DNA from: Sneathiella sp.
GTDB taxonomy: Bacteria; Pseudomonadota; Alphaproteobacteria; Sneathiellales; Sneathiellaceae
Reading direction: 5' to 3'
Length of the DNA: 64,000 nt
NCBI RefSeq assembly: GCF_029233945.1
Contig: NZ_JARGOQ010000002.1
Coordinates: 17,863 to 81,862 of the forward strand
The notes beneath the pieces are model-generated. The model made no database searches, was not told where the DNA came from, and worked only from the letters and a program-made list of their open reading frames with translations. This document shows, in pieces, positions 1 through 64,000 of the stretch. The position numbers and the translations under genes are program-made. The stretch's first letter is position 1. The number at the start of each line of letters is the position of its first letter.

Positions 1-1200
1 GATCTGCTGGGCTTCTTTGAACGTCACCTTGATAAACATCCGGCATTGAAATCAATTATCGTGTCAGGCGAAGGTTCAAATGGGCACTTAAACCTTTCGG
101 ACCTGACTAATGTGCAAAGCCCGGTATTTGCGGCAGCGGAAACATCACCCGATGATATGTGTTTCTGGCTTTATACTTCCGGCACCACCGGCATGCCGAA
201 AGGGACGGTACACCTGCATGGAAATCTGCGCGCCACTGCAGATTTATATGCAAAGGAAACTATCGGTATTCGAGAAGACGATATCATGTTCTCCGCGGCG
301 AAGCTTTTCTTCGCCTACGGATTGGGCAACGGCTTGACCTTTCCCTTCTCTGTTGGTGCAACTGTCATTCTGCTGGACGGCCCGCCGACTCCGGATGATG
401 TGTGCAATATTATAAAAAATCAGAAACCGACAATTTTTTATGGCGTACCGACATTGTTTGCCATGTTACTGGCAAGTGGTCTTTTGCCGGAGCAAGACGA
501 CCATCACTTGCGTTACTGCACCTCGGCCGGAGAAGCTTTGCCTGCCGACCTGCTCGCCCGCTGGCAAAAAAAGGTGGGGGTCGATATCCTGGACGGTATC
601 GGCAGCACCGAGATGTTGCATATTTTTCTCTCTAACCGTCCGGGAGATGTCCGACCGGGATCAACTGGCAAACCGGTCACGGGATATGACATCCGCCTGA
701 CGGGCGATGACGGCCTGCCCGTCCCGCAAGGAGAAATGGGCGCGCTGGAGATATCTGGTCCGTCAAGCGCCCTCATGTACTGGAACCGCCGCAGCAAAAG
801 CATAGAGACATTTCATGGGCCATGGACGCGGGCGGGCGATAAATATTATCAGGATGAGGACGGATATTTTATTTATTGCGGACGGACGGATGATATGCTC
901 AAAGTGGGCGGGATTTACGTCTCGCCATTCGAAGTTGAAGCGGCCCTTATTGAGCATGAGGCAGTCTTGGAGGTCGCCGTTGTCGGCATGGCCGATTCGG
1001 ATCAATTAATAAAGCCAAGAGCTGTGATAGTGGCTAACCAAGCCAACTATGATACCGATGCATTGACGGAGGAATTGAAGCTATTTGTCAAAGAACGGCT
1101 GGCACCATTCAAATACCCACGTTGGATTGAATTTGTCGAGGAGCTTCCCAAAACGGCGACAGGGAAAATACAGCGATTTAAGCTGCGTGACCCTTCGTAA
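1..1200 (+). CDS. Benzoate-CoA ligase family acyl-CoA synthetase (5' end outside window)
   Basis: The reading frame is open to base 1, so the gene begins upstream; the track start at 46 is only an internal TTG. It shows the AMP-forming ligase motifs in order: YTSGTTGMPKGTVH (ATP/phosphate loop), GIGSTEMLHIFLSN (acyl pocket/adenine region), GRTDDMLKVGGIYVSP (hinge) and LPKTATGKIQRF carrying the adenylation lysine. The GSTEMLHIF and GDVRPGSTGKPV stretches are typical of benzoate/4-hydroxybenzoate-CoA ligases, so it probably activates an aromatic acid to its CoA thioester in the cytoplasm. The exact substrate (benzoate, hydroxy- or aminobenzoate) cannot be read. An MFS transporter starts 6 bases after its stop and is likely co-transcribed. 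Confidence 0.88.
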   Translation, partial: DLLGFFERHLDKHPALKSIIVSGEGSNGHLNLSDLTNVQSPVFAAAETSPDDMCFWLYTSGTTGMPKGTVHLHGNLRATADLYAKETIGIREDDIMFSAAKLFFAYGLGNGLTFPFSVGATVILLDGPPTPDDVCNIIKNQKPTIFYGVPTLFAMLLASGLLPEQDDHHLRYCTSAGEALPADLLARWQKKVGVDILDGIGSTEMLHIFLSNRPGDVRPGSTGKPVTGYDIRLTGDDGLPVPQGEMGALEISGPSSALMYWNRRSKSIETFHGPWTRAGDKYYQDEDGYFIYCGRTDDMLKVGGIYVSPFEVEAALIEHEAVLEVAVVGMADSDQLIKPRAVIVANQANYDTDALTEELKLFVKERLAPFKYPRWIEFVEELPKTATGKIQRFKLRDPS

Positions 1201-1206
1201 AACTCA

Positions 1207-2430
1207 ATGACCGGCCGGGCTGCAGCGCAAAAATGGCGTTCCGTCACGCTACTCGCAATTTGTCAGGTCATGGCGCTCTCACTCTGGTTTTCCGCAACCG
1301 CGGTAATCCCTGAACTGAAATCGGAATATGGCTTGAGCGATCTTCAAGCTTCCTTCTTTTCAAGCGCCGTCGCCATCGGTTTTGTTTGCGGCACACTGAT
1401 CAGTGCGTTTCTCGGCCTCGCAGATCGTATCCCGCCCAAGACGTTTTTTGCCGCCGCAACCATTATCGCCGCAATCGCAAATGCCTCGATCATCTTTTCT
1501 GATCCGACGTCTTCCTTCGTTATTTTTCTTCGTTTTCTGACCGGTGTTTGCATGGCGGGGATTTATCCGATCGGCATGAAGATGGTATCGACATGGGCGA
1601 GACGGGATACCGGCCTTCTGGTGGGATTGCTGGTTGGTGCCCTCACGATAGGCAGCGCCTTTCCTCACATCCTTAATCTTCTCGACCTTAGCGGCATCGA
1701 CTGGCAATTAACGTTGATCGCGAGCAGCCTTCTCGCCGTTGGCGCAAGCGCGCTTATCATTTTAGTTTCTCTTGGCAGCGATATCCCGAAAGCCCCGCCG
1801 TTTGATCCTTCTTCCGCTTTATATGCCTGGCGCTACAAACCACTCAGACTGGCTAACTTTGGATATTTCGGTCATATGTGGGAACTTTATGCGATGTGGG
1901 CCTGGATCGGGCTTTTCCTGTTTGAAAGCTTCCGGATCAGCGGCCTCGAGAATGATCGCCTTTATGCCAATCTCGGGACATTTGCGACAATTGCCGTCGG
2001 CGGGCTCGGCAGTTTGATCGCGGGCATCGCGGCCGATCGGGTGGGCCGGACGACTGTGACCATCCTTGCTATGGCCGTGAGCGGAACATGCGCCGTTCTC
2101 GTCGGATTTCTTTTTGGCAGCTCCCCTGCCCTATTGATTGCCCTCTGCCTGATCTGGGGCGTGTCCATCGTCGCCGATTCCGCGCAGTTTTCTACCTGTG
2201 TTATTGAGCTCAGCCCTAAAAACATGATCGGCACGATGCTGACAATCCAGACTTCTATCGGCTTTCTGATCAGTCTCACGACAATTCATCTCATTCCCGT
2301 CTTTATCGATTTCGTTGGCTGGCATTATGCATTCGCACCACTTGCCGTCGGGCCGTTTCTTGGCGTGATCGCGATGATGAAACTTCGGCATCTACCCGAA
2401 GCCACATCTTTGGCGAATGGTCATCGATAA
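1207..2430 (+). CDS. MFS transporter
   Basis: A 407-residue hydrophobic protein with about 12 membrane segments. The loop after TM2 reads LADRIPPK and the corresponding loop in the second half reads AADRVGRTT, the two copies of the major facilitator motif A. It starts 6 bases after the benzoate-CoA ligase-type gene, so uptake (or export) of an aromatic acid is a reasonable guess from context, but no residue fixes the substrate. Length is normal for the family. The start ATG at 1207 is the first in frame after the upstream stop; no strong ribosome site is visible, consistent with translational coupling. Confidence 0.85.
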   Translation: MTGRAAAQKWRSVTLLAICQVMALSLWFSATAVIPELKSEYGLSDLQASFFSSAVAIGFVCGTLISAFLGLADRIPPKTFFAAATIIAAIANASIIFSDPTSSFVIFLRFLTGVCMAGIYPIGMKMVSTWARRDTGLLVGLLVGALTIGSAFPHILNLLDLSGIDWQLTLIASSLLAVGASALIILVSLGSDIPKAPPFDPSSALYAWRYKPLRLANFGYFGHMWELYAMWAWIGLFLFESFRISGLENDRLYANLGTFATIAVGGLGSLIAGIAADRVGRTTVTILAMAVSGTCAVLVGFLFGSSPALLIALCLIWGVSIVADSAQFSTCVIELSPKNMIGTMLTIQTSIGFLISLTTIHLIPVFIDFVGWHYAFAPLAVGPFLGVIAMMKLRHLPEATSLANGHR

Positions 2431-2516
2431 CACCTCTGGCATTTGTGGGGTTGATTTTATTGCGGTATAAGCCAAATACTTAGGTATATAAGGGCGCGCC
2501 AGAAATAAAGGGGAGT

Positions 2517-3005
2517 ATGATGATCAAAGGACTTCACCACAACGCATACCGATGCCGAAATTCTGAAGAAACGCGGCGCTTCTATGAGGATTTTCTTGGG
2601 CTTCCACTGGCCGACGCGCTTTCAATCAGCGAATCCATGACGGGCCGAAAAACCGAAGTCCTTCATACATTCTACCGGATGGATGATGGCTCCTTCCTCG
2701 CCTTCTTTGAAGCCCCCGATCAGGAGTTCGAGTTCAAAGACCAGCATGATTATGATCTGCATATCGCCCTTGAAGTGGATATGGACAGCCTTCACAAGAT
2801 GTTCGCCAAGGGGAAGGAAATGGGCTTTGAAACCCGCGGGATTTCCGATCATAAATCCATCCACTCGATTTATTTTCGCGATCCCAACGGCTATGTGATT
2901 GAACTGACGGCGAAAGTTCCGGAAAAAACCCCGGACCTTGAAACCGCTGAAGCGCATGCCAAAAAATTGTTGCACGAATGGAACGAAGCCCATAATGCGG
3001 CATAA
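2517..3005 (+). CDS. VOC (glyoxalase/dioxygenase superfamily) protein
   Basis: 162 residues with the paired beta-alpha-beta-beta-beta fold pattern of vicinal oxygen chelate enzymes. Likely metal ligands are a histidine in the first strand (GLHHNAYRC), a histidine at the start of the second module (DLHIALEV) and a glutamate in the last strand (GYVIELTAK). A good ribosome site (GGGGAG) lies just ahead of the ATG. The fold serves dioxygenases, glyoxalases, epimerases and thiol transferases; I cannot tell which. It stands alone, 86 bases after the MFS gene, so a link to aromatic catabolism is possible but unproven. Confidence 0.8.
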   Translation: MMIKGLHHNAYRCRNSEETRRFYEDFLGLPLADALSISESMTGRKTEVLHTFYRMDDGSFLAFFEAPDQEFEFKDQHDYDLHIALEVDMDSLHKMFAKGKEMGFETRGISDHKSIHSIYFRDPNGYVIELTAKVPEKTPDLETAEAHAKKLLHEWNEAHNAA

Positions 3006-3098
3006 AATCTGACCAGTCAGAACCTATTTAGGGTTGTTTTCAGGAGCAGTTTAAAAATAACCTACGCTCGTGGAAAAGACATTGTCCGGGGGATTCTG

Positions 3099-3629
3099 AT
3101 GCTGCGTTGTAAAATAGGCTGGTTTGTATTCATAGGCTGGGCATGTGTTATGGCTTTGCCTCTGACGGCTGCCGCTGCGGAAGATCGCTACATTGGATAT
3201 TACTATCCCGCCCCTGCAGAGATCGAAACTTATTGCGCTCGCGTCCCCGCTCTTTCCGGCATAGATAAACGTCGCCGTGTCGGATTTGTTATCGGGATCA
3301 AGGAGGGGATGTCGAACAAGCCCTATGATTCGGCATACTCAGTCTTTGTGAAAGGCGGCGAATCCAGAAAGCTGATCATTGTCGCCAAGACAGATGATCA
3401 TCTGGAGACCATTTACCGGGTCCGCGCTTTGCTTGCCGATCTGACCAACAGCGCCAGAACAACACCAATATTTGATGAAAGCGGCGCACCAGAAAATCTT
3501 ACCTTTCTGGATTTACTGGCGTTGCTGGGCTTCGAATCCGTAACCGCAAGCGATGGCAACAAATTCACTCACCAGATTGAAATACGTCAGCTAACCGAAG
3601 ATGCCTGCCATACCCAATCTATTGATTAG
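3099..3629 (+). CDS. Secreted protein of unknown function
   Basis: 176 residues beginning with a clear signal peptide: a lysine-containing start, a hydrophobic core (WFVFIGWACVMALPL) and an alanine-rich cleavage region (TAAAAE). The mature part of about 150 residues has no membrane segment and only two cysteines, so a soluble periplasmic protein is likely. GGGGGATTCTG precedes the ATG as a ribosome site. I do not recognise the family. Its stop overlaps the stop of the convergent gene by four bases (3626-3629). Both convergent genes encode small exported proteins, but nothing else ties them together. Confidence 0.7.
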   Translation: MLRCKIGWFVFIGWACVMALPLTAAAAEDRYIGYYYPAPAEIETYCARVPALSGIDKRRRVGFVIGIKEGMSNKPYDSAYSVFVKGGESRKLIIVAKTDDHLETIYRVRALLADLTNSARTTPIFDESGAPENLTFLDLLALLGFESVTASDGNKFTHQIEIRQLTEDACHTQSID

Positions 3630-3961
3630 TAATGCACAATCCCGGGGATACGGCACTGGCCGCTTGTGTACATCATTGTCACGGCGCAATTGTCGGAAAG
3701 CTGAACAGTCAGGTTTCCCTTACATTTTTCGAAACTGACCCATCCATTTAATTCTTCAGAGCCTTCTGAGGCTACGGAACCCCGGCTGGATACAATATAG
3801 GTAACGCTTGCAGTGCCCAGCGCGTCAATATCCAGCTTTTCAAGCTCATTCTCCACAACGCCGGCGCACCCGGTTTCACGCCATTCTTCCGCTCTCACCT
3901 CAATCGGTAGCAGCATGGCGGCCATGGTCAGGCACACAATAATCATATTTGCTATTTTCAT
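3626..3961 (-). CDS. Small secreted protein with four cysteines, unknown function
   Basis: 111 residues with a signal peptide (MKIANMIIVCLTMAAMLLP, probable cleavage after EVRA). The mature part contains four cysteines (in TGCAG, FEKCKG, SDNCAV and GQCRIP), which could form two disulfides in the periplasm. No family is recognised. It converges tail to tail with the secreted protein at 3099-3629 and shares four bases with it. The divergent neighbour on its 5' side is the ABM-domain gene at 4079, leaving about 117 bases for two promoters. Confidence 0.65.
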   Translation of the reverse strand: MKIANMIIVCLTMAAMLLPIEVRAEEWRETGCAGVVENELEKLDIDALGTASVTYIVSSRGSVASEGSEELNGWVSFEKCKGNLTVQLSDNCAVTMMYTSGQCRIPGIVHY

Positions 3962-4078
3962 TCCTGCCTGCTTCCCTCAAGAGAACTAAAAATTTCTGCC
4001 ACGCGATTTATCATGGCCTTTAGCCAAAGCATTGGGCTACAATTTGACGGAAAGCAACAACCATAAAAAGGAAAAAAC

Positions 4079-4393
4079 ATGCAACCAGTAAATGTTGTCG
4101 CCATCATCACCGCAAAACCTGGTAAGCGGGAGGAAGTCCTCACAGCCTTCAAAGCCAATGTTCCCGCCGTTCACGCGGAAAAAGGCTGCATTGAATATAA
4201 CGCCGTTATCGATATGGACGGTGTTGGCGGCTTTCAGGCGGAACTTGGAGAGAACAGCTTCGCTGTAATCGAAAAGTGGGAGAGCATGGATGCCCTGATG
4301 GCACATGCGGTCTCTGATCACATGAAAGCTTATGGCGCCAAAACCAAGGACATGCTGGACAGCCGTACCATCCATATCCTGAAATCCGCCTAA
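4079..4393 (+). CDS. Antibiotic biosynthesis monooxygenase (ABM) domain protein
   Basis: 104 residues matching the small dimeric ferredoxin-like ABM/YgiN fold: an N-terminal strand VNVVAIITAKPGKREEVLTA, a middle CIEYNAVIDMDG segment, and the FAVIEKWESMDALMAHAVSDH signature strand-helix. Such proteins act as quinol or small aromatic monooxygenases, or as heme-degrading relatives, without a bound cofactor. The start is supported by AAAAGGAAAA just upstream. The terminator at 4453-4490 may also end this transcript. Substrate unknown. Confidence 0.82.
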   Translation: MQPVNVVAIITAKPGKREEVLTAFKANVPAVHAEKGCIEYNAVIDMDGVGGFQAELGENSFAVIEKWESMDALMAHAVSDHMKAYGAKTKDMLDSRTIHILKSA

Positions 4394-4452
4394 AAGCTGT
4401 CAGAGTCGACCTGCAACCATCCTGAGCAGATTGAGCGTAGCGTAAAGAACAC

Positions 4453-4490
4453 AAAAAAGCCGGAGGAGACATGATCTCAACTCCGGCTTT
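4453..4490 (-). terminator. Rho-independent terminator of the tRNA-Met gene
   Basis: A perfect 10-bp inverted repeat AAAGCCGGAG / CTCCGGCTTT separated by 15 bases. Read on the minus strand it lies 5 bases beyond the CCA end of the tRNA and is followed by a T run (TTTTTTGT). It may also stop the rightward ABM-gene transcript, but the T run is on the tRNA side. Confidence 0.8.
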
Positions 4491-4494
4491 ATGT

Positions 4495-4571
4495 TGGTGG
4501 CTCCTCCCAGACTCGAACTGGGGACACATGGATTATGATTCCACCGCTCTAACCAACTGAGCTAAGGAGCC
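4495..4571 (-). tRNA. tRNA-Met (CAT)
   Basis: The minus strand reads a full 77-base cloverleaf with encoded CCA. The acceptor stem pairs GGCTCCT with AGGAGCC, followed by A-CCA. The D arm is AGCTCAGTTGGTTAGAGC, the anticodon stem is GTGGA/TCCAT with loop ATCATAA giving anticodon CAT, and the T arm contains GTTCGAGTC. The body resembles elongator tRNA-Met rather than initiator, since the first pair is G-C. A CAT anticodon could also belong to the lysidine-modified tRNA-Ile, which sequence alone does not fully exclude. It has its own promoter and terminator. Confidence 0.93.
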
Positions 4572-4628
4572 ACGAAGCAGGCGCCCAATCCACGCAAACA
4601 AGCGAGCGGCAGGCCCTTTGAAGCCCGG

Positions 4629-4657
4629 TTTTTAGGGTTTTTACAATGTCCTGTCAA
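4629..4657 (-). promoter_or_regulatory. Sigma-70-type promoter for tRNA-Met
   Basis: On the minus strand TTGACA is followed after exactly 17 bases by TAAAAA, about 60 bases upstream of the tRNA 5' end. The -35 is a perfect consensus; the -10 is weak. It lies between the end of mnmA and the tRNA. Confidence 0.6.
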
Positions 4658-4675
4658 GCAAGGAAATGACAATAG

Positions 4676-5830
4676 TCAGGCCAATTGTCGCTGACTGCCA
4701 GCGATTTTGACGGGCGCCTCCGTTCCGGCAATCCACCCACCCCCGAGAAGCCGGTCACCGTCATACATGACGCAAGCCTGACCGGCAGAAACGCCGGGTT
4801 CCGCTTTTGCAAGATGAACCTCCGCCCAACCGCGCGGAGCGCCGAAAACGGTCGCCGCCATCGGCTCTTGCGTGGAGCGGACCTTGACCATCACCTCCGT
4901 GCCGTCTTCATCGAGCGGATCATCACCGATCCAGTTCATTTCCCGCAAGGTGAGCTTGGAGACAAGAAGGGCCTCCGTCGGCCCCACAATGACGCGGTTC
5001 CGATCCGGATCAATCCGAACGACATAAAGCGGGCTTCCTGTCGCGATGCCAAGACCGCGGCGCTGACCGATTGTGTAGTTGATGATTCCCGTATGCCGCC
5101 CCAGTATAGTGCCGTCCAGATCGACAATATCTCCCGGCACAGCAGATCCTGGCCGCATGCGTTCAATAACTTTTGCGTAATTGCCGTTCGGAACAAAGCA
5201 GATATCCTGACTTTCAGGCTTGGCCGCGACTGCCAGATTATATTTATCGGCAAGCGCGCGTGTTTCCTCTTTCGTCAAATCGCCGAGGGGAAAACGGAGA
5301 TAGTCCGCCTGCTCCTGTGTTGTCGCGAACAGGAAGTAGCTCTGGTCCTTGATGGCATTACGGCCGCGAAAAAGATGAGCCTTCCCGCCGCTGCCGTCGC
5401 GACGAAGGTAATGGCCGGTTGCAAGCGCAACCGCACCCAAATCCTTCGATGTTTCCAAAAGGTCCCGAAATTTCACGGTTTGATTGCAACGGACACAAGG
5501 CACTGGGGTTTCACCGCGCAAATAGCTGTCGGCGAATTCATCCATTACGCTGTCCTGAAACCGGCTTTCATAATCCAGAACATAGTGGGGGATGCCAACG
5601 GCCTCCGCCACGCGGCGGGCATCATGGATATCCTGCCCCGCGCAGCAGGCGCCTTTTTTCTGAACTGCAGCACCATGGTCATAAAGCTGCAACGTGATTC
5701 CGACCACGTCATAGCCCTGATCTTTCAGGAGCGCAGCCGTAACCGAACTATCGACGCCGCCGGACATGGCGACAACGATGCGGGTATCTTCCGGCGCTGT
5801 ATCAAACCCTAGTGAATTCATGGCGGGCAA
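4676..5830 (-). CDS. mnmA: tRNA-specific 2-thiouridylase MnmA
   Basis: 384 residues. MnmA takes sulfur from the cysteine-desulfurase relay and, using ATP, thiolates C2 of wobble uridine 34 in tRNA-Lys, -Glu and -Gln. The PP-loop [10 protein letters not shown] sits near residue 21. The two catalytic cysteines are in [11 protein letters not shown] (nucleophile region) and SQDICFV, and GQRRGLGIA and the C-terminal barrel are present. The track start gives MPAMNSLGF; the second ATG at residue 4 is equally possible. The gene is 51 bases from flgL on the same strand and runs toward tRNA-Met. Confidence 0.97.
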
Positions 5831-5881
5831 TATAGAGCGCGCCGCCTAATATGCAAGCCTATCGCGCCGTAAACTCACTAT

Positions 5882-6841
5882 TTACAGGAAGTTCAGCAAA
5901 CTCATGCGGTTGATTGTGCTCAACACATTGTAGGACACCTCAAGCGCCAGCTCCCGTTGGGTAAGGTTGGCAATTGCTTCAGCGGCATCGACATCTTCAA
6001 TATCACTGACGAAGACCTTCGTCTGGTCAATCTGTAGATTGAGAGCCTCCATCGTCTCGTCCATAGTTTTCTGATTGAGACCGTTATTCCCCCGAAACCC
6101 GGCGATATTGTCGAGCATGGATTCAAGAGTTGCAATCTCACCGACCAGAAAATCCTGATCCTCTTGTGAAAGAGGGGAACCAAAACTGTTGGACGGGCCG
6201 GTTGGTACCGGTGTCGTGGTCGGCACCACACCATTTGCCCAAAGCGCCAATCGTTGCAGGGAGGTCATGACCTCGAGACCGATTTCATCCGCCAGCACCC
6301 CAACTTCGAGGGTCCGGTTTTCATCTATGCGAACTGTCGCTTTCAGATCGTTGTTCTGGAAAATATCTGTCGGCGGTTCCGCCGCGGCCATCAGATCATT
6401 AATCGTTGAAAGATTTACCGGCGGCACATCATTATTGGTTCCGCCAAAGAGATACCCTTCGGTATTCTGACTGTTCAGGAAATTCAGCACCGTTTCAAAT
6501 GCGCCTTCGACAGTACCGGAGAGACCCTGCGGGGAAGCCGTGTTAATTGTCGACATGACAGCAGACAGGACATCTCCGCCCGCACTTTCCACACCCGCCA
6601 ATGCCTGATCATATTGCGCAAGGCGGCTCATAACCTTGCCGTTGTTCGCTTCATACTGTTCGAGGCGGGAAAGCAATGACTTCGAGCCCGCTAGGTTTGT
6701 TACATCCATATGGATGTCCTTATAGTATGCCGCGACATGGCCCGTTGACACCTGCCGTTGTGCATCTGAAAGCTTATACTGGCTCCCCAGCATTTCTTTG
6801 ATAAGCGTCTGGCTTTGCTGATATGTTGAAACGCGTGTCAT
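5882..6841 (-). CDS. flgL: Flagellar hook-associated protein 3 (hook-filament junction)
   Basis: 319 residues. The N-terminal helix MTRVSTYQQSQTLIKEML and the C-terminal helical segment ANLTQRELALEVSYNVLSTINRMSLLNFL are the paired coiled ends by which flagellin-like axial proteins polymerise. FlgL forms the ring between FlgK and the filament. The ribosome site AGGAGAA precedes the ATG. It lies 10 bases after flgK on the same strand, so the two form one operon, likely expressed from the sigma-54 promoter at 9161-9176. Secreted through the flagellar type III channel; no signal peptide, as expected. Confidence 0.92.
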   Translation of the reverse strand: MTRVSTYQQSQTLIKEMLGSQYKLSDAQRQVSTGHVAAYYKDIHMDVTNLAGSKSLLSRLEQYEANNGKVMSRLAQYDQALAGVESAGGDVLSAVMSTINTASPQGLSGTVEGAFETVLNFLNSQNTEGYLFGGTNNDVPPVNLSTINDLMAAAEPPTDIFQNNDLKATVRIDENRTLEVGVLADEIGLEVMTSLQRLALWANGVVPTTTPVPTGPSNSFGSPLSQEDQDFLVGEIATLESMLDNIAGFRGNNGLNQKTMDETMEALNLQIDQTKVFVSDIEDVDAAEAIANLTQRELALEVSYNVLSTINRMSLLNFL

Positions 6842-6851
6842 CGTTCTTCTC

Positions 6852-8948
6852 CTAAACGAGATTGATCAGGACGTCATACATTTCCCGCGCCGTCGTAATG
6901 ATCTGCGCGGAGGCATTATATGCGTTCTGGTAAATGATAAGATTGGCAAGCTCCTCGTCCATGTTGACGCCGGAAACTGACTGCATTCGGGCTTCAAATT
7001 CGCCGCTCAAAGCAGCACGGTCACTTTGCAGGCTCTCTGCTCGGGCGGCATCCAAACCGGATTTCGCCAGTATCTGGGCCGCATAATCACTAAGAGAAAC
7101 GGAAGACCCGGTCAGTCCGCCCACAGTAGAGAATGCAAAGGATTGTGTTGCCAGATCCTGAAAGGCAAGTGCACCGCGGTTATCCGCTGCGGTAAGCGCA
7201 GGCGTTCCCGATGGATCAATCTTCGCGGTCGCCAGGAGCTGGAGATTAGCTGAGATTGACGGATCAACAGAAAATTCCAACCCCGCGTCTGCCGGATATT
7301 GCAGACCGACGCCAAACATCTCGGAGAAACTTGTGCCGGTGCCACCACGATCCGATGTATCCGACGGGACATTGATGCTGTAGTTTTCAAACCCTGAGAC
7401 AGGGGTGAAGGATAAAGCACCATTTGCATCCACCGATGCGGTCACGAATGATCCCATGTTGCTGTTAATTTCGGTGACGACATCCGCCATCGTTCCGCCG
7501 ATCACACCAAAATCCAGAACCATCGAAATGGGTTCTTCCCCGTTCGGGCCGATCAGTTCCAATGCTGTCGTCCCGGTGAAACCATGAGCATCGGCCGACG
7601 TTAGCCCGGTCTGGTACGACGTCTTGGCTCTCGTTGCGATCAAATCATTCATACCGAAGAAATGAGAGAACCCGCGCCCACCACGTTCGGAGGGATTGGC
7701 GGCTTCCTGCCCGATCCCGACGCCGGTGGCGCCGCCTTGTGCGGACATCGTCAGGGCACCGCCCGTCAGGCTCAGCGTTCCGGCACCGAGGGCGCCGTTC
7801 ACTTCTGCCATAACATCGGCCATCGTCGTTGTACCGGGATTATCAAAATCAACTGTATAGGAAGCCACAATATTATTGCCGGCATCAAAACTGTAGAACG
7901 TTGCCTGACCCGTAAAGCCATGTGCATCTGTTGCCAGAACGCCTGTCGCATTGCCGGTCATCATTGCAGGCGGCGGGATCGCAATATTATCGTTATGCAC
8001 GGCATTAAACTGCTCCGCCACACCGGAGGCAAGCGCACCGATCTGAGCTGCGAGATTAGGCAACTCTGTATTTCGCATATCGATCCAGCCCCGGAGCGAC
8101 CCGCTCTGTAATTCCGGATCCAGCGCAAGGCCCGTATCCGCGATAGTCCGGGTTGTCGGATCATAAACATTGAGCGTGACCTGATCGAAAACTGTCTGGC
8201 TGGTAACATCCGCCGCCGGCGAATAAACAAGCTGACGCGGTTCGAAATCAAGAAGCTGTTGCCCGGCATCTGTCACCACAGCGACGGCGCCATCACTCAT
8301 GGGATAGGTCTTAACGTCCATGATCTTTGAAATTTCAGAAAGAGCCTGCGCGCGCTGGTCTTCCAATTCGCCAACCGGCTGATTGCTCTGGGAGGCTGAC
8401 TTTATTGCAAGATTCAACTCATAAATTCTGAGAATAGCATCGTTTACGACATTCACTTCTTCCGCGATATGATGATCCGCTTCCTTTCGAAGGTTTTGGA
8501 TCTTTGTAAGCAGCCTATCCGTCTCAATCCCAAAATTCGCGATTTCATCGAGCGCCGCCGTGCGCGACACTGACATGGTCGGGTCAATCGTCAGCGCTGC
8601 AAAGGCGGAATTCATACCGTCAAGCTTGCCCGTCAGGGAATTATTCGCTGCCGGATCACCAAGCAGGGATTGCAACTGACCATAGATCTCAGACATGGCT
8701 TTATATTGTTCGGATCCGGCCGTCGCGAGCCGCAGCTCTTTTGCGATAAACTCATCCGTAATACGCCGAACTTCGGATATCTCTACACCCGTACCAATTC
8801 CATTTACACTGATGGCACTGTATTCAACTGTTTTACGCGCATATCCTTCTGTCTGGACATTGGCGATGTTCGTTGATGTCACATTCAGCGCGGTTTGGTG
8901 CGCCAGCATCCCACTTACGCCAGAGTTAAATATTGCGTTCAGGCTCAT
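6852..8948 (-). CDS. flgK: Flagellar hook-associated protein 1
   Basis: 698 residues. The N terminus SLNAIFNSGVSGMLAHQTALNVTSTNIANVQTEGYAR has the flagellar rod/hook family motif (first helix plus the ANVxTxGY turn), and the C terminus DEELANLIIYQNAYNASAQIITTAREMYDVLINLV is the partner helix. FlgK is the first hook-filament junction protein. The long middle region contains two similar beta-rich blocks (DAHGFTGQATFYSFD and DAHGFTGTTALELIG), suggesting an internal duplication. The ATG is preceded by GGAG and overlaps by four bases (ATGA) the stop of a small upstream ORF. Confidence 0.95.
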   Translation of the reverse strand: MSLNAIFNSGVSGMLAHQTALNVTSTNIANVQTEGYARKTVEYSAISVNGIGTGVEISEVRRITDEFIAKELRLATAGSEQYKAMSEIYGQLQSLLGDPAANNSLTGKLDGMNSAFAALTIDPTMSVSRTAALDEIANFGIETDRLLTKIQNLRKEADHHIAEEVNVVNDAILRIYELNLAIKSASQSNQPVGELEDQRAQALSEISKIMDVKTYPMSDGAVAVVTDAGQQLLDFEPRQLVYSPAADVTSQTVFDQVTLNVYDPTTRTIADTGLALDPELQSGSLRGWIDMRNTELPNLAAQIGALASGVAEQFNAVHNDNIAIPPPAMMTGNATGVLATDAHGFTGQATFYSFDAGNNIVASYTVDFDNPGTTTMADVMAEVNGALGAGTLSLTGGALTMSAQGGATGVGIGQEAANPSERGGRGFSHFFGMNDLIATRAKTSYQTGLTSADAHGFTGTTALELIGPNGEEPISMVLDFGVIGGTMADVVTEINSNMGSFVTASVDANGALSFTPVSGFENYSINVPSDTSDRGGTGTSFSEMFGVGLQYPADAGLEFSVDPSISANLQLLATAKIDPSGTPALTAADNRGALAFQDLATQSFAFSTVGGLTGSSVSLSDYAAQILAKSGLDAARAESLQSDRAALSGEFEARMQSVSGVNMDEELANLIIYQNAYNASAQIITTAREMYDVLINLV

Positions 8949-9103
8949 GATAGTTGCTCCAAAGCGATTGGCGTAACGGGGGCTTCACTGGAAAAAACAG
9001 CCCTTCCCTGGCAAAAGCTACCGGGCCGCATTTGCGCATCAATCGCGGATAAATCCCGCGATATATTTCTAACTGTATGTTTTATATAATTTTTTAACGT
9101 CAT
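8945..9103 (-). CDS. Candidate small protein translationally overlapped with flgK
   Basis: A 52-residue frame starting at ATG 9103 (MTLKNYIKHTVRNISRDLSA...), ending in TGA that overlaps the flgK ATG as ATGA, the usual sign of translational coupling. The track's longer start at 9154 lies upstream of the expected transcription start of the sigma-54 promoter, so the inner ATG is preferred; its ribosome site is weak. I recognise no family, and the frame could be chance. The position between a flagellar promoter and flgK is the only argument that it is real. Confidence 0.3.
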   Translation of the reverse strand: MTLKNYIKHTVRNISRDLSAIDAQMRPGSFCQGRAVFSSEAPVTPIALEQLS

Positions 9104-9160
9104 ACCGAACTGCTCGCTTATATGCTTCAGGCACGAAACCCAGCCTTCACCCATACAGAA

Positions 9161-9176
9161 AGCAATTTCAGTGCCA
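9161..9176 (-). promoter_or_regulatory. Sigma-54 promoter upstream of flgK-flgL
   Basis: The minus strand reads TTGGCACTGAAATTGCTTT. This matches the -24/-12 consensus TGGCAC-N5-TTGC without mismatch, with GG and GC correctly spaced. It lies about 210 bases before flgK and points toward it. Late flagellar genes in this class commonly use sigma-54 with FlbD. Confidence 0.75.
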
Positions 9177-9424
9177 AGTCATGACGGCATATAAGGGAAC
9201 AGGTCTATATCAGCCGAAAACAGACATAACGCGCTTGCAATGGTTCCCCAAGGCATCAAGTTTCCAACTAGGCGGCGCCGCCTCTATCCCAGTCCTTTTT
9301 GAACTCGGCAAATTTCTCCCCTTCATCAAAAACGACCGGCCACATCCGGAGTATTTTTCCTAATTCAATTGGTAAAAAATATGCAACCTATTATTTTTAT
9401 TGATTTTTTTGTCTTATTAAAAAC
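9177..9424. other. Divergent control region between flgK and fliK operons
   Basis: About 250 bases lie between two outward-facing sigma-54 promoters. The right part is A/T-rich (for example TATTATTTTTATTGATTTTTT), suitable for DNA bending. Enhancer sites for FlbD would be expected here, but I cannot identify them. The 60-residue ORF at 9181-9363 has no ribosome site or recognisable sequence and is not called. Confidence 0.4.
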
Positions 9425-9440
9425 TGGCCCGATGCTTGCT
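9425..9440 (+). promoter_or_regulatory. Sigma-54 promoter upstream of fliK-flgD-flgE
   Basis: CTGGCCCGATGCTTGCT matches TGGCAC-N5-TTGC with one mismatch (A to C in the -24 element) and correct GG/GC spacing. It lies 60 bases ahead of the fliK ATG and is preceded by an A/T-rich tract. Confidence 0.7.
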
Positions 9441-9499
9441 TCTTATCTCAGCGAACAATTATAGCGCGCGACGCATTTACATTGAATGAGAGATACATC

Positions 9500-11047
9500 A
9501 TGGATGTTGGGCAGATAATAACGGCGACAGAGCCGAAAAACCGGGACAAGGATCCGTATCGGAACGAGGACGAGGATTTCGCAAGCTATGTGAATGAGAC
9601 GGCCCCGAAGAATGAGTCGCCTATTAAAGAGAAATCTGCGGGTCAGAACCGCGCCGAAGCGGAGGAACCCGTTGAGGCACAGAACACGGCACCCGAGCGT
9701 TCAGTCGAGAACAACAGCACGCCCAAGGAAGATGTGCCTGCCCCGGCCGCGACAGATAAAGCACCCACATCTGAAAAAGCAGCAAATATGCCGCCGGTCG
9801 ATAACTCTGCCTCAACGGCAGCCGCGCCGGCAACAGCGCTACCAGCAACACCGGTCACCGCTTCAAGCGCGACCGGAACCGAGGGAACTGCCGAGCAACC
9901 TTCAGCACCCGTACCCGCGGCCACTCCGGCGGCAACCCAAACTCCAATAGCCAACGGCTCAACGGAAAACCCATCAGCCGAGAAAAATGTAGCTGCAGAT
10001 ACGGGCAAGAAGCCAGAGCCAAACACCAACTCTACCAATATAAAGAATTCTGACGCCGCCTCAACGCAGGTCGCCTCACCGGTCGCTGCTGCGGCGCAGA
10101 CTGAAGTGAAAAAGCCTGCGGAGAAAAATACGGCGTCCGCATCTACCCAAACGGGGAATGAGAAAACTGTAACCGCACCTCCATCTGAGGCGAAGGCGAC
10201 GCCCCCTTCTTCGGAAGCGCTTGCCGCCGTGCGGGCTGAAGCCAATGCCAAAATGAGCGAAAAGGATGTCCTTTCGTCAAAAATTGCCGAGATGCTTCAA
10301 GACGGGAAGGGAAAAATCAGCCTGACCGCAGGCAAGCAGCAGCAGAGTTTCCAAACCGCGCTTGCCAGCAGCACCAATCTGGTCACCGCCAACATGATCA
10401 ATAATGCAGCCGCGAACCCGAGCGTGTTGCCCGGATCCGGCGGCGAGATGGATGGTACCGTTTCCCAAACGCCCCTGCCCATGACGGGGAATGCTCAAGC
10501 ATTGCCTTCGGATTCCGTGAACCAGACCATGCCGACCGCCTCGACCGGCAGTGTGCAAGGCGTTGAAGCAACCGCAACAAATAATGCCAGTCAAGCATCT
10601 AATGCTGCCCGTGCAGCAGCCCACATGCCAGTAGCCGAGCAGGTTTCGACGCAAATCAGTACCGCCATCAAGGAGGGTCAGGATCGAATCAAGATCAGCC
10701 TACATCCGTCGGAACTCGGTCGGGTCGAGGTAAAACTCGATATCGGACATGATGGACGCGTCCTTGCCGTCGTTTCCGTTGACAAGCAGGAAACCCTTGA
10801 TCTTCTGCAGCGGGACGCCCGCAGCCTGGAACGCGCTTTGCAGGACGCCGGGTTTGATACCGGCTCCAACAGCCTGAACTTCGGTCTCAGCCAGAATGGG
10901 CAGGATAGTCAGGGCGAGGATTTGAATTTCGCAAATATGAATATTCCGATGGAAGACGCGGGAAACGATGATGGTTTGTCCAATCTCCCCCTTCAGACAA
11001 AGGCCGGGGCGCCGATGAGTGATGGCGGCCTCGATATCCAGGTTTAG
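9500..11047 (+). CDS. fliK: Flagellar hook-length control protein FliK
   Basis: 515 residues from ATG 9500, preferred over the track's TTG at 9482 because GAGAG lies 8 bases before it. Residues from about 50 to 390 are a low-complexity Ala/Pro/Thr/Ser/Glu-rich ruler region. The C-terminal domain (QDRIKISLHPSELGRVEVKLDIG ... ETLDLLQRDARSLERALQDAGF) is the conserved Flg_hook domain that switches the export apparatus from hook to filament substrates. It is first in an operon with flgD and flgE behind a sigma-54 promoter. A second FliK-like gene lies at 23970. Confidence 0.9.
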   Translation: MDVGQIITATEPKNRDKDPYRNEDEDFASYVNETAPKNESPIKEKSAGQNRAEAEEPVEAQNTAPERSVENNSTPKEDVPAPAATDKAPTSEKAANMPPVDNSASTAAAPATALPATPVTASSATGTEGTAEQPSAPVPAATPAATQTPIANGSTENPSAEKNVAADTGKKPEPNTNSTNIKNSDAASTQVASPVAAAAQTEVKKPAEKNTASASTQTGNEKTVTAPPSEAKATPPSSEALAAVRAEANAKMSEKDVLSSKIAEMLQDGKGKISLTAGKQQQSFQTALASSTNLVTANMINNAAANPSVLPGSGGEMDGTVSQTPLPMTGNAQALPSDSVNQTMPTASTGSVQGVEATATNNASQASNAARAAAHMPVAEQVSTQISTAIKEGQDRIKISLHPSELGRVEVKLDIGHDGRVLAVVSVDKQETLDLLQRDARSLERALQDAGFDTGSNSLNFGLSQNGQDSQGEDLNFANMNIPMEDAGNDDGLSNLPLQTKAGAPMSDGGLDIQV

Positions 11048-11091
11048 ATAATTGACCAAATGAATTGATTTCAAAAAGTGAGTATTGAACA

Positions 11092-11784
11092 ATGCCGGAA
11101 GTAACCTCCACATCCCAAACGCAGAGCAGCGCCGCACAAACGGCGCAGACAACTCTGGCCAGCAATTTTGATGATTTTCTGACATTGCTGACAACGCAGT
11201 TGACCAATCAGGATCCGCTGAACCCGACGGATTCCACAGAGTTTACCAATCAGCTAGTCAATTTCACGAATGTCGAACAATCGATCGCGACGAACCAGAA
11301 CCTCGAAGCACTGGTTCAGTTGGAGCAGATGTCGCAACAGAACATGCTGGGCGCAACGATGATCAATTATCTCGGCAAGTCCATCGGCACAAATCTCAAT
11401 GTGTCCGCATTGAACGATGGCAATGCAGCCTGGAATATTGACCTTGGAAGCAGTGCCGCAACCGTGAAATACGATATTTACAACCAGAAGGGCGACATTG
11501 TGTTCTCCGAAACCGCAGAAGGCGTGGCGGCCGGTGAGCAGCAATATAGCTGGGACGGCACAACCAAAAGCGGAGCCGCTGCCGAAGATGGCGCCTATTA
11601 TCTTGTCGTTACAGGCGAAACCGCAGGCGGCAGCGCCGTTGATGTCGGCTACAGTTTTGAGGGCATCGCCACAAGCGTTGAAACCGTCAACGGAGAACCC
11701 GTCATGATGGTCGGCGACGTTCCAATCGGCCTAGGCTACATCACTTCCGTCACTCAACCAACAACGACTGATCCGTCCGCTTAA
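11092..11784 (+). CDS. flgD: Flagellar hook-capping scaffold protein FlgD
   Basis: 230 residues. The N-terminal FLTLLTTQLTNQDPLNPTDSTEFTNQLVNFTNVEQ segment is the FlgD signature. The later beta-rich half (YDIYNQKGDIVFSETAEGVAAGEQQYSWDGT) matches the FlgD Ig/tudor-like region with its W-D-G turn. FlgD caps the growing hook and is needed for FlgE assembly. It sits between fliK and flgE, 44 and 62 bases from each, consistent with one operon. Confidence 0.94.
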   Translation: MPEVTSTSQTQSSAAQTAQTTLASNFDDFLTLLTTQLTNQDPLNPTDSTEFTNQLVNFTNVEQSIATNQNLEALVQLEQMSQQNMLGATMINYLGKSIGTNLNVSALNDGNAAWNIDLGSSAATVKYDIYNQKGDIVFSETAEGVAAGEQQYSWDGTTKSGAAAEDGAYYLVVTGETAGGSAVDVGYSFEGIATSVETVNGEPVMMVGDVPIGLGYITSVTQPTTTDPSA

Positions 11785-11846
11785 TCGCGGCTAACCAAGA
11801 CGCCTTCGCCATTCATTAGGTGGGCGGTTAAATTAGGAGAGAAAAA

Positions 11847-13169
11847 ATGAGTTTAACAGCAGCAATGTTTTCCGGTGTTTCGGGATTGGCCGCGCAATCA
11901 ACGGCGATGGCAATGATCTCAGACAATATTTCCAATACGAATACGGTCGGCTATAAAGGCAGCAATGCTATCTTTTCAACTTTGGTGACCGAAAGCGCGA
12001 CTGACACCTCCTATTCCGCTGGTGGTGTGTTAGTACATCCGCGCGCACAGGTTGATCAACAAGGCCTAATTACCGCCTCGGATTCCGTTACGCATATGGC
12101 AGTGGCCGGAGATGGTTTCTTTGTCGTTAATACTCTTGCCAATCCAACCGGATCGGAAGGCAATTATATCTATACCCGGGCGGGTACGTTTGAGCCCGAC
12201 TCTTCAGGATTGCTCCGTAACGCTCAAGGGTATTATCTGCAGGGTTGGGAAATCGATAATGACGGCAATATTCCAACTAACCAGTCTGATCTGGCCGCTC
12301 TCACCCCGGTCAATATTACGGGCCTTACAGGGAACGCCGAAGCAACAACGGTAATAAACCTTAAAGCCAATCTCTCTTCTGACCAGGCCACTTTTGGCGC
12401 CGGTTATGTTGCAGGGGATATGGCAGCGGGCACAACAACGCCTCATTTTGCAAGATCCTTCCAGGTTTATGACAGCATGGGCTCTGCTCATGGCATCACG
12501 TTCAACTTCCTCAGGACAGGAACCGGCGTTACACCAAACGAGTGGACGGTTGAGATAACAGCAGACATCGACGAAGACGGTACAGAAGATGTCCTCGCGT
12601 CACAAATTGCGGCCTTCAATTCGGATGGTACGTTGGATCTGGGCGCAACAACTCTCACCAACACAATTACTATTCCTTGGGCCGCGAGCCTGGGCATCGA
12701 CACACCGCAGGACATTACCCTGAATTTCGGCTCAGATGCATTGTCGGACGGCTTCACCCAATCGGCCTCAAACTCTGAGCTTGTTTCCTCGGAAGTAAAT
12801 GGGGCGGTATTCGGCGCCTTTGATTCAGTCTTCATTAATGAAGAAGGCGTAGTGATTGCCAAGTTCGATAACGGGACATCGAAGGAGATCTACAAAATTC
12901 CGGTGGCAACCTTTGCTAACCCGAATGGTCTTCGAAATCGCGACGGCAACTCCTACGATGAAACACCTGATTCAGGCACCTTCACTTTGCGAGAAGCTAC
13001 CTTCGGGGGCGCCGGTAGAATTATTTCGTCTGCAACGGAAGCCTCAACCGTCGATATCGCATCGGAATTCACGCGCATGATTATTACGCAGCGTTCCTAT
13101 TCGGCCGCGGGTAAAATCATCACAACCGCAGATGAAATGCTGGAAGAGCTGATCCGCCTGAAAAGGTAG
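11847..13169 (+). CDS. flgE: Flagellar hook protein FlgE
   Basis: 440 residues. The N-terminal SGVSGLAAQSTAMAMISDNISNTNTVGYKG motif and the C-terminal VDIASEFTRMIITQRSYSAAGKIITTADEMLEELIRLKR motif are the paired axial-protein ends; the middle VTHMAVAGDGFFVV strand is typical of FlgE/FlgG. It polymerises into the hook. A strong ribosome site (TTAGGAGAG) precedes the ATG. A hairpin at 13193-13229 follows the stop. Confidence 0.95.
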   Translation: MSLTAAMFSGVSGLAAQSTAMAMISDNISNTNTVGYKGSNAIFSTLVTESATDTSYSAGGVLVHPRAQVDQQGLITASDSVTHMAVAGDGFFVVNTLANPTGSEGNYIYTRAGTFEPDSSGLLRNAQGYYLQGWEIDNDGNIPTNQSDLAALTPVNITGLTGNAEATTVINLKANLSSDQATFGAGYVAGDMAAGTTTPHFARSFQVYDSMGSAHGITFNFLRTGTGVTPNEWTVEITADIDEDGTEDVLASQIAAFNSDGTLDLGATTLTNTITIPWAASLGIDTPQDITLNFGSDALSDGFTQSASNSELVSSEVNGAVFGAFDSVFINEEGVVIAKFDNGTSKEIYKIPVATFANPNGLRNRDGNSYDETPDSGTFTLREATFGGAGRIISSATEASTVDIASEFTRMIITQRSYSAAGKIITTADEMLEELIRLKR

Positions 13170-13192
13170 TTTTTAAGGCCCTAAAATCGACG

Positions 13193-13229
13193 TCTTCATG
13201 GCAGAAATCTCCTGTTTCCGCCATGAAGA
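13193..13229. terminator. Hairpin after flgE (possible terminator)
   Basis: TCTTCATGGC pairs with GCCATGAAGA (10 bp), followed inside by a mismatch and GAAA/TTTC, with a 7-base loop. No T run follows, so it may be a Rho-dependent end or an mRNA-stabilising stem instead of an intrinsic terminator. Confidence 0.4.
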
Positions 13230-13319
13230 TAAAATTAACCAACCTCATTAGCTGTTTGTTAAATCGATAGGCATATGATCTTAGTTCAAGGCTAAATGTA
13301 AGTATGAGGTAGAGTACAG

Positions 13320-13619
13320 ATGCAGTCGCAAATAGACCGCAAAGTAAATCGGATTATTGGACTGGATGGTCAGCCCATGACGATCCATGATCTGCCGCCG
13401 AAAGATACCAAGAGATGGGTCATCCGGCGGAAAGCTGAAGTGGTCGCCGCCGTTCGCGGTGGGCTGATCAGCCTGGATGATGCATGCCGACGCTATACGC
13501 TTTCTGTCGAGGAATTTCTGTCTTGGCAAAAAGCGATCGATAAACATGGCCTGCCGGGACTTCGAACAACCCGGATCCAGGAATATCGTCCAAATGATCC
13601 AACATATAATAATGACTAG
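13320..13619 (+). CDS. sciP: CtrA inhibitor SciP (DUF1153 family)
   Basis: 99 residues containing the near-invariant SciP core: IGLDGQPMTIHDLPPKDTKRWVIRRKAEVVAAVRGGLISLDDACRRYTLSVEEFLSWQ, a helix-turn-helix. In Caulobacter SciP is made in G1 cells and represses CtrA-activated promoters, either by contacting CtrA or by binding DNA. Here it sits between flgE and fliF, genes of the kind it regulates, and ctrA itself is about 16.5 kb away in the same window. GAGGTAGAG lies ahead of the ATG. A clear terminator follows. Confidence 0.93.
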   Translation: MQSQIDRKVNRIIGLDGQPMTIHDLPPKDTKRWVIRRKAEVVAAVRGGLISLDDACRRYTLSVEEFLSWQKAIDKHGLPGLRTTRIQEYRPNDPTYNND

Positions 13620-13646
13620 TTAATTTACTTGTTATTCACTTTTCAG

Positions 13647-13680
13647 AAAGCCCGGCCAAAACGCCGGGCTTTTATTTTCT
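13647..13680 (+). terminator. Rho-independent terminator after sciP
   Basis: Perfect 10-bp stem AAAGCCCGGC / GCCGGGCTTT with a 6-base loop, followed by TTATTTT. It lies 28 bases after the sciP stop and separates sciP from the fliF operon. Confidence 0.85.
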
Positions 13681-13782
13681 CCCAACGCACTCCTCATCCA
13701 GGGCCCATTGCTCTGGCAAATAAATCACCCGGAAAATCTGATAGGCAAAATATTCCGCTCACCCGGCAAATTTTGCCTGCCG

Positions 13783-13797
13783 TTAACCAGTTGTTTA
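13783..13797 (+). promoter_or_regulatory. Probable CtrA box upstream of fliF
   Basis: TTAACCAGTTGTTTA is TTAA-N7-TTTA, one mismatch from the CtrA consensus TTAA-N7-TTAA. It is about 70 bases before the likely fliF start. In Caulobacter fliF is a CtrA-activated class II promoter, so the placement fits; binding is inferred. Confidence 0.45.
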
Positions 13798-13866
13798 TTT
13801 CCTCATCGTATCGTTCGTGAAGTGGAATAAATTTTACCGGTATTTTATTTGAGTGGGGGCATCAAC

Positions 13867-15552
13867 GTGAACGGAATAAGCCAGCTTCTGCAGAGTCTGG
13901 GAGCAGTTAGAGTGATTATCCTCGGTGGGGTCGCCGTCGGATTGATTGCTTTAATCATGTTAATGGCGACGCGGATCAGCAGCCCGGATTTTGCTCTGCT
14001 GTATGGCGGACTGGAACCGTCCGACTCTGCAGCCATCGTATCCAAGCTCGAAGCTGAGAACATCCCGTTTCAGATCGCTGGCAATGGCCGTGATGTCCTT
14101 GTTCCCAGCGATCAGGTCGCCTTGATACGCCTCAAAATGGCCGAGGCGGGCCTGCCCAATGGCGGTTCCGTTGGCTATGAAATTTTTGACAATTCCGACA
14201 CCTTTGGCACGACCAGCTTTGTTCAGAACGTAAATTTTGTTCGTGCCCTTGAGGGTGAACTCGCCCGCACCATCCGTGCCTTGAATAATGTTTCCGCCGC
14301 ACGTGTCCATCTCGTACTGCCGAAGCGGGAAGTGTTCAGCCGCGACAAGCGAGAGGCCAGCGCCTCTATTGTCCTGAAGCTTAACGGACGGGGGCGGCTG
14401 ACGGACGATCAGATCGCGGCCATTCAGCATATGACGGCATCTGCAGTCCCATCCCTGTCGCCATCACATATTTCCATCGTCGATGAAAATGGCAATCTGC
14501 TTGCGCGGGGCGACGGCAAAGAAACGCAAGGTTCCGGCATCAGTTCACAGAGCGACTTCAAGCGCATCGCTTATGAAAGCCACCTGAAAGAACAGATTGA
14601 GCAGCTTTTGGAAAAGTCATTGGGGCCGGGCAACATCAGAGCCGAGGTCAGCGCCGTTATGGATTTTGACCAGCGCACCATCCAATCGGAAACCTACGAT
14701 CCGGATAGCCAGGTTGTGCGCTCCTCTCAACTGGTTGAGGAAAACAGTTCGTCAAATGAAGGTCTCTCCAACGATCCCGCCGTATCTGTTGCCAATAACC
14801 TGCCCGAAGCGGGTGCGGATACCGGGGGTGGATCAAATTCCAAGGATGCAGCGTCCCGGACGGAAGAAACAGTCAATTACGAAATTTCCAAGACCATTAC
14901 CACGGAAGTGCGCGAATCCGGGCCGGTTCGCCGCCTGACTGTCGCCGTTCTCGTCAACGGTCGTTCTGAAGTTGCCCCGGACGGTACCCGCTCTTATGAA
15001 GCGTTGAGCGAGGATGCACTTTCACAGGTGAGCCGTCTGGTTAAGTCAGCTATCGGCTATAACGAGGAACGCGGCGATGTCGTCGAAGTAGTCAATATGC
15101 CCTTCGCGGAGGTTATCGAAAAATTTTCGGATGAAGAAATTGTCACCGATGAAATTTTCATGGGCCTGACGAAGGCCGACCTATTCAAAATGGGCGAAAT
15201 GGGCGTTCTGGTTATCGTCGCAATCCTCGCGCTGCTGCTTGTTGTCCGGCCCCTTCTTAATCGCGCGCTGGCCACCAGCGCCGCAACACCGGCTCTTGCC
15301 GGACCTGGTGGTGCCGCAATCGCAGGCGCACTGCCCGGAGGCGGCTCCATGCCGGCAATTGCCGGCAGTCAGGGGCAGTCCGGAAGTGTGCAGCAATCTG
15401 AGACTCTGAATGAAATCGAAAGCATGATCGATATTGATAAAGTTGACGGACAGGTCAAGACCTCGGCGCTCAACAAGGTAAGCGAAATCGTTGACAAGCA
15501 TCCAGACGAAGCGATCTCCATCCTTCGCAGCTGGCTCTATCACGACGCATAA
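13867..15552 (+). CDS. fliF: Flagellar MS-ring protein FliF
   Basis: 561 residues from GTG 13867, which has GTGGGGG about 7 bases upstream; the track's TTG at 13849 has no such site. TM1 is VIILGGVAVGLIALIMLMA and TM2 is MGVLVIVAILALLLVVRPLL. Between them is the YscJ/FliF ring-building region (YGGLEPSDSAAIVSKLEAENIPFQI, LEGELARTIRALNNVSAARVHLVLPKREVF). The cytoplasmic tail ends in VDGQVKTSALNKVSEIVDKHPDEAISILRSWL, the FliG-binding segment. FliF is the inner-membrane platform of the basal body. First gene of the fliF-fliG-fliH-fliN run. Confidence 0.95.
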   Translation: MNGISQLLQSLGAVRVIILGGVAVGLIALIMLMATRISSPDFALLYGGLEPSDSAAIVSKLEAENIPFQIAGNGRDVLVPSDQVALIRLKMAEAGLPNGGSVGYEIFDNSDTFGTTSFVQNVNFVRALEGELARTIRALNNVSAARVHLVLPKREVFSRDKREASASIVLKLNGRGRLTDDQIAAIQHMTASAVPSLSPSHISIVDENGNLLARGDGKETQGSGISSQSDFKRIAYESHLKEQIEQLLEKSLGPGNIRAEVSAVMDFDQRTIQSETYDPDSQVVRSSQLVEENSSSNEGLSNDPAVSVANNLPEAGADTGGGSNSKDAASRTEETVNYEISKTITTEVRESGPVRRLTVAVLVNGRSEVAPDGTRSYEALSEDALSQVSRLVKSAIGYNEERGDVVEVVNMPFAEVIEKFSDEEIVTDEIFMGLTKADLFKMGEMGVLVIVAILALLLVVRPLLNRALATSAATPALAGPGGAAIAGALPGGGSMPAIAGSQGQSGSVQQSETLNEIESMIDIDKVDGQVKTSALNKVSEIVDKHPDEAISILRSWLYHDA

Positions 15553-15567
15553 GGGAACGTCTTTTTT

Positions 15568-16581
15568 ATGGTTGCAACTGATACAAAATATCTGAACGGG
15601 CCCGATAAGGCGGCCATCATGATGCTCGCCCTCGGAGACGAACACACAAAGGACTTATGGTCGCGCCTTGATGAGGAAGAAATCAAGGAAATATCGCAGG
15701 CAATGTCCAATCTCGGATCTGTTTCCTCGGAAGCGATGGAGGCGTTATTCGTCGAGTTTGCGAGCAAGATCTCGTCTACTGGAAATATCGTCGGCAGCTA
15801 CGAAGCAACGGAGCGGCTGCTCATGAAAGCACTCTCGGGCGACAAGGTCGAGGGGATCATGGAGGAAATTCGCGGCCCCGCAGGCCGTACCATGTGGGAC
15901 AAGCTGGCCAATGTGAACGAACAGGTTCTGGCCAACTATCTGAAAAACGAATATCCGCAGACCGTGGCCGTCGTCATGAGCAAAATCAACCCTGGCCATG
16001 CGGCGAAGGTCCTTTCCACTCTGCCCGAAGATTTCTCTCTCGAAGTTGTCAACCGGATGCTGCAAATGGAATCCGTGCAGAAAGAGGTTCTCGATAAAAT
16101 TGAGGACACCTTGCGCAGCGAATTCATGAGCAATCTCGCAAAAACCAACAAGCGGGACAGCCATGAGATGATGGCGGAGATCTTCAACAATTTCGATCGC
16201 AATACGGAAGGCCGCTTTATTTCCGCTTTGGAAGAGCGCAACCGGGATTCAGCCGAAAAAATCAAGGCGCTGATGTTCACCTTTGAAGATCTGCTCAAGC
16301 TTGACCCCGCAGGCGTTCAGACACTGCTCCGGAATGTTGACAAGGAACGTCTTGGCATCTGCCTGAAGGGCGCATCGGAAAGCCTGCGTGATCTTTTCTT
16401 TACCAACATGTCGGAACGGGCCGCCAAAATTCTCCGCGAGGACATGGAGGCAATGGGCCCTGTTCGCCTGAAAGACGTTGATGAAGCACAGATGGAAATT
16501 GTCAACATCGCAAAAGAACTGGCGGATAGTGGCGAGATTATGCTGGCCGATAGCGGCGGCGATGACGAGTTGATTTACTAG
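15568..16581 (+). CDS. fliG: Flagellar motor switch protein FliG
   Basis: 337 residues. The N-terminal FliF-binding part begins [23 protein letters not shown]. The middle ARM domain includes [30 protein letters not shown] with the EHPQ-like motif as EYPQ. The C-terminal torque domain has [60 protein letters not shown]. FliG couples the stator to rotor rotation. It starts 15 bases after fliF and is followed immediately by fliH. Confidence 0.97.
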
Positions 16582-16582
16582 G

Positions 16583-17281
16583 ATGCGATTAGACATGACT
16601 GCAACCAACAGATTTCTGTTCGACACCGATTTCGGCACGGATCCGTCCTCCCCGGAAGCTGCGCAAAAGCGTGTTAAGCGTGAAGAACCGATCTATACGG
16701 AGAGCGATGTCACCGCGCTGAAGGCAGAAGCCTTTGAGCAGGGTCTACGCGAAGGGAAAAGCCAATCCCATAAAGAGCTTGAGACAATCGTCGCTGAAGC
16801 AATGACAGCAATCAGCGCCCAGTTAGAACATTTCTTGTCCAGTCATGAGGCGAAAATGACTGTTCTCAAGCAAGAGTCAGCGAAACTGGCTCTTTCGATT
16901 GCATCAAAATTTGCCCCTGCGCTGATCGAGCTTGCACCTGAGACGGAGGTAAAGAAGCTGATCGAGGATTGCCTTGTCGATCTTCATGACGAGCCAAGGA
17001 TCGTCATTCGTGCAAATGAAGAGGTTTGCGAGAATATTTCCGGAAAGATTGACGAAATCACAAACCGCTCTGCCTTTCAGGGGAATCTTATCCTTCTTCC
17101 TGACGAAACCAGACATGCCGGTGATTGCCGGGTTGAATGGGCCGACGGCGGAACAGAACGCCGCCTTGAGGATATTGAGGCGCGGCTCGAAGAAGTTATT
17201 AATCGCTTTATTCGCTCAACCGGCGAGACAGAGCAACAAACCCCGCAAGTTATGGATCAGCCGGTCGCTGAGCAATTTTAA
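16583..17281 (+). CDS. fliH: Flagellar assembly protein FliH (FliI regulator)
   Basis: 232 residues. An N-terminal acidic/basic region is followed by a helical stretch (ALKAEAFEQGLREGKSQSHKELETIVAEAMTAI) with the small-residue-spaced helix typical of FliH. The C-terminal half (LALSIASKFAPALIELAPETEVKKLIEDCL...IVIRANEEVCENISGKIDE) matches the FliH/SctL/V-type ATPase E-subunit fold. FliH dimers bind and regulate the export ATPase FliI, whose gene lies elsewhere in this window. ATG 16583 is used; an in-frame ATG at 16595, with AGGA ahead, is an alternative. Confidence 0.82.
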   Translation: MRLDMTATNRFLFDTDFGTDPSSPEAAQKRVKREEPIYTESDVTALKAEAFEQGLREGKSQSHKELETIVAEAMTAISAQLEHFLSSHEAKMTVLKQESAKLALSIASKFAPALIELAPETEVKKLIEDCLVDLHDEPRIVIRANEEVCENISGKIDEITNRSAFQGNLILLPDETRHAGDCRVEWADGGTERRLEDIEARLEEVINRFIRSTGETEQQTPQVMDQPVAEQF

Positions 17282-17292
17282 GGAGTGAGACC

Positions 17293-17682
17293 GTGGCAGA
17301 AGATGAAGAACTCAACCTTGAGGACCTGAATAAGACACCGGCAACGGATACTGACGTTGCGGTCCAGGAAGAAGCCGCCGAAGGGATGGCTTTGGATGGC
17401 ACCGATGCGGAGGATGATACAGAGATTGCCCGCACGGCATCGGATCTGGAAGCCGTCTTCGACATTCCGGTGCATGTCACCGCAGTTCTTGGCAAGTCCC
17501 GCATGCGGGTGAGTCAGCTTCTCAAGCTCGGTCGTGGCGCCGTCATTGAACTGGACCGAAAAGTCGGTGAAGCAATCGACATTTATGTGAATAACCGTCT
17601 GGTCGCGCGCGGCGAAGTCGTTGTTGTTGAGGACCGTCTCGGTGTCACGATGACGGAAATCATCAAGGCCGATCGCCGCTAG
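17293..17682 (+). CDS. fliN: Flagellar motor switch protein FliN
   Basis: 129 residues from GTG 17293, supported by AGGAG 8 bases upstream. An acidic N-terminal tail of about 50 residues precedes the SpoA domain: FDIPVHVTAVLGKSRMRVSQLLKLGRGAVIELDRKVGEAIDIYVNNRLVARGEVVVVEDRLGVTMTEII. It forms the bottom of the C-ring with FliM; no fliM is in the window. Close packing (11 bases after fliH) indicates one operon. Confidence 0.95.
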   Translation: MAEDEELNLEDLNKTPATDTDVAVQEEAAEGMALDGTDAEDDTEIARTASDLEAVFDIPVHVTAVLGKSRMRVSQLLKLGRGAVIELDRKVGEAIDIYVNNRLVARGEVVVVEDRLGVTMTEIIKADRR

Positions 17683-17700
17683 TAAACATTGGATAGTGCA

Positions 17701-18477
17701 GTGAACAAAATTGATTTAGCAACGGTTCTGGGTCTGTTTGGCAGCTTTACGCTGGTGACGGGCGCTGTCCTGCTTGGCGGGTCGATTGGCTCTTTCTTCA
17801 ATCTGCCATCCGTATTGCTGGTGCTTGGGGGAACTTTCCTCGTCACGACAATCAGCTTTTCTTTAACCGATATTATCCGTGCCCAGAGATTAGTCCTGAA
17901 TACGCTGTTTACGCGCAATGTGACGCCCGATCTTGCGGCCTACTCCATGCTCGATCTCGCGGATAAATGCCGCGGCAAGGGTGTCCTGCACCTGCAGAAC
18001 TACATGCAGTCACTTGATGAGGAAAGCTTTCAGCGTAAATCCCTGCAACTCGTCGTCGATGGCCTGCCCGTCGAAGAGGTCAATCGCATTCTGCAAAATG
18101 ACCTGAATGGCATGATTGCCCGGCACAATGCCTGCTCCAGCGTGCTGCGGAAAGCCGCTGAAGTTGCCCCGGCCATGGGTCTGATCGGCACGCTTGTCGG
18201 CCTCGTGCAAATGCTCGGAAATCTGAATGATCCATCCAGTATCGGTCCGGCCATGGCCGTTGCCCTACTTACCACGTTCTACGGTGCCATTCTTGCCAAT
18301 ATGTTCTTTAACCCGCTGGCCTCCAAACTGGAGCGTAATTCGGCGGAGGAAGTTATTCTAAACCGGGTGTTCATGCTCGGCGCCACGTCTATCGGACGGC
18401 AGGAAAACCCCCGCCGCCTTGAAATGTTGTTAAACACCCTGCTGCCGCCCGCAAATCGCGTGCAGTACTATAGTTGA
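17701..18477 (+). CDS. motA: MotA/PomA-type flagellar stator protein
   Basis: 258 residues from GTG 17701; the track's TTG four codons earlier is possible. There are four membrane segments: two at the N terminus (VLGLFGSFTLVTGAVLLGG, LPSVLLVLGGTFLVTTISF) and two near the C terminus (APAMGLIGTLVGLVQMLG, AMAVALLTTFYGAILANMFF). The cytoplasmic loop between TM2 and TM3 and the APAMGLIGTLVGL signature match MotA/TolQ/ExbB, closest in layout to PomA. No motB/pomB partner is adjacent. The chromosomal position between fliN and flbD supports a motor role; whether it conducts protons or sodium is unclear. Confidence 0.85.
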   Translation: MNKIDLATVLGLFGSFTLVTGAVLLGGSIGSFFNLPSVLLVLGGTFLVTTISFSLTDIIRAQRLVLNTLFTRNVTPDLAAYSMLDLADKCRGKGVLHLQNYMQSLDEESFQRKSLQLVVDGLPVEEVNRILQNDLNGMIARHNACSSVLRKAAEVAPAMGLIGTLVGLVQMLGNLNDPSSIGPAMAVALLTTFYGAILANMFFNPLASKLERNSAEEVILNRVFMLGATSIGRQENPRRLEMLLNTLLPPANRVQYYS

Positions 18478-18497
18478 GTCACTAGGAGAGTAAGTCG

Positions 18498-19868
18498 ATG
18501 AGGTTGCTTATAATTGGTTCCCTGAACGGTCAGATTGGCGCTGCCAGCCAGATCGCCATGTCACGCGGTGCCAAGGTCAGTCAGGTGGATGATATCGAGA
18601 TGGCTATGGCATCGCTGCGAGCAGGCAAGGGTGCCGACATGGCAATGATCGATGTCAATCTGCCGATTAAAACCCTTGTCACCATGCTTTCCAGCGAACG
18701 GATCAACCTTCCCGTCATCGCCTGCGGCGTGAATACCGACGCGGCGTCCGCAGCGAACGCCATCCGCGCAGGCGCAAAGGAATTCCTGCCCCTGCCGCCG
18801 GACCCCGAACTGATCGCAGCAGTCCTGGAAGCCGTATCCCAGGAAAGCCACAAGCTTGTTTTCGCGGACCCCGTCATGAAAGACGTTGTCGCCCTCGCAG
18901 AACAGATCGCACCCTCATCTGCATCGGTTCTGATCAATGGCGAAACGGGGACAGGCAAGGAAGTCATGGCGAGCTACCTGCACACACACAGTAACCGTGC
19001 CGACAAGCCCTTCGTTTGCGTAAACTGCGCCGCCATTCCGGAAAACCTGTTGGAATCGGAGCTTTTCGGTCATGAAAAAGGAGCCTTTACCGGCGCGATT
19101 GCCCGACGCATTGGAAAATTTGAAGAAGCCAACGGCGGCACGCTCCTGCTTGATGAAATCAGCGAGATGGACATCCAGTTACAGGCAAAATTACTCCGCG
19201 CCATTCAGGAAAAGATGATTGACCGCGTCGGCGGCACCAAGCCAGTTCCGGTTGACATTCGCATCATAGCGACGTCGAACCGTGATCTTGCCGAAGCCGT
19301 TGCCGAAAAGTCTTTCCGCGAAGATTTGTTGTTCCGGTTGAATGTCGTCACACTTAAAATTCCGCCCCTTCGTCAGCGCACAATCGATATCGAGGTTCTT
19401 TCCAAGCATTTTGCGAAAAAATATTCGGAATCAAACGGGCTTAGCGACCGGCGCCTCGACGATAGTGCCATAGTAAAACTTAAAGCAAATCCATGGAGAG
19501 GAAACGTTCGCGAGCTTGAAAACACGATCCATCGTGCCGTTCTTCTCTGTCAGAGCGATATGATCACCGGGGATGCCATTCTTATGCCTGACGGCAGTGC
19601 CACCCCGGCAGATCACGCCGCGCCTGTATCAGGCGGCGTAGAAAATGGCGCCGCTATGGCAAGTCCGCTTGTCGGACGAAAGGTCGCGGATGTCGAAAAG
19701 GATCTTATCCTGAATACGCTGGATCATTGTTTCGGCAATCGTACCCATGCCGCGAACATACTAGGCATTTCCATTCGGACGCTGCGGAACAAGCTCAAGC
19801 TTTATTCCGGTGATGGCGTTGAAATCCCGGCAGCAACCGGAGACAACCGGTATCAGGCCCGCGCCTGA
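18498..19868 (+). CDS. flbD: Sigma-54-dependent flagellar transcription activator FlbD
   Basis: 456 residues. A receiver-like domain (1-115) keeps D52 (MIDVNLP) but lacks the usual acidic pair after strand 1, reading LLIIGSLNGQ. The AAA+ domain has Walker A GETGTGKE (about 148-155) and the sigma-54 contact loop GAFTGA. The C terminus is a Fis-type helix-turn-helix (HCFGNRTHAANILGISIRTLRNKLK). Caulobacter FlbD, controlled by FliX, activates late flagellar operons. Here it presumably acts at the sigma-54 promoters of flgK and fliK. CTAGGAGAG precedes the ATG. fliX is not seen. Confidence 0.9.
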   Translation: MRLLIIGSLNGQIGAASQIAMSRGAKVSQVDDIEMAMASLRAGKGADMAMIDVNLPIKTLVTMLSSERINLPVIACGVNTDAASAANAIRAGAKEFLPLPPDPELIAAVLEAVSQESHKLVFADPVMKDVVALAEQIAPSSASVLINGETGTGKEVMASYLHTHSNRADKPFVCVNCAAIPENLLESELFGHEKGAFTGAIARRIGKFEEANGGTLLLDEISEMDIQLQAKLLRAIQEKMIDRVGGTKPVPVDIRIIATSNRDLAEAVAEKSFREDLLFRLNVVTLKIPPLRQRTIDIEVLSKHFAKKYSESNGLSDRRLDDSAIVKLKANPWRGNVRELENTIHRAVLLCQSDMITGDAILMPDGSATPADHAAPVSGGVENGAAMASPLVGRKVADVEKDLILNTLDHCFGNRTHAANILGISIRTLRNKLKLYSGDGVEIPAATGDNRYQARA

Positions 19869-19910
19869 TTGCCTTAAGAATATATTCGAGTTCCGGAGCG
19901 TATACAGTAA

Positions 19911-22025
19911 ATGAGTGAACCCCAATCAACAGCGGCGGCGGCACAGGGAGGCAATGAGTTCCTCCAACGGATAGTGCAGATGGTCGGGCGCAGCGATATC
20001 GGTCTCGCCCTTGGCGTTGTCTGTATCCTGATTGTCCTGATCCTGCCGATGCCAAGCTGGCTGCTGGATTTCAGTCTGGCCATATCGATCACCTTTTCCG
20101 TCGTGATCCTGATGACTTGCCTGTTTATATCCAAACCCCTGGATTTCAGTTCCTTCCCGACGGTTCTCCTGATCGCGACGATGTTGCGGCTCGCCCTGAA
20201 CCTTGCCTCCACACGCCTGATCCTGTCCGAAGGACATACAGGCCCGGATGCAGCCGGTCACGTCATCGCCGCTTTTGGTAGTTTTGTCATGGGCGGCAAC
20301 TTTGTGATCGGGATTATTGTTTTCTCTATTCTGGTGCTGGTGAATTTCGTTGTCATCACCAAGGGTTCCGGTCGTATCGCCGAAGTCGCCGCCCGATTTT
20401 CTCTTGATGCCATGCCCGGCAAGCAAATGGCGATCGACGCCGATCTTTCTGCGGGCATGATCAATGAGGACACGGCCCGCACACGGCGCAAGGAACTGGA
20501 GGATGAGAGCGGGTTTTTCGGCTCCATGGACGGTGCCTCGAAATTTGTGCGTGGCGACGCGATTGCCGGTCTTCTGATTACATTTATCAATGTCATCGGT
20601 GGCATCATTATTGGCGTCGCACAGGAAGGCATGTCTTTCGCTGCCGCCGCAGACAGCTACACGCTCCTCACGGTTGGTGATGGTCTGGTCAGTCAGGTTC
20701 CGGCTCTTATCGTCTCCGTTGCGGCGGGCCTTCTGGTTTCGCGCGGCGGGGTTGTCGGCTCTACGGATAAAGCCCTGCTCGGTCAACTTGGTGGCTATCC
20801 CCGTGCGCTCGGGGTTAGCTCCTTCCTGTTGGTTGGCCTCTCTCTACTGCCCGGCGTTCCGATAATTCCCTTCCTGGTGTTGGCGGGCGGCATCGGTTAT
20901 TCAGCATTTGTCCTGAACCGCCGACAGGAGGTGAAGGCCGTCGAGGAAGAGCAGCTTCTGCTTGAAAACAATAAAGCTGCTGTTCCTGCGGAAGAGCCGA
21001 TTTCCACAGCGCTCGCAATTGACGATCTGCGCCTTGAGCTTGGCTACGGCCTGCTGTCCCTGATCAACGATAATGAGGGCTATCGCCTGACCGATCAGAT
21101 CAAGGCCCTGCGCCGCCAGATCGCCAGTGAAATGGGCTTTGTGATGCCCAGTGTCCGCATCCTCGATAACATGCAGCTTCCCGCCAACAACTATCTTGTC
21201 CGGGTCAAGGAGGTTGAGGCAGGCGCTGGCGATGTACGTCCGAACAATCTCCTGATTATGGATCCACAAGGGCAGAATATCGATCTGCCGGGCGAGGAGA
21301 CGGTCGAGCCGACATTTGGCCTGCCCGCCGTCTGGGTTGATACGGGCCAGCGCGAGGAAGCCTCTTTCCGGGGGTATACAATTGTTGATCCGGCAACCGT
21401 CATCACGACGCATCTGACTGAGATCCTGAAAGATCATATGCCGGATCTGCTGTCATATGCAGAAACGCAGAAACTTCTCGACGATCTGCCAAGCGTCAAC
21501 CAGAAGCTTATTGCCGATCTGATCCCGACGCATATTTCGGTAAGCGGCACCCAGCGCATTTTGCAAAACCTCCTTTCCGAGCGAGTCTCCATTCGTGATT
21601 TGCCAACCATTCTGGAAGGAATTTCGGAGGCGACGGGATATTCGCAGAATATCAATATCATCACAGAGCATGTTCGCGCCCGACTGGCGCGCCAGATCTC
21701 GGCAGTAAACACTGCGGAGGACGGCTATATTCCGTTGATTACACTGACCCCGCAATGGGAGCAGAATTTTGCCAATGCCATTGTCGGCCAGGGCGATGAC
21801 CGGCAGCTATCCATGGCGCCAAGCCAGCTTCAGGAGTTTATCGCAAGAGTGAGAGAAGTTTTTGAAACACTGGCAAGTCAAGGGCATAACCCGGTTATGC
21901 TGACCAGTCCGGCGATCCGCCCCTATGTCCGGTCCATCGTCGAACGCTTCCGTCCATCAACGGTAGTCATGTCACAGAATGAAATCCATCCAAAAGCCAG
22001 ATTAAAAACACTGGCACAGGTCTGA
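19911..22025 (+). CDS. flhA: Flagellar export gate protein FlhA
   Basis: 704 residues, normal for FlhA. About eight membrane segments occupy the first 330 residues, with the FHIPEP-type cytoplasmic loop region ITKGSGRIAEVAARFSLDAMPGKQMAIDADLSAGMINEDTARTRRKEL conserved. The large cytoplasmic domain (from about 350) contains LELGYGLLSLINDNEG and ends with RPYVRSIVERFRPSTVVMSQNEIHPKARLKTLAQV. It is the gate and chaperone-docking platform of the flagellar type III exporter. It is followed 11 bases later by flhF. Confidence 0.97.
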   Translation: MSEPQSTAAAAQGGNEFLQRIVQMVGRSDIGLALGVVCILIVLILPMPSWLLDFSLAISITFSVVILMTCLFISKPLDFSSFPTVLLIATMLRLALNLASTRLILSEGHTGPDAAGHVIAAFGSFVMGGNFVIGIIVFSILVLVNFVVITKGSGRIAEVAARFSLDAMPGKQMAIDADLSAGMINEDTARTRRKELEDESGFFGSMDGASKFVRGDAIAGLLITFINVIGGIIIGVAQEGMSFAAAADSYTLLTVGDGLVSQVPALIVSVAAGLLVSRGGVVGSTDKALLGQLGGYPRALGVSSFLLVGLSLLPGVPIIPFLVLAGGIGYSAFVLNRRQEVKAVEEEQLLLENNKAAVPAEEPISTALAIDDLRLELGYGLLSLINDNEGYRLTDQIKALRRQIASEMGFVMPSVRILDNMQLPANNYLVRVKEVEAGAGDVRPNNLLIMDPQGQNIDLPGEETVEPTFGLPAVWVDTGQREEASFRGYTIVDPATVITTHLTEILKDHMPDLLSYAETQKLLDDLPSVNQKLIADLIPTHISVSGTQRILQNLLSERVSIRDLPTILEGISEATGYSQNINIITEHVRARLARQISAVNTAEDGYIPLITLTPQWEQNFANAIVGQGDDRQLSMAPSQLQEFIARVREVFETLASQGHNPVMLTSPAIRPYVRSIVERFRPSTVVMSQNEIHPKARLKTLAQV

Positions 22026-22036
22026 GGCAGCGATAG

Positions 22037-23146
22037 ATGCGGATCAAAACCTATACAGCCCCAACCATGGAAAAGGCGATAAATCTGCTGCGCCTCGAAA
22101 TGGGACCGGAAGCAATCATCCTGTCCAGCCAGAATATAAACAACGGTGATGTCCAACTGACGGCCGCCGTCGAACAAATCGATGCGGTGGCGCCACTAAA
22201 TAACGGCGCTTGGGCAACGGAATGGGATAGCGACTGGAAAGCGGAAGTGGCGGAACCGCCGCGTCCAAAACCAAACGGAAATGCCCATCGACCCAAAAGC
22301 TCCAAAGCGGCCACCCCGTCATCGGAAAAATCCGCCGAAGAGCAAATTACCCCGAAGATGGAAGCTCTCGTTCAATCGATGGCCTATCACGGGATTCCGC
22401 CAATCCTTGCGGAAAAGCTCTGCCGGACGGCGCTTGCTGTTAAATCGGAAGACACGGAACTGGCTCTCGCGGCGGCGCTGGACAGTCATTTCAAATACAC
22501 AGCACGTAGTTCGGGGCACAAACTACCCATAATGCTTGTCGGTCCGCCCGGCGTTGGCAAGACAATGACCCTTGCTAAATTTGCTGCGGCAGGAAAGCTG
22601 GAAGGACGCAAGGTGCATGTTATCACCACGGATACCAGCCGTGCAGGCGCCATCGAACAGCTAAAAGCCTATACGGATATTCTTGAATTTGATCTCGAAA
22701 TCGCCGAGACACCAGAGCAGCTCGCATCTCTTGTAAACAAAAAGAAAGAGATAGAGAACGTCGACCTTCTCATCGATACCGCCGGTGTCAATGTCTATGA
22801 TGAAGATGACGTCACCAAGCTTACCCGGCTAATCATTGCCGCTAAGGCAGAGCCTGTCGCTGTTCTCGCCGCCGGCACCGATACCGCTGAAATGAGCGAT
22901 ACAGCAGAAGGCTTTGCGACGCTGGGTGCGCGACGATTAATAGTGACGCGCCTCGATACCACGCGACGCTATGGCGGGGTTTTCACAGCCGCCCATACGG
23001 CCAAACTCAGCTTCTCCTACGCCAGCGTTTCTTCATCAGTTGCCACCGGCCTCCATAAGATCAATCCGGTAAACCTCGCCCGGCTTCTATTGAGAGACCC
23101 GACACAACCCAAAGTCGACAAAGAATTTGACAAGGTAAAGCCATGA
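22037..23146 (+). CDS. flhF: Flagellar biosynthesis GTPase FlhF
   Basis: 369 residues. The N terminus MRIKTYTAPTMEKAINLLRLEMGPEAIILSSQ is the FlhF-specific B-domain start. A variable linker is followed by the SRP-type NG domain with P-loop VGPPGVGKTMTLAKFAA, TTDTSRAGAIEQLKAYTDIL, DTAGVN and TRLDTTRRYGGV. FlhF sets the pole and, with FlhG, the number of flagella, so its presence points to polar flagellation. Its stop overlaps the flhG start by four bases (ATGA). Confidence 0.95.
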   Translation: MRIKTYTAPTMEKAINLLRLEMGPEAIILSSQNINNGDVQLTAAVEQIDAVAPLNNGAWATEWDSDWKAEVAEPPRPKPNGNAHRPKSSKAATPSSEKSAEEQITPKMEALVQSMAYHGIPPILAEKLCRTALAVKSEDTELALAAALDSHFKYTARSSGHKLPIMLVGPPGVGKTMTLAKFAAAGKLEGRKVHVITTDTSRAGAIEQLKAYTDILEFDLEIAETPEQLASLVNKKKEIENVDLLIDTAGVNVYDEDDVTKLTRLIIAAKAEPVAVLAAGTDTAEMSDTAEGFATLGARRLIVTRLDTTRRYGGVFTAAHTAKLSFSYASVSSSVATGLHKINPVNLARLLLRDPTQPKVDKEFDKVKP

Positions 23147-23952
23147 TCCAGACCGAAAGCCCTCTGCGCAACCGCCCGTCACACCATCCGGCGACCGAGC
23201 CCGCGGGCAAAAACCTCATTACGATTGCGTCCGGCAAGGGCGGTGTCGGTAAAACGGTTCTCGCCATCAGTCTTGCCGAGGCCCTTGCCAAAGCCGGGAA
23301 AAAGATTCTGCTGTTTGACGGCGATGTCGGGCTTGCCAATGTCGATATCCAGCTGGGGATTATGCCTGAAAAGGACCTGGCGACCGTTATCACGGGTGAA
23401 ATGGCGTTGAAGGACGTGATTTTCAAATGCGCTGCGGGCGGGTTCGACCTTATCGCCGGCCGATCTGGCTCCGGCGCTCTGGGCAGTATGTCCGTGGGCC
23501 AGCTTAAGAAAATCCGGGAGGATCTGGCCGCACTCGGCAGTAAATATGATTTCATCATTCTGGATCTTGGCGCGGGCGTCGATGATGCGGTGAAGACGCT
23601 TTCCAACGGACAAGGGACGAAACTGGTGGTCACCACCGGCGATCCCACATCGCTCACGGACGCCTATGCCTATATCAAGGTGACATCACAGATGATGCCG
23701 GGGGCAGATCTGCGTGTCTTGATAAACATGGCAAAATCAGAGGCTGATGGGCAGAAGATATACGGAAAACTGCTGAGCGCCTGCCGGAATTTTCTGAAAT
23801 TTGAACCCCCGCTCGCTGGCATCATCGAACTGGATGAGAAGGTTTCCAACGCAATCCGTGCGCAGGCCGGGCTTATGACGCGATACCCAACCAGCAACGC
23901 GGCCGGGAATGTTGATAGTCTTGCACACAACATCATCAAGGGAGCTGCATAG
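23143..23952 (+). CDS. flhG: MinD/ParA-type flagellar number regulator FlhG
   Basis: 269 residues with the deviant Walker A ASGKGGVGKTVLAISLAEALAKAGKK, followed by LLFDGDVGLANVDIQLG and the DFIILDLGAGVDDAVKTL Walker B region. FlhG ATPase antagonises FlhF and restricts flagella number. The N-terminal activating helix is short here. It overlaps flhF by four bases and is followed 17 bases later by the FliK-like gene. Confidence 0.92.
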   Translation: MIQTESPLRNRPSHHPATEPAGKNLITIASGKGGVGKTVLAISLAEALAKAGKKILLFDGDVGLANVDIQLGIMPEKDLATVITGEMALKDVIFKCAAGGFDLIAGRSGSGALGSMSVGQLKKIREDLAALGSKYDFIILDLGAGVDDAVKTLSNGQGTKLVVTTGDPTSLTDAYAYIKVTSQMMPGADLRVLINMAKSEADGQKIYGKLLSACRNFLKFEPPLAGIIELDEKVSNAIRAQAGLMTRYPTSNAAGNVDSLAHNIIKGAA

Positions 23953-23969
23953 TAATGCGGTAACAATGA

Positions 23970-25763
23970 ATGAGTGGAATTCGCTCACCATCAAGCGTGT
24001 CGTCCGGACTGACGGGCAGCGCCAAATCCCCCTCCTCCGGGCAGGGACCGGTTGAACCGGCGACACCTGCTGCGCCAACGGGAGAGCAGGCTGGCCTACC
24101 CGCCCGCACATCGCAGCATCCCAAACCCTCCGCCGCGATCAGCGAGAATACGCCAATAAACGCCGTCGTGATGGCAAAATCCACGAACGATAATATTGTC
24201 CTTCACACCGTGTTCGGCAATTTCAGGATTACGACGCCAACGCCCCTGACCATCGGCAGTCATATTGTGTTTGAAGTAACTGAAATGCAGGAGGTTATTT
24301 TAGCCCGGTTACTTGCCATGAATGGCCGGAGTTTTTCGCCGCCCATCGACGTCAGATTATTGCCTACTGTGGAGAAAACAGTTTCAGGAGCGGAAGGGTA
24401 CTTGAAAGCCGGGCAGTTGCATCCGCTTGAGCTAAAATCGGATATGCAAAATCTTGCGGCCTCTTTGTCACCGGTTGCCAAGACCGCGACGATCCCCCCC
24501 AAAACACCGGCCCAACTCTCGACCTTGATGCCACAGCTACCAGCCGATAAGCCAGTCGCCTCCCCAGCGGGAAACGTGGCCACCATTCAAAGTGAGGGAG
24601 GCCCCAAATCCAACCAGATGGGGTTCTCGGCCTACCAGAAGTACCACAATCCATCAATACCACCCGCGCAAGGCGCGGCGGGACAGACATCACCCGCTCC
24701 TCTCGGGTCTTCCAAGCTACCGGATACGATACAACGTCACATAGTTGTTGCTGACGTCCTTCGGCTACCATCTCCGACAGCCGTTGAAACGCCCCGGGGT
24801 TCAATTCCGATTGCAGAAGGGGCAAAAATCAACCTGATTGTTCGGCCGCAACAGATAACCGGCTCTCTGTCTCCCCGTGACGGCCTTTTTCAGGGGACGG
24901 TCATTGCGCTCAGCAGCGCATCGGCAACCAATGGCAATAGCCGCGTAACCCTGCAAACTCCGCTCGGGACGCTCTCCTATACAACAACGACCCCTCCTGC
25001 GACGGGGACAACTGTGCAGTTTTCCATCGCGGACGGCATTGACGTTTTCCCTCTTCCCAATGCGGAAACTCAACAATCTGGTGGGCGTCTACCAACGATC
25101 GGAGCTATGGGAGATTGGCAGAATCTTCGAGAATCCCTTAATCTCGTTGCGCGTCAGGATCCCATCATTGCCCAGACCGTGATCAATCAAATTATGCCTC
25201 AACCCAATACTCAGCTTTCGAACAGCCTGCTGTTTTTTATGGCAGCGCTGAACCTGGGCTCTATCGAGAAATGGCTGGGCCAGGATTTCGCCCATGCCCT
25301 GAAGGCAGCGGGTCGGGCTCCTCTCCTGCAAGCGCTCGAAGATGATTTCGCGACTTTTTCAAGGTTACAGTCGGATACCGGCGGACAGGACTGGAAGACC
25401 CTTAACTTCCCGTTCTTCGATGGACATAACCTGAGGCAGATACGTATGTTCCATCGGCAGAGAAAAGACCCTAACAATGCCGATCCTGATAAGGACACGA
25501 CCCGCTTCGTTATCGAGCTTAATTTAACTAAATCCGGACAGTTGCAGCTTGATGGCCTCTTCAAGCGCAGTGTGTTCGATCTCGCCGTTCGCAGCCATCA
25601 GGCGATCCCGGAAGAAATGCGCCTGCATATCGGTAAGCTTTTCAACGAGCATATAGAGATTTCCGGTCTAAAAGGACAGCTAATTTTTAAGACCATTCCC
25701 TCCTTTCCCGTTGATCCGCTGTCGGAGTGGGAGAGCGGTCATGATGTCGGTGCCCGCACCTAA
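23970..25763 (+). CDS. FliK-like protein with C-terminal hook-length-control-type domain
   Basis: 597 residues. The first 250 are Pro/Ser/Thr/Ala-rich and unstructured. Two related beta-rich stretches follow (VLHTVFGNFRITTPTPLTIGSHIVFEV and VTLQTPLGTLSYTTTTPPATGTTVQFSI). The C-terminal part RFVIELNLTKSGQLQLDGLFKRSVFDLAVRSHQAIPEEMRLHIGKLFNEHIEISGLKGQLIF has the spacing of a FliK C-terminal domain. Placement right after flhG supports a flagellar role. It could be a second ruler, a divergent paralogue or a protein of unknown function; the canonical FliK is at 9500. Confidence 0.6.
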   Translation: MSGIRSPSSVSSGLTGSAKSPSSGQGPVEPATPAAPTGEQAGLPARTSQHPKPSAAISENTPINAVVMAKSTNDNIVLHTVFGNFRITTPTPLTIGSHIVFEVTEMQEVILARLLAMNGRSFSPPIDVRLLPTVEKTVSGAEGYLKAGQLHPLELKSDMQNLAASLSPVAKTATIPPKTPAQLSTLMPQLPADKPVASPAGNVATIQSEGGPKSNQMGFSAYQKYHNPSIPPAQGAAGQTSPAPLGSSKLPDTIQRHIVVADVLRLPSPTAVETPRGSIPIAEGAKINLIVRPQQITGSLSPRDGLFQGTVIALSSASATNGNSRVTLQTPLGTLSYTTTTPPATGTTVQFSIADGIDVFPLPNAETQQSGGRLPTIGAMGDWQNLRESLNLVARQDPIIAQTVINQIMPQPNTQLSNSLLFFMAALNLGSIEKWLGQDFAHALKAAGRAPLLQALEDDFATFSRLQSDTGGQDWKTLNFPFFDGHNLRQIRMFHRQRKDPNNADPDKDTTRFVIELNLTKSGQLQLDGLFKRSVFDLAVRSHQAIPEEMRLHIGKLFNEHIEISGLKGQLIFKTIPSFPVDPLSEWESGHDVGART

Positions 25764-26113
25764 ATGCCAAGCTCCTTGCGCGCTGCTCTGGTTAGTTTCG
25801 CTTTAATTATGGAATAAGCTTCGCGAATATAGGCCTCAATATCCTGATCCGTCATCGCATCCCTCTCAACCAGCTGTACCCACTTCGCCCGCGCAAGATA
25901 GGGCGCCGGAATGATGCCGTCCTGTTCAATAAGGATTGCATAAGTAAGATCACTGCACTTAAAACCAATTTTCTCCGCCTCCCCCGGGCCCCAGTTGGAA
26001 CAGATGGCGAATATCTTTCCCCCGATTTTCCAGACAGACGCATTTCCCCACTGCACGACATTAGTGACAGCAGGCAAGGTGCCACAGAACCGGTCAAATT
26101 CGTCTCTCGTCAT
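25760..26113 (-). CDS. MmcQ/YjbR family protein
   Basis: 117 residues. MTRDEFDRFCGTLPAVTNVVQWGNASVWKIGGKIFAI is the characteristic start of the YjbR/MmcQ (DUF419) cyd-like fold, and the KCSDLTYAILIEQDGIIPAPYLARAKWVQL segment continues it. Members are small double-wing proteins thought to bind DNA, but no cellular role is firmly known. It converges with the FliK-like gene, sharing four bases at their stops. Confidence 0.88.
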   Translation of the reverse strand: MTRDEFDRFCGTLPAVTNVVQWGNASVWKIGGKIFAICSNWGPGEAEKIGFKCSDLTYAILIEQDGIIPAPYLARAKWVQLVERDAMTDQDIEAYIREAYSIIKAKLTRAARKELGI

Positions 26114-26245
26114 TTCTCTTCACTCCTTTCACAGCATTCCTCCATTCCCGCATTCCGCATAACTCTTTCTCAATATTCGAGCTTGATAGATTGCGAGCGC
26201 TACGCCATATTCCCGGTCAAATCCGCACGATTAGGAATACGATAG

Positions 26246-27151
<906 letters not shown>

Positions 27152-27162
27152 CTGCCTTTTCG

Positions 27163-28008
27163 TCACTGTTCCAAATCTACGGATTTAATCAGCGCTTCTA
27201 TCGAGGAAAAGGATGCAGCGGACTGAAAGGGCGCGAAGGACCCGGTATCGAGAATTTCTCGCGCGGCGCTTATCATCGCCCCGTAAGCAACCCGGGCGAA
27301 GGCAGAGCCGACACTGATCCGTTTCACCCCTGCAGCTTCAAGCTCTGCAATTGTTACGCCCGGCAGGCCGATGCCCGCGACAACATTAACCGGTTTCGAA
27401 ACCTCCTGACAGACCGTCTTGATGGCCTCTAAATCGGGAAGCGCCGGCGCATATAGGACGTCGGCTCCGACCATCTCGTAGCATTGCAGGCGCATCAAAG
27501 TATCGTCAAAATCTGGCCGGTTAAAGAGGTAATTTTCGGCCCTGGCCGTCAGCATGAAGGGTCTATCAAGCCCCCTCACAACTTCAGCAGCCGCGGCAAT
27601 TCGCTCAATCGCGTGGGCGCGCTCATAAATGGGACTGTCCGGATCACCTGTCGCATCCTCAATTGTGCAGCCGGCAAGGCCAATTTCGGCGGCCAGCCGG
27701 ACCGTCTCCGCTACCTCTTCGGGCGAATGGCCATATCCATTCTCAAGATCGGCGCTGACGGGTAAGGGTGTCGCCGCAATAATTCCGGCGGCATGGTCGA
27801 GAGCTTCCTCGCGGCCGATTTCACCGATCGAGGTTCCCTTGCCCGTAGAGAAGGCAAAACCGGCGCTCGTCGTTGCCAGCGCCTCAAAACCAAGTGCTGT
27901 CAGCATCTTCGTCGAGCCCGTATCCCACGGATTGGGAAGAACAAACGCTTTTTCCCGCAGATGCAACGCCTTGAACGCCTCCGCCCTTTCACAAATATCG
28001 GTCGACAT
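27163..28008 (-). CDS. Isocitrate lyase / phosphoenolpyruvate mutase superfamily enzyme
   Basis: 281 residues with the TIM-barrel signatures FVLPNPWDTGSTKMLTALGFEALATTSAGFAFS, LPVSADLENGYGHSPEEVAETV (metal-binding acidic residues), GCTIEDATGD and MLTARAENYLF. These resemble 2-methylisocitrate lyase/oxaloacetate decarboxylase-like members. The catalytic KKCGH motif of true isocitrate lyases is absent, as is usual in this subgroup, so the reaction is not assignable. GGAGGGCAAATG gives a good ribosome site. A palindromic TTGCAA pair lies 50 bases upstream. Confidence 0.8.
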   Translation of the reverse strand: MSTDICERAEAFKALHLREKAFVLPNPWDTGSTKMLTALGFEALATTSAGFAFSTGKGTSIGEIGREEALDHAAGIIAATPLPVSADLENGYGHSPEEVAETVRLAAEIGLAGCTIEDATGDPDSPIYERAHAIERIAAAAEVVRGLDRPFMLTARAENYLFNRPDFDDTLMRLQCYEMVGADVLYAPALPDLEAIKTVCQEVSKPVNVVAGIGLPGVTIAELEAAGVKRISVGSAFARVAYGAMISAAREILDTGSFAPFQSAASFSSIEALIKSVDLEQ

Positions 28009-28057
28009 TTGCCCTCCTCGATTAAATGTTCATGTTTTGTTCACTATCGCGAATTTA

Positions 28058-28071
28058 TTGCAAACTTGCAA
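28058..28071. promoter_or_regulatory. Inverted repeat TTGCAA-N2-TTGCAA upstream of the ICL-superfamily gene
   Basis: TTGCAAACTTGCAA is two palindromic TTGCAA units separated by two bases, 50 bases ahead of the start at 28008. It could be an operator. It recalls TTTGCAAA sites of short-chain acyl-CoA regulators in this class, but the spacing is much shorter. Confidence 0.3.
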
Positions 28072-28118
28072 GAAAAAACACAACCGTAGCGACAGAAGCA
28101 CGGGGAAGTAAAACTGGC

Positions 28119-28532
28119 TCAACCTTTACGCCGATGCAGGTCAATCGCCAGTTCATCGAGGCTCATTTGCTCAACCCTGTTACGCTCGTATTTTTCCCTA
28201 ATCCCACGGGCATCGAGCGCGACCTGATATTTCTTGAGTTCCTGATAACAGCTGGTTACCTCTTCATTTAGCGTGGCGATCTTGGTGTCTACCTCTTCGA
28301 TGCTTGCCTGGATATTTTCTCTTTGCTGCCTGGCAGCGGCGACATAGTTTGCAAATGAGAAGCCGACCTCAGGATTGGTCCCGGCGACATCCTGCTCCCG
28401 CTGCTGCTCTTCTTCAAGAGCCCTTAATTGTTTGACGAAACTTGCGCGCAGATTTTCAAAATCGACGAGTTCCCGCCGCTTCTCGTCAAGCTTCCATTTA
28501 TGGACCCTGATTAAACTGTCTAAGCCCTTCAT
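28119..28532 (-). CDS. fliJ: Flagellar export chaperone/stalk protein FliJ
   Basis: 137 residues, almost wholly helical coiled coil. The start KGLDSLIRVHKWKLDEKRRELVDFENLRASFVKQLRALEEEQ and the second helix ENIQASIEEVDTKIATLNEEVTSCYQELKKYQVALDARGIREKYERNRVEQMSLDELAIDLHRRK fit FliJ, which inserts in the FliI hexamer like the gamma subunit of F1. It follows fliI after 34 bases on the same strand, the usual fliI-fliJ pair. Confidence 0.85.
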   Translation of the reverse strand: MKGLDSLIRVHKWKLDEKRRELVDFENLRASFVKQLRALEEEQQREQDVAGTNPEVGFSFANYVAAARQQRENIQASIEEVDTKIATLNEEVTSCYQELKKYQVALDARGIREKYERNRVEQMSLDELAIDLHRRKG

Positions 28533-28566
28533 CTTGATCTCGATTTCAATGCATCAGTCTCCAAAC

Positions 28567-29967
28567 TCAAACCGTTTCTGGTTCTGGTTGCCGTGCGAGG
28601 ATCTCCGAAAGCGCTGCGAAACATTCCGGCAAGCTGGCTCTCTCATTCTTGCCCTGGCTCATGAATTCTTCCAGCATCGGGAAAAAGTGAATGGCCTCGT
28701 CGACCAGTGGATCCGCGCCTTGTCGATATGCACCCAAGCGGATCATTTCCGCCATGTCGTCATAGGTCGATAGATATTGCTTCGCCTTCAAAATAAGAGT
28801 GTTTTCGGCGTCATTATTGCAGCCGGGCATCGTTCGGGAGATAGACTTGAGAACATTAATTGCGGGGTACCGGCCCCGCTCCGCGATTTGCCGCTCCATA
28901 ACAATATGACCATCCAGAATTCCGCGAACAGCATCTGCGATAGGCTCATTATGATCATCACCTTCGACAAGAACGGTAAAAAGCCCCGTAATGCTACCCT
29001 TACCGGCCCCCGGTCCCGCGCGTTCAAGTAATTTCGGTAGTTCACTGAAGACAGTCGGAGTATATCCCTTGCTCGTGGGGGGTTCACCGCCCGAAAGGCC
29101 AATGTCCCGTTGTGCCATGGCAAATCTGGTGACGCTATCCATCAGGCAAAGCACCTCGCGATCCTCATCGCGGAAATATTCCGCCAGAGAAAGCGTCAGA
29201 TAAGCAGCCTGGCGCCGCATAAGTGCGGATTCATCAGACGTCGCAACAACAACAATGCTCCGCTTCAACCCCTCTTCACCAAGATCATCCTTGATAAATT
29301 CCTGCACTTCCCGGCCGCGCTCCCCGATCAAGCCAATCACATTGATATCCGCCGCCGTATTCCGCGCAAGCATGGAGAACAACACCGACTTCCCGACACC
29401 GGAGCCCGAGAAAATACCCATTCTCTGCCCACGACAACAAGTAACGAAGCTGTTCAGGGCGCGAACGCCAAGATCAATTTTGTCACCGACCCGTTGGCGG
29501 GTATGTGCTGGCGGCGGCGTATTCCGAAAGGGAACAGCCCTGCTTCCGGACTTAAGGGGCGGTCCCCCGTCAATCGGTTCCCCCATGGCATTGATCACCC
29601 GTCCGAGCCAGCTTTCATTTGGAAAGACAACCGGATCCCGCTCTGCGATTTCCGCCTTACAACCGATGCCAATCCCCTCCAGAACGCCAAACGGCATGAG
29701 CAACGCGCGGTCATCGCGGAAACCGACCACCTCGCACTTTACCTTACCGCTACCGCGGGCGCATAGATTAACGCGGCTGCCAATGCTCAGATGTCTTTGA
29801 ATACCACCGATTTCGACCAGCAGCCCCATTATTGCAACCACACGACCGTAATATTGCGCGGTAGGAACCCGATCGATTTCCGAAATAATGCTTTGCACGA
29901 AAGACGCCTCGCTAAACTTGTTTGTACGACCCTGACTTGGTGAGTTAAGCCATTCTGGCAGATACAT
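28567..29967 (-). CDS. fliI: Flagellum-specific ATPase FliI
   Basis: 466 residues. Walker A is [17 protein letters not shown], Walker B is [26 protein letters not shown], and the family signature [15 protein letters not shown] is present. It powers the flagellar export apparatus with FliH and FliJ. The ATG at 29967 has no obvious ribosome site, yet the N-terminal sequence is of normal length. It is divergent from ctrA across a 120-base region carrying CtrA boxes, so CtrA control of fliI-fliJ is plausible. Confidence 0.95.
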
Positions 29968-29998
29968 TTTAATGTTTCGTAAATGCCGTCATACGAAG

Positions 29999-30045
29999 TT
30001 AACAAAGATAGTTAATTTTTATCTTTTGTTTTAACTAATTGTTAA
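29999..30045. promoter_or_regulatory. CtrA box(es) between fliI and ctrA
   Basis: TTAACTAATTGTTAA at 30031-30045 is a perfect TTAA-N7-TTAA, the CtrA consensus. Further TTAA units occur at 29999 and 30012 (9 bases apart) and at 30047 and 30055. The box is 43 bases ahead of the ctrA ATG, consistent with autoregulation as in Caulobacter. Confidence 0.65.
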
Positions 30046-30087
30046 GTTAAGTTGTTAATAATAGTTGGAGTACAGGAGGTACAATAT

Positions 30088-30789
30088 ATGCGTGTACTAT
30101 TGATAGAAGATGATAGCTCAATGGCTCGTGGCATCGAACTGATGCTGAGCGCAGAGGGTCTTAATGTTTACACGACCGACCTTGGTGAAGAGGGCGTAGA
30201 TCTTGGTAAACTTTATGACTATGACATTATTATATTGGATTTGGGCCTGCCTGATATGTCCGGTTACGATGTCTTGAAAAAGCTTCGTACGGCAAAGGTA
30301 TCAACGCCCATTCTGATTTTGTCCGGCATGTCCGAACCTGACGACAAAGTTAAGGGTTTGGGCTTCGGCGCGGATGACTACTTAACCAAGCCTTTTAATA
30401 AAGATGAACTTGTCGCACGTATTCATGCGATTGTTCGCCGATCTAAAGGACATGCACAGTCCACTATTCAGACAGGCAAGCTTACGGTCAACCTGGACTC
30501 CAAGTCTGTCGAAGTCAGCGGCCAGCGTCTGCATCTGACCGGCAAGGAATACGGCATGCTTGAGCTTCTTAGCTTGCGCAAGGGCACAACATTGACGAAG
30601 GAAATGTTCCTCAACCATCTCTATGGGGGCATGGACGAGCCGGAACTCAAAATCATCGACGTTTTCGTCTGCAAACTGCGCAAGAAACTTGCTGCGGCCA
30701 CTGCCGGAGATAACTATATCGAGACTGTCTGGGGACGGGGATATGTTCTTCGCGATCCGGAAGAAAATCTTCAGGCACGCGCGAGCTAA
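30088..30789 (+). CDS. ctrA: Cell-cycle response regulator CtrA
   Basis: 233 residues from ATG 30088, which has a textbook AGGAGGT 7 bases upstream; the track's start at 30052 adds 12 unrelated residues. The receiver has the acidic pair E7-D8-D9, phospho-acceptor D51 (IILDLGLPD) and K in YLTKPF. The OmpR-type winged helix includes [52 protein letters not shown], near identical to Caulobacter CtrA. It is a master regulator of motility and, in some groups, division. The C terminus ends RAS rather than the AA degron seen in Caulobacter. Confidence 0.97.
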
Positions 30790-30813
30790 CCTTCTACCAA
30801 ACAACGAAGCGCC

Positions 30814-30863
30814 ATTCATTAAAAAGCCCCGCAGTAGTTATACTGCGGGGCTTTTTAATGAAT
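30814..30863. terminator. Bidirectional terminator between ctrA and cheR
   Basis: A perfect 23-bp inverted repeat (ATTCATTAAAAAGCCCCGCAGTA and its complement) with a 4-base loop GTTA. The G/C core is flanked by A5 on one side and T5 on the other, so it can end both convergent transcripts. Confidence 0.92.
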
Positions 30864-30906
30864 ATCGTCAGAGAGTGCCTGCGCGGCTGTGCACCCAATT
30901 GTCTGT

Positions 30907-31743
30907 TTAGCTGGCTGCCGCCATCAACCCGCCGTTAACCGAAGTATAAACCCCTCGCTGACCATCAACCGGCTTAAAGCTGTCACAAATACCAAGAACC
31001 GTTTCCGCACCGCCCAAAAAGAGCGCGCCGTCATCAGTGAGAATATTATGGATCTGTGTCAACACACGGCCCTTTGTCAATTGGTCAAAATAGATCAGAA
31101 CGTTACGACAAAAAACAACGTCGAAGTGACCCAGATTTCCGAGATCCTCCAGAAGGTTCTTCGACTGGAACTTGACCATCGCCCGGATAGAGCTATCGAT
31201 CTGCCACATCTCACCGACTTGCTGAAAATGCTTCATAAGCAGCTGAATGGGAAGTCCGCGCTGCACCTCAAACTGAGAATACAGCCCAGCCTTGGCCTTC
31301 TCCAAAACCTCTTGCGAGATATCGGTTGCCATGATTTCTACACGCCAGCCGGCCATTTTAGCGGCTTCTTCCTTCAACAGCATGGCAATTGAGTAGGGCT
31401 CCTGACCCGTTGAGCATGCCGCCGTCCATATCCGCAAGGATTTTTTCGCGGCCCTCGCCTTCAGAAGCTGCGGCAGCACGACATCGCGGAATGTGTCAAA
31501 AGGCTTGGTATCCCGGAAGAAGAAAGTCTCGTTGGTTGTCATCGCCTCGGTGATTTCTTCCAGAAGACGTTCATCTTTATGCCGACGAACTTCTTCCGCC
31601 AGTGCCTCCAGGTTTTCCAGTCCGCGCCGCCGCGCGAGAGGAACCAGCCTGCTTTCGAGCAGGTATATTTTCTCTTCCGTCAGCACCAGTCCGGAGCGTG
31701 AGTTGACTATTTCGCCAAAGAGTTGGAAGTCCTGACTATTCAT
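30907..31743 (-). CDS. cheR: Chemotaxis protein methyltransferase CheR
   Basis: 278 residues. An N-terminal helical domain (FGEIVNSRSGLVLTEEKIYLLESRLVPLARRRGL) is followed by the SAM-dependent methyltransferase: TNETFFFRDTKPFDTF, IWTAACSTGQEPYSIAMLL (SAM motif I), FDVVFCRNVLIYFD. It methylates glutamates of chemoreceptors for adaptation. It overlaps the cheB stop by ATGA and is the last gene of the che operon, ending at the bidirectional terminator shared with ctrA. Confidence 0.95.
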   Translation of the reverse strand: MNSQDFQLFGEIVNSRSGLVLTEEKIYLLESRLVPLARRRGLENLEALAEEVRRHKDERLLEEITEAMTTNETFFFRDTKPFDTFRDVVLPQLLKARAAKKSLRIWTAACSTGQEPYSIAMLLKEEAAKMAGWRVEIMATDISQEVLEKAKAGLYSQFEVQRGLPIQLLMKHFQQVGEMWQIDSSIRAMVKFQSKNLLEDLGNLGHFDVVFCRNVLIYFDQLTKGRVLTQIHNILTDDGALFLGGAETVLGICDSFKPVDGQRGVYTSVNGGLMAAAS

Positions 31744-32906
31744 ACGGGCCTCCCCTTGAGAATATTTTCAATCGCATCGGGAATTTTCGGCAGCGGGAAA
31801 ACCCCATTACATAAGCCGGCAGAGGCAACGGCCCCCGGCATTCCCCATACAACACTTGTTTCTTCATCCTGACCAATCACCACTGCTCCTGACTCCGAAA
31901 GTTTTTTGCAACCTTCCAATCCATCATGTCCCATACCCGTCAAAATAACCGCAAGCACGTCACTCCCGTAAGCAGCAACAAGGCTTCTAAGCATCGGGTC
32001 TACGGACGGACGGCAATAGTTTTCCGGAGGCTCCTGGTTTAACTTGACGATGATATCTGTGCCCTTTCGGGAAACCGTCATATGCCAATCTCCCGGCGCA
32101 ATATAAACGCGGTTTTCCAAAACCTTTTCACCGTCAGCTGCTTCCCTGCAGTCTTTATCGTAGATCTTATTCAAATGCTCTGCGAGGATTGCCGTGAACG
32201 TACCCGGCATATGCTGGGTGATAAAAATCGGTAGGCTGGTTTTTCCTTTGAGCGCTTCAAATACTTTAAAGAGCGCTTGTGGACCGCCCGTGGATGATCC
32301 GATGGCGATCACTTTAGGGGTAGGGTTCTTTTCATAGGGTCGCAAACTAAATGTCGATTTTTTGGGAAGTGGCGATGCCGCTTTTTCCCCAATCACCGCT
32401 GGCTGGGGAGTCGACCGCGGTGCGACTTTACCTGCCTTGCGATCGCGTATACGTCGGGTTTCCCCAAGCGCCCGGATTTTTTCGAGCAGACCCCTGTGGA
32501 ATTCTTCTTTCTCATTGACGACGCGTGTCGATTCCGGCTTTGCGATATAATCCGCAGCCCCCATGGCCAGTGCCTTCAGGCTGACATCCGCATTTCGTCG
32601 TGTCAGTGTGGACGCCATAATAACTTGCACAGCCTGATCCAGCTGGACAAGGCGCGGCAGCGCCGTAAGGCCATCCATTTCCGGCATCTCAATATCCAGG
32701 ATAACCAATTCTGGGCGAGTGCGTTCAAATTCACGAAGGGCCATAACACCGTTGTTGGCGATAGCGACAACCGCAATGTCCGCCTCCGCTTCAAGCCACC
32801 GCCTTAAAAATCCACGTATGACCGCAGAGTCATCGACGATCATGATCCGATAAGGATCTTTGTTCGTCTCGTCAGGCAAACTTGCTATCGTTTCGGCTTG
32901 CACCAC
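31740..32906 (-). CDS. cheB: Chemoreceptor glutamate methylesterase CheB
   Basis: 388 residues from GTG 32906. An N-terminal receiver has D71 (LVILDIEMPEMDG) and the acidic pair VDD. The C-terminal esterase carries the triad region: serine in IGSSTGGPQAL, histidine in ITQHMPGTF and aspartate in GMGHDGLEG. It removes receptor methyl groups or deamidates glutamine when phosphorylated. The CheY stop abuts its start with no gap. An insert-like linker of about 50 residues joins the domains. Confidence 0.95.
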   Translation of the reverse strand: MVQAETIASLPDETNKDPYRIMIVDDSAVIRGFLRRWLEAEADIAVVAIANNGVMALREFERTRPELVILDIEMPEMDGLTALPRLVQLDQAVQVIMASTLTRRNADVSLKALAMGAADYIAKPESTRVVNEKEEFHRGLLEKIRALGETRRIRDRKAGKVAPRSTPQPAVIGEKAASPLPKKSTFSLRPYEKNPTPKVIAIGSSTGGPQALFKVFEALKGKTSLPIFITQHMPGTFTAILAEHLNKIYDKDCREAADGEKVLENRVYIAPGDWHMTVSRKGTDIIVKLNQEPPENYCRPSVDPMLRSLVAAYGSDVLAVILTGMGHDGLEGCKKLSESGAVVIGQDEETSVVWGMPGAVASAGLCNGVFPLPKIPDAIENILKGRPV

Positions 32907-33272
32907 CTAGAGAACTCCCACTTGTGAGAATTTCGCTTCAATGATTGCCCGGTCGAATGGCTTCATAATGTATTCATTGGCGCCCGCAGAAATAGCCTCA
33001 CGAATATGCGCCATATCATTTTCTGTCGTGCAAAAGATCACAACAGGCTGTTCCCCGTTCTCTGAATTTCGCAGCGTCCGAAGAAAGTCAATTCCATTCA
33101 TCACCGGCATATTCCAGTCAAGCAAGATGACATCCGGCATTTTTTCGAGGCACGCATTCAACGCGCCTTTACCGTCCTCCGCTTCAAGGATACCAAAACT
33201 CAAATCTTCCAGAATACGTCTCGCGACCATACGGACAACTTTGGAATCATCAACAATCAAACACGATGGCAT
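32907..33272 (-). CDS. cheY: CheY-type single-domain response regulator
   Basis: 121 residues consisting only of a receiver: IVDDSKVVRMVARRIL, phospho-acceptor D52 (ILLDWNMPVMNG), conserved Thr/Ser position in VIFCTTEND and lysine in YIMKPFD. When phosphorylated by CheA it should bind the motor switch. It sits between cheW and cheB in the operon. Confidence 0.92.
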   Translation of the reverse strand: MPSCLIVDDSKVVRMVARRILEDLSFGILEAEDGKGALNACLEKMPDVILLDWNMPVMNGIDFLRTLRNSENGEQPVVIFCTTENDMAHIREAISAGANEYIMKPFDRAIIEAKFSQVGVL

Positions 33273-33291
33273 CTAATTTCTCCGTTCTTTC

Positions 33292-33747
33292 TCAAGCTGC
33301 GATGGTCGAATTGTCTGCAAAGCTCAAAAGCTGCTCGATTTGCATAAGGACGAGCAGCTTGTTTTCAAGCCGGTAAACACCGCCTGATATTTCTTTCCAG
33401 CGGGAATTCAGCGTGACAGGAGTTGGCTGCAACTCATTCAAATCCAGGCTGAGCACCTCGCCTACATTATCTATCATCAGGCTATAGGGTTCACCCTGAT
33501 GCTCCACGACGATACTCATGCAGTTTTCATCTTCCTCCAGCTCCGGCAGATCAAGTCGTTTGCGAACATCAATAGCAGTCACGATACGACCGCGGAGGTT
33601 AAGGGCACCCGCAACTTCAGGCGGAGCAAGCGGGATTTTCGTAAGGCTGAGACCCCGAAGCACATCATGCACTTCAAGAACCGGGATACCAAACAGCTGG
33701 TCCGCAATTGAAACGGTTACATAATCTTGCATATTACTGACGGTCAT
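33292..33747 (-). CDS. cheW: Chemotaxis coupling protein CheW
   Basis: 151 residues from ATG 33747, which overlaps the cheA stop as ATGA and has GGGAG 7 bases upstream; the track's start at 33762 is five codons too early. The core is a CheW beta-barrel: YVTVSIADQLFGIPVLEVHDVLRG, PEVAGALNLRGRIVTAIDVRKRL, YSLMIDNVGEVLSL. It links receptors to CheA. Confidence 0.94.
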   Translation of the reverse strand: MTVSNMQDYVTVSIADQLFGIPVLEVHDVLRGLSLTKIPLAPPEVAGALNLRGRIVTAIDVRKRLDLPELEEDENCMSIVVEHQGEPYSLMIDNVGEVLSLDLNELQPTPVTLNSRWKEISGGVYRLENKLLVLMQIEQLLSFADNSTIAA

Positions 33748-36482
33748 TTTGCACTCCCACATTCCTTGAGAGTCTGCGAAAGCGCGGACATCAATGAATC
33801 TCTGTCGAATTTTGCTATATAATCGGAGAACCCTACGGCGCGGCCGCGATCAAAATCACCTGGCGTCGTATGGGATGACAAGGCAACAATCGGCGTCTCA
33901 TTCCATCTATCATCCCCTTTGATTTCTTCGGCGAACGCGAAGCCATCCATTTCCGGCATCTCGATATCGCTGATGATGATGTCAAACGTCTCGCCCGTAT
34001 CCCGCTTCTGCAAGGCCTCGACACCATTTTCAGCCGTCGAGACGTCATACCCCGCCGTTTTAAGAAGCGGCACGAGCATATTCCGGAAGAAAGGGCTGTC
34101 ATCAACCAAAAGGATTTTTTGTTTCTCTCCGTTATGGCCAAAAGGCCGTGTCTCGGAGTCACCAAACCAACTACCAAAGCATTTGCTCAGGCAGTAGCCA
34201 ACGTCAATTATATCTGTCGCCTTTTCACGAATGACGGCACTGCCGACATAGCCATCACGTTCCGATATCATTTCCACATCGAGGCGATCTTCGACAATAT
34301 CGACAATTTCCTCGACCATCAGACCCATCGTGCGATCCTGATCGCTGAAGACTAGGACAGGCTGTCTGCCTTCCTCCTTGACCTCAATATCGTCTTCGAT
34401 TGTTGTCAGCGGCATCAGTTGGCCGCGATACTGGACGACTTTCTTGCCATTAGCCTCTTCAATGGTGCCAACGTCGATCTCTTCAAGGCGTGCCACCAGA
34501 GATAGAGGCACGGCTTTCGGGTCCTTGCCACCTGCGCGGAAGACAAGTAGCGCAATCTTCTCATCCTGCGTCTGCGCCTGGCTTGCTTCTTCTTTCGACG
34601 AACCATCCGAATTAACCACGGCGTCACCGGACATCGCAGCAATTCCATTCGGATCAAGGATCATGATAACACTGCCGTCCCCGAGGATCGTATTGCCCGA
34701 GAAAATGGACAGGTTTTTCAAGATCGGTGCAATCGGCTTGACGACAATCTCTTCAGTATCGAAAACCCGGTCTACAACAATGCCGAACACATAGTTGGCA
34801 ACCTGGATCACGATGATAAATTCTTCAGAGCCTTTAACTTCGCTTCGATCCGCAACTTCATCCGCAGCCGTTTCAAGACGCATGATTTCATTGAGATGGA
34901 CAAGTGGTAAAAGATGATCACGCAGGCGAAGGACCGGCGAACCATTGATCATTTCAATCGTGTGATTGCTATTGTTATTGGTCGATGCGCGAACGAGTTC
35001 AACAACGCTCGTCTGCGGGACGGCAAATCTTTCGCCGCAACATTCAACAATCAATGCGGACACAATCGCGAGGGTGAGCGGGATTTTGATGGTGAAAGTT
35101 GACCCCTCACCTTCTTCAGAAGTCAGGGCAATTGTTCCGCCAATTTTCTCAATATTGGAGCGAACGACATCCATGCCGACCCCCCGGCCAGACACATTTG
35201 TTACCTTTTCCGCAGTCGAGAAGCCGGCGCGCATGATGAAGTTATGAATTTGCTGCTTGCTCATGCCTTCCAGTTCAGCTTCGCTCGCCAATCCGCTTTC
35301 AACGACCTTCTTCTTGATTTTCTCGCTGTTCAGCCCTCGACCGTCATCCGTAATCTTGATGATGATATGGCCGCCCTCATGAAAGGCTTCGAGAACAATC
35401 TTTCCGGTTTGCTGTTTGCCAGACGCAACGCGATCTTCAGGCATTTCAAGACCATGGTCAGCCGAATTTCGCACCATGTGCGTGAGCGGGTCCTTGATAA
35501 GTTCAAGCACCTGACGATCAAGTTCTGTCTCGGCGCCATGCATGACAAGATCAATTTTCTTGCCCAGCTCATGGCTGAGGTCACGCACAATACGCGGCAG
35601 CTTCGACCAGGCATTTCCAATCGGCTGCATCCGCGTTTTCATCAGCCCTTCCTGCAACTCTGTGGTTACATGGCTGAGGCGTTGCAGTGGAACAGTAAAT
35701 TCATTGTCGTCCATCCCGCGAACCATCTGCAAAAGCTGATTGCGGGTCAGGACAAGCTCGCTGACCATCGTCATAAGATTTTCGAGCATCTGCACATTCA
35801 CGCGAATGCTCTGATTGGCGATGCTGGATTCTTTTGATGTTTTCTCGGCTGCCGGCTTCTTTTCCTCAAGCGGCGCCTCTTCTTGCTTTACTTCTGCGGG
35901 CACGACGATCTCGTCCGGGCCTTCTGCTGCCTCGAACGCCGCCTCAAGCTCAGCTTCAGAAACCTCGCCAGGGCGCAAGCCTTCTTCCGCCAAATCCTCA
36001 TCCGGTCCTTCCGCCGCTTGAAATGCTGCTTCAAGCTCTGCCTCGGACACCTTTCCGGGTGGGAGTTCTTCCTGTTCGGGAACCGGCGTGGCTTCCTGAG
36101 GGGCCTCTCCGAACGCGACGTCGTTCAAGCGAGCGATTAGATCCGCGTCATTTCCAGCAGGTTCTTCTTCCGTCTCCTCAATCGTGGCCAGAATATCCTT
36201 GATGGCATCCATTGCTTCGAGAATAAGGGTTACGACATCGGCGGTAACGGTAAGTTCCTTATCGCGAATTTTTCCGAGGACATTTTCCCCGGCATGTGCA
36301 ACCGCTTCCAGTCTTGGCAGGCCAAGGAAGCCGCATGTTCCCTTAATGGTATGAACAAGACGGAAAATATTATCGATCTGACTTTCGTCACTCGGATCCT
36401 GTTCCAAAACAACAATGGAAGCATCAACGATACCAATGTTTTCGTTGGTTTCCGTAAGAAATTCACTTAGAAGATCATCCAT
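33744..36482 (-). CDS. cheA: Chemotaxis histidine kinase CheA with two CheW-like domains and a C-terminal receiver
   Basis: 912 residues from ATG 36482; the track's GTG at 36494 is four codons earlier. Domains in order: HPt with the phosphorylated histidine in RLVHTIKGTCGFLG (about residue 44); an acidic linker with a duplicated PG(K/E)VSEAELEAAF motif; dimerisation helices; HATPase (MVRNSADHGLE, ITDDGRGLN, FSTAEKVTNVSGRGVGMDVV); a CheW-like domain; a second CheW-like domain (IALLVFRAGGKDPKAVPL...); and a receiver with the acceptor aspartate in IIISDIEMPEMDG. CheA-receiver hybrids are frequent in this class; the receiver may act as a phosphate sink. First gene of cheA-W-Y-B-R. Confidence 0.95.
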   Translation of the reverse strand: MDDLLSEFLTETNENIGIVDASIVVLEQDPSDESQIDNIFRLVHTIKGTCGFLGLPRLEAVAHAGENVLGKIRDKELTVTADVVTLILEAMDAIKDILATIEETEEEPAGNDADLIARLNDVAFGEAPQEATPVPEQEELPPGKVSEAELEAAFQAAEGPDEDLAEEGLRPGEVSEAELEAAFEAAEGPDEIVVPAEVKQEEAPLEEKKPAAEKTSKESSIANQSIRVNVQMLENLMTMVSELVLTRNQLLQMVRGMDDNEFTVPLQRLSHVTTELQEGLMKTRMQPIGNAWSKLPRIVRDLSHELGKKIDLVMHGAETELDRQVLELIKDPLTHMVRNSADHGLEMPEDRVASGKQQTGKIVLEAFHEGGHIIIKITDDGRGLNSEKIKKKVVESGLASEAELEGMSKQQIHNFIMRAGFSTAEKVTNVSGRGVGMDVVRSNIEKIGGTIALTSEEGEGSTFTIKIPLTLAIVSALIVECCGERFAVPQTSVVELVRASTNNNSNHTIEMINGSPVLRLRDHLLPLVHLNEIMRLETAADEVADRSEVKGSEEFIIVIQVANYVFGIVVDRVFDTEEIVVKPIAPILKNLSIFSGNTILGDGSVIMILDPNGIAAMSGDAVVNSDGSSKEEASQAQTQDEKIALLVFRAGGKDPKAVPLSLVARLEEIDVGTIEEANGKKVVQYRGQLMPLTTIEDDIEVKEEGRQPVLVFSDQDRTMGLMVEEIVDIVEDRLDVEMISERDGYVGSAVIREKATDIIDVGYCLSKCFGSWFGDSETRPFGHNGEKQKILLVDDSPFFRNMLVPLLKTAGYDVSTAENGVEALQKRDTGETFDIIISDIEMPEMDGFAFAEEIKGDDRWNETPIVALSSHTTPGDFDRGRAVGFSDYIAKFDRDSLMSALSQTLKECGSAK

Positions 36483-36567
36483 TCGCCCACACACTTTCCG
36501 ATTCTTTACTTCTTTTCAGGAAATCGATGTTCCTAAAAATGTTCGAATACAGAATGCAGGATATAGG

Positions 36568-36582
36568 TTAACAAGCGGTTAC
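36568..36582. promoter_or_regulatory. Degenerate CtrA-like box upstream of cheA
   Basis: TTAACAAGCGGTTAC is TTAA-N7-TTAC, one mismatch from the CtrA consensus, about 86 bases before the cheA ATG. Weak evidence alone; its interest comes from the neighbouring chpT and ctrA. Confidence 0.3.
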
Positions 36583-36699
36583 GGATTGGCTTTAAAATCG
36601 CAATTTTTACCATAAAATGACATCCTTGAAGTTCAGGCATCATTCCATTAAATGCTATTCAATTAAATTAGGGTACAACGGAAAACCTGTGATGACCGG

Positions 36700-37338
36700 T
36701 CAGGCTGAGCGGACGGCAAGCGCTACCAGACCGTCTTCCACGTCCGTAATATCCAGAACCGCATTATTGTTTCCGCACAGGGCCATGAGATACTGAACAC
36801 CGACATTTTGTGCCGTCAGTTCACTTTCATTATATCCGTTCTGCAGGATATGGGTCACGTCTTCACGCAGGACGGCACGCGGCCCTTCAGCCCGATAGGC
36901 GAATGACCAGTCACCATCCGCCACACTTCCCGTGACCTTTACTTCGCCGCCACGCGGCAAGGAACCCGACGCGATGACCAGCAGATTACAAAGAATTTTA
37001 ATGGCATCTTTCGGCAAAAGCTCTGCACCGCCTTCGCTATCGGGCCAATCCAGCCTTACCTTGCCATATGACATAAGGTCGCGGCAGAGGTTACGCGCAT
37101 CACGAAGCGATACCTCTTGCCCCAAGCCACCGGCAAGGCCAAAGGCAAGCCGGTAAAACTGAAGCCGCGCCGACGCTTCCCCTGCACTCTCGCTCACCAG
37201 CTTAAGCGCCTCGGTCCGCATATCTTCATTGCCATCATCACTGACAAGTTCAATTCCATTGCAGACGGCACCGATGGGGCCAATGACGTCATGACAGAGT
37301 TTGGAGCTCATTAAGGACGCGAGTTTCAAATCAATCAT
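36700..37338 (-). CDS. chpT: Histidine phosphotransferase ChpT
   Basis: 212 residues. The phospho-histidine motif SSKLCHDVIGPIGAVCNGIELV (H16) heads a two-helix dimerisation region, followed by a degenerate GHKL-like domain (KILCNLLVIASGSLPRGGEVKVTG ... YLMALCGNNNAVLDI). ChpT carries phosphate from the hybrid kinase CckA to CtrA and CpdR. It lies 205 bases upstream of cheA on the same strand, with ctrA at the far end of the che operon. Confidence 0.92.
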   Translation of the reverse strand: MIDLKLASLMSSKLCHDVIGPIGAVCNGIELVSDDGNEDMRTEALKLVSESAGEASARLQFYRLAFGLAGGLGQEVSLRDARNLCRDLMSYGKVRLDWPDSEGGAELLPKDAIKILCNLLVIASGSLPRGGEVKVTGSVADGDWSFAYRAEGPRAVLREDVTHILQNGYNESELTAQNVGVQYLMALCGNNNAVLDITDVEDGLVALAVRSA

Positions 37339-37387
37339 AACATCTCCAAATCCGCAAGCTGCGGGACACTGTAAAATCGAACAACCT

Positions 37388-37405
37388 TTGTCGTCTGCAC
37401 GACAA
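37388..37405. promoter_or_regulatory. Inverted repeat between chpT and the formate dehydrogenase operon
   Basis: TTGTCGT-CTGC-ACGACAA is a perfect 7-bp inverted repeat in the 119-base divergent region. It may be an operator for either side; no regulator can be named. Confidence 0.35.
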
Positions 37406-37457
37406 TTTGATAGAGTGAATATGCAACAATCTTATCCGTCATGTTAAGAGAAAAATC

Positions 37458-37661
37458 ATGCTCGCTCAGTTTTCACCCGGCCAATATGTCCGCCACCCGC
37501 AAGAGCCCAACTGGGGCGTGGGTCAGGTACAGTCATCCGTTGCAGACCGCGTAACAGTGAATTTTGAGCACGCTGGCAAGCAACTGATCATTGTCGGGCT
37601 GGTTGAACTCATTGTGCTTAGCGAGGAAGAAGCGCATAAAGAACAAAATCGCGGGAATTAA
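37458..37661 (+). CDS. DUF3553 domain protein
   Basis: 67 residues. LAQFSPGQYVRHPQEPNWGVGQVQSSVADRVTVNFEHAGKQLIIVGLVELIVL is the complete DUF3553 domain, a small tudor/SH3-like barrel related in pattern to the C-terminal module of some UvrD-type helicases. Function is not established. It lies 17 bases before the formate dehydrogenase beta gene and so is probably co-transcribed; there is no visible reason for the pairing. Confidence 0.82.
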   Translation: MLAQFSPGQYVRHPQEPNWGVGQVQSSVADRVTVNFEHAGKQLIIVGLVELIVLSEEEAHKEQNRGN

Positions 37662-37678
37662 GACCGGAGGATCTCGAG

Positions 37679-39388
37679 TTGGCTGCAGGGAAAACATTAT
37701 TCGCGGCTCCAAAAGCACCGGGCAAGGGAGGCCGGAAAGCCCGCTACCAGAAAAAAGGTCGTCAAGTCGATCCTATAGCCGCTCGCGAAATTGCCGCGCT
37801 GTTAGGTGACCGATCCCGTCAACCGGACTTGCTCCTTGAGCATCTGCATTTAATTCAAGATACCTATGGTTTTCTTTCGGCCGACCATTTGGCGGCATTG
37901 GCGGAAGAAATGCGGCTTGCGCTTGCAGAAGTCTATGAAGTCGCGACCTTCTATCACAATTTCACAGTTGTGAAGGAAGGTGACGCCAAACCCGCCGCCC
38001 TCACCATCAAGGTCTGCGACAGCCTAAGTTGCGAAATGGCCGGGTCAATGGCAATAAAAAAGAAACTCGCCGAAAAATACGGCGGCAATATTCATATAAC
38101 CCATGGCGCTTGCATGGGTCGCTGTGAAGTTGCGCCCGTTGCACGCATCAAGGATCGCTATGTCGGAAATGCGACAATAGAGGAAGTGGACAAGCAGATT
38201 GAAGCGGAAAAAAGGAATGATCCGCTCGCCCTTCCCGCCTATACGTCTCTCACCGATTATACAGGGGCTGGAGGCTTCACCACTCTCCTTCAGTTGCGCG
38301 AGGGGAAGCTCAAATCTGAAGATATTATCGAGATTTTAAGTGACAGCGGTCATCGCGGCCTCGGTGGAGCAGGCTTTCCCCATGCATTAAAGCTCAACTC
38401 CGTACTTTCCGTTCCGGGTCCACGCTATATGGCCGTCAATGCCGACGAGAGCGAGCCCGGCACCTTCAAGGACCGGTATTTTCTCAATAAAAACTCCTAC
38501 CAGTTTCTGGAAGGAATGCTCATTGGCGCGGAAATCGTAGACGCAGAGAAAATCTACATCTTCCTGCGAGATGAATATCCGGAAACCGCCCAAATTCTCT
38601 CCGATTGTATCGCGAAATTGAAAGCCGAAGAACTTGACGGGGGGCGCAAGATTATTCTTCGGCGTGGCGCTGGCGCCTATATCTGCGGGGAGGAAAGTGC
38701 CATGCTGGAAAGCATCGAAGGCAAGCGCGCGCTGCCCCGCCACAAGCCTCCCTTCCCGGCCCATGTCGGATTGTTTGGACGGCCAACCCTGATCAACAAT
38801 GTCGAAACACTCTATTGGCTACCGGACATTATCCGAAAAGGACCTGGCTGGTTTAAGGAAGGCGGCCGTCATGGCAGCAAAGGCTTTAGAAGTTTTTCCC
38901 TCTCTGGCCATATAAAGGAGCCGGGCGTTTATATCACGCCCGCCGGAATTACCGCCAAGGAACTGATTGAGGAATATGGCGGCGGTATGCAGGACGGACA
39001 TGAATTTCGCGCCTACCTTCCCGGCGGGGCATCAGGCGGCCTATTGCCCGCGTCTATGGCGGATATCCCGCTTGATTTTGGAACGCTTGAAAAGCATGGC
39101 TGCTTTATCGGCTCCGCCGCCGTTATCGTAATTTCGGACAAGGACGACCTGAAAATGGTCGCCCGCAACCTGATGCGCTTTTTTGAGGATGAAAGCTGCG
39201 GTCAATGCACCCCCTGCCGCGCCGGTACGGAAAAAGCGCGTCTGCTGATGGAGGCGGATCACTGGGATAGTGACCTTTTGACGGAGCTCAGCGCCGTAAT
39301 GCGGGATGCCTCTATCTGCGGTCTTGGGCAGGCGGCGCCCAATGGCTTGCTGTCGATCCTCAAGCATTTCCTGGAGGCGGTGAAATGA
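37679..39388 (+). CDS. NAD-dependent formate dehydrogenase beta subunit (NuoE-NuoF fusion)
   Basis: 569 residues from TTG 37679; GGAGG sits 8 bases upstream and there is no better start. The N-terminal NuoE-like part (about 35-175) has the [2Fe-2S] cysteines CDSLSCEMAG and ACMGRCEVAP. The NuoF-like part carries SGHRGLGGAGFP, NADESEPGTFKDRYF (FMN/NADH), GAYICGEESAMLESIEGKRALPRHKPPFP and [4Fe-4S] cysteines SCGQCTPCRAGTEKA plus DASICGLGQ. It passes electrons from the alpha subunit to NAD+. The same fusion is known in tungsten FDH1 of methylotrophs. It overlaps the alpha gene by four bases. Confidence 0.93.
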   Translation: MAAGKTLFAAPKAPGKGGRKARYQKKGRQVDPIAAREIAALLGDRSRQPDLLLEHLHLIQDTYGFLSADHLAALAEEMRLALAEVYEVATFYHNFTVVKEGDAKPAALTIKVCDSLSCEMAGSMAIKKKLAEKYGGNIHITHGACMGRCEVAPVARIKDRYVGNATIEEVDKQIEAEKRNDPLALPAYTSLTDYTGAGGFTTLLQLREGKLKSEDIIEILSDSGHRGLGGAGFPHALKLNSVLSVPGPRYMAVNADESEPGTFKDRYFLNKNSYQFLEGMLIGAEIVDAEKIYIFLRDEYPETAQILSDCIAKLKAEELDGGRKIILRRGAGAYICGEESAMLESIEGKRALPRHKPPFPAHVGLFGRPTLINNVETLYWLPDIIRKGPGWFKEGGRHGSKGFRSFSLSGHIKEPGVYITPAGITAKELIEEYGGGMQDGHEFRAYLPGGASGGLLPASMADIPLDFGTLEKHGCFIGSAAVIVISDKDDLKMVARNLMRFFEDESCGQCTPCRAGTEKARLLMEADHWDSDLLTELSAVMRDASICGLGQAAPNGLLSILKHFLEAVK

Positions 39389-42123
39389 GTAAAGCAGTCA
39401 CGTTTGAGCTTGATGGCAAAAAAGTAACCGCGAATGCGGGGCAATCCATCTGGGAGATTGCCAAGCAGCAGGGCACATTAATTCCACATCTTTGCCATGC
39501 GGACCGGATCGGTTTCGAGGCGGATGGAAACTGCCGCGCCTGCATGGTAGAGATTGAGGGGGAGCGGGTTCTTGCCGCGAGCTGTATCCGCAAACCAACG
39601 GACGGGATGAAAGTTCACACCGCGACAGCGCGCGCGGAGAAGTCCCGTAAGATGATCATGGAACTGCTCATCGCCGATCAGCCGGAGCGTGAGAGCGCCT
39701 ATGACGATGACAGCCATTTCTGGCAAATGGCGGACCAGCAGAATATTGCAACAAGTCGGTTCGCTCCGCGCGAAATGCCGCTTGAAGATATGTCTCATCC
39801 CGCGATGGCCGTCAATCTCGATGCCTGTATCAACTGCAATCTCTGTGTCCGGGCCTGCCGCGATGTGCAGGTGAATGACGTTATTGGCATGGCCGGGCGC
39901 GGGGTGCATTCCAAAATCGTCTTTGATTTTGACGATCCGATGGGAGACAGCACCTGCGTGGGCTGCGGCGAATGCGTCCAGGCCTGCCCGACCGGCGCAT
40001 TACTTGAGAAATCCGTCCTGCATGACGACCATATTGATCGCGAGGTCAACAGCGTCTGCCCCTTCTGCGGTGTCGGTTGCCAGCTGACGTTCAAGGTACG
40101 GGATGACAAAATTCTCTATGCGGACGGGCGCAATGGCCCCGCCAATGAGGAACGGCTCTGTATCAAGGGACGCTTTGGTTTTGACTATATCCATAACCCG
40201 GAGCGGCTGACCGTCCCGCTGATCCGGAAAGAAGGGGTCGCAAAAGGGAATGTTGCCGGGTTGGACCCCGCAAATCCCTACACCCATTTCCGCGAGGCAA
40301 GTTGGGAAGAGGCGCTCGATTATGCCGCCAGCGGTCTTCGTAAGGTGCGAGATGAAAAAGGTGGCGGCGCGCTTGCCGGGTTCGGATCCGCCAAAGGATC
40401 GAATGAAGAAGCCTATCTCTTTCAGAAGCTCGTTCGCATTGGCTTTGGTACCAACAATGTCGATCACTGCACCCGCCTTTGCCACGCCTCTTCCGTTGCG
40501 GCGCTGCTCGAAACCGTTGGATCGGGTGCTGTGTCGGCCCCGTTTAATGAGGCGGAGAACGCCGATGTCATCATGGTGATCGGCTCCAACCCGACAATCA
40601 ACCATCCAGTCGCCGCCACCTTTTTCAAGAACGCCGCCAAGAGAGGCGCGAAGCTGATCGTCATTGATCCACGCGGTCAATCCCTCTCTCGCCATGCGCA
40701 ATATATGCTACAGGAAAAGCCGGGAACAGACGTCGCGCTTCTTAACTCCATGATGCATGTCATTGTAAGGGAAGGGCTGACGGACAAGGACTATATCAAG
40801 AATCACACGGAAAACTTTGAAGAGCTGAAAGCCCATCTGGAGGATTTCAGCCCGGAGGCGATGGAAAAGGTGACCGGTATCTCGCCGGAGTTGATCCGGG
40901 AGGTTGCGCGGGAATTTGCCACCGCCAAGGCGGCGATAATTTTCTGGGGGATGGGCATAAGTCAGCATGTCCATGGCACGGATAATTCCCGCTGCCTGAT
41001 CAGTCTCGCACTGATGACAGGCCAGGTTGGACGGCCGGGGACGGGACTGCATCCGTTGCGCGGTCAGAATAATGTGCAGGGCGCATCCGATGTGGCGCTG
41101 ATCCCGATGTTCCTGCCCGACTATCAATCGGTTGAGGACCCCGTCATCCGCGAAAAGTTCGAGAGTTTCTGGGGCGCGAAGATTGACCCCAAGAAAGGCC
41201 TCACCGTTGTTGAAATAACCGAGGCTGTTCATCGCGGCGAAATCAACGCCATGTATATCATGGGCGAAAACCCGGCAATGTCTGACCCGAACGTCAGTCA
41301 TGCCCGCGAAGCCCTCGCTATGCTGGATCATCTCGTAGTGCAGGATTTATTTGTGACCGAGACGGCGGCCTATGCCGATGTCATACTTCCCGCGTCGGCC
41401 TGGCCGGAGAAGGACGGCACCGTGACCAATACCAACCGACAGGTTCAAATCGGCCGTGCGGCGGTTCCGCTGCCGGGCGATGCTCGTCAGGATCTCTGGA
41501 TAATTCAGGAGATTGCCAGGCGCCTCGGGCTGGATTGGCACTACGACCACCCGAAGAAAGTCTTCGCCGAAATGACACAGGCGATGAACAGTATCAAAGG
41601 CATTACATGGGATCGGCTGGAGGCGGAAGATGCTGTCATCTATCCCTGCGAAAACCTTGGTGATCCTGGCAAACCGCTCATTTTCACAGAGGATTTTCCG
41701 ACGGCGAATGGGCTGGGTAAATTCGTTCCGGCCAGCCTTGTCTCCCCCGATGAAATCCCGGACAAAGATTTCCCTGTTGTCCTGACGACAGGCCGTCTGC
41801 TGGAGCATTGGCATACCGGTTCCATGACCCGCCGCGCCAGCGTGCTGGATGCGGTGGAGCCAGAACCCATTGTTCATATGCCGCCGGCAATGATGGAGCA
41901 GTTGGCGGCGCGCGCCGGTGACCTCGTCACTGTCCGGTCGCGTCGCGGTGAGATTGATATTCGGGTTCGCGCCGACGGCGCCGTGCAGAATGGTATGATC
42001 TTCATTCCCTTCTGCTACGCAGAGGCAGCGGTAAATCTGCTTACGAATGACGCACTTGACCCCTTCGGCAAAATCGCGGAAGTTAAATTCTGCGCCGTGC
42101 ATGTCGAAAGGAAGTCCGCCTGA
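39385..42123 (+). CDS. Formate dehydrogenase alpha subunit (Mo/W-bis-MGD)
   Basis: 912 residues. The N-terminal [2Fe-2S] ferredoxin domain (CHADRIGFEADGNCRACMVEI) is followed by two [4Fe-4S] clusters (CINCNLCVRACRD, CVGCGECVQACPTGA). The molybdopterin domain's own cluster is CPFCGVGCQL...CIKG. The metal-ligand region DHCTRLCHASS has cysteine, not selenocysteine. Typical MGD motifs include VIGSNPTINHPV and MGENPAMSDPN. It oxidises formate to CO2 in the cytoplasm, paired with the beta subunit. The start overlaps the beta stop (ATGA). mobA and fdhD, needed for its cofactor, lie 8 kb downstream. Confidence 0.95.
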   Translation: MSKAVTFELDGKKVTANAGQSIWEIAKQQGTLIPHLCHADRIGFEADGNCRACMVEIEGERVLAASCIRKPTDGMKVHTATARAEKSRKMIMELLIADQPERESAYDDDSHFWQMADQQNIATSRFAPREMPLEDMSHPAMAVNLDACINCNLCVRACRDVQVNDVIGMAGRGVHSKIVFDFDDPMGDSTCVGCGECVQACPTGALLEKSVLHDDHIDREVNSVCPFCGVGCQLTFKVRDDKILYADGRNGPANEERLCIKGRFGFDYIHNPERLTVPLIRKEGVAKGNVAGLDPANPYTHFREASWEEALDYAASGLRKVRDEKGGGALAGFGSAKGSNEEAYLFQKLVRIGFGTNNVDHCTRLCHASSVAALLETVGSGAVSAPFNEAENADVIMVIGSNPTINHPVAATFFKNAAKRGAKLIVIDPRGQSLSRHAQYMLQEKPGTDVALLNSMMHVIVREGLTDKDYIKNHTENFEELKAHLEDFSPEAMEKVTGISPELIREVAREFATAKAAIIFWGMGISQHVHGTDNSRCLISLALMTGQVGRPGTGLHPLRGQNNVQGASDVALIPMFLPDYQSVEDPVIREKFESFWGAKIDPKKGLTVVEITEAVHRGEINAMYIMGENPAMSDPNVSHAREALAMLDHLVVQDLFVTETAAYADVILPASAWPEKDGTVTNTNRQVQIGRAAVPLPGDARQDLWIIQEIARRLGLDWHYDHPKKVFAEMTQAMNSIKGITWDRLEAEDAVIYPCENLGDPGKPLIFTEDFPTANGLGKFVPASLVSPDEIPDKDFPVVLTTGRLLEHWHTGSMTRRASVLDAVEPEPIVHMPPAMMEQLAARAGDLVTVRSRRGEIDIRVRADGAVQNGMIFIPFCYAEAAVNLLTNDALDPFGKIAEVKFCAVHVERKSA

Positions 42124-42124
42124 A

Positions 42125-42838
42125 ATGTCCACCGATCTGGAGAGGAAAACTACCGTTGGAATTATCCAGACGGGCCGTCTCGGCGGCTCGCTTGGTGTTA
42201 AATACGGTGAGTATCCGGACATGTTCATGGACATGTTCAAGGACGAACCATTTAATTATGTGACCTATGCCGCCATCGATATGCAGCTTCCCAAACACCC
42301 GTTGGAATGCGATGCATGGGTTATCACGGGCTCCAAGCATGGTGTGTATGAGAACTTTGACTGGATCAGGCCGCTGGAAGTATTTGTGCGCAAACTGATT
42401 GCCAGTGGCCAGCCGACGGTAGGCATCTGTTTTGGGCATCAGCTCATGGCACAGGCCATGGGCGGTACGGTGGAAAAATTCGCAGGCGGATGGAGCGTTG
42501 GACGCGTGGTTTATTCAGACCTCATCAACAACAGGAAAGCGCGTCTTCTTTCCTTTCATCAGGACCAGGTCACGCGCCAACCGGATAGCGCGGAAGTTAT
42601 TCTAACATCTGATTTTTGCGAAAATGCGGGACTTAAATATTCACCCACTTGCTTGTCATTGCAGCCACATCCCGAACATACACTGCCCTTCATCGTCGAT
42701 CTTATCAATCAGCGGAGCGGTATCCAATTGGATGCCGATTTGGCAGATGACGGCCTCGCGTCTCTGGCCGAACCCAATGATCAGCAGCAATATGGTCAGT
42801 GGCTTGCCGAAATTCTGAAAGGGGAGCGGCGGATATAA
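42125..42838 (+). CDS. Class I glutamine amidotransferase-like protein
   Basis: 237 residues from ATG 42125, two bases after the formate dehydrogenase alpha stop; the track start lies inside that gene and is rejected. The nucleophile elbow VGICFGHQLMAQAMGG has the catalytic cysteine, and the histidine-containing LQPHPEH completes the triad region. The WVITGSKHGVYENFDWI segment is typical of stand-alone GATases such as the GMP-synthase-like/gamma-glutamyl hydrolase group. Substrate unknown; its place in the FDH operon is unexplained. Confidence 0.85.
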   Translation: MSTDLERKTTVGIIQTGRLGGSLGVKYGEYPDMFMDMFKDEPFNYVTYAAIDMQLPKHPLECDAWVITGSKHGVYENFDWIRPLEVFVRKLIASGQPTVGICFGHQLMAQAMGGTVEKFAGGWSVGRVVYSDLINNRKARLLSFHQDQVTRQPDSAEVILTSDFCENAGLKYSPTCLSLQPHPEHTLPFIVDLINQRSGIQLDADLADDGLASLAEPNDQQQYGQWLAEILKGERRI

Positions 42839-42854
42839 CGCCGCAGTGGTATTC

Positions 42855-43595
42855 TCAGCCTTTCTTGAACCCGGACAATCGCTCTTCATTCCCTGTGGCC
42901 CGGCCAGGGCTGTTTTCCCGCTCGAACATCAGGCCATCTTTTAGACCATAATCCTGGCCCTTATTGACCAGCATTTTATCGGCACGGAGAGTGTGCCAGG
43001 AATTCTCAACGATAGAGCGGGCCATCTGCAACGCGGCCTCTGAAAGCTCAGAATCAGGTACGCATTTATTGACCAGCCCAATCTCAAATGCCTCTGCGCC
43101 ACTCACGACACGGCCTGTAAACATCATTTCCTTTGCGTTCAACACACCAATGCGCCGCGGCAATCGCTGACTCATCCCCCAGAGCGGGGTTAAGGCCCAT
43201 TTACCGTGAGTATCCGCAAATTTGGCACTTTCGCTACAAATCATCAGGTCACAGGCAAGCACGAGTTCCAGCGCGCCGGTATAGCAATGTCCCTGTACTT
43301 CGGCAATGATCGGTTGCGGCAGGTTTTCGATCATTTCGACAGTCTCCGCCTGAAAACGTGGATGCGGGGCCTTCTCCCCCGCCTGCATGGCCTTCAGGTC
43401 ATTTCCCGCCGAGAACGATCGCCCTTCGCCGCGCAGGATAACACATCCAATGTTTTCCGCGTCCTCGGCAATCGCAGCAACATGTTCATGAAGCTCCACA
43501 AACAAGGACGGACTGAGCGCGTTTAACGCATCCGGACGATTCAGGCTTAATATGGCGATGCCATCAATATCTTTTCGTGTGACCAGTGCCGACAT
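42855..43595 (-). CDS. Enoyl-CoA hydratase/isomerase family protein
   Basis: 246 residues with the crotonase fold: LNRPDALNALS, GEGRSFSAGNDLKAM (oxyanion-hole region) and GHCYTGALELVLACDLMICSESAKFADTHGKWALTP. The first catalytic glutamate position is kept (GALEL), but the second, usually in a PE motif after FADTH, is not (HGKWALTP), so simple hydration is uncertain. It ends the leftward mmsA-mmsB-hydrolase-transporter run and may act on a branched acyl-CoA. Confidence 0.82.
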   Translation of the reverse strand: MSALVTRKDIDGIAILSLNRPDALNALSPSLFVELHEHVAAIAEDAENIGCVILRGEGRSFSAGNDLKAMQAGEKAPHPRFQAETVEMIENLPQPIIAEVQGHCYTGALELVLACDLMICSESAKFADTHGKWALTPLWGMSQRLPRRIGVLNAKEMMFTGRVVSGAEAFEIGLVNKCVPDSELSEAALQMARSIVENSWHTLRADKMLVNKGQDYGLKDGLMFERENSPGRATGNEERLSGFKKG

Positions 43596-43598
43596 TCA

Positions 43599-44522
43599 TC
43601 AGGTCCTTTCCAAAGGTTTGACGTCTGCGCTCTTGTTCTGTTTACGAAACACATGCCGCTCCCGATAAAAAGTATAAACGCCGCTACCTACAATAATCAG
43701 GCTACCAAGAATTGTCCAAGTATCCGGAATATCGCCAAAGACGAAAAAGCCGAGGATAATAGCCCATATGAGAATGGTATAACGAAACGGGGAGGTGAAG
43801 CTAATATCACCGACTCGCATGGCCATAACGCTAAAGAGATAGCCGAAAATGATAAAGAGTGACGCCATCGCGAGCAGGCTGACGCCCTCTACCGTGACCG
43901 GCTGCCAGTCTGCCGTCAGCGCCAGAATAGCGCCGACAATCATTACTGCGATTGAGGTTAGCAGAGAAACAAACAAAGATGGGACAGCCGCGGACAGTCG
44001 GCGTGTTGAGAGATCACGCAACACGATAAAGAGCACGGCAATAATGGCGTAGATCGAGAATTCATTAAACCCGTCGGATCCGGGCCTCACCACCATCAAC
44101 ACCCCAATAAACCCGGCCGCAATTGCAAAGTACCGCCGCCAACCCACGGTTTCGGAAAGGAAGATTGCACCGGCCAGGGTCACCGCAAGCGGAAGTGCCT
44201 GCAAGATTGCCGTGGCATTGGCAATCGGCATATGAAAGAGCGCCGTTAAGTAAAAAATTGCACCCCCGATCTCACCGACTAAACGAAGGCAGATAAGCAG
44301 GCGATCTCCCTTCGGGACGCGGTAAGCAAGGTGTCCCTTGTAAAGGCATAACCCGGCCAGCAACAGGCTCGTAAAAATACCTCGCAAAAAAATTGCTTGG
44401 AATATACCGAGGTGCTCCGCCACCAGCTTCATAGTTGTGTCATTGACAACGAAAGCGGCGACGCTGATCGACATGAAAGCCGCACCCCGCATATTGTCGG
44501 AGAATTGAATAGCCATTGCCAA
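43599..44522 (-). CDS. DMT superfamily (EamA) transporter
   Basis: 307 residues with about ten membrane segments in two EamA halves (MRGAAFMSISVAAFVVNDTTMKLVAEHLGIFQAIFLRGIFTSLLLAGL and SLLAMASLFIIFGYLFSVMAMRVGDISFTSPFRYTILIWAIILGFFVFGDIPD). Substrate is unknown. The enoyl-CoA hydratase starts three bases after it, and the hydrolase gene is 55 bases upstream, so all probably share a transcript. Confidence 0.88.
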   Translation of the reverse strand: MAMAIQFSDNMRGAAFMSISVAAFVVNDTTMKLVAEHLGIFQAIFLRGIFTSLLLAGLCLYKGHLAYRVPKGDRLLICLRLVGEIGGAIFYLTALFHMPIANATAILQALPLAVTLAGAIFLSETVGWRRYFAIAAGFIGVLMVVRPGSDGFNEFSIYAIIAVLFIVLRDLSTRRLSAAVPSLFVSLLTSIAVMIVGAILALTADWQPVTVEGVSLLAMASLFIIFGYLFSVMAMRVGDISFTSPFRYTILIWAIILGFFVFGDIPDTWTILGSLIIVGSGVYTFYRERHVFRKQNKSADVKPLERT

Positions 44523-44577
44523 TTAGTCTGTGAAAAGATGGCAAACCGCAAGTATTATTCACCATAGCGATAAAGAT

Positions 44578-45381
44578 TTAATCTGCGGTTCGTACCCCTA
44601 TATCGGAAATAAATTCAGCAGCATACGAAAGCACATCTTCCGCCTTTTCCTGCCAGGGATTATGGCCGCAATCGTCCAAAATCAGTTTTTCGAAAGGTCC
44701 TGAAACAGCGGCTTCAATGGCATCAATTTGGGCAAGTGTGCCATAAGAGTCCTCCCGCCCCTGAATAGCAAGGAGCGGCATATTGACCGACGGCAGGAAG
44801 CTTTCAATATTCCAGTTTTTGAATGCCGGATCGAGCCAGGCGTCATTCCATCCCCGAAAAGCACATTCTGTATTTATTCCATGGAATTTTTCTAACTTTT
44901 CTTTCAAATCCCGCTGTTCATAAGCCTGCTTCGCTGTCTTAATGCCATCGACAGAGATGTCTTCGCAAAAGACATGCGGCGCCATCACAATGACGGCTTC
45001 GGGTTTGGCAACATCGGACAGGCCCGCATATATCAGGGAAATAGATGCCCCATCGGAATGGCCGACAAGAAGAGGTCTTTTTATGTTGAAATGCTCAAGG
45101 ATCACGGGAAGCATATCACTTGCTTCCCGCTCCATATAGTCAAGAGGTCTTGGCAGATCGCACGCATCAGACCCGCCGTATCCCAACCGGCTGTATATCA
45201 GTCCGGTGCAATTTGTGAGTTCACACAGGCGGTCCGGGAAGTCGCGCCAAAGCGCCGTGCAGCCGAGACCCTCATGCAAGAACACTAGAACCGGTCGCTG
45301 CGAATCCAGCGCGCCAATCGTTCGATATTCGATGCGCTTACCGGCGATTGTCGCGAGTTTTAAATCCGTCGCCGACGTCAC
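44578..45381 (-). CDS. Alpha/beta hydrolase
   Basis: 267 residues. Nucleophile elbow VGHSDGAS, oxyanion-region HEGLGCTALWRDFP, acid position near IQGREDSYG and catalytic histidine in DDCGHNPWQ define the alpha/beta fold. It overlaps mmsB by four bases, so it is translationally coupled to valine catabolism; a thioesterase-like or ester-cleaving step on a branched acid is conceivable, but no substrate can be assigned. Confidence 0.85.
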   Translation of the reverse strand: MTSATDLKLATIAGKRIEYRTIGALDSQRPVLVFLHEGLGCTALWRDFPDRLCELTNCTGLIYSRLGYGGSDACDLPRPLDYMEREASDMLPVILEHFNIKRPLLVGHSDGASISLIYAGLSDVAKPEAVIVMAPHVFCEDISVDGIKTAKQAYEQRDLKEKLEKFHGINTECAFRGWNDAWLDPAFKNWNIESFLPSVNMPLLAIQGREDSYGTLAQIDAIEAAVSGPFEKLILDDCGHNPWQEKAEDVLSYAAEFISDIGVRTAD

Positions 45382-46265
45382 GACTTCCGGATCATATTGA
45401 CTATGCCGGAAAAGTCAGCCGTTTTCCCCTCACCCGAGACATAACTCTCATAGAGATCCATCGCCGCCTTGCCAAGCTCGGTTGAAGCCCCAAATCCCTC
45501 CGCCGCTTCCTGACTGAGATGGAGGTCCTTCAGCATATTCTCTGCCGAAAACCCGGGCTTGTAGCCATTATTCGCCGGGCTAGTCGGTACCGGCCCCGGG
45601 ACAGGACAGTATGTCGTAAGCGACCAGCACTGGCCCGATGCCGTTGAGACAATATCAAACATAGTCTGATGCTCCAGCCCGAGCTTTTCTGCGAGCACGA
45701 ATGCCTCACAAACGCCGACCATTGAAATTCCGAGGATCATGTTGTTGCAGATCTTCGCCGCCTGCCCGTTCCCCGGCCCGCCGGTATGCACGATATTTGC
45801 GCCCATAGCCTCAAGGATGGGCTTTGCCGCTTCAAACGCGCCTTTGCTGCCACCGACCATAAAGGTCAGTGTTCCTGCGGCTGCGCCACCAACACCGCCG
45901 CTCACCGGGGCATCAACCATCATCATGCCGCCTGCTGACGCTTCTTTCTCAACGTCCCGGGCGGTTGCCACGTCGATAGTGGAACAATCAATAAAAAGAG
46001 TTCCCGGGTCCGCCGCAACGAGCAGCCCATCCGCCCCTAGATAAACCGCCCGGACGTGATCGCCCTTCGGCAGCATGCTGACAACAATGCCAACTCCACT
46101 AGCAGCGGCAGAGGCACTGTCCGAAGCTTCCGCGCCTTCCTTAACGCAGGCGGCAACGGCATCCGCAGACAAATCAAAAACTTTTACCGAGTGTCCGGCT
46201 TTCAGGAGGTTAAGGGCCATCGGCCCGCCCATGTTACCAACACCCACGAATCCAATTCTGGCCAT
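45378..46265 (-). CDS. mmsB: 3-hydroxyisobutyrate dehydrogenase
   Basis: 295 residues. The N-terminal Rossmann fold has IGFVGVGNMGGPMALNLLKAGHSVKVFD. The substrate motif DAPVSGGVGGAAAGTLTFMVGG, the catalytic-lysine helix GNGQAAKICNNMILGISM and the late WSLTTYCPVPGPVPTSPANNGYKPGFSAENMLKDL are the specific 3-hydroxyisobutyrate dehydrogenase pattern. It oxidises 3-hydroxyisobutyrate to methylmalonate semialdehyde with NAD+ in valine breakdown. mmsA lies immediately upstream on the same strand. Confidence 0.94.
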   Translation of the reverse strand: MARIGFVGVGNMGGPMALNLLKAGHSVKVFDLSADAVAACVKEGAEASDSASAAASGVGIVVSMLPKGDHVRAVYLGADGLLVAADPGTLFIDCSTIDVATARDVEKEASAGGMMMVDAPVSGGVGGAAAGTLTFMVGGSKGAFEAAKPILEAMGANIVHTGGPGNGQAAKICNNMILGISMVGVCEAFVLAEKLGLEHQTMFDIVSTASGQCWSLTTYCPVPGPVPTSPANNGYKPGFSAENMLKDLHLSQEAAEGFGASTELGKAAMDLYESYVSGEGKTADFSGIVNMIRKS

Positions 46266-46285
46266 AATATTTCCCCGTTTTGTTA

Positions 46286-46315
46286 GCGCGGAGCCCGAAG
46301 GCCCCGCGTTTTATT
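46286..46315 (+). terminator. Hairpin with T run between mmsB and mmsA
   Basis: GCGGAGCC-CGAA-GGCCCCGC forms an 8-9 bp stem (one G-U) with a tetraloop. The T run (GTTTTATT) follows on the plus strand, opposite to the mmsA-mmsB direction, so it would end an antisense or rightward transcript. On the minus strand it may only be a processing or attenuation stem. Confidence 0.4.
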
Positions 46316-46321
46316 CAGCTT

Positions 46322-47815
46322 TTATTTATGCGTCGGCATGATGAACTCGGCACCCGCCTTGATGCTATCGGGCCAACGTGAGGTAACCGTCTTCACCTTG
46401 GTATAGAACCGCACGCCTTCAGGTCCATGCTGGTTGTGATCACCGAAAGCGGAATTCTTCCAGCCACCAAAACTGTGGAAAGCCAGCGGAACCGGGATCG
46501 GCACATTCACGCCAACCATGCCGATTTCAACATTGTTGGAAAAGGCACGGGCGACATCGCCGTTTCGCGTGAAGATCGATGTCCCATTCCCAAACTCATG
46601 CTTATCGACCATCTCAATGGCGTCATTGAAAGTGGGCGCGCGCACGACGGACAGGACCGGCCCGAAGATTTCTTCTTTATAAATGCGCATTTCGGTCTGG
46701 ACATTGTCGAAAAGGCACCCGCCCATATAGAAGCCGTTTTCATACCCTTGAAGCGAGAGATCCCGGCCATCAACGACCAGATCAGCACCTTCTTCAATCC
46801 CGAGATCGACATAGCCTTTGACTTTTTCAAGATGCTCTTTCGTGACCAAAGGACCCATGTCCCCGTCAGCCGCACTCGGCCCGACTTTCAGACCGCGCAC
46901 CTTCGGTGCCAACTTCTCGATCAACTCATCACCGGCATCGCCAACGGCAACAGCAACGGAGATTGCCATGCAGCGCTCCCCGGCGGAGCCATAACCCGCA
47001 CCGATCAGCGCATCCACGGCCTTGTCCATATCCGCATCCGGCATCACCAGCATATGGTTCTTGGCACCGCCCATGGCCTGTACACGTTTTCCAGCCGCGG
47101 CGGCACGGGAGTAGACATATTTCGCGATCGGTGTGGAGCCCACGAAGCTTATCGCCTTCACCCGAGGATCATCAAGAAGGGTATCCACTGCAAGCTTGTC
47201 GCCGTTGACAACATTCAGCACACCTTTGGGTGCGCCGGCCTCAAGCATCAGCTCCCCAAGCCGCATCGGCAGAGACGGGTCTTTTTCCGACGGTTTCAGA
47301 ATAAATGTATTTCCGCAGGCAATGGCGACGGCAAACATCCACATCGGCACCATGGCCGGGAAGTTAAACGGCGTGATGCCGGCAACGACACCCAGCGGCT
47401 TACGCATGGAATACATATCAATGCCGGACGAGACATTGTCGGAGAACTCGCCTTTCAGAAGGTGCGGAATACCACAGGCAAATTCAACAACCTCAAGGCC
47501 GCGAATAATCGAGCCCTTGGCGTCGGAATGGACCTTGCCATGCTCACTCGCGAGCAATGCGGCCAATTCTTCAATATTGTCTTCGACCAGCTGTTTGAAT
47601 TTGAACATGACCCGCGCGCGGGTAATCGGTGACGTGTCCGCCCAGCCAGGAAAAGCCGCTAGGCTGTTTGCAATCGTATCGCCAATTTCAGCTTCCGTCG
47701 CGAGGTGAACATCTGCCATATGTTCACCAGTGCTTGGATTGTAAACCGGGCTGAACCGTCCGGACGTCCCGGCCACATACTGACCGCCGATATAATGCTT
47801 CAACTGTTCTGTCAT
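46322..47815 (-). CDS. mmsA: Methylmalonate-semialdehyde dehydrogenase (CoA-acylating)
   Basis: 497 residues from ATG 47815 (GGGAG is 8 bases upstream; the track's TTG at 47830 overlaps that site). Aldehyde dehydrogenase motifs: GVVAGITPFNFPAMVPMWMFAVAIACGNTFILKPSE, FVGSTPIAKYVYSRAAAAGKRVQAMGGAKNHMLVMPDAD and the catalytic cysteine in GERCMAIS. The MMSDH-specific sequence VNVPIPVPLAFHSFGGWKNSAFGDHNQHG is present. It converts methylmalonate semialdehyde to propionyl-CoA. First gene of the cluster, divergent from a LysR regulator. Confidence 0.96.
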   Translation of the reverse strand: MTEQLKHYIGGQYVAGTSGRFSPVYNPSTGEHMADVHLATEAEIGDTIANSLAAFPGWADTSPITRARVMFKFKQLVEDNIEELAALLASEHGKVHSDAKGSIIRGLEVVEFACGIPHLLKGEFSDNVSSGIDMYSMRKPLGVVAGITPFNFPAMVPMWMFAVAIACGNTFILKPSEKDPSLPMRLGELMLEAGAPKGVLNVVNGDKLAVDTLLDDPRVKAISFVGSTPIAKYVYSRAAAAGKRVQAMGGAKNHMLVMPDADMDKAVDALIGAGYGSAGERCMAISVAVAVGDAGDELIEKLAPKVRGLKVGPSAADGDMGPLVTKEHLEKVKGYVDLGIEEGADLVVDGRDLSLQGYENGFYMGGCLFDNVQTEMRIYKEEIFGPVLSVVRAPTFNDAIEMVDKHEFGNGTSIFTRNGDVARAFSNNVEIGMVGVNVPIPVPLAFHSFGGWKNSAFGDHNQHGPEGVRFYTKVKTVTSRWPDSIKAGAEFIMPTHK

Positions 47816-47851
47816 CCTATTTTCTCCCAATGAGCGCTTATTTCACGCCAC

Positions 47852-47915
47852 TTTACATAGGTAAAATTGCAAAGTAATTAGATAAGAACGCACATTCCCT
47901 GTGTAAAATTACACA
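47852..47915. promoter_or_regulatory. Probable LysR operator region between mmsA and the LysR gene
   Basis: The region holds TTTAC-ATAG-GTAAA (47852-47865) and the perfect inverted repeat TGTGTAA-AA-TTACACA (47900-47915). The string GTAAAATT appears in both, 42 bases apart (about four helical turns). The arrangement suits a LysR-type dimer-of-dimers acting on both divergent genes. Confidence 0.5.
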
Positions 47916-47928
47916 TGAGGTATTTCTT

Positions 47929-48825
47929 ATTTTTGACTGGAACGACATTCGTTTCTTTCTGGAGCTTAGCCGTAAAGGCCGCCTGACGGAAGTGGCTAAA
48001 GCACTCAAGGTAGATCATACCACTGTGGGTCGCCGGGTTCTCGCCTTGGAAGAAAAGCTGGACGCCAAATTGTTCGAGGCGACATCACGCGGATTTGTCC
48101 TGACCCAAGCGGGAGAGAGACTACTCCCGTTGGCGGAACAGATGGAGACTGCCTCCGCCTCTGTGCAGGATACGGTCGGGGGCGAAAACCAGACCCTGAC
48201 AGGGACAGTGCGCCTCGGCGTGCCGGAAGGATTTGGTAGCCAGTTTCTGTCGCAAGAGCTCGCCGCATTTCAGAAACGGCACCCAGAAATAGAGCTTGAA
48301 TTCGTCGCTAATGATCGTTTTGTCAGCCTTTCAAAGCGGGAGGCGGACCTTTCCATCACCCTCGGCCGCCCGAAATCCGGTCGTCTTATTTCCAGGAAGC
48401 TGACGGATTACCGGCTCCGGCTCTATGCCACAAAGAGCTACCTTGAAAATCATTGGCCAATCAATACGCGGGAAGATTTGCGCCATCACAACTTCATTTC
48501 TTATATCGAGGAACTGGTGCCGGACCCGCAACTTCTCTACTTGAGTGAGGTTATCGGAAACCCAAATGTCAGCCTTAAAAGCTCAAGCATTGTTTTTCAG
48601 TTTCAGGCAACCCTTGCCGGTGCCGGGATCAGTATCCTGCATTGCTTCGCCGTCGATGAATATCCTGAGCTCATTCCCATACTCCCTGATGAGATAAGCA
48701 TCGAACGAAGTTACTGGCTGAATACTCCCGAGGATATTCATGACCTTGCCCGCATCAAAGCCGTCAGCGATTTCCTGAGTGATGTTGTCGAGCAGCGCCG
48801 GGAAAAACTGATGGGCGAGAGCTAA
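47929..48825 (+). CDS. LysR-family transcriptional regulator (probable ATT start)
   Basis: 298 residues if translation starts at ATT 47929. The frame upstream of the track's GTG at 47992 encodes the expected LysR N terminus FDWNDIRFFLELSRKGRLTEVAKALKVDHTTVGRRVLALEEKL, so the track start cuts through the helix-turn-helix. No ATG, GTG or TTG is in frame; GAGG lies 8 bases before the ATT. The C-terminal effector domain contains GTVRLGVPEGFGSQFLSQELAAFQKRHPEIELEFV. It likely controls the divergent mmsA cluster; the inducer is unknown. The relation VDHTTVGRRV is typical of a large proteobacterial LysR subgroup. Confidence 0.88.
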   Translation: MFDWNDIRFFLELSRKGRLTEVAKALKVDHTTVGRRVLALEEKLDAKLFEATSRGFVLTQAGERLLPLAEQMETASASVQDTVGGENQTLTGTVRLGVPEGFGSQFLSQELAAFQKRHPEIELEFVANDRFVSLSKREADLSITLGRPKSGRLISRKLTDYRLRLYATKSYLENHWPINTREDLRHHNFISYIEELVPDPQLLYLSEVIGNPNVSLKSSSIVFQFQATLAGAGISILHCFAVDEYPELIPILPDEISIERSYWLNTPEDIHDLARIKAVSDFLSDVVEQRREKLMGES

Positions 48826-48955
48826 TCAACATATTTCTTCCCATCAGCGCCGCGTTGTATCATGCTACTGATAGTTCGATCCGGAGCGAAGCAATAACCA
48901 GAATATAAATCTATCCTTCTGGCCGTAGTCAACGCACATAACAAAGGCCAGTCTC

Positions 48956-49849
48956 ATTTCCACATTACCCGTCAATCGAACGAGAGAATATCTCCTGCTT
49001 ATCCTCCTCGCGAGCCTTTGGGGATCCTCCTATCTGCTTATCCGCATCGGCGTCGAGACAATTCCGCCAGCCTCTCTCGTAGCGCTTCGGGTATCAGTCG
49101 CGGCACTTGTCCTGCTGGTCGTTATCTGGCGACAGGGATATCGGCTGCCTAAAGATATGCCGACATGGCGGAATTTTGCGATCCAGTCTTTCTTCAACAG
49201 CTTCGGTGCCTGGACGCTTCTCGCCTGGGGCCAACAATATGTCGAGAGCGGACTAGCCTCAGTGCTGAATTCGACATCACCGATTTTCGTCTTTCTGCTG
49301 ACCTGGATCATCACGCGGCATGAGACAGTAACGGCACGAAAGATTGCAGGCGCCTTTATCGGGCTTGCGGGCGTGATCCTGATCATCGGCGTCGATGCCC
49401 TGCAAAGCCTCGGGCAGCAGGTTATCGCCCAACTCGCGATCCTCGCAAGCGCCATGCTGTATGGCTATGCGGCGATCAATGGTCGGAAGTTCGCCGCCCT
49501 TCCGCCGACCGTTACGGCGGCGGGCGTCATGATCTCGGCATCGCTGGTCCTTATTCCGGCGAGCTTGATCATTGATCAACCCTGGACACTTTCTCCCTCC
49601 ATTGAATCCCTCACCGCTGTTGTCATCCTCGGCACCTTCGGAACGGCGCTTGCTTTGCTCCTTTATTTCCGGCTGATCAATACCTTGGGGTCTCTTGGCA
49701 CTGCGAGCCAAAGCTACTTGCGAATGGGTATTGGGGTGATGCTGGGCATCGTCATCCTGGGAGAGCAGTTTTCCCTGATCGTCGGATTGGGATTGGCAAC
49801 GGCCATCCTCGGCGTCGCCCTTATCAACATACCATCCAAATCACGCTAG
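48956..49849 (+). CDS. DMT superfamily (EamA) transporter (probable ATT start)
   Basis: 297 residues if started at ATT 48956. The track start (49157) removes the first two membrane segments. Upstream codons read VNRTREYLLLILLASLWGSSYLLIRIGVETIPPASLVALRVSVAAL, a perfect EamA beginning. The frame is closed by a TAG at 48926, and only ATA/ATT codons lie between; AAAGG precedes the ATT by 8 bases. About ten membrane segments in two EamA repeats are visible. It ends four bases into the convergent mobA. Substrate unknown. Confidence 0.85.
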   Translation: MSTLPVNRTREYLLLILLASLWGSSYLLIRIGVETIPPASLVALRVSVAALVLLVVIWRQGYRLPKDMPTWRNFAIQSFFNSFGAWTLLAWGQQYVESGLASVLNSTSPIFVFLLTWIITRHETVTARKIAGAFIGLAGVILIIGVDALQSLGQQVIAQLAILASAMLYGYAAINGRKFAALPPTVTAAGVMISASLVLIPASLIIDQPWTLSPSIESLTAVVILGTFGTALALLLYFRLINTLGSLGTASQSYLRMGIGVMLGIVILGEQFSLIVGLGLATAILGVALINIPSKSR

Positions 49850-50475
49850 GTGGGAGAGTGGGACAATCGGCGTTCTGCTTCTGCGAGATCTTCCGGACGA
49901 TTGATATTGAAGAACGGATCGCCTTCATCCTCGCCCCAGATAACTTCACTTCGCGGATAGCGGTCCGCAAACACAAGAATTTTACGGAGGTCTTCCTCAA
50001 CCAGCGCAGACCTCAGATCGACGGCAAGGGCGAGGGGCCAGAGCGCGACAACAGGATGCACCCTCCCGACCGAATTCGCCATAACAATTTTATTGGTAGT
50101 ACTCCTGATTTCAGATGCCAGGCGCTCGACAAGGTCTGCGGGAATAAAGGGTGCATCTGTTGGCACACTTAGCATGTGAGTTGAGTCAACGTTCTTCTTA
50201 TTAAAATATTCAATACCGGTTAATACCCCCGCGAGAGGCCCCGCAAATCCGGACACACTGTCCTTTATGACGGGAATATCCGACGGAATATCCTCCCCTG
50301 CTTCCATATTCATATTCAGCACAAACTCACTGACCTGCGGACGGAGGGTGTCGATACTATGCAGGAGCAGTGTCTTGCCGCCCAGCCTTTCAAGAAACTT
50401 TGCCCCGCCGCCCATCCGCCGCGACCGCCCGCCCGCCAACAAGAGGCAGGGAAATTTCTGCGCGCGCCCCGTCAT
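49846..50475 (-). CDS. mobA: Molybdenum cofactor guanylyltransferase MobA
   Basis: 209 residues from ATG 50475, which overlaps the fdhD stop by ATGA; the track's longer frame runs through fdhD and is rejected. The N-terminal nucleotide-binding signature CLLLAGGRSRRMGGGAKFLERLGGKTLL, the later SVPTDAPFIPADLVERL and HPVVALWP motifs identify MobA. It attaches GMP to Mo-molybdopterin, giving the MGD cofactor needed by the formate dehydrogenase upstream in this window. Confidence 0.93.
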   Translation of the reverse strand: MTGRAQKFPCLLLAGGRSRRMGGGAKFLERLGGKTLLLHSIDTLRPQVSEFVLNMNMEAGEDIPSDIPVIKDSVSGFAGPLAGVLTGIEYFNKKNVDSTHMLSVPTDAPFIPADLVERLASEIRSTTNKIVMANSVGRVHPVVALWPLALAVDLRSALVEEDLRKILVFADRYPRSEVIWGEDEGDPFFNINRPEDLAEAERRLSHSPT

Positions 50476-51338
50476 CGTGCGGCCTTTCGTTGGTGCTTGC
50501 TGGATTCTTCCGGTACGGTTGCTGGGTCTATGTCGAAAACCAACCGGTCTGCGCCCGACAGGCAAACGAACCGCTTGCCCTTTGCCCGTCCGATCAGGGT
50601 CAGGTTGGCTTGACGGGCAAGGTCGACGCCCCAGGCCGTAAAGCCCGACCGGGAAATGACAATCGGAATTTGCATCTGGACCGTTTTGATCACCATCTCG
50701 GACGTCAGCCGCCCCGTCGTATAGAAAATCTTGGCCTTGGGAGAGATGCCCTGCCGCCACATATATCCAGCGATCTTATCGATGGCATTATGCCGCCCCA
50801 CATCCTCCATATAGATCAGCGGGCGGTCCTCTTCGCAGAGGACACAGCCGTGAATGGCGCCGGTTTCCAGATAGAGGGAGGGTTGCTGATTTATCTTGCG
50901 GGATAAAGAATAGATCCAGGAGGTTTTGAGCATAACCTCCGGATCAAGGATGATATCCTCAAACTTCTCCATGACATCACCAAAAACGGTGCCTTGCGCG
51001 CAGCCGGAAGTTTGGGTTTTCTTCTTTAACTTTTCTTCGAAGTCCGTCTCCCGGTCGGTGCGGACCACGACAACGCCAAGGTCATCGTCATAGTCAATGC
51101 CCGTTACCTCATCATCCGCCTGCAACATGTTCTGGTTCAGTAAATATCCAAGGGCGAGATAGTCCGGATAGTCACCAATGGTCATCATCGTGACGATCTC
51201 CTGACCATTCAGAAACAGCGTAAGCGGCTTCTCAACGACGACAGGCAGGTGAACCGCCGCGCCATTCTGGTCGACACCTTGCAAATTTTCGCTCAAGCCC
51301 GGAGCATCAGGGTCCGGAGTGACCGTGAATTCCTTCAT
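50472..51338 (-). CDS. fdhD: Formate dehydrogenase sulfurtransferase FdhD
   Basis: 288 residues. VVVEKPLTLFLNGQEIVTMMTIGDYPDYLALGYLLNQNML starts the FdhD domain; a cysteine loop TSGCAQGT, the GAIHGCVLCEEDRPLIYMEDVGRHNAIDKIAGYM core and TGRLTSEMVIKTVQMQIPIVISRSGFTAWGVDLA follow. FdhD passes sulfur from the IscS desulfurase to the Mo centre of formate dehydrogenase. The loop has one cysteine where many homologues have CxxC. It is translationally coupled to mobA. Confidence 0.94.
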   Translation of the reverse strand: MKEFTVTPDPDAPGLSENLQGVDQNGAAVHLPVVVEKPLTLFLNGQEIVTMMTIGDYPDYLALGYLLNQNMLQADDEVTGIDYDDDLGVVVVRTDRETDFEEKLKKKTQTSGCAQGTVFGDVMEKFEDIILDPEVMLKTSWIYSLSRKINQQPSLYLETGAIHGCVLCEEDRPLIYMEDVGRHNAIDKIAGYMWRQGISPKAKIFYTTGRLTSEMVIKTVQMQIPIVISRSGFTAWGVDLARQANLTLIGRAKGKRFVCLSGADRLVFDIDPATVPEESSKHQRKAAR

Positions 51339-51464
51339 CCCGCGACGTTACCCTTACATTTCTTTGTAAATAAATTCGTGTTAAATTAGCAGTTTGGCAG
51401 GCAGTAATCGACCTGTTATTTCCGATTGCCGGAGCTTTCCGGTGGTGGATTGGAGATATATTTC

Positions 51465-52526
51465 ATGACGGCAGTATATTTGTCTGATGTTGACAAGGGC
51501 CGCGACAACAATCTGAACCTGATCAGAATGCTCGCTGCCGTCGGTGTACTGGTATCACACGCCTGGCCCATTTCAACGGGCAATATCGCCGAGCAGCCCC
51601 TCGCCGATGTTTTGCATGGGATTGACCTTGGAATTATCTGTGTTTCGATATTTTTCGCGATCTCTGGATATCTCATTGCACAGAGCTATGACCGTGATCC
51701 GAATCTTAAGCGGTTCTGGCTTTCGCGTGTGATGCGTATTTTTCCGGGGCTGCTTGTTGTTCTGCTCATCACGGCGTTGATATTGGCCCCGCTGATTACC
51801 GTCGCGAATGTTCAGGCGGTATGGCTGGCGGCACCGGAATATATCTTGCGCAATTTTACACTATTCTCGCTTGAACAGTATTTGCCGGGCGTGTTTAAAG
51901 GAAACCCCGTCGGCGGCTCAATCAACATTCCTCTCTGGACGTTGAGCCATGAACTGATTTGTTATTTCTTTGTGACGTTATTGGGAATAGCAGGGCTGCT
52001 AAAGTCCCCACGCCTGATGCTTCTGGCTTGGATTGCCTTTATTGCATCCTATGCCGCCATCATATTCTTCGAGCCGCAATCCCGCCTTGTTGCCCTTGCC
52101 AAGCTGGCATTTCCCTTCATGGTCGGTGTTATCCTTTTTGTGTGGCGCCAGAAAATTATTTTAAACTGGGGAATTGGCGGAGCGCTTATCATCCTGACGG
52201 CGCTCCTATACGACAGTGTGGTTTTCAGGGAAGTTTTCATGTTATCCCTTTCCTACATCATTTTTCTGCTGGCCTTTTTGCCGGTCGGAAAAATAAGGGG
52301 CTATAATCGCTTCGGGGATTACTCCTACGGCATCTATATATACGCCTTTCCCATTCAGCAACTCGTTGCCTATGCCGGCGTTACTAATCCGTTTCTCAAT
52401 ATCCTCTACGCACTTCCACTGGCCCTTATTTGCGCCATTGTTTCCTGGATGATCGTTGAAAAACCCTCTCTTGGCCTCGCCAGAAGATTCAAATTGCGGA
52501 GTCGCAGCCCCATTGCGACAAAATAG
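51465..52526 (+). CDS. Acyltransferase family 3 membrane protein (OafA/WecH-like)
   Basis: 353 residues from ATG 51465 (GGAG 9 bases upstream; the track's start at 51426 adds unrelated residues). About ten membrane segments are visible. The N-terminal DNNLNLIRMLAAVGVLVSHAWP contains the catalytic-type histidine, with FFAISGYLIAQSYDR and the RFWLSRVMRIFPGL arginine motif. Such enzymes O-acetylate or O-acylate surface sugars or exopolysaccharides. The acceptor is unknown. It is divergent from fdhD and apparently monocistronic. Confidence 0.9.
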   Translation: MTAVYLSDVDKGRDNNLNLIRMLAAVGVLVSHAWPISTGNIAEQPLADVLHGIDLGIICVSIFFAISGYLIAQSYDRDPNLKRFWLSRVMRIFPGLLVVLLITALILAPLITVANVQAVWLAAPEYILRNFTLFSLEQYLPGVFKGNPVGGSINIPLWTLSHELICYFFVTLLGIAGLLKSPRLMLLAWIAFIASYAAIIFFEPQSRLVALAKLAFPFMVGVILFVWRQKIILNWGIGGALIILTALLYDSVVFREVFMLSLSYIIFLLAFLPVGKIRGYNRFGDYSYGIYIYAFPIQQLVAYAGVTNPFLNILYALPLALICAIVSWMIVEKPSLGLARRFKLRSRSPIATK

Positions 52527-52616
52527 GTCTCCGCCCCCGTTTCAGGAGTGACATCGCCATTTTTATCGATATGGTGTTGCCTGAAATCGATCCCATCACG
52601 TCATCAGGAAGAAGTC

Positions 52617-53387
52617 ATGACACTTGACCGCCCGGCCCTCGTCCTGGCCATCACCAAAATCGCTCGGGAAGCAGGCGATAAGATCCTGACCATCTATGAG
52701 CAGGATTTTGACGTGAAGACAAAATCCGACGCATCGCCTGTAACAGAGGCCGATGTAGAGGCGGAAAAAATTATCCTCAAGGGGCTAACGGCACTGACAC
52801 CCGATATCCCCATTCTCGCAGAAGAGAGCGAGGCGGCGGGCAAGGTCCCGGACCTGTCAGGCGGCATCTTCTGGCTAGTCGACCCCCTTGATGGGACAAA
52901 GGAATTCATCCACAAACGCGGCGAGTTCACCGTCAACATCGCGCTTGTTGAACAGGGCCGCCCAACCATGGGCGTCATCCATATACCCGCGAAGAACAAA
53001 ACCTATTTTGCCGAAGGCCCTGGTAAGGTTTGGCGTCAGGACGAGGAGAATGAACCGGAGGCCATTGCCGCACGCCCGGCCCCGTCGGACGGCCTCACTA
53101 TTGTTGCAAGTCGATCTCACCGAACACCGGAGACCGATGAATATATCGCAAAATTCAAGGTGGCGGAGCTTATCTCGGCGGGCTCTTCCCTGAAGCTCTG
53201 TCTTCTGGCAGAAGGGAGAGCCGATCTTTATCCCCGGTTTGGCCGGACCATGGAATGGGATATCGGCGCGGGTCAGGCCATACTGGAGGCGGCGGGCGGC
53301 ACCGTAGAGACACTTGATGGCGCCCCCCTCACCTATGGAAAGGACGGCCATGACAACCCATTTTTTGTTGCCAAAGGCCGCCCCTAA
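52617..53387 (+). CDS. cysQ: 3'(2'),5'-bisphosphate nucleotidase CysQ
   Basis: 256 residues from ATG 52617 with AGGAAG upstream; the track's GTG at 52548 is not supported. The inositol-monophosphatase fold shows metal-binding residues in ILAEESE, WLVDPLDGTKEFIHKRGEFTVNIALVE and the late MEWDIGAGQAILEAAGG. It hydrolyses phosphoadenosine phosphate (PAP) from sulfate activation to AMP. It starts 90 bases after the acyltransferase gene. Confidence 0.94.
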   Translation: MTLDRPALVLAITKIAREAGDKILTIYEQDFDVKTKSDASPVTEADVEAEKIILKGLTALTPDIPILAEESEAAGKVPDLSGGIFWLVDPLDGTKEFIHKRGEFTVNIALVEQGRPTMGVIHIPAKNKTYFAEGPGKVWRQDEENEPEAIAARPAPSDGLTIVASRSHRTPETDEYIAKFKVAELISAGSSLKLCLLAEGRADLYPRFGRTMEWDIGAGQAILEAAGGTVETLDGAPLTYGKDGHDNPFFVAKGRP

Positions 53388-53398
53388 TTCACTCAAGC

Positions 53399-54388
53399 TC
53401 AGGCGTTGACGTCTATAACGACACGCCCCTGAATTTGGCCTTTAAGAATATCATTCGCGAGAGTCGGCAGGTTGCTCATCGGTTCAAGACGAGTTATATC
53501 CGCAAAGAGCGACTTATCAAGATCCGTTGCCAGCCGTGACCAAGCCTCGATACGTTTTTCCCGTGGAGCCATAACGCTATCGACACCGAGCAGGGAAACT
53601 CCCCGCAGGATGAAGGGAAGAACCGATGTCGGTAGATCATTGCCCCCTGCGAGGCCGCAAGCCGCAACCGCACCGCCATAGTTGGTCTGGGCAATCACCG
53701 ATGCCAGAATATTACTGCCGACGCAATCGACGGCACCCGCCCAGCGTTCCTTATCGAAAGGGCGCCCCTTGCCCATCGTTTCTTCCCGGCTGATAACTTC
53801 CTTGGCGCCAAGTTTTTTCAAATATTCATGGGTTTCTTCTCGGCCGCTCGATGCAATAACCTGATACCCCAGCTTGGCAAGGATCGCAATCGCGACAGAG
53901 CCCACACCGCCTGCGGCACCCGTCACCAGAATATCGCCCTTGTCCGGTGTCACGCCAGCCTTTTCCAGCGCCAGCACGCAAAGCATCGACGTATAGCCCG
54001 CTGTACCGATGGCCATGGCGTCTTGCATGGAAAAAGCGTCCGGCAGCTTGATCAGCCACTCGGATTTGAGCTTCTGCTTCTGGCTATACCCACCCCAGTA
54101 AAGCTCTGACAGGCCATAACCATTGACGATGACCTTGTCACCCGGCTTGAAATCCGCAGACTTGCTTTCCAGCACCGTGCCCGCAAGATCAATGCCGCCA
54201 ACCATCGGCAAGCGGCGCGCAATTCCCTTACCCGAAACAGCGAGGCCATCTTTATAGTTCAGCGTTGAGTAGGAAATTTCGACAAGAACGTCCTCATCGG
54301 GAAGGTCCCCAACGGTCAAATCCTTAAAAACTGCCTGCTGTTTTCCATCCTGATCTTCTATGACCAGAGCCCTGAATGTGTCGCTCAT
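53399..54388 (-). CDS. acuI: Acrylyl-CoA reductase AcuI / YhdH family oxidoreductase
   Basis: 329 residues of the zinc-free medium-chain dehydrogenase type: SYSTLNYKDGLAVSGKGI, PMVGGIDLAGTV, NGYGLSELYWGGYSQKQKLKSEWLIKLP, AMAIGTAGYTSMLCVLALE and the NADPH loop VTGAAGGVGSVAIAILAKLGYQVIASSGR. These are closest to AcuI/YhdH, which reduce acryloyl-CoA to propionyl-CoA. In marine members this detoxifies acrylate from DMSP; no other DMSP gene is seen, so a general acryloyl-CoA role is equally possible. Confidence 0.88.
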   Translation of the reverse strand: MSDTFRALVIEDQDGKQQAVFKDLTVGDLPDEDVLVEISYSTLNYKDGLAVSGKGIARRLPMVGGIDLAGTVLESKSADFKPGDKVIVNGYGLSELYWGGYSQKQKLKSEWLIKLPDAFSMQDAMAIGTAGYTSMLCVLALEKAGVTPDKGDILVTGAAGGVGSVAIAILAKLGYQVIASSGREETHEYLKKLGAKEVISREETMGKGRPFDKERWAGAVDCVGSNILASVIAQTNYGGAVAACGLAGGNDLPTSVLPFILRGVSLLGVDSVMAPREKRIEAWSRLATDLDKSLFADITRLEPMSNLPTLANDILKGQIQGRVVIDVNA

Positions 54389-54547
54389 TTCGATATCCCT
54401 TTAATTATATTTTACCTCTTATAGCCCTTACACCACCGGGAATAAAAGCCAAAATTACATAAGCAATTGATTATTAATGTATTTCTTCTAATATTGATAT
54501 TACAGGCAGAGAGGCTCCCCTGATTTTTAGTAAAATGGAGTAACAAC

Positions 54548-54811
54548 ATGTCAGAGATGGAGAAAATTTTACAAGGCTACGTCTTAACAACCGCAGAGAT
54601 TTTATATCACCTTCCCGACTATCCGGAATTTCTGCAGACTTATATCTGGCAGGAATATGACCTGTCCCCGAAATACCCGACTTTGAAAAAGTTTCTGGAT
54701 TTTTGGGAAGCCGAACTGGACGGGCCACTGCATTCCGTTCGCATTGCTTCGAAAAAGCTGATCAGCCCGAGCGAGTTACGGTATAGTAGCGCCGAGTATC
54801 TGGTGAACTAG
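54548..54811 (+). CDS. usg: Usg family protein
   Basis: 87 residues. LQGYVLTTAEILYHLPDYPEFLQTYIWQEYDLSPKYPTLKKFLDFWEAELDGPLHSVRIA is the conserved Usg core, found almost only in alphaproteobacteria and named from its place next to trpF in Caulobacter. Its function is unknown. GGAG is 7 bases ahead of the ATG. Here no trp gene is nearby, so the historical linkage is not kept. Confidence 0.85.
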   Translation: MSEMEKILQGYVLTTAEILYHLPDYPEFLQTYIWQEYDLSPKYPTLKKFLDFWEAELDGPLHSVRIASKKLISPSELRYSSAEYLVN

Positions 54812-54840
54812 CGCCTCCTTCGGGACGCATCAGAATTTGC

Positions 54841-55263
54841 CTATTCCGGTGGCGCGAACTTCGCGAAAACTTCGGCGCCGGTCATCATCGCCGTCTTGTT
54901 GGCGAAAGAGTAGCAGTCAGGCTTTTCATCGATAAAGATCTAGTGATTCATGACAAAATTGCCATCGTCCTCAAACAGTCCAAGTGGCATGATATACTGC
55001 CCATTGCCTTTGAGCCGATAATAAAGATGCGTGCCACAACTCCTGCAGAATCCGCGCTCGGCCCAATCTGACGAATTAAAAACCGAGATATTTTCATCAC
55101 CTTCGAACGCAACCTCCGATCCACAATCAATCGCCAGGAACGGCCCGCCACCCCATTTCCGGCACATGCGGCAGTGACAGGCTCCTACGTTGTTGTCGGA
55201 CGCTGTCGCGTTGATTTTCACTTCCCCGCAGAGACAGCTTCCTTTTCTTTCGATTCCGATCAT
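54841..55263 (-). pseudogene. GFA-family (Gfa-like zinc) protein interrupted by an amber codon
   Basis: The track shows 107 residues ending FVMNH at a TAG (54940-54942). The same frame continues IFIDEKPDCYSFANKTAMMTGAEVFAKFAPPE to a second TAG at 54841, which is exactly the normal C-terminal part of this family (usually NHQIFIDEKPDYY...). So a single CAG-to-TAG change explains the stop. Zinc ligands are intact: SCLCGEV, CHCRMCRKWGGGPF and CRSCGTHLYYR. The family is named for glutathione-dependent formaldehyde activation, though most members have unknown roles. A truncated product might still fold; sequencing error is the alternative. Confidence 0.82.
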
Positions 55264-55370
55264 GATCAGCGACTCCTACTCATTGTTTCATTTTACAACC
55301 ATATTTGGCTGCAAGTATTCCCTCAAGATGAAAGGATGCAAGAGATTCAAGTTCGTTTATTGGGTTAGGC

Positions 55371-56453
55371 TTAGCCACGAAATCTCCATGTCAGTGTCTC
55401 GCCCGCGAGAAAAGGAACCACCGCCCCATTCGGCGTTTCAACCCGCTCGATAGCCGTTGTCTCCACCGGCTCCAGCGTAACCTCGCCATCGTTCAGAGGC
55501 AGGCCATAAAATTTTGGACCATTCTCCGAGGCAAAGGCTTCCAGCTGGTTGAGGGCGCCTTCCTCTTCAAAAACGGTTGCATAGCTCTCCAGCGCGTAGG
55601 GGGCATTGAACAAACCTGCACAGCCACAGGCCGTTTCCTTATCCTGCACTGCGTGAGGGGCGCTGTCGGTTCCGAGGAAGAATTTTGGCGAGCCCGACGT
55701 CGCCGCCTTCCGAAGCGCGAGACGGTGTTCTTCGCGCTTCGCGATTGGCAGGCAGTAATAATGCGGCCGAATCCCACCTTTAAAAATCGCATTCCGGTTA
55801 AAGGTGAGATGATGCGGTGTAATAGTCGCGGCGATATTAGCAGTGCCTTCCGAGACAAATGCTGCGGCATCGGCTGTGGTAATATGTTCAAACACCACTT
55901 TCAACTCGGGAAAATCCGTGAGGATATTGATCATCACGCGCTCAATAAAGACCGCCTCCCGATCGAAAATATCAATGTCGCCATCGGTTACTTCCCCATG
56001 CACCAGAAGTGGCATCCCGATCCGCTGCATCACTTCCAGTACCGGATATATAATTCGAATATCCGTCACCCCGTGGCTGGAATTCGTGGTCGCATTCGCA
56101 GGATATAACTTTGCCGCCGTAAAAATGCCGGCTTCATGCCCGCGCCGCACTTCGTCAGGGTCAATGCTGTCGGTGAGGTAACATGTCATGAGCGGTGTGA
56201 ATTCCATCCCCCCTGGCAGAGCGGCAAGAATTCGTGCCCGATAGCTTTTCGCTGCGGCCACCGTTGTCACAGGCGGCACGAGGTTGGGCATAATGATGGC
56301 CCGTGCAAACTGCCGCGCGGTATATTCCGCAACCGTGTTGAGCATGTCCCCGTCCCGCAAATGAACATGCCAGTCATCGGGCCTTCGAATGGTTATCACT
56401 GTTCGATTGCTCGCCTGGAAGGAAGTCTTCGGTCCGCTGTCGGCCTGGCTCAT
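55371..56453 (-). CDS. pyrC: Dihydroorotase (type II)
   Basis: 360 residues from ATG 56453; the track's TTG at 56468 is five codons earlier. [13 protein letters not shown] holds the first two metal histidines. The carbamylated lysine is in [21 protein letters not shown], further histidines in LLVHGEV and [11 protein letters not shown], and the catalytic aspartate in [14 protein letters not shown]. It closes dihydroorotate in pyrimidine synthesis; the class is that of E. coli PyrC. It is divergent from ygfZ. Confidence 0.96.
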
Positions 56454-56583
56454 ATCGGGATTCCACAAGTAAAGTCAAAATTGCGGTTTCTTCATAATAC
56501 GCATACCCTCTCTTGCCAAGAGCGCGTTCCTGTCATACCTGTAAGAGGCATTCGGGATTTGACCCGAATTTGGAAAGAAACGC

Positions 56584-57471
56584 ATGGCAAATTTGACAGT
56601 CGCACAATTGGAAAGCCGCACTGTCCTTGTCCTGACAGGCAAGGATGTCTGGGACTTTCTACAGAACCTCATCACAAATGACATGAAGGGGGTGAGCGGC
56701 GCATCAGGGATTTATGCGGCGCTTCTGACGGCGCAAGGCAAGTTCCTCCATGACTTTTTTGTTCTGAAGTCCGGGGACAGCTATCTCGTTGATTGTACGG
56801 CGGATCGGAAGAATGATCTTATCCGCCGCCTGACTCTCTATAAGCTTCGGGCCGATGTCTCCATCACCGAGAGCGATCAGAGCATTTTTGCCCTGTTTGG
56901 AGAAGATGCTCATGCCGCCGCCAACCTCCCGGAGAAAATAGGCGTGGTGGAAGAGCGCGGGGCACTCTATTTGGCCGATCCACGTAATCTGGCGCTTGGC
57001 GTGCGCGTATATGCTGGCACAGATTTCGATCCCGCAACTCAATTCCCCGCAGCGACTCTTGCAGCGGAAGAAGCATATGAAACGCATCGGCTACGCCTCG
57101 GTATTCCGGAAGCCGCGCGCGATATTCTTCCGGAAAAGAATTTCCTGCTGGAGGCAAATTTCGAAGAACTCAACGGTGTCAGCTTCACCAAGGGTTGCTA
57201 TGTCGGACAGGAACTAACGGCCCGCACCAAACATCGAGCGAAAATCAAGAAGCGCCTGTTTCGAATTGAATATGACGGGGAGCTTCATGAGGGCGACAAG
57301 ATTACCCATCAAGCCCGCGAGATCGCCGAAATACGCTCTTTCTCCGACGGGCAAGGCATCGCGCTCGTCCGCCTTGAAAGCCTCTCCACGCCTCCCGATG
57401 AACTGGAACCCGCCGGGGTTAAACTTATCCAACCTGATTACGTAGATATCCCGGCTTTGGAGAATCAATAA
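56584..57471 (+). CDS. ygfZ: Folate-binding Fe-S cluster protein YgfZ (GcvT-like)
   Basis: 295 residues. The start MANLTVAQLESRTVLVLTGKDVWDFLQNLITNDM and the signature KGCYVGQELTARTKHRAKIKKRLF (the K-G-C-Y-x-G-Q-E motif with its redox cysteine) mark YgfZ/IBA57. It binds tetrahydrofolate and helps assemble or repair certain iron-sulfur enzymes. A likely beneficiary in this window is the Fe-S-rich fumarase and formate dehydrogenase, but that is only inference. Confidence 0.93.
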   Translation: MANLTVAQLESRTVLVLTGKDVWDFLQNLITNDMKGVSGASGIYAALLTAQGKFLHDFFVLKSGDSYLVDCTADRKNDLIRRLTLYKLRADVSITESDQSIFALFGEDAHAAANLPEKIGVVEERGALYLADPRNLALGVRVYAGTDFDPATQFPAATLAAEEAYETHRLRLGIPEAARDILPEKNFLLEANFEELNGVSFTKGCYVGQELTARTKHRAKIKKRLFRIEYDGELHEGDKITHQAREIAEIRSFSDGQGIALVRLESLSTPPDELEPAGVKLIQPDYVDIPALENQ

Positions 57472-57552
57472 CGCCAATTTCACCTTGCCTTGGCAAGATA
57501 TTTCCCGTAAATAATAAGAACAAATCATGAACATTAGGACGGGAGGGATGAA

Positions 57553-57924
57553 ATGTTGGATCACATATCTATCGGCATTACAAATCGGGAGAAATCGAAA
57601 GCCTTTTATGATGCGGTGCTATCCACCATCGGCCTCAAGAAAGTCGCGGATTATGGCGAAACCATCGCCTATGGACCATCGCGCAGAGATCCGTTTTTCT
57701 GGCTGGTTGAGCATGAAAATATCGGCGAAGCACGGGGCTTTCACTTTGCCTTTCGCGCGCCGGACCGGGCCTCCATACACGCCTTTCATGAAACTGCCCT
57801 CGTCCATGGTGGAACGGATAACGGCGGGCCCGGAAAACGGGAGTATGAAGAAAATTACTATGCGGCATTTGTCCTTGATCCCGACGGCAATAAGATCGAA
57901 GCTGTCTGCTTCAAGCCGGAGTAG
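57553..57924 (+). CDS. VOC family protein
   Basis: 123 residues of the glyoxalase/bleomycin-resistance fold: MLDHISIGITNREKSKAFYDAVLSTIGLKKV (histidine ligand), GFHFAFRAPDRASIHAFHETAL and a C-terminal YYAAFVLDPDGNKIEAVCFKP (glutamate ligand). These are typical of uncharacterised lactoylglutathione-lyase-like proteins. GGGAGG precedes the ATG. The MBL-fold gene begins 12 bases later, suggesting joint expression. Confidence 0.85.
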   Translation: MLDHISIGITNREKSKAFYDAVLSTIGLKKVADYGETIAYGPSRRDPFFWLVEHENIGEARGFHFAFRAPDRASIHAFHETALVHGGTDNGGPGKREYEENYYAAFVLDPDGNKIEAVCFKPE

Positions 57925-57936
57925 GAAAGAGATTAT

Positions 57937-58662
57937 ATGATTCGCGTGACCGCTCGTGACTGGTATCGGGTTCAGAAGGCCGGGGATGATGTCACTCTGA
58001 TCGACGAGCCCTATATCAAGCCCTTTTACCGCTGCAACATCTGGCATATCCGCGGACGGGACCATGATGCGTTGATCGATAGCGGAATGGGCGTGGTAAG
58101 CTTGCGCGCGCATATTCCGCTGGTTACCGAAAAACCATTGACGGCCATTGCAAGCCATAGCCATTTCGATCACGTCGGCTGCCATCATGAATTTGAGACA
58201 AGGGCGGCCCATCGGAAAGAGGCCGATATCCTCGCGCATCCGACGCGGGCCAATACGCTGGCGGAGGAATATGCGACGGACGATATCTTTGACAGACTTC
58301 CGCCGGCGCCATATCGGTCTGACCTCTATTCAGTGAAATCAGCGCCGGTGACAAAGTTTTTGGAAGACGGGGATATTGTCGACTTGGGTGACCGATGGTT
58401 TGAGGTGCTGCATCTTTCCGGCCATTCCCCCGGCGGGCTCGCACTTTTTGAAAGGGCGAGCGGCATCCTTTTTTCCGGCGATACTATTTATGACGGCCCT
58501 CTGGTGGAAAATGTATATCATTCCAATGCGGAGGATTATTACAGCTCCATGCTCCGGCTGAGAACTCTTTCGCCTCGCGTCGTACATGGCGGCCATTTTG
58601 GCAGCTTCGATGGCGCGCAGTATAAAACCCTGATAGAAAACTGGCTGAAAACACATGATTAG
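57937..58662 (+). CDS. MBL-fold metallo-hydrolase
   Basis: 241 residues. SHSHFDHVGCHHEF is the HxHxDH metal motif. GHSPGGLALFE, GILFSGDTIYDGP and VVHGGHFGSFD give the later metal ligands. A glyoxalase-II-like or lactonase-like hydrolase is likely. With the VOC gene just upstream, a two-step aldehyde detoxification pair is conceivable but not shown. Tag glycosylase follows 14 bases later. Confidence 0.86.
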   Translation: MIRVTARDWYRVQKAGDDVTLIDEPYIKPFYRCNIWHIRGRDHDALIDSGMGVVSLRAHIPLVTEKPLTAIASHSHFDHVGCHHEFETRAAHRKEADILAHPTRANTLAEEYATDDIFDRLPPAPYRSDLYSVKSAPVTKFLEDGDIVDLGDRWFEVLHLSGHSPGGLALFERASGILFSGDTIYDGPLVENVYHSNAEDYYSSMLRLRTLSPRVVHGGHFGSFDGAQYKTLIENWLKTHD

Positions 58663-58676
58663 GAGGAAGCGGATAG

Positions 58677-59252
58677 ATGGCTGAAGGCTGCACCTGGTAC
58701 GGGGATGACCCCTTTTACAAGGCCTATCATGATGAAGAATGGGGCGTACCTGTGTATGACGGCCGCGCACTCTATGAGAAACTTATTCTCGACGGGTTTC
58801 AGGCCGGACTTTCCTGGATCACGATTTTACGAAAGCGGGAGAATTTTATTGCTGCCTTCGATAACTTCAACCCTGAAATCATTGCGCGTTATGACGATAC
58901 CAAGGTGGAAGCCCTGATGCAGGATAGCAGCATCATCCGCAACCGCGCTAAAATCCTTGGGACCATCAAAGGGGCGCAGCTTTTTCTGGAAATTGAGGAA
59001 AAAGAGGACGGCGGCTTCTCAAACTTGCTCTGGAATTACCTTGATGGAACGCCATTGCAAAACAGCTGGCAGTCAATGAGTGACGTGCCAGCGGAAACCG
59101 ATCTCAGCCAAGCCATTTCAAAAGATCTGAAAAAACGCGGATTTAAATTCGTCGGCCCGACCATCGTCTATGCCTTTATGCAAGCGGTCGGCATGATCAA
59201 TGACCATGTGGTGAGCTGTCCGCGCCATGAAGAGGTCAAGAGGCTTGCATGA
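58677..59252 (+). CDS. tag: DNA-3-methyladenine glycosylase I
   Basis: 191 residues. CTWYGDDPFYKAYHDEEWGVPVYDGRALYEKLILDGFQAGLSWITILRKRENF is the Tag signature, with the zinc-binding cysteine near the N terminus and HVVSCPRH at the C terminus completing the zinc snap. It removes 3-methyladenine in base-excision repair. AGGAGG is 10 bases upstream of ATG. Confidence 0.95.
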   Translation: MAEGCTWYGDDPFYKAYHDEEWGVPVYDGRALYEKLILDGFQAGLSWITILRKRENFIAAFDNFNPEIIARYDDTKVEALMQDSSIIRNRAKILGTIKGAQLFLEIEEKEDGGFSNLLWNYLDGTPLQNSWQSMSDVPAETDLSQAISKDLKKRGFKFVGPTIVYAFMQAVGMINDHVVSCPRHEEVKRLA

Positions 59253-59386
59253 GGCAAGAGATTCTGGAAGAAGCAGCGTGTTTTTGTGAGAAAAATGGGA
59301 ATTTGCACAGGAGAAACCGACTACTGCGTCTCCGCGATGAGCTTCTCTTTTGCAGCACACAAAGTTTGACAGAATAGGAGAGAACA

Positions 59387-59725
59387 CTGGAACCCCGTCT
59401 CAAGGCTGAACTCTGGATCAAAGCCCATATCCGCAAATGCGCCACGCTTAACGTACCCGTCATGGTAACCCGGCGCGGCGATGAGACGGCGGGCTCTGTT
59501 CTGCTTAAAATAAACCGCTTGGGACCGGGCTGCATGGTTCTCTCCCCTACCACGAATTTCGAGGACGGCGCGCGTATGTGGTTAAAAGGGACGGGCTCGG
59601 ACTGGGTTGAGGAAACGGATGCCGACGCCTATATTGAAAGACGGATAAAGAATGATCCCGATCTATGGGTGCTGGAAATCGAGGATCGGGAAGGTCGCGC
59701 ATTTCTGAATGAAAAAATTGAATAA
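59387..59725 (+). CDS. DUF1491 family protein (probable CTG start)
   Basis: 112 residues if translation starts at CTG 59387. The track's ATG at 59462 loses the family's N-terminal strand, which the upstream codons encode (EPRLKAELWIKAHIRKCATLNVPVMVTRRGDETAGSVLLKINRL). The frame is closed by TAG at 59375, and no ATG/GTG/TTG lies between; AGGAG is 6 bases before the CTG. The C-terminal ETDADAYIERRIKNDPDLWVLEIEDREGRAFL is typical of DUF1491, a small alphaproteobacterial family without known function. It stands alone between tag and thyA. Confidence 0.82.
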   Translation: MEPRLKAELWIKAHIRKCATLNVPVMVTRRGDETAGSVLLKINRLGPGCMVLSPTTNFEDGARMWLKGTGSDWVEETDADAYIERRIKNDPDLWVLEIEDREGRAFLNEKIE

Positions 59726-59832
59726 GTTCGTGCTTGCCGCAAGGTAATCTCGCTTAATTTTGGCTGGCATTCAGTATGGGCATGATTTACCCTGCCACTA
59801 CATTTGCTACAAATCTGAATGGAAATCACCTG

Positions 59833-60627
59833 ATGCAACAATATCTAGATCTTTTGCGCACCGTACGCCATCAGGGCGCTTTCAAGCCGGATCGCACGGG
59901 CGTCGGGACCTATAGCATTTTCGGCCATCAGATGCGTTTCGATCTCGCAAAGGGATTCCCGGTGCTCACGACCAAGAAGCTGCACCTCAAATCCATCATA
60001 CATGAACTGCTCTGGTTCCTGTCGGGCGAGACAAATATCCGATATCTCAAGGAAAATGGCGTTCGGATATGGGATGAATGGGCCGATGAGAATGGCGACC
60101 TCGGCCCTGTTTATGGCGCGCAGTGGCGATCCTGGCCATGTCCCGATGGCGGCTCGATCGATCAGATTGCCAATCTCATCCACCAGATCAAGACCAACCC
60201 GAATTCCCGTCGACTAATCGTCAGTGCCTGGAATCCGGCGGAAGTGGACAATATGGCGCTTCCACCCTGTCACTGCCTGTTCCAGTTTTATGTGGCGGAC
60301 GGCAAACTTTCTTGCCAACTCTACCAACGCAGCGCCGATGTGTTCCTCGGCGTCCCCTTCAATATCGCCTCCTACGCCCTGCTGACCATGATGGTCGCGC
60401 AAGTGTGTGATATGGAGCCCGGAGAGTTTATCCACAGCTTCGGCGATACGCATCTTTACGCCAATCATCTGGAGCAGGCGGATCTGCAGCTTGAACGCAT
60501 CCCGGGAAAACTGCCCATCATGCAGATAAACCCGGAGGTTAAAGACATCTTTGCCTTCACCTTTGAGGATTTCAAACTGGAGGGGTATCAGGCGGCGGCG
60601 CATATTCCGGCGCAGGTTGCCGTATAG
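59833..60627 (+). CDS. thyA: Thymidylate synthase
   Basis: 264 residues from ATG 59833, the same length as E. coli ThyA; the track start 19 codons earlier is not conserved. The folate/dUMP motifs are complete: [29 protein letters not shown], catalytic cysteine in [36 protein letters not shown] and [15 protein letters not shown]. It makes dTMP from dUMP with methylene-tetrahydrofolate. folA follows six bases later. Confidence 0.97.
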
Positions 60628-60633
60628 GTCGCT

Positions 60634-61152
60634 ATGTCCTCCATTCTCCTCTCAGCCATGGTCGCTGTATCTGAAAATCAGGTGATCGGCATCGATAACG
60701 GCTTGCCCTGGCGCCTTTCCAACGACCTGAAATGGTTCAAGAAAGTCACCATGGAAAAGCCGATCATCATGGGACGAAAGACGTTTGAGTCACTGCCCGG
60801 CCTGCTTCCCGGCCGGCCCCACATCGTGATTACCCGCGATCCCGACTTCTCCGTTGACGGGGCCGTTGTCGTACATAGTCTGAAAGATGCTTTGATTGCG
60901 GGCGAAGAAGCCGCGCAACAAATTGGCGCAGAAGAAATGGTGATTATCGGCGGCGCCGAGATCTACCGCCAAGCCATGGAAAAGCTGGATTTGATTTATC
61001 TGACGCGGGTTCATACGGAAATAGAAGGTGATACATATTTCCCTGAGCTTGACCCCGCCGATTGGACCGAATTATCCCATGAGTTTTATGAAAAATCCGA
61101 AAAAGACATGTTCGATCACAGCTTTATCCGTCTCAGGCGAAAGCGGCCATAA
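60634..61152 (+). CDS. folA: Dihydrofolate reductase
   Basis: 172 residues. MVAVSENQVIGIDNGLPWRLSNDLKWFKKVTMEKPIIMGRKTFESLPGLLPGRPHIVITRD contains the NADPH/folate-binding core; VIIGGAEIYRQAM is the second nucleotide motif and YLTRVHTEIEGDTYFPE the last. It regenerates tetrahydrofolate after ThyA, the usual thyA-folA pair. Confidence 0.96.
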   Translation: MSSILLSAMVAVSENQVIGIDNGLPWRLSNDLKWFKKVTMEKPIIMGRKTFESLPGLLPGRPHIVITRDPDFSVDGAVVVHSLKDALIAGEEAAQQIGAEEMVIIGGAEIYRQAMEKLDLIYLTRVHTEIEGDTYFPELDPADWTELSHEFYEKSEKDMFDHSFIRLRRKRP

Positions 61153-61212
61153 AAAATTAGAGGCGATCACCCCTTTTAAAATCAACGTAAAAGAATTATA
61201 TTAAAGCCGTTG

Positions 61213-61288
61213 GGTAACCAACTATGGCGATAAACGTTGCATGGAATAAACGTTGCGGACCCGGGGGCGGTACCCGGCGCCTCCACCA
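61213..61288 (+). ncRNA. ssrA: Two-piece tmRNA, acceptor piece (permuted ssrA)
   Basis: GGACCCGGGGGCGGTACCCGGCGCCTCCACCA at the end forms the T arm and the 3' acceptor strand with encoded CCA (61286-61288), as in alphaproteobacterial tmRNA. CGCCTCC pairs with GGGGGCG of the coding piece 41 bases downstream. In the permuted gene the 3' end of the mature molecule comes first. The left boundary is approximate. An 11-base direct repeat ATAAACGTTGC occurs twice inside. Confidence 0.85.
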
Positions 61289-61328
61289 TAAAGGCAGAGA
61301 TATTGAAGTAAATGGCTGTCTTTTTGAT

Positions 61329-61500
61329 GGGGGCGAAATAGGCTCGACGCGCGCAGTAAAGATGTAATTTTTGCCCGGCATGATACCACCGACATCGGGT
61401 CATTTTTATAAATGCTAACGATAATAACGAAGCATTTGCCGTAGCTGCTTAATTGCACTACACGGGGTTCGGAGGGGCACCTGGCAACAGAAGCCCCTCC
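61329..61500 (+). ncRNA. ssrA: Two-piece tmRNA, coding piece (permuted ssrA)
   Basis: Begins GGGGGCGAAATAGGCTCGAC, the tRNA-like 5' acceptor/D-arm half. The tag frame at 61414-61452 reads GCT AAC GAT AAT AAC GAA GCA TTT GCC GTA GCT GCT TAA, that is ANDNNEAFAVAA and stop, a normal degron ending in AVAA. After it a stem GGAGGGGC / GCCCCTCC forms the last helix. Both pieces together rescue stalled ribosomes with SmpB. The intervening spacer (61289-61328) is presumably removed. The 3' end is approximate. Confidence 0.9.
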
Positions 61501-61599
61501 ACTTGTTTATATCACGCGATGCTTTTCTCGGTATCTCGTCGCATAAATTGAATTAATGTAATTAAGTAAAAAGCGTCGGAGGCGGGGGTTATTCAAGAC

Positions 61600-62085
61600 A
61601 TGAATGACGAAATCAATTACACGAAAATGGTTGAAAATGCGCTGTTGGAGGTTGTTCGCAACGCACTTCGGCATGCTGCCGTCAACGGCCTGCCCGGCGA
61701 CCAGCATTTCTATATTACCTTTAAAACCTCCTTCCCCGGAGTATCCGTGCCAACGCATCTGTCCGAGCGCTACAAAGATGAAATGACAATAGTGCTGCAG
61801 CATCAATTCTGGGATATCGTGGTAGAGCAGGACTATTTTACTGTCGATCTGAGTTTTAATCACAAACGCGAGACGCTAAAAGTTCCATTCGATGCTTTAA
61901 CGGCTTTTGCTGATCCGTCAGTACAGTTCGGCCTGCAGTTCTCGGTGACGGCACCGGAAAGCGAGATTGCGCCCGCTCCTGAAGCTACTCTCACGGAACC
62001 TTCTGAAGCTGCAGATGAGGAAGCAAGCGATGCGCCCGAGAAACAAGGGGAAGTAATAACCCTTGATGCGTTCCGTAAAAAATAG
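61600..62085 (+). CDS. sspB: ClpXP adaptor SspB (alpha type)
   Basis: 161 residues. NYTKMVENALLEVVRNALRHAAVNGLPGDQHFYITFKTSFPGVSVPTHLSERYKDEMTIVLQHQFWDIVVEQDYFTVDLSFNHKRETLKVPFDALTAFADPS is the SspB-alpha substrate-binding domain. An acidic, flexible linker follows, and the tail GEVITLDAFRKK is the ClpX-docking peptide. SspB tethers ssrA-tagged proteins to ClpXP. It lies about 100 bases after the tmRNA gene that makes its substrate tag. Confidence 0.94.
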   Translation: MNDEINYTKMVENALLEVVRNALRHAAVNGLPGDQHFYITFKTSFPGVSVPTHLSERYKDEMTIVLQHQFWDIVVEQDYFTVDLSFNHKRETLKVPFDALTAFADPSVQFGLQFSVTAPESEIAPAPEATLTEPSEAADEEASDAPEKQGEVITLDAFRKK

Positions 62086-62139
62086 CTAATCTTCCGAACA
62101 TCCAATTCTTCTGTTTCGATATCAATTGAAAGCCAGCCC

Positions 62140-63759
62140 ATGCCCGAATTTCACTATCAGGACATGTTTTCTCTCGGGAAAGACGACACCCCTTATCGCA
62201 AACTGACCTCTGATTATGTGTCGACAATCGATGTTGATGGCAAGCAAATCCTGAAGGTAGAGCCCGAAGCCCTGAGCCTGCTCGCGGCGGAGGCAATGCA
62301 TGACGTCGCCCATCTACTGCGGCCGTTGCATCTTCAGCAACTTGCAAAAATTCTTGAAGATGACGAAGCCTCAAAAAATGACAAGTTCGTCGCAACGGAA
62401 CTTCTTAAGAATGCCAATATCGCCGCCGGCATGGTTTTACCGGGGTGCCAGGATACCGGTACGGCGATTATCATGGGTAAAAAGGGGCAGTATGTCTGGA
62501 CTGACGGGACGGATAAGGAGCAGCTTTCCCGAGGCGTCTACAAGACTTATACCGAAACTAATCTCCGCTATTCACAGCTGGCGCCGATCAGCATGTTCGA
62601 GGAAAAAAACACCGGCACGAACCTACCCGCCCAGATCGACCTATATGCAATAAATGGCGATTCTTATGAATTTCTCTTCGTTGCAAAGGGCGGTGGTTCA
62701 GCCAACAAAACCTTCCTCCATCAGGCTGTACCGAGTGTGCTGACGCCGGAGCGGCTGGTGCCTTTTATCGAGGAAATGTTGATGTCTCTCGGGACCGCCG
62801 CGTGCCCGCCCTATCACCTCGCCGTGGTCATTGGCGGCACTTCCGCGGAAGACACCATGAAGACGGTCAAGCTCGCCTCCACCAAATACTATGATGCCCT
62901 GCCCACATCAGGCAATGAGCATGGCCGCGCCTTTCGTGACCTGGAAATGGAACAGGAAATCCTGAAAATCTCGCAAGGGATCGGGATCGGCGCGCAGTTC
63001 GGCGGCAAGTATTTCTGTCATGATGTCCGCGTTATTCGCATGCCGCGCCATGGCGCCAGTGTACCGATCGGGATCGGTGTCTCCTGCTCCGCCGATCGAC
63101 AGGTGAAGGGCAAGATCACCAAGGATGGGGTCTTTATCGAGCAATTGGAGACCAACCCCGCCAAATATCTGCCGGAGGTCACGGACACGGATCTCAATGA
63201 TGAAGTGGTGAAAATTGACCTGAACAGGCCGATGAAGGACATTCTGGCAACACTTTCGCAATATCCCATTAAAACTCGCCTGAGCCTGAGCGGGACAATC
63301 ATTGTCGCCCGAGATCTCGCTCATCGCAAATTACGCGAATTGCTAGAAAACGGCGAAGGGCTCCCGCAATATTTCAAGGATCATATCATTTATTATGCAG
63401 GTCCCGCAAAAACACCGGAAGGCTATGCATCCGGTTCTTTCGGACCGACGACTGCTGGCCGAATGGATGGTTATGTCGATCAGTTCATGGCCGAAGGCGG
63501 CAGCATGGTGATGCTTGCCAAAGGTAACCGCAGTAAGGCTGTTGTTGACGCCTGCAAAAAACATAGCGGTTTTTACCTCGGCTCCATCGGCGGCCCGGCC
63601 GCGATCCTCGCGCAAAATAATATCAAGAAAGTTGACGTACAGGCCTTCGAAGAATTTGGAATGGAGGCTATCTGGCGTATTGAAGTTGAAGATTTCCCGG
63701 CCTTTATCGTTATGGATGACAAGGGGAATGACTTTTTTGCTCGAAAGAAAGATGACTAA
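62140..63759 (+). CDS. Class I (iron-sulfur) fumarate hydratase
   Basis: 539 residues, the one-polypeptide FumA/FumB type. The iron-sulfur cysteines lie in [12 protein letters not shown], in ACPPYH and in the region around [25 protein letters not shown] and [29 protein letters not shown] are further signatures. The C-terminal half holds [44 protein letters not shown]. It interconverts fumarate and malate with an oxygen-sensitive [4Fe-4S] cluster. It starts 54 bases after sspB, and the RHH gene overlaps its last codons. Confidence 0.94.
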
Positions 63760-64000
63760 GGAACCTTTTACGGCCGGCGCTGCCTCCACAGATATTATCA
63801 AGCATTCAGTGAGCATTGCCGGCCACCGGACCAGCGTGTCACTGGAGCGAAAATTTTGGGAGTTGTTTAAAAAAAGCGCTAAGCGCCAAGATCTCAGCGT
63901 TAATGAACTAATCACGAAAATAGACGCGACACGTCAAGGCAATCTCTCTAGCGCAATTCGCCTTTTTGTGTTGGAAGAATTCCTCGGAAAGAAGCCGGAA
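63752..64000 (+). CDS. Ribbon-helix-helix domain protein (3' end outside window)
   Basis: Not in the ORF track because it is open at the window end. From ATG 63752, which overlaps the fumarase stop by 8 bases, 83 codons read [41 protein letters not shown] and then [31 protein letters not shown]. The [15 protein letters not shown] strand and helices match the RHH_4 family of alphaproteobacteria, a probable DNA-binding dimer of unknown target. Only a few C-terminal residues can be missing if it has the usual length. Confidence 0.85.

Follow-up and report, generated by a model that had tools for sequence, protein, structure and literature searches.

Conserved AUU start codons in a LysR-family regulator gene and an adjacent EamA transporter gene of Sneathiella

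IF3 makes initiation complexes less stable when the codon is non-canonical (PMC5472188), and in E. coli infC and pcnB are said to be the only genes that start with AUU (PMC9410913). infC, which begins with AUU in E. coli and with AUC in Streptomyces, is autoregulated (PMC5472188); because its product is the discriminating factor, the start codon closes a feedback loop. In E. coli pcnB, the AUU codon limits expression according to Binns and Masters 2002, as cited in PMC9410913, and in Streptomyces sigR a GTC start is repressed by IF3 and the level of the protein is kept low (PMC5472188). Start-codon switches are biased back to AUG, and AUG-to-AUU switches occurred at 1 in 61,358 ancestral AUG starts (PMC5622118).

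The Sneathiella locus described here resembles infC in its evolutionarily kept AUH start (AUU, AUC or AUA) with a clear Shine-Dalgarno (SD) sequence, and Sneathiella infC itself starts with AUA. infC, however, encodes the discriminating factor, whereas LysR and EamA would be no more than responders to that factor. The likeness to pcnB lies in an AUU start outside infC and in limited expression, which for Sneathiella is proposed; pcnB is a single gene for an unrelated protein whose behavior was shown experimentally, whereas our case is built on sequence comparison. sigR, too, codes for a transcription regulator; its non-canonical start keeps the level low, and it is misannotated in genomes (PMC5472188), but it uses GTC, serves sigma/anti-sigma ratio control and was established by experiment, while here the codon is AUH, the family is LysR and the evidence is comparative. 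With LysR regulators divergent from catabolic operons the locus shares domain make-up, divergent layout and, probably, a palindromic operator between the genes; it differs from them in the AUU start and in the AUU-started EamA gene downstream.

The regulator gene lies in the window, the 64,000-nucleotide stretch of Sneathiella DNA that was analysed, with the following features.

47929 to 48825, plus strand: gene for a LysR-family regulator of 298 aa, start ATT 47929-47931, stop TAA 48823-48825.
47917 to 47920, plus strand: GAGG, the LysR Shine-Dalgarno sequence, separated from ATT by 8 nt and with a 16S-tail duplex of -6.9 kcal/mol.

Downstream of TAA 47875-47877 the frame stays open, and its earliest ATG, GTG or TTG is GTG 47992. 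A preliminary description of this DNA had reported both the lack of an earlier canonical start and the GAGG 8 bases before ATT 47929, and our reading bears it out on each point. It had also spoken of an annotated GTG; this codon is indeed the first canonical start of the frame, but the window itself carries no annotation and that term does not stand. Read from ATT 47929, the protein is a full LysR-type transcriptional regulator, with HTH_1 at residues 4-63 (model positions 1-60 of 60) and LysR_substrate at residues 88-286, both exceeding curated cut-offs. The HTH is whole only in the product that starts at ATT.

We sampled 25 Sneathiella genomes, found the orthologue in 22, and aligned the start columns at the FDWNDIRFF motif; the three genomes without an orthologue are 56-70% complete. 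The start column holds ATT in 10 orthologues, ATC in one, ATA in one and ATG in 10. An AUH codon is present in 12/12 species of one clade and ATG in all 10 sister species, in the very column at which the preliminary description had placed the beginning of the homologues. In a maximum-likelihood tree built without the start codon, from which an ATG row containing masked sequence was omitted, the two groups form the two sides of a single branch (support 100/100), corresponding to one change on the tree. ATG also occupies this column in the outgroup G058 (49% identity). Given the two-sided branch and the ATG of the outgroup, AUG is most likely ancestral and AUH of single origin. Within the AUH clade the LysR genes share 72-82% nucleotide identity with the window gene, and several of the 12 genomes are those of cultured isolates.

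To locate the start of coding we compared codons pairwise in ten clade species, two with a stop or an indel being left out. For codons 1-20 the comparisons were identical in 605 cases, synonymous in 270 and non-synonymous in 25; the corresponding counts were 54, 12 and 114 for codons -4 to -1, and 411, 65 and 244 for codons -16 to -1. Coding conservation of LysR begins exactly at the ATT column, and conservation farther 5' is at the DNA level; the concern that homologues might start elsewhere was settled in favor of the ATT. Pairing with the 16S tail tells in the same direction. In 12/12 species the duplex before the AUH codon, at near-constant spacing, lies between -3.0 and -7.6 kcal/mol; the median is -4.3 kcal/mol for reference ATG starts and -2.9 for random positions, and alternative upstream starts in the clade reach 0 to -1.5 kcal/mol. 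An mRNA hairpin at the start codon was considered and set aside; it scored z = -2.0 for lysR, and none was seen for EamA. Judged from these comparisons, LysR translation almost certainly starts at AUU 47929, and it is highly probable that this start goes together with reduced initiation. With no fitting canonical start, an SD-backed AUH codon and retention across species, the gene appears to belong with the conserved AUH-start genes of the infC and pcnB kind.

A second AUU start, which goes beyond what the preliminary description had observed and is new, is found in the gene directly 3' of lysR.

48956 to 49849, plus strand: gene for an EamA transporter of 297 aa, start ATT 48956-48958.
48943 to 48947, plus strand: AAAGG, the EamA Shine-Dalgarno sequence, separated from ATT by 8 nt.

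The ATT start is present in 10/10 LysR-linked EamA orthologues, and the ATT stays constant amid variation at codons -9 to -1 and +1 to +4; in the window, the first canonical ORF start listed for this gene is ATG 49157. EamA adjoins LysR in 10 of the 12 AUH-LysR species. As for the remaining two, the contig of G011 ends early and EamA is absent within the 1.5 kb examined in G021. Among the ATG-LysR species, EamA beside LysR was found in 0/10. EamA homologues elsewhere in other genomes of the genus (52-59% identity) mostly have ATG near the conserved start. In G014, whose assembly does not contain LysR, the EamA gene has an ATG two codons upstream; since this EamA falls inside the ATT group, the ATG suggests a loss of AUU, and AUU is therefore not indispensable in the EamA gene. 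The chance that two AUU genes of ~970 would be neighbours is roughly 0.002, which is a post-hoc figure. A single operon for both AUU genes is unsupported, as EamA retains its own 5' motif across gaps of 658-1136 bp; because of this intervening sequence, lysR and EamA do not form one tight operon in some species. The 658-1136 bp stretches, seen at L008 and L010 between lysR and EamA and at L212 upstream of EamA, contain small genes.

The DNA around lysR and EamA holds several further elements.

47900 to 47915, no strand assigned: palindrome TGTGTAAAATTACACA, a probable operator of LysR that both start-codon groups retain.
47849 to 47876, no strand assigned: block CACTTTACATAGGTAAAATTGCAAAGTA, probable second operator part, a palindrome-related sequence conserved in 22 species.
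46322 to 47815, minus strand: mmsA, methylmalonate-semialdehyde dehydrogenase (TIGR01722, 690 bits), divergent from lysR and a likely target.
45378 to 46265, minus strand: mmsB, 3-hydroxyisobutyrate dehydrogenase (TIGR01692).
48875 to 48890, no strand assigned: motif TTCGATCCGGAGCGAA upstream of EamA, kept with EamA across species.

The block ACTTTACATRGGTA..TGCAAAGTAA and the palindrome TGTGTA-N4-TACACA are common to both start-codon groups, and together they look like a LysR operator. Gene order and this candidate operator make the divergent mms genes the probable targets of LysR. The 5' motif of EamA, TTCGATC..GCGAA, differs from the lysR-side elements and is perhaps the operator of another regulator. 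TTCGATCCGGAGCGAA is a near-palindrome about 65 nt before the EamA start and stays in place despite inserted lysR-EamA sequence; L010 carries a perfect palindrome version of it, TTCGATCTTGATCGAA.

With these features in mind, we propose that initiator tRNA would read AUU 47929 as fMet, the GAGG 8 nt upstream positioning the ribosome, and that EamA would initiate at its AUU in the same manner. The ancestral AUG would have given way once, at the base of the 12-species clade, to a codon mismatched at its third base, with AUU, AUC or AUA retained since. Initiation at both AUU codons would be inefficient and held down by IF3; LysR and EamA would be made at a low level, which would rise when IF3 is limiting. 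We infer IF3 sensitivity and low level because infC, pcnB and sigR behave in this way (PMC9410913, PMC5472188), and on that analogy low expression via IF3 seems the best mechanism for the AUU starts. IF3-sensitive low expression is also consistent with AUH retention across a divergent clade. On balance, the starts may well constitute an IF3-dependent throttle with a physiological role. The more ambitious proposal, that lysR and EamA, with what appear to be upstream signals of their own, form an IF3-responsive module outside the translation machinery that would track the IF3-to-ribosome ratio set by infC (AUA), is speculative and rather doubtful.

A different account, which we regard as possible though somewhat unlikely, accepts the AUU as real and treats it as neutral. 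On this view AUG would have changed to AUU once by bad luck, the cell would put up with the change since it requires little regulator, and IF3 would serve no regulatory purpose. Poor starts are perhaps tolerable in low-level regulators, the tree gives a single origin, and the EamA gene has lost AUU once. Third-position G is missing from 8 of 82 conserved fourfold LysR columns, which is not rare, and its absence at the start codon is by itself weak evidence of selection. This account has to contend, however, with the persistence of AUH over a clade of the divergence given above, with the same rare start in the adjacent EamA gene, and with published start-codon evolution that goes back to AUG (PMC5622118). 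Codon usage also weighs against it. Taking lysR and EamA together, codon 0 is ATT in 20/22 cases, although conserved internal Ile codons are mostly ATC (52 ATC, 37 ATT and 7 ATA in LysR; 29, 18 and 3 in EamA), and 1/162 conserved fourfold columns is invariant, these retention counts being drawn from related species that are not independent. Since third positions are free, codon 0 is ATT where internal codons favor ATC, and the published bias is toward AUG, the AUU has probably been kept by selection, not drift.

It is very improbable that the Ile codon is internal and that translation begins upstream, at CTG 47899 or at a species-specific ATG or GTG, to give an N-terminal extension. The codon specifies Ile in all 12 species, the frame is open to TAA 47875 in most species, and most of the clade has CTG or ATG at codon -10, but the NTG at this position belongs to the conserved palindrome and is present also in AUG-started species. 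An in-frame ATG, GTG or TTG 5' of the AUH codon is absent in 7/12 clade species; the other five have an ATG or GTG somewhere upstream, none with an SD, and SD sequences are missing before every alternative. Furthermore, the frame upstream of AUH is interrupted by a stop at codon -4 in S. chungangensis and by a one-base shift in G023. CTG, ATG and GTG upstream starts are disfavored by these interruptions, by the missing SD and by the failure of the 5' codons to be conserved as protein. There is scarcely any likelihood that translation begins downstream, whether at GTG 47992 or at a different codon. No canonical start precedes this GTG in the window gene, but its product would lose the first 21 residues and would have a truncated HTH. 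Residues 1-20 include part of the HTH and are under the strong protein constraint described above, the ATG of sister species sits at the upstream position, and we rejected GTG 47992 on HTH conservation. Finally, a sequencing error, a hazard acknowledged in the preliminary description, or a broken gene, for instance through a base lost in the T run behind ATG 47915 (one extra T puts this ATG in the LysR frame), is refuted to the point of being negligible by the relatives, 12 independent genomes carrying AUH at the codon and several of them lacking ATG 47915 (ATA, ACG).

The retention of AUU in two adjacent genes across a divergent clade, next to sister species whose regulator has AUG, amounts to an experiment of nature in which start-codon control can be compared before and after the change. 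Annotation is affected as well. Because the start codon is a rare ATT, the true starts of LysR and EamA are missed by standard gene finders; one limited to ATG, GTG and TTG would truncate the LysR DNA-binding domain in the window species and would drop up to 67 residues of the exporter (EamA).

We screened 971 homologous frames for coding conservation that lies 5' of all their canonical starts. The frames came from S. sedimenti (G022) and S. chungangensis (G001), with 1.2 Mb taken per species, about one-third of the two genomes. Nine frames were flagged, of which four hold on inspection: infC, LysR, EamA and a DUF1491 gene. The other five appeared by eye to be shadow frames, conserved leaders or effects of the region edge. 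Since the 971 gene pairs yielded four clear cases only, a general tolerance of odd starts by Sneathiella is unsupported. A separate two-species start-switch screen produced too much noise and was set aside, and literature searches returned nothing relevant on a LysR with an ATT start or on Sneathiella start codons. The upstream-conservation screen is applicable to any genus with several genomes and could find more such genes. Of the 24 infC loci (L060-L083), we read the 14 whose start region matched the search pattern; they represent both LysR groups, and in each of them the start codon is ATA and follows AAGGAG. AUH starts therefore operate in Sneathiella, and the comparative method recovers them. 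In most of these 14 loci the infC ATA comes directly after a stop codon. The DUF1491 gene (L238) has an apparent CTG start at window 59387-59389, after AGGAG, and its relatives have CTG, TTG or ATG at that position.
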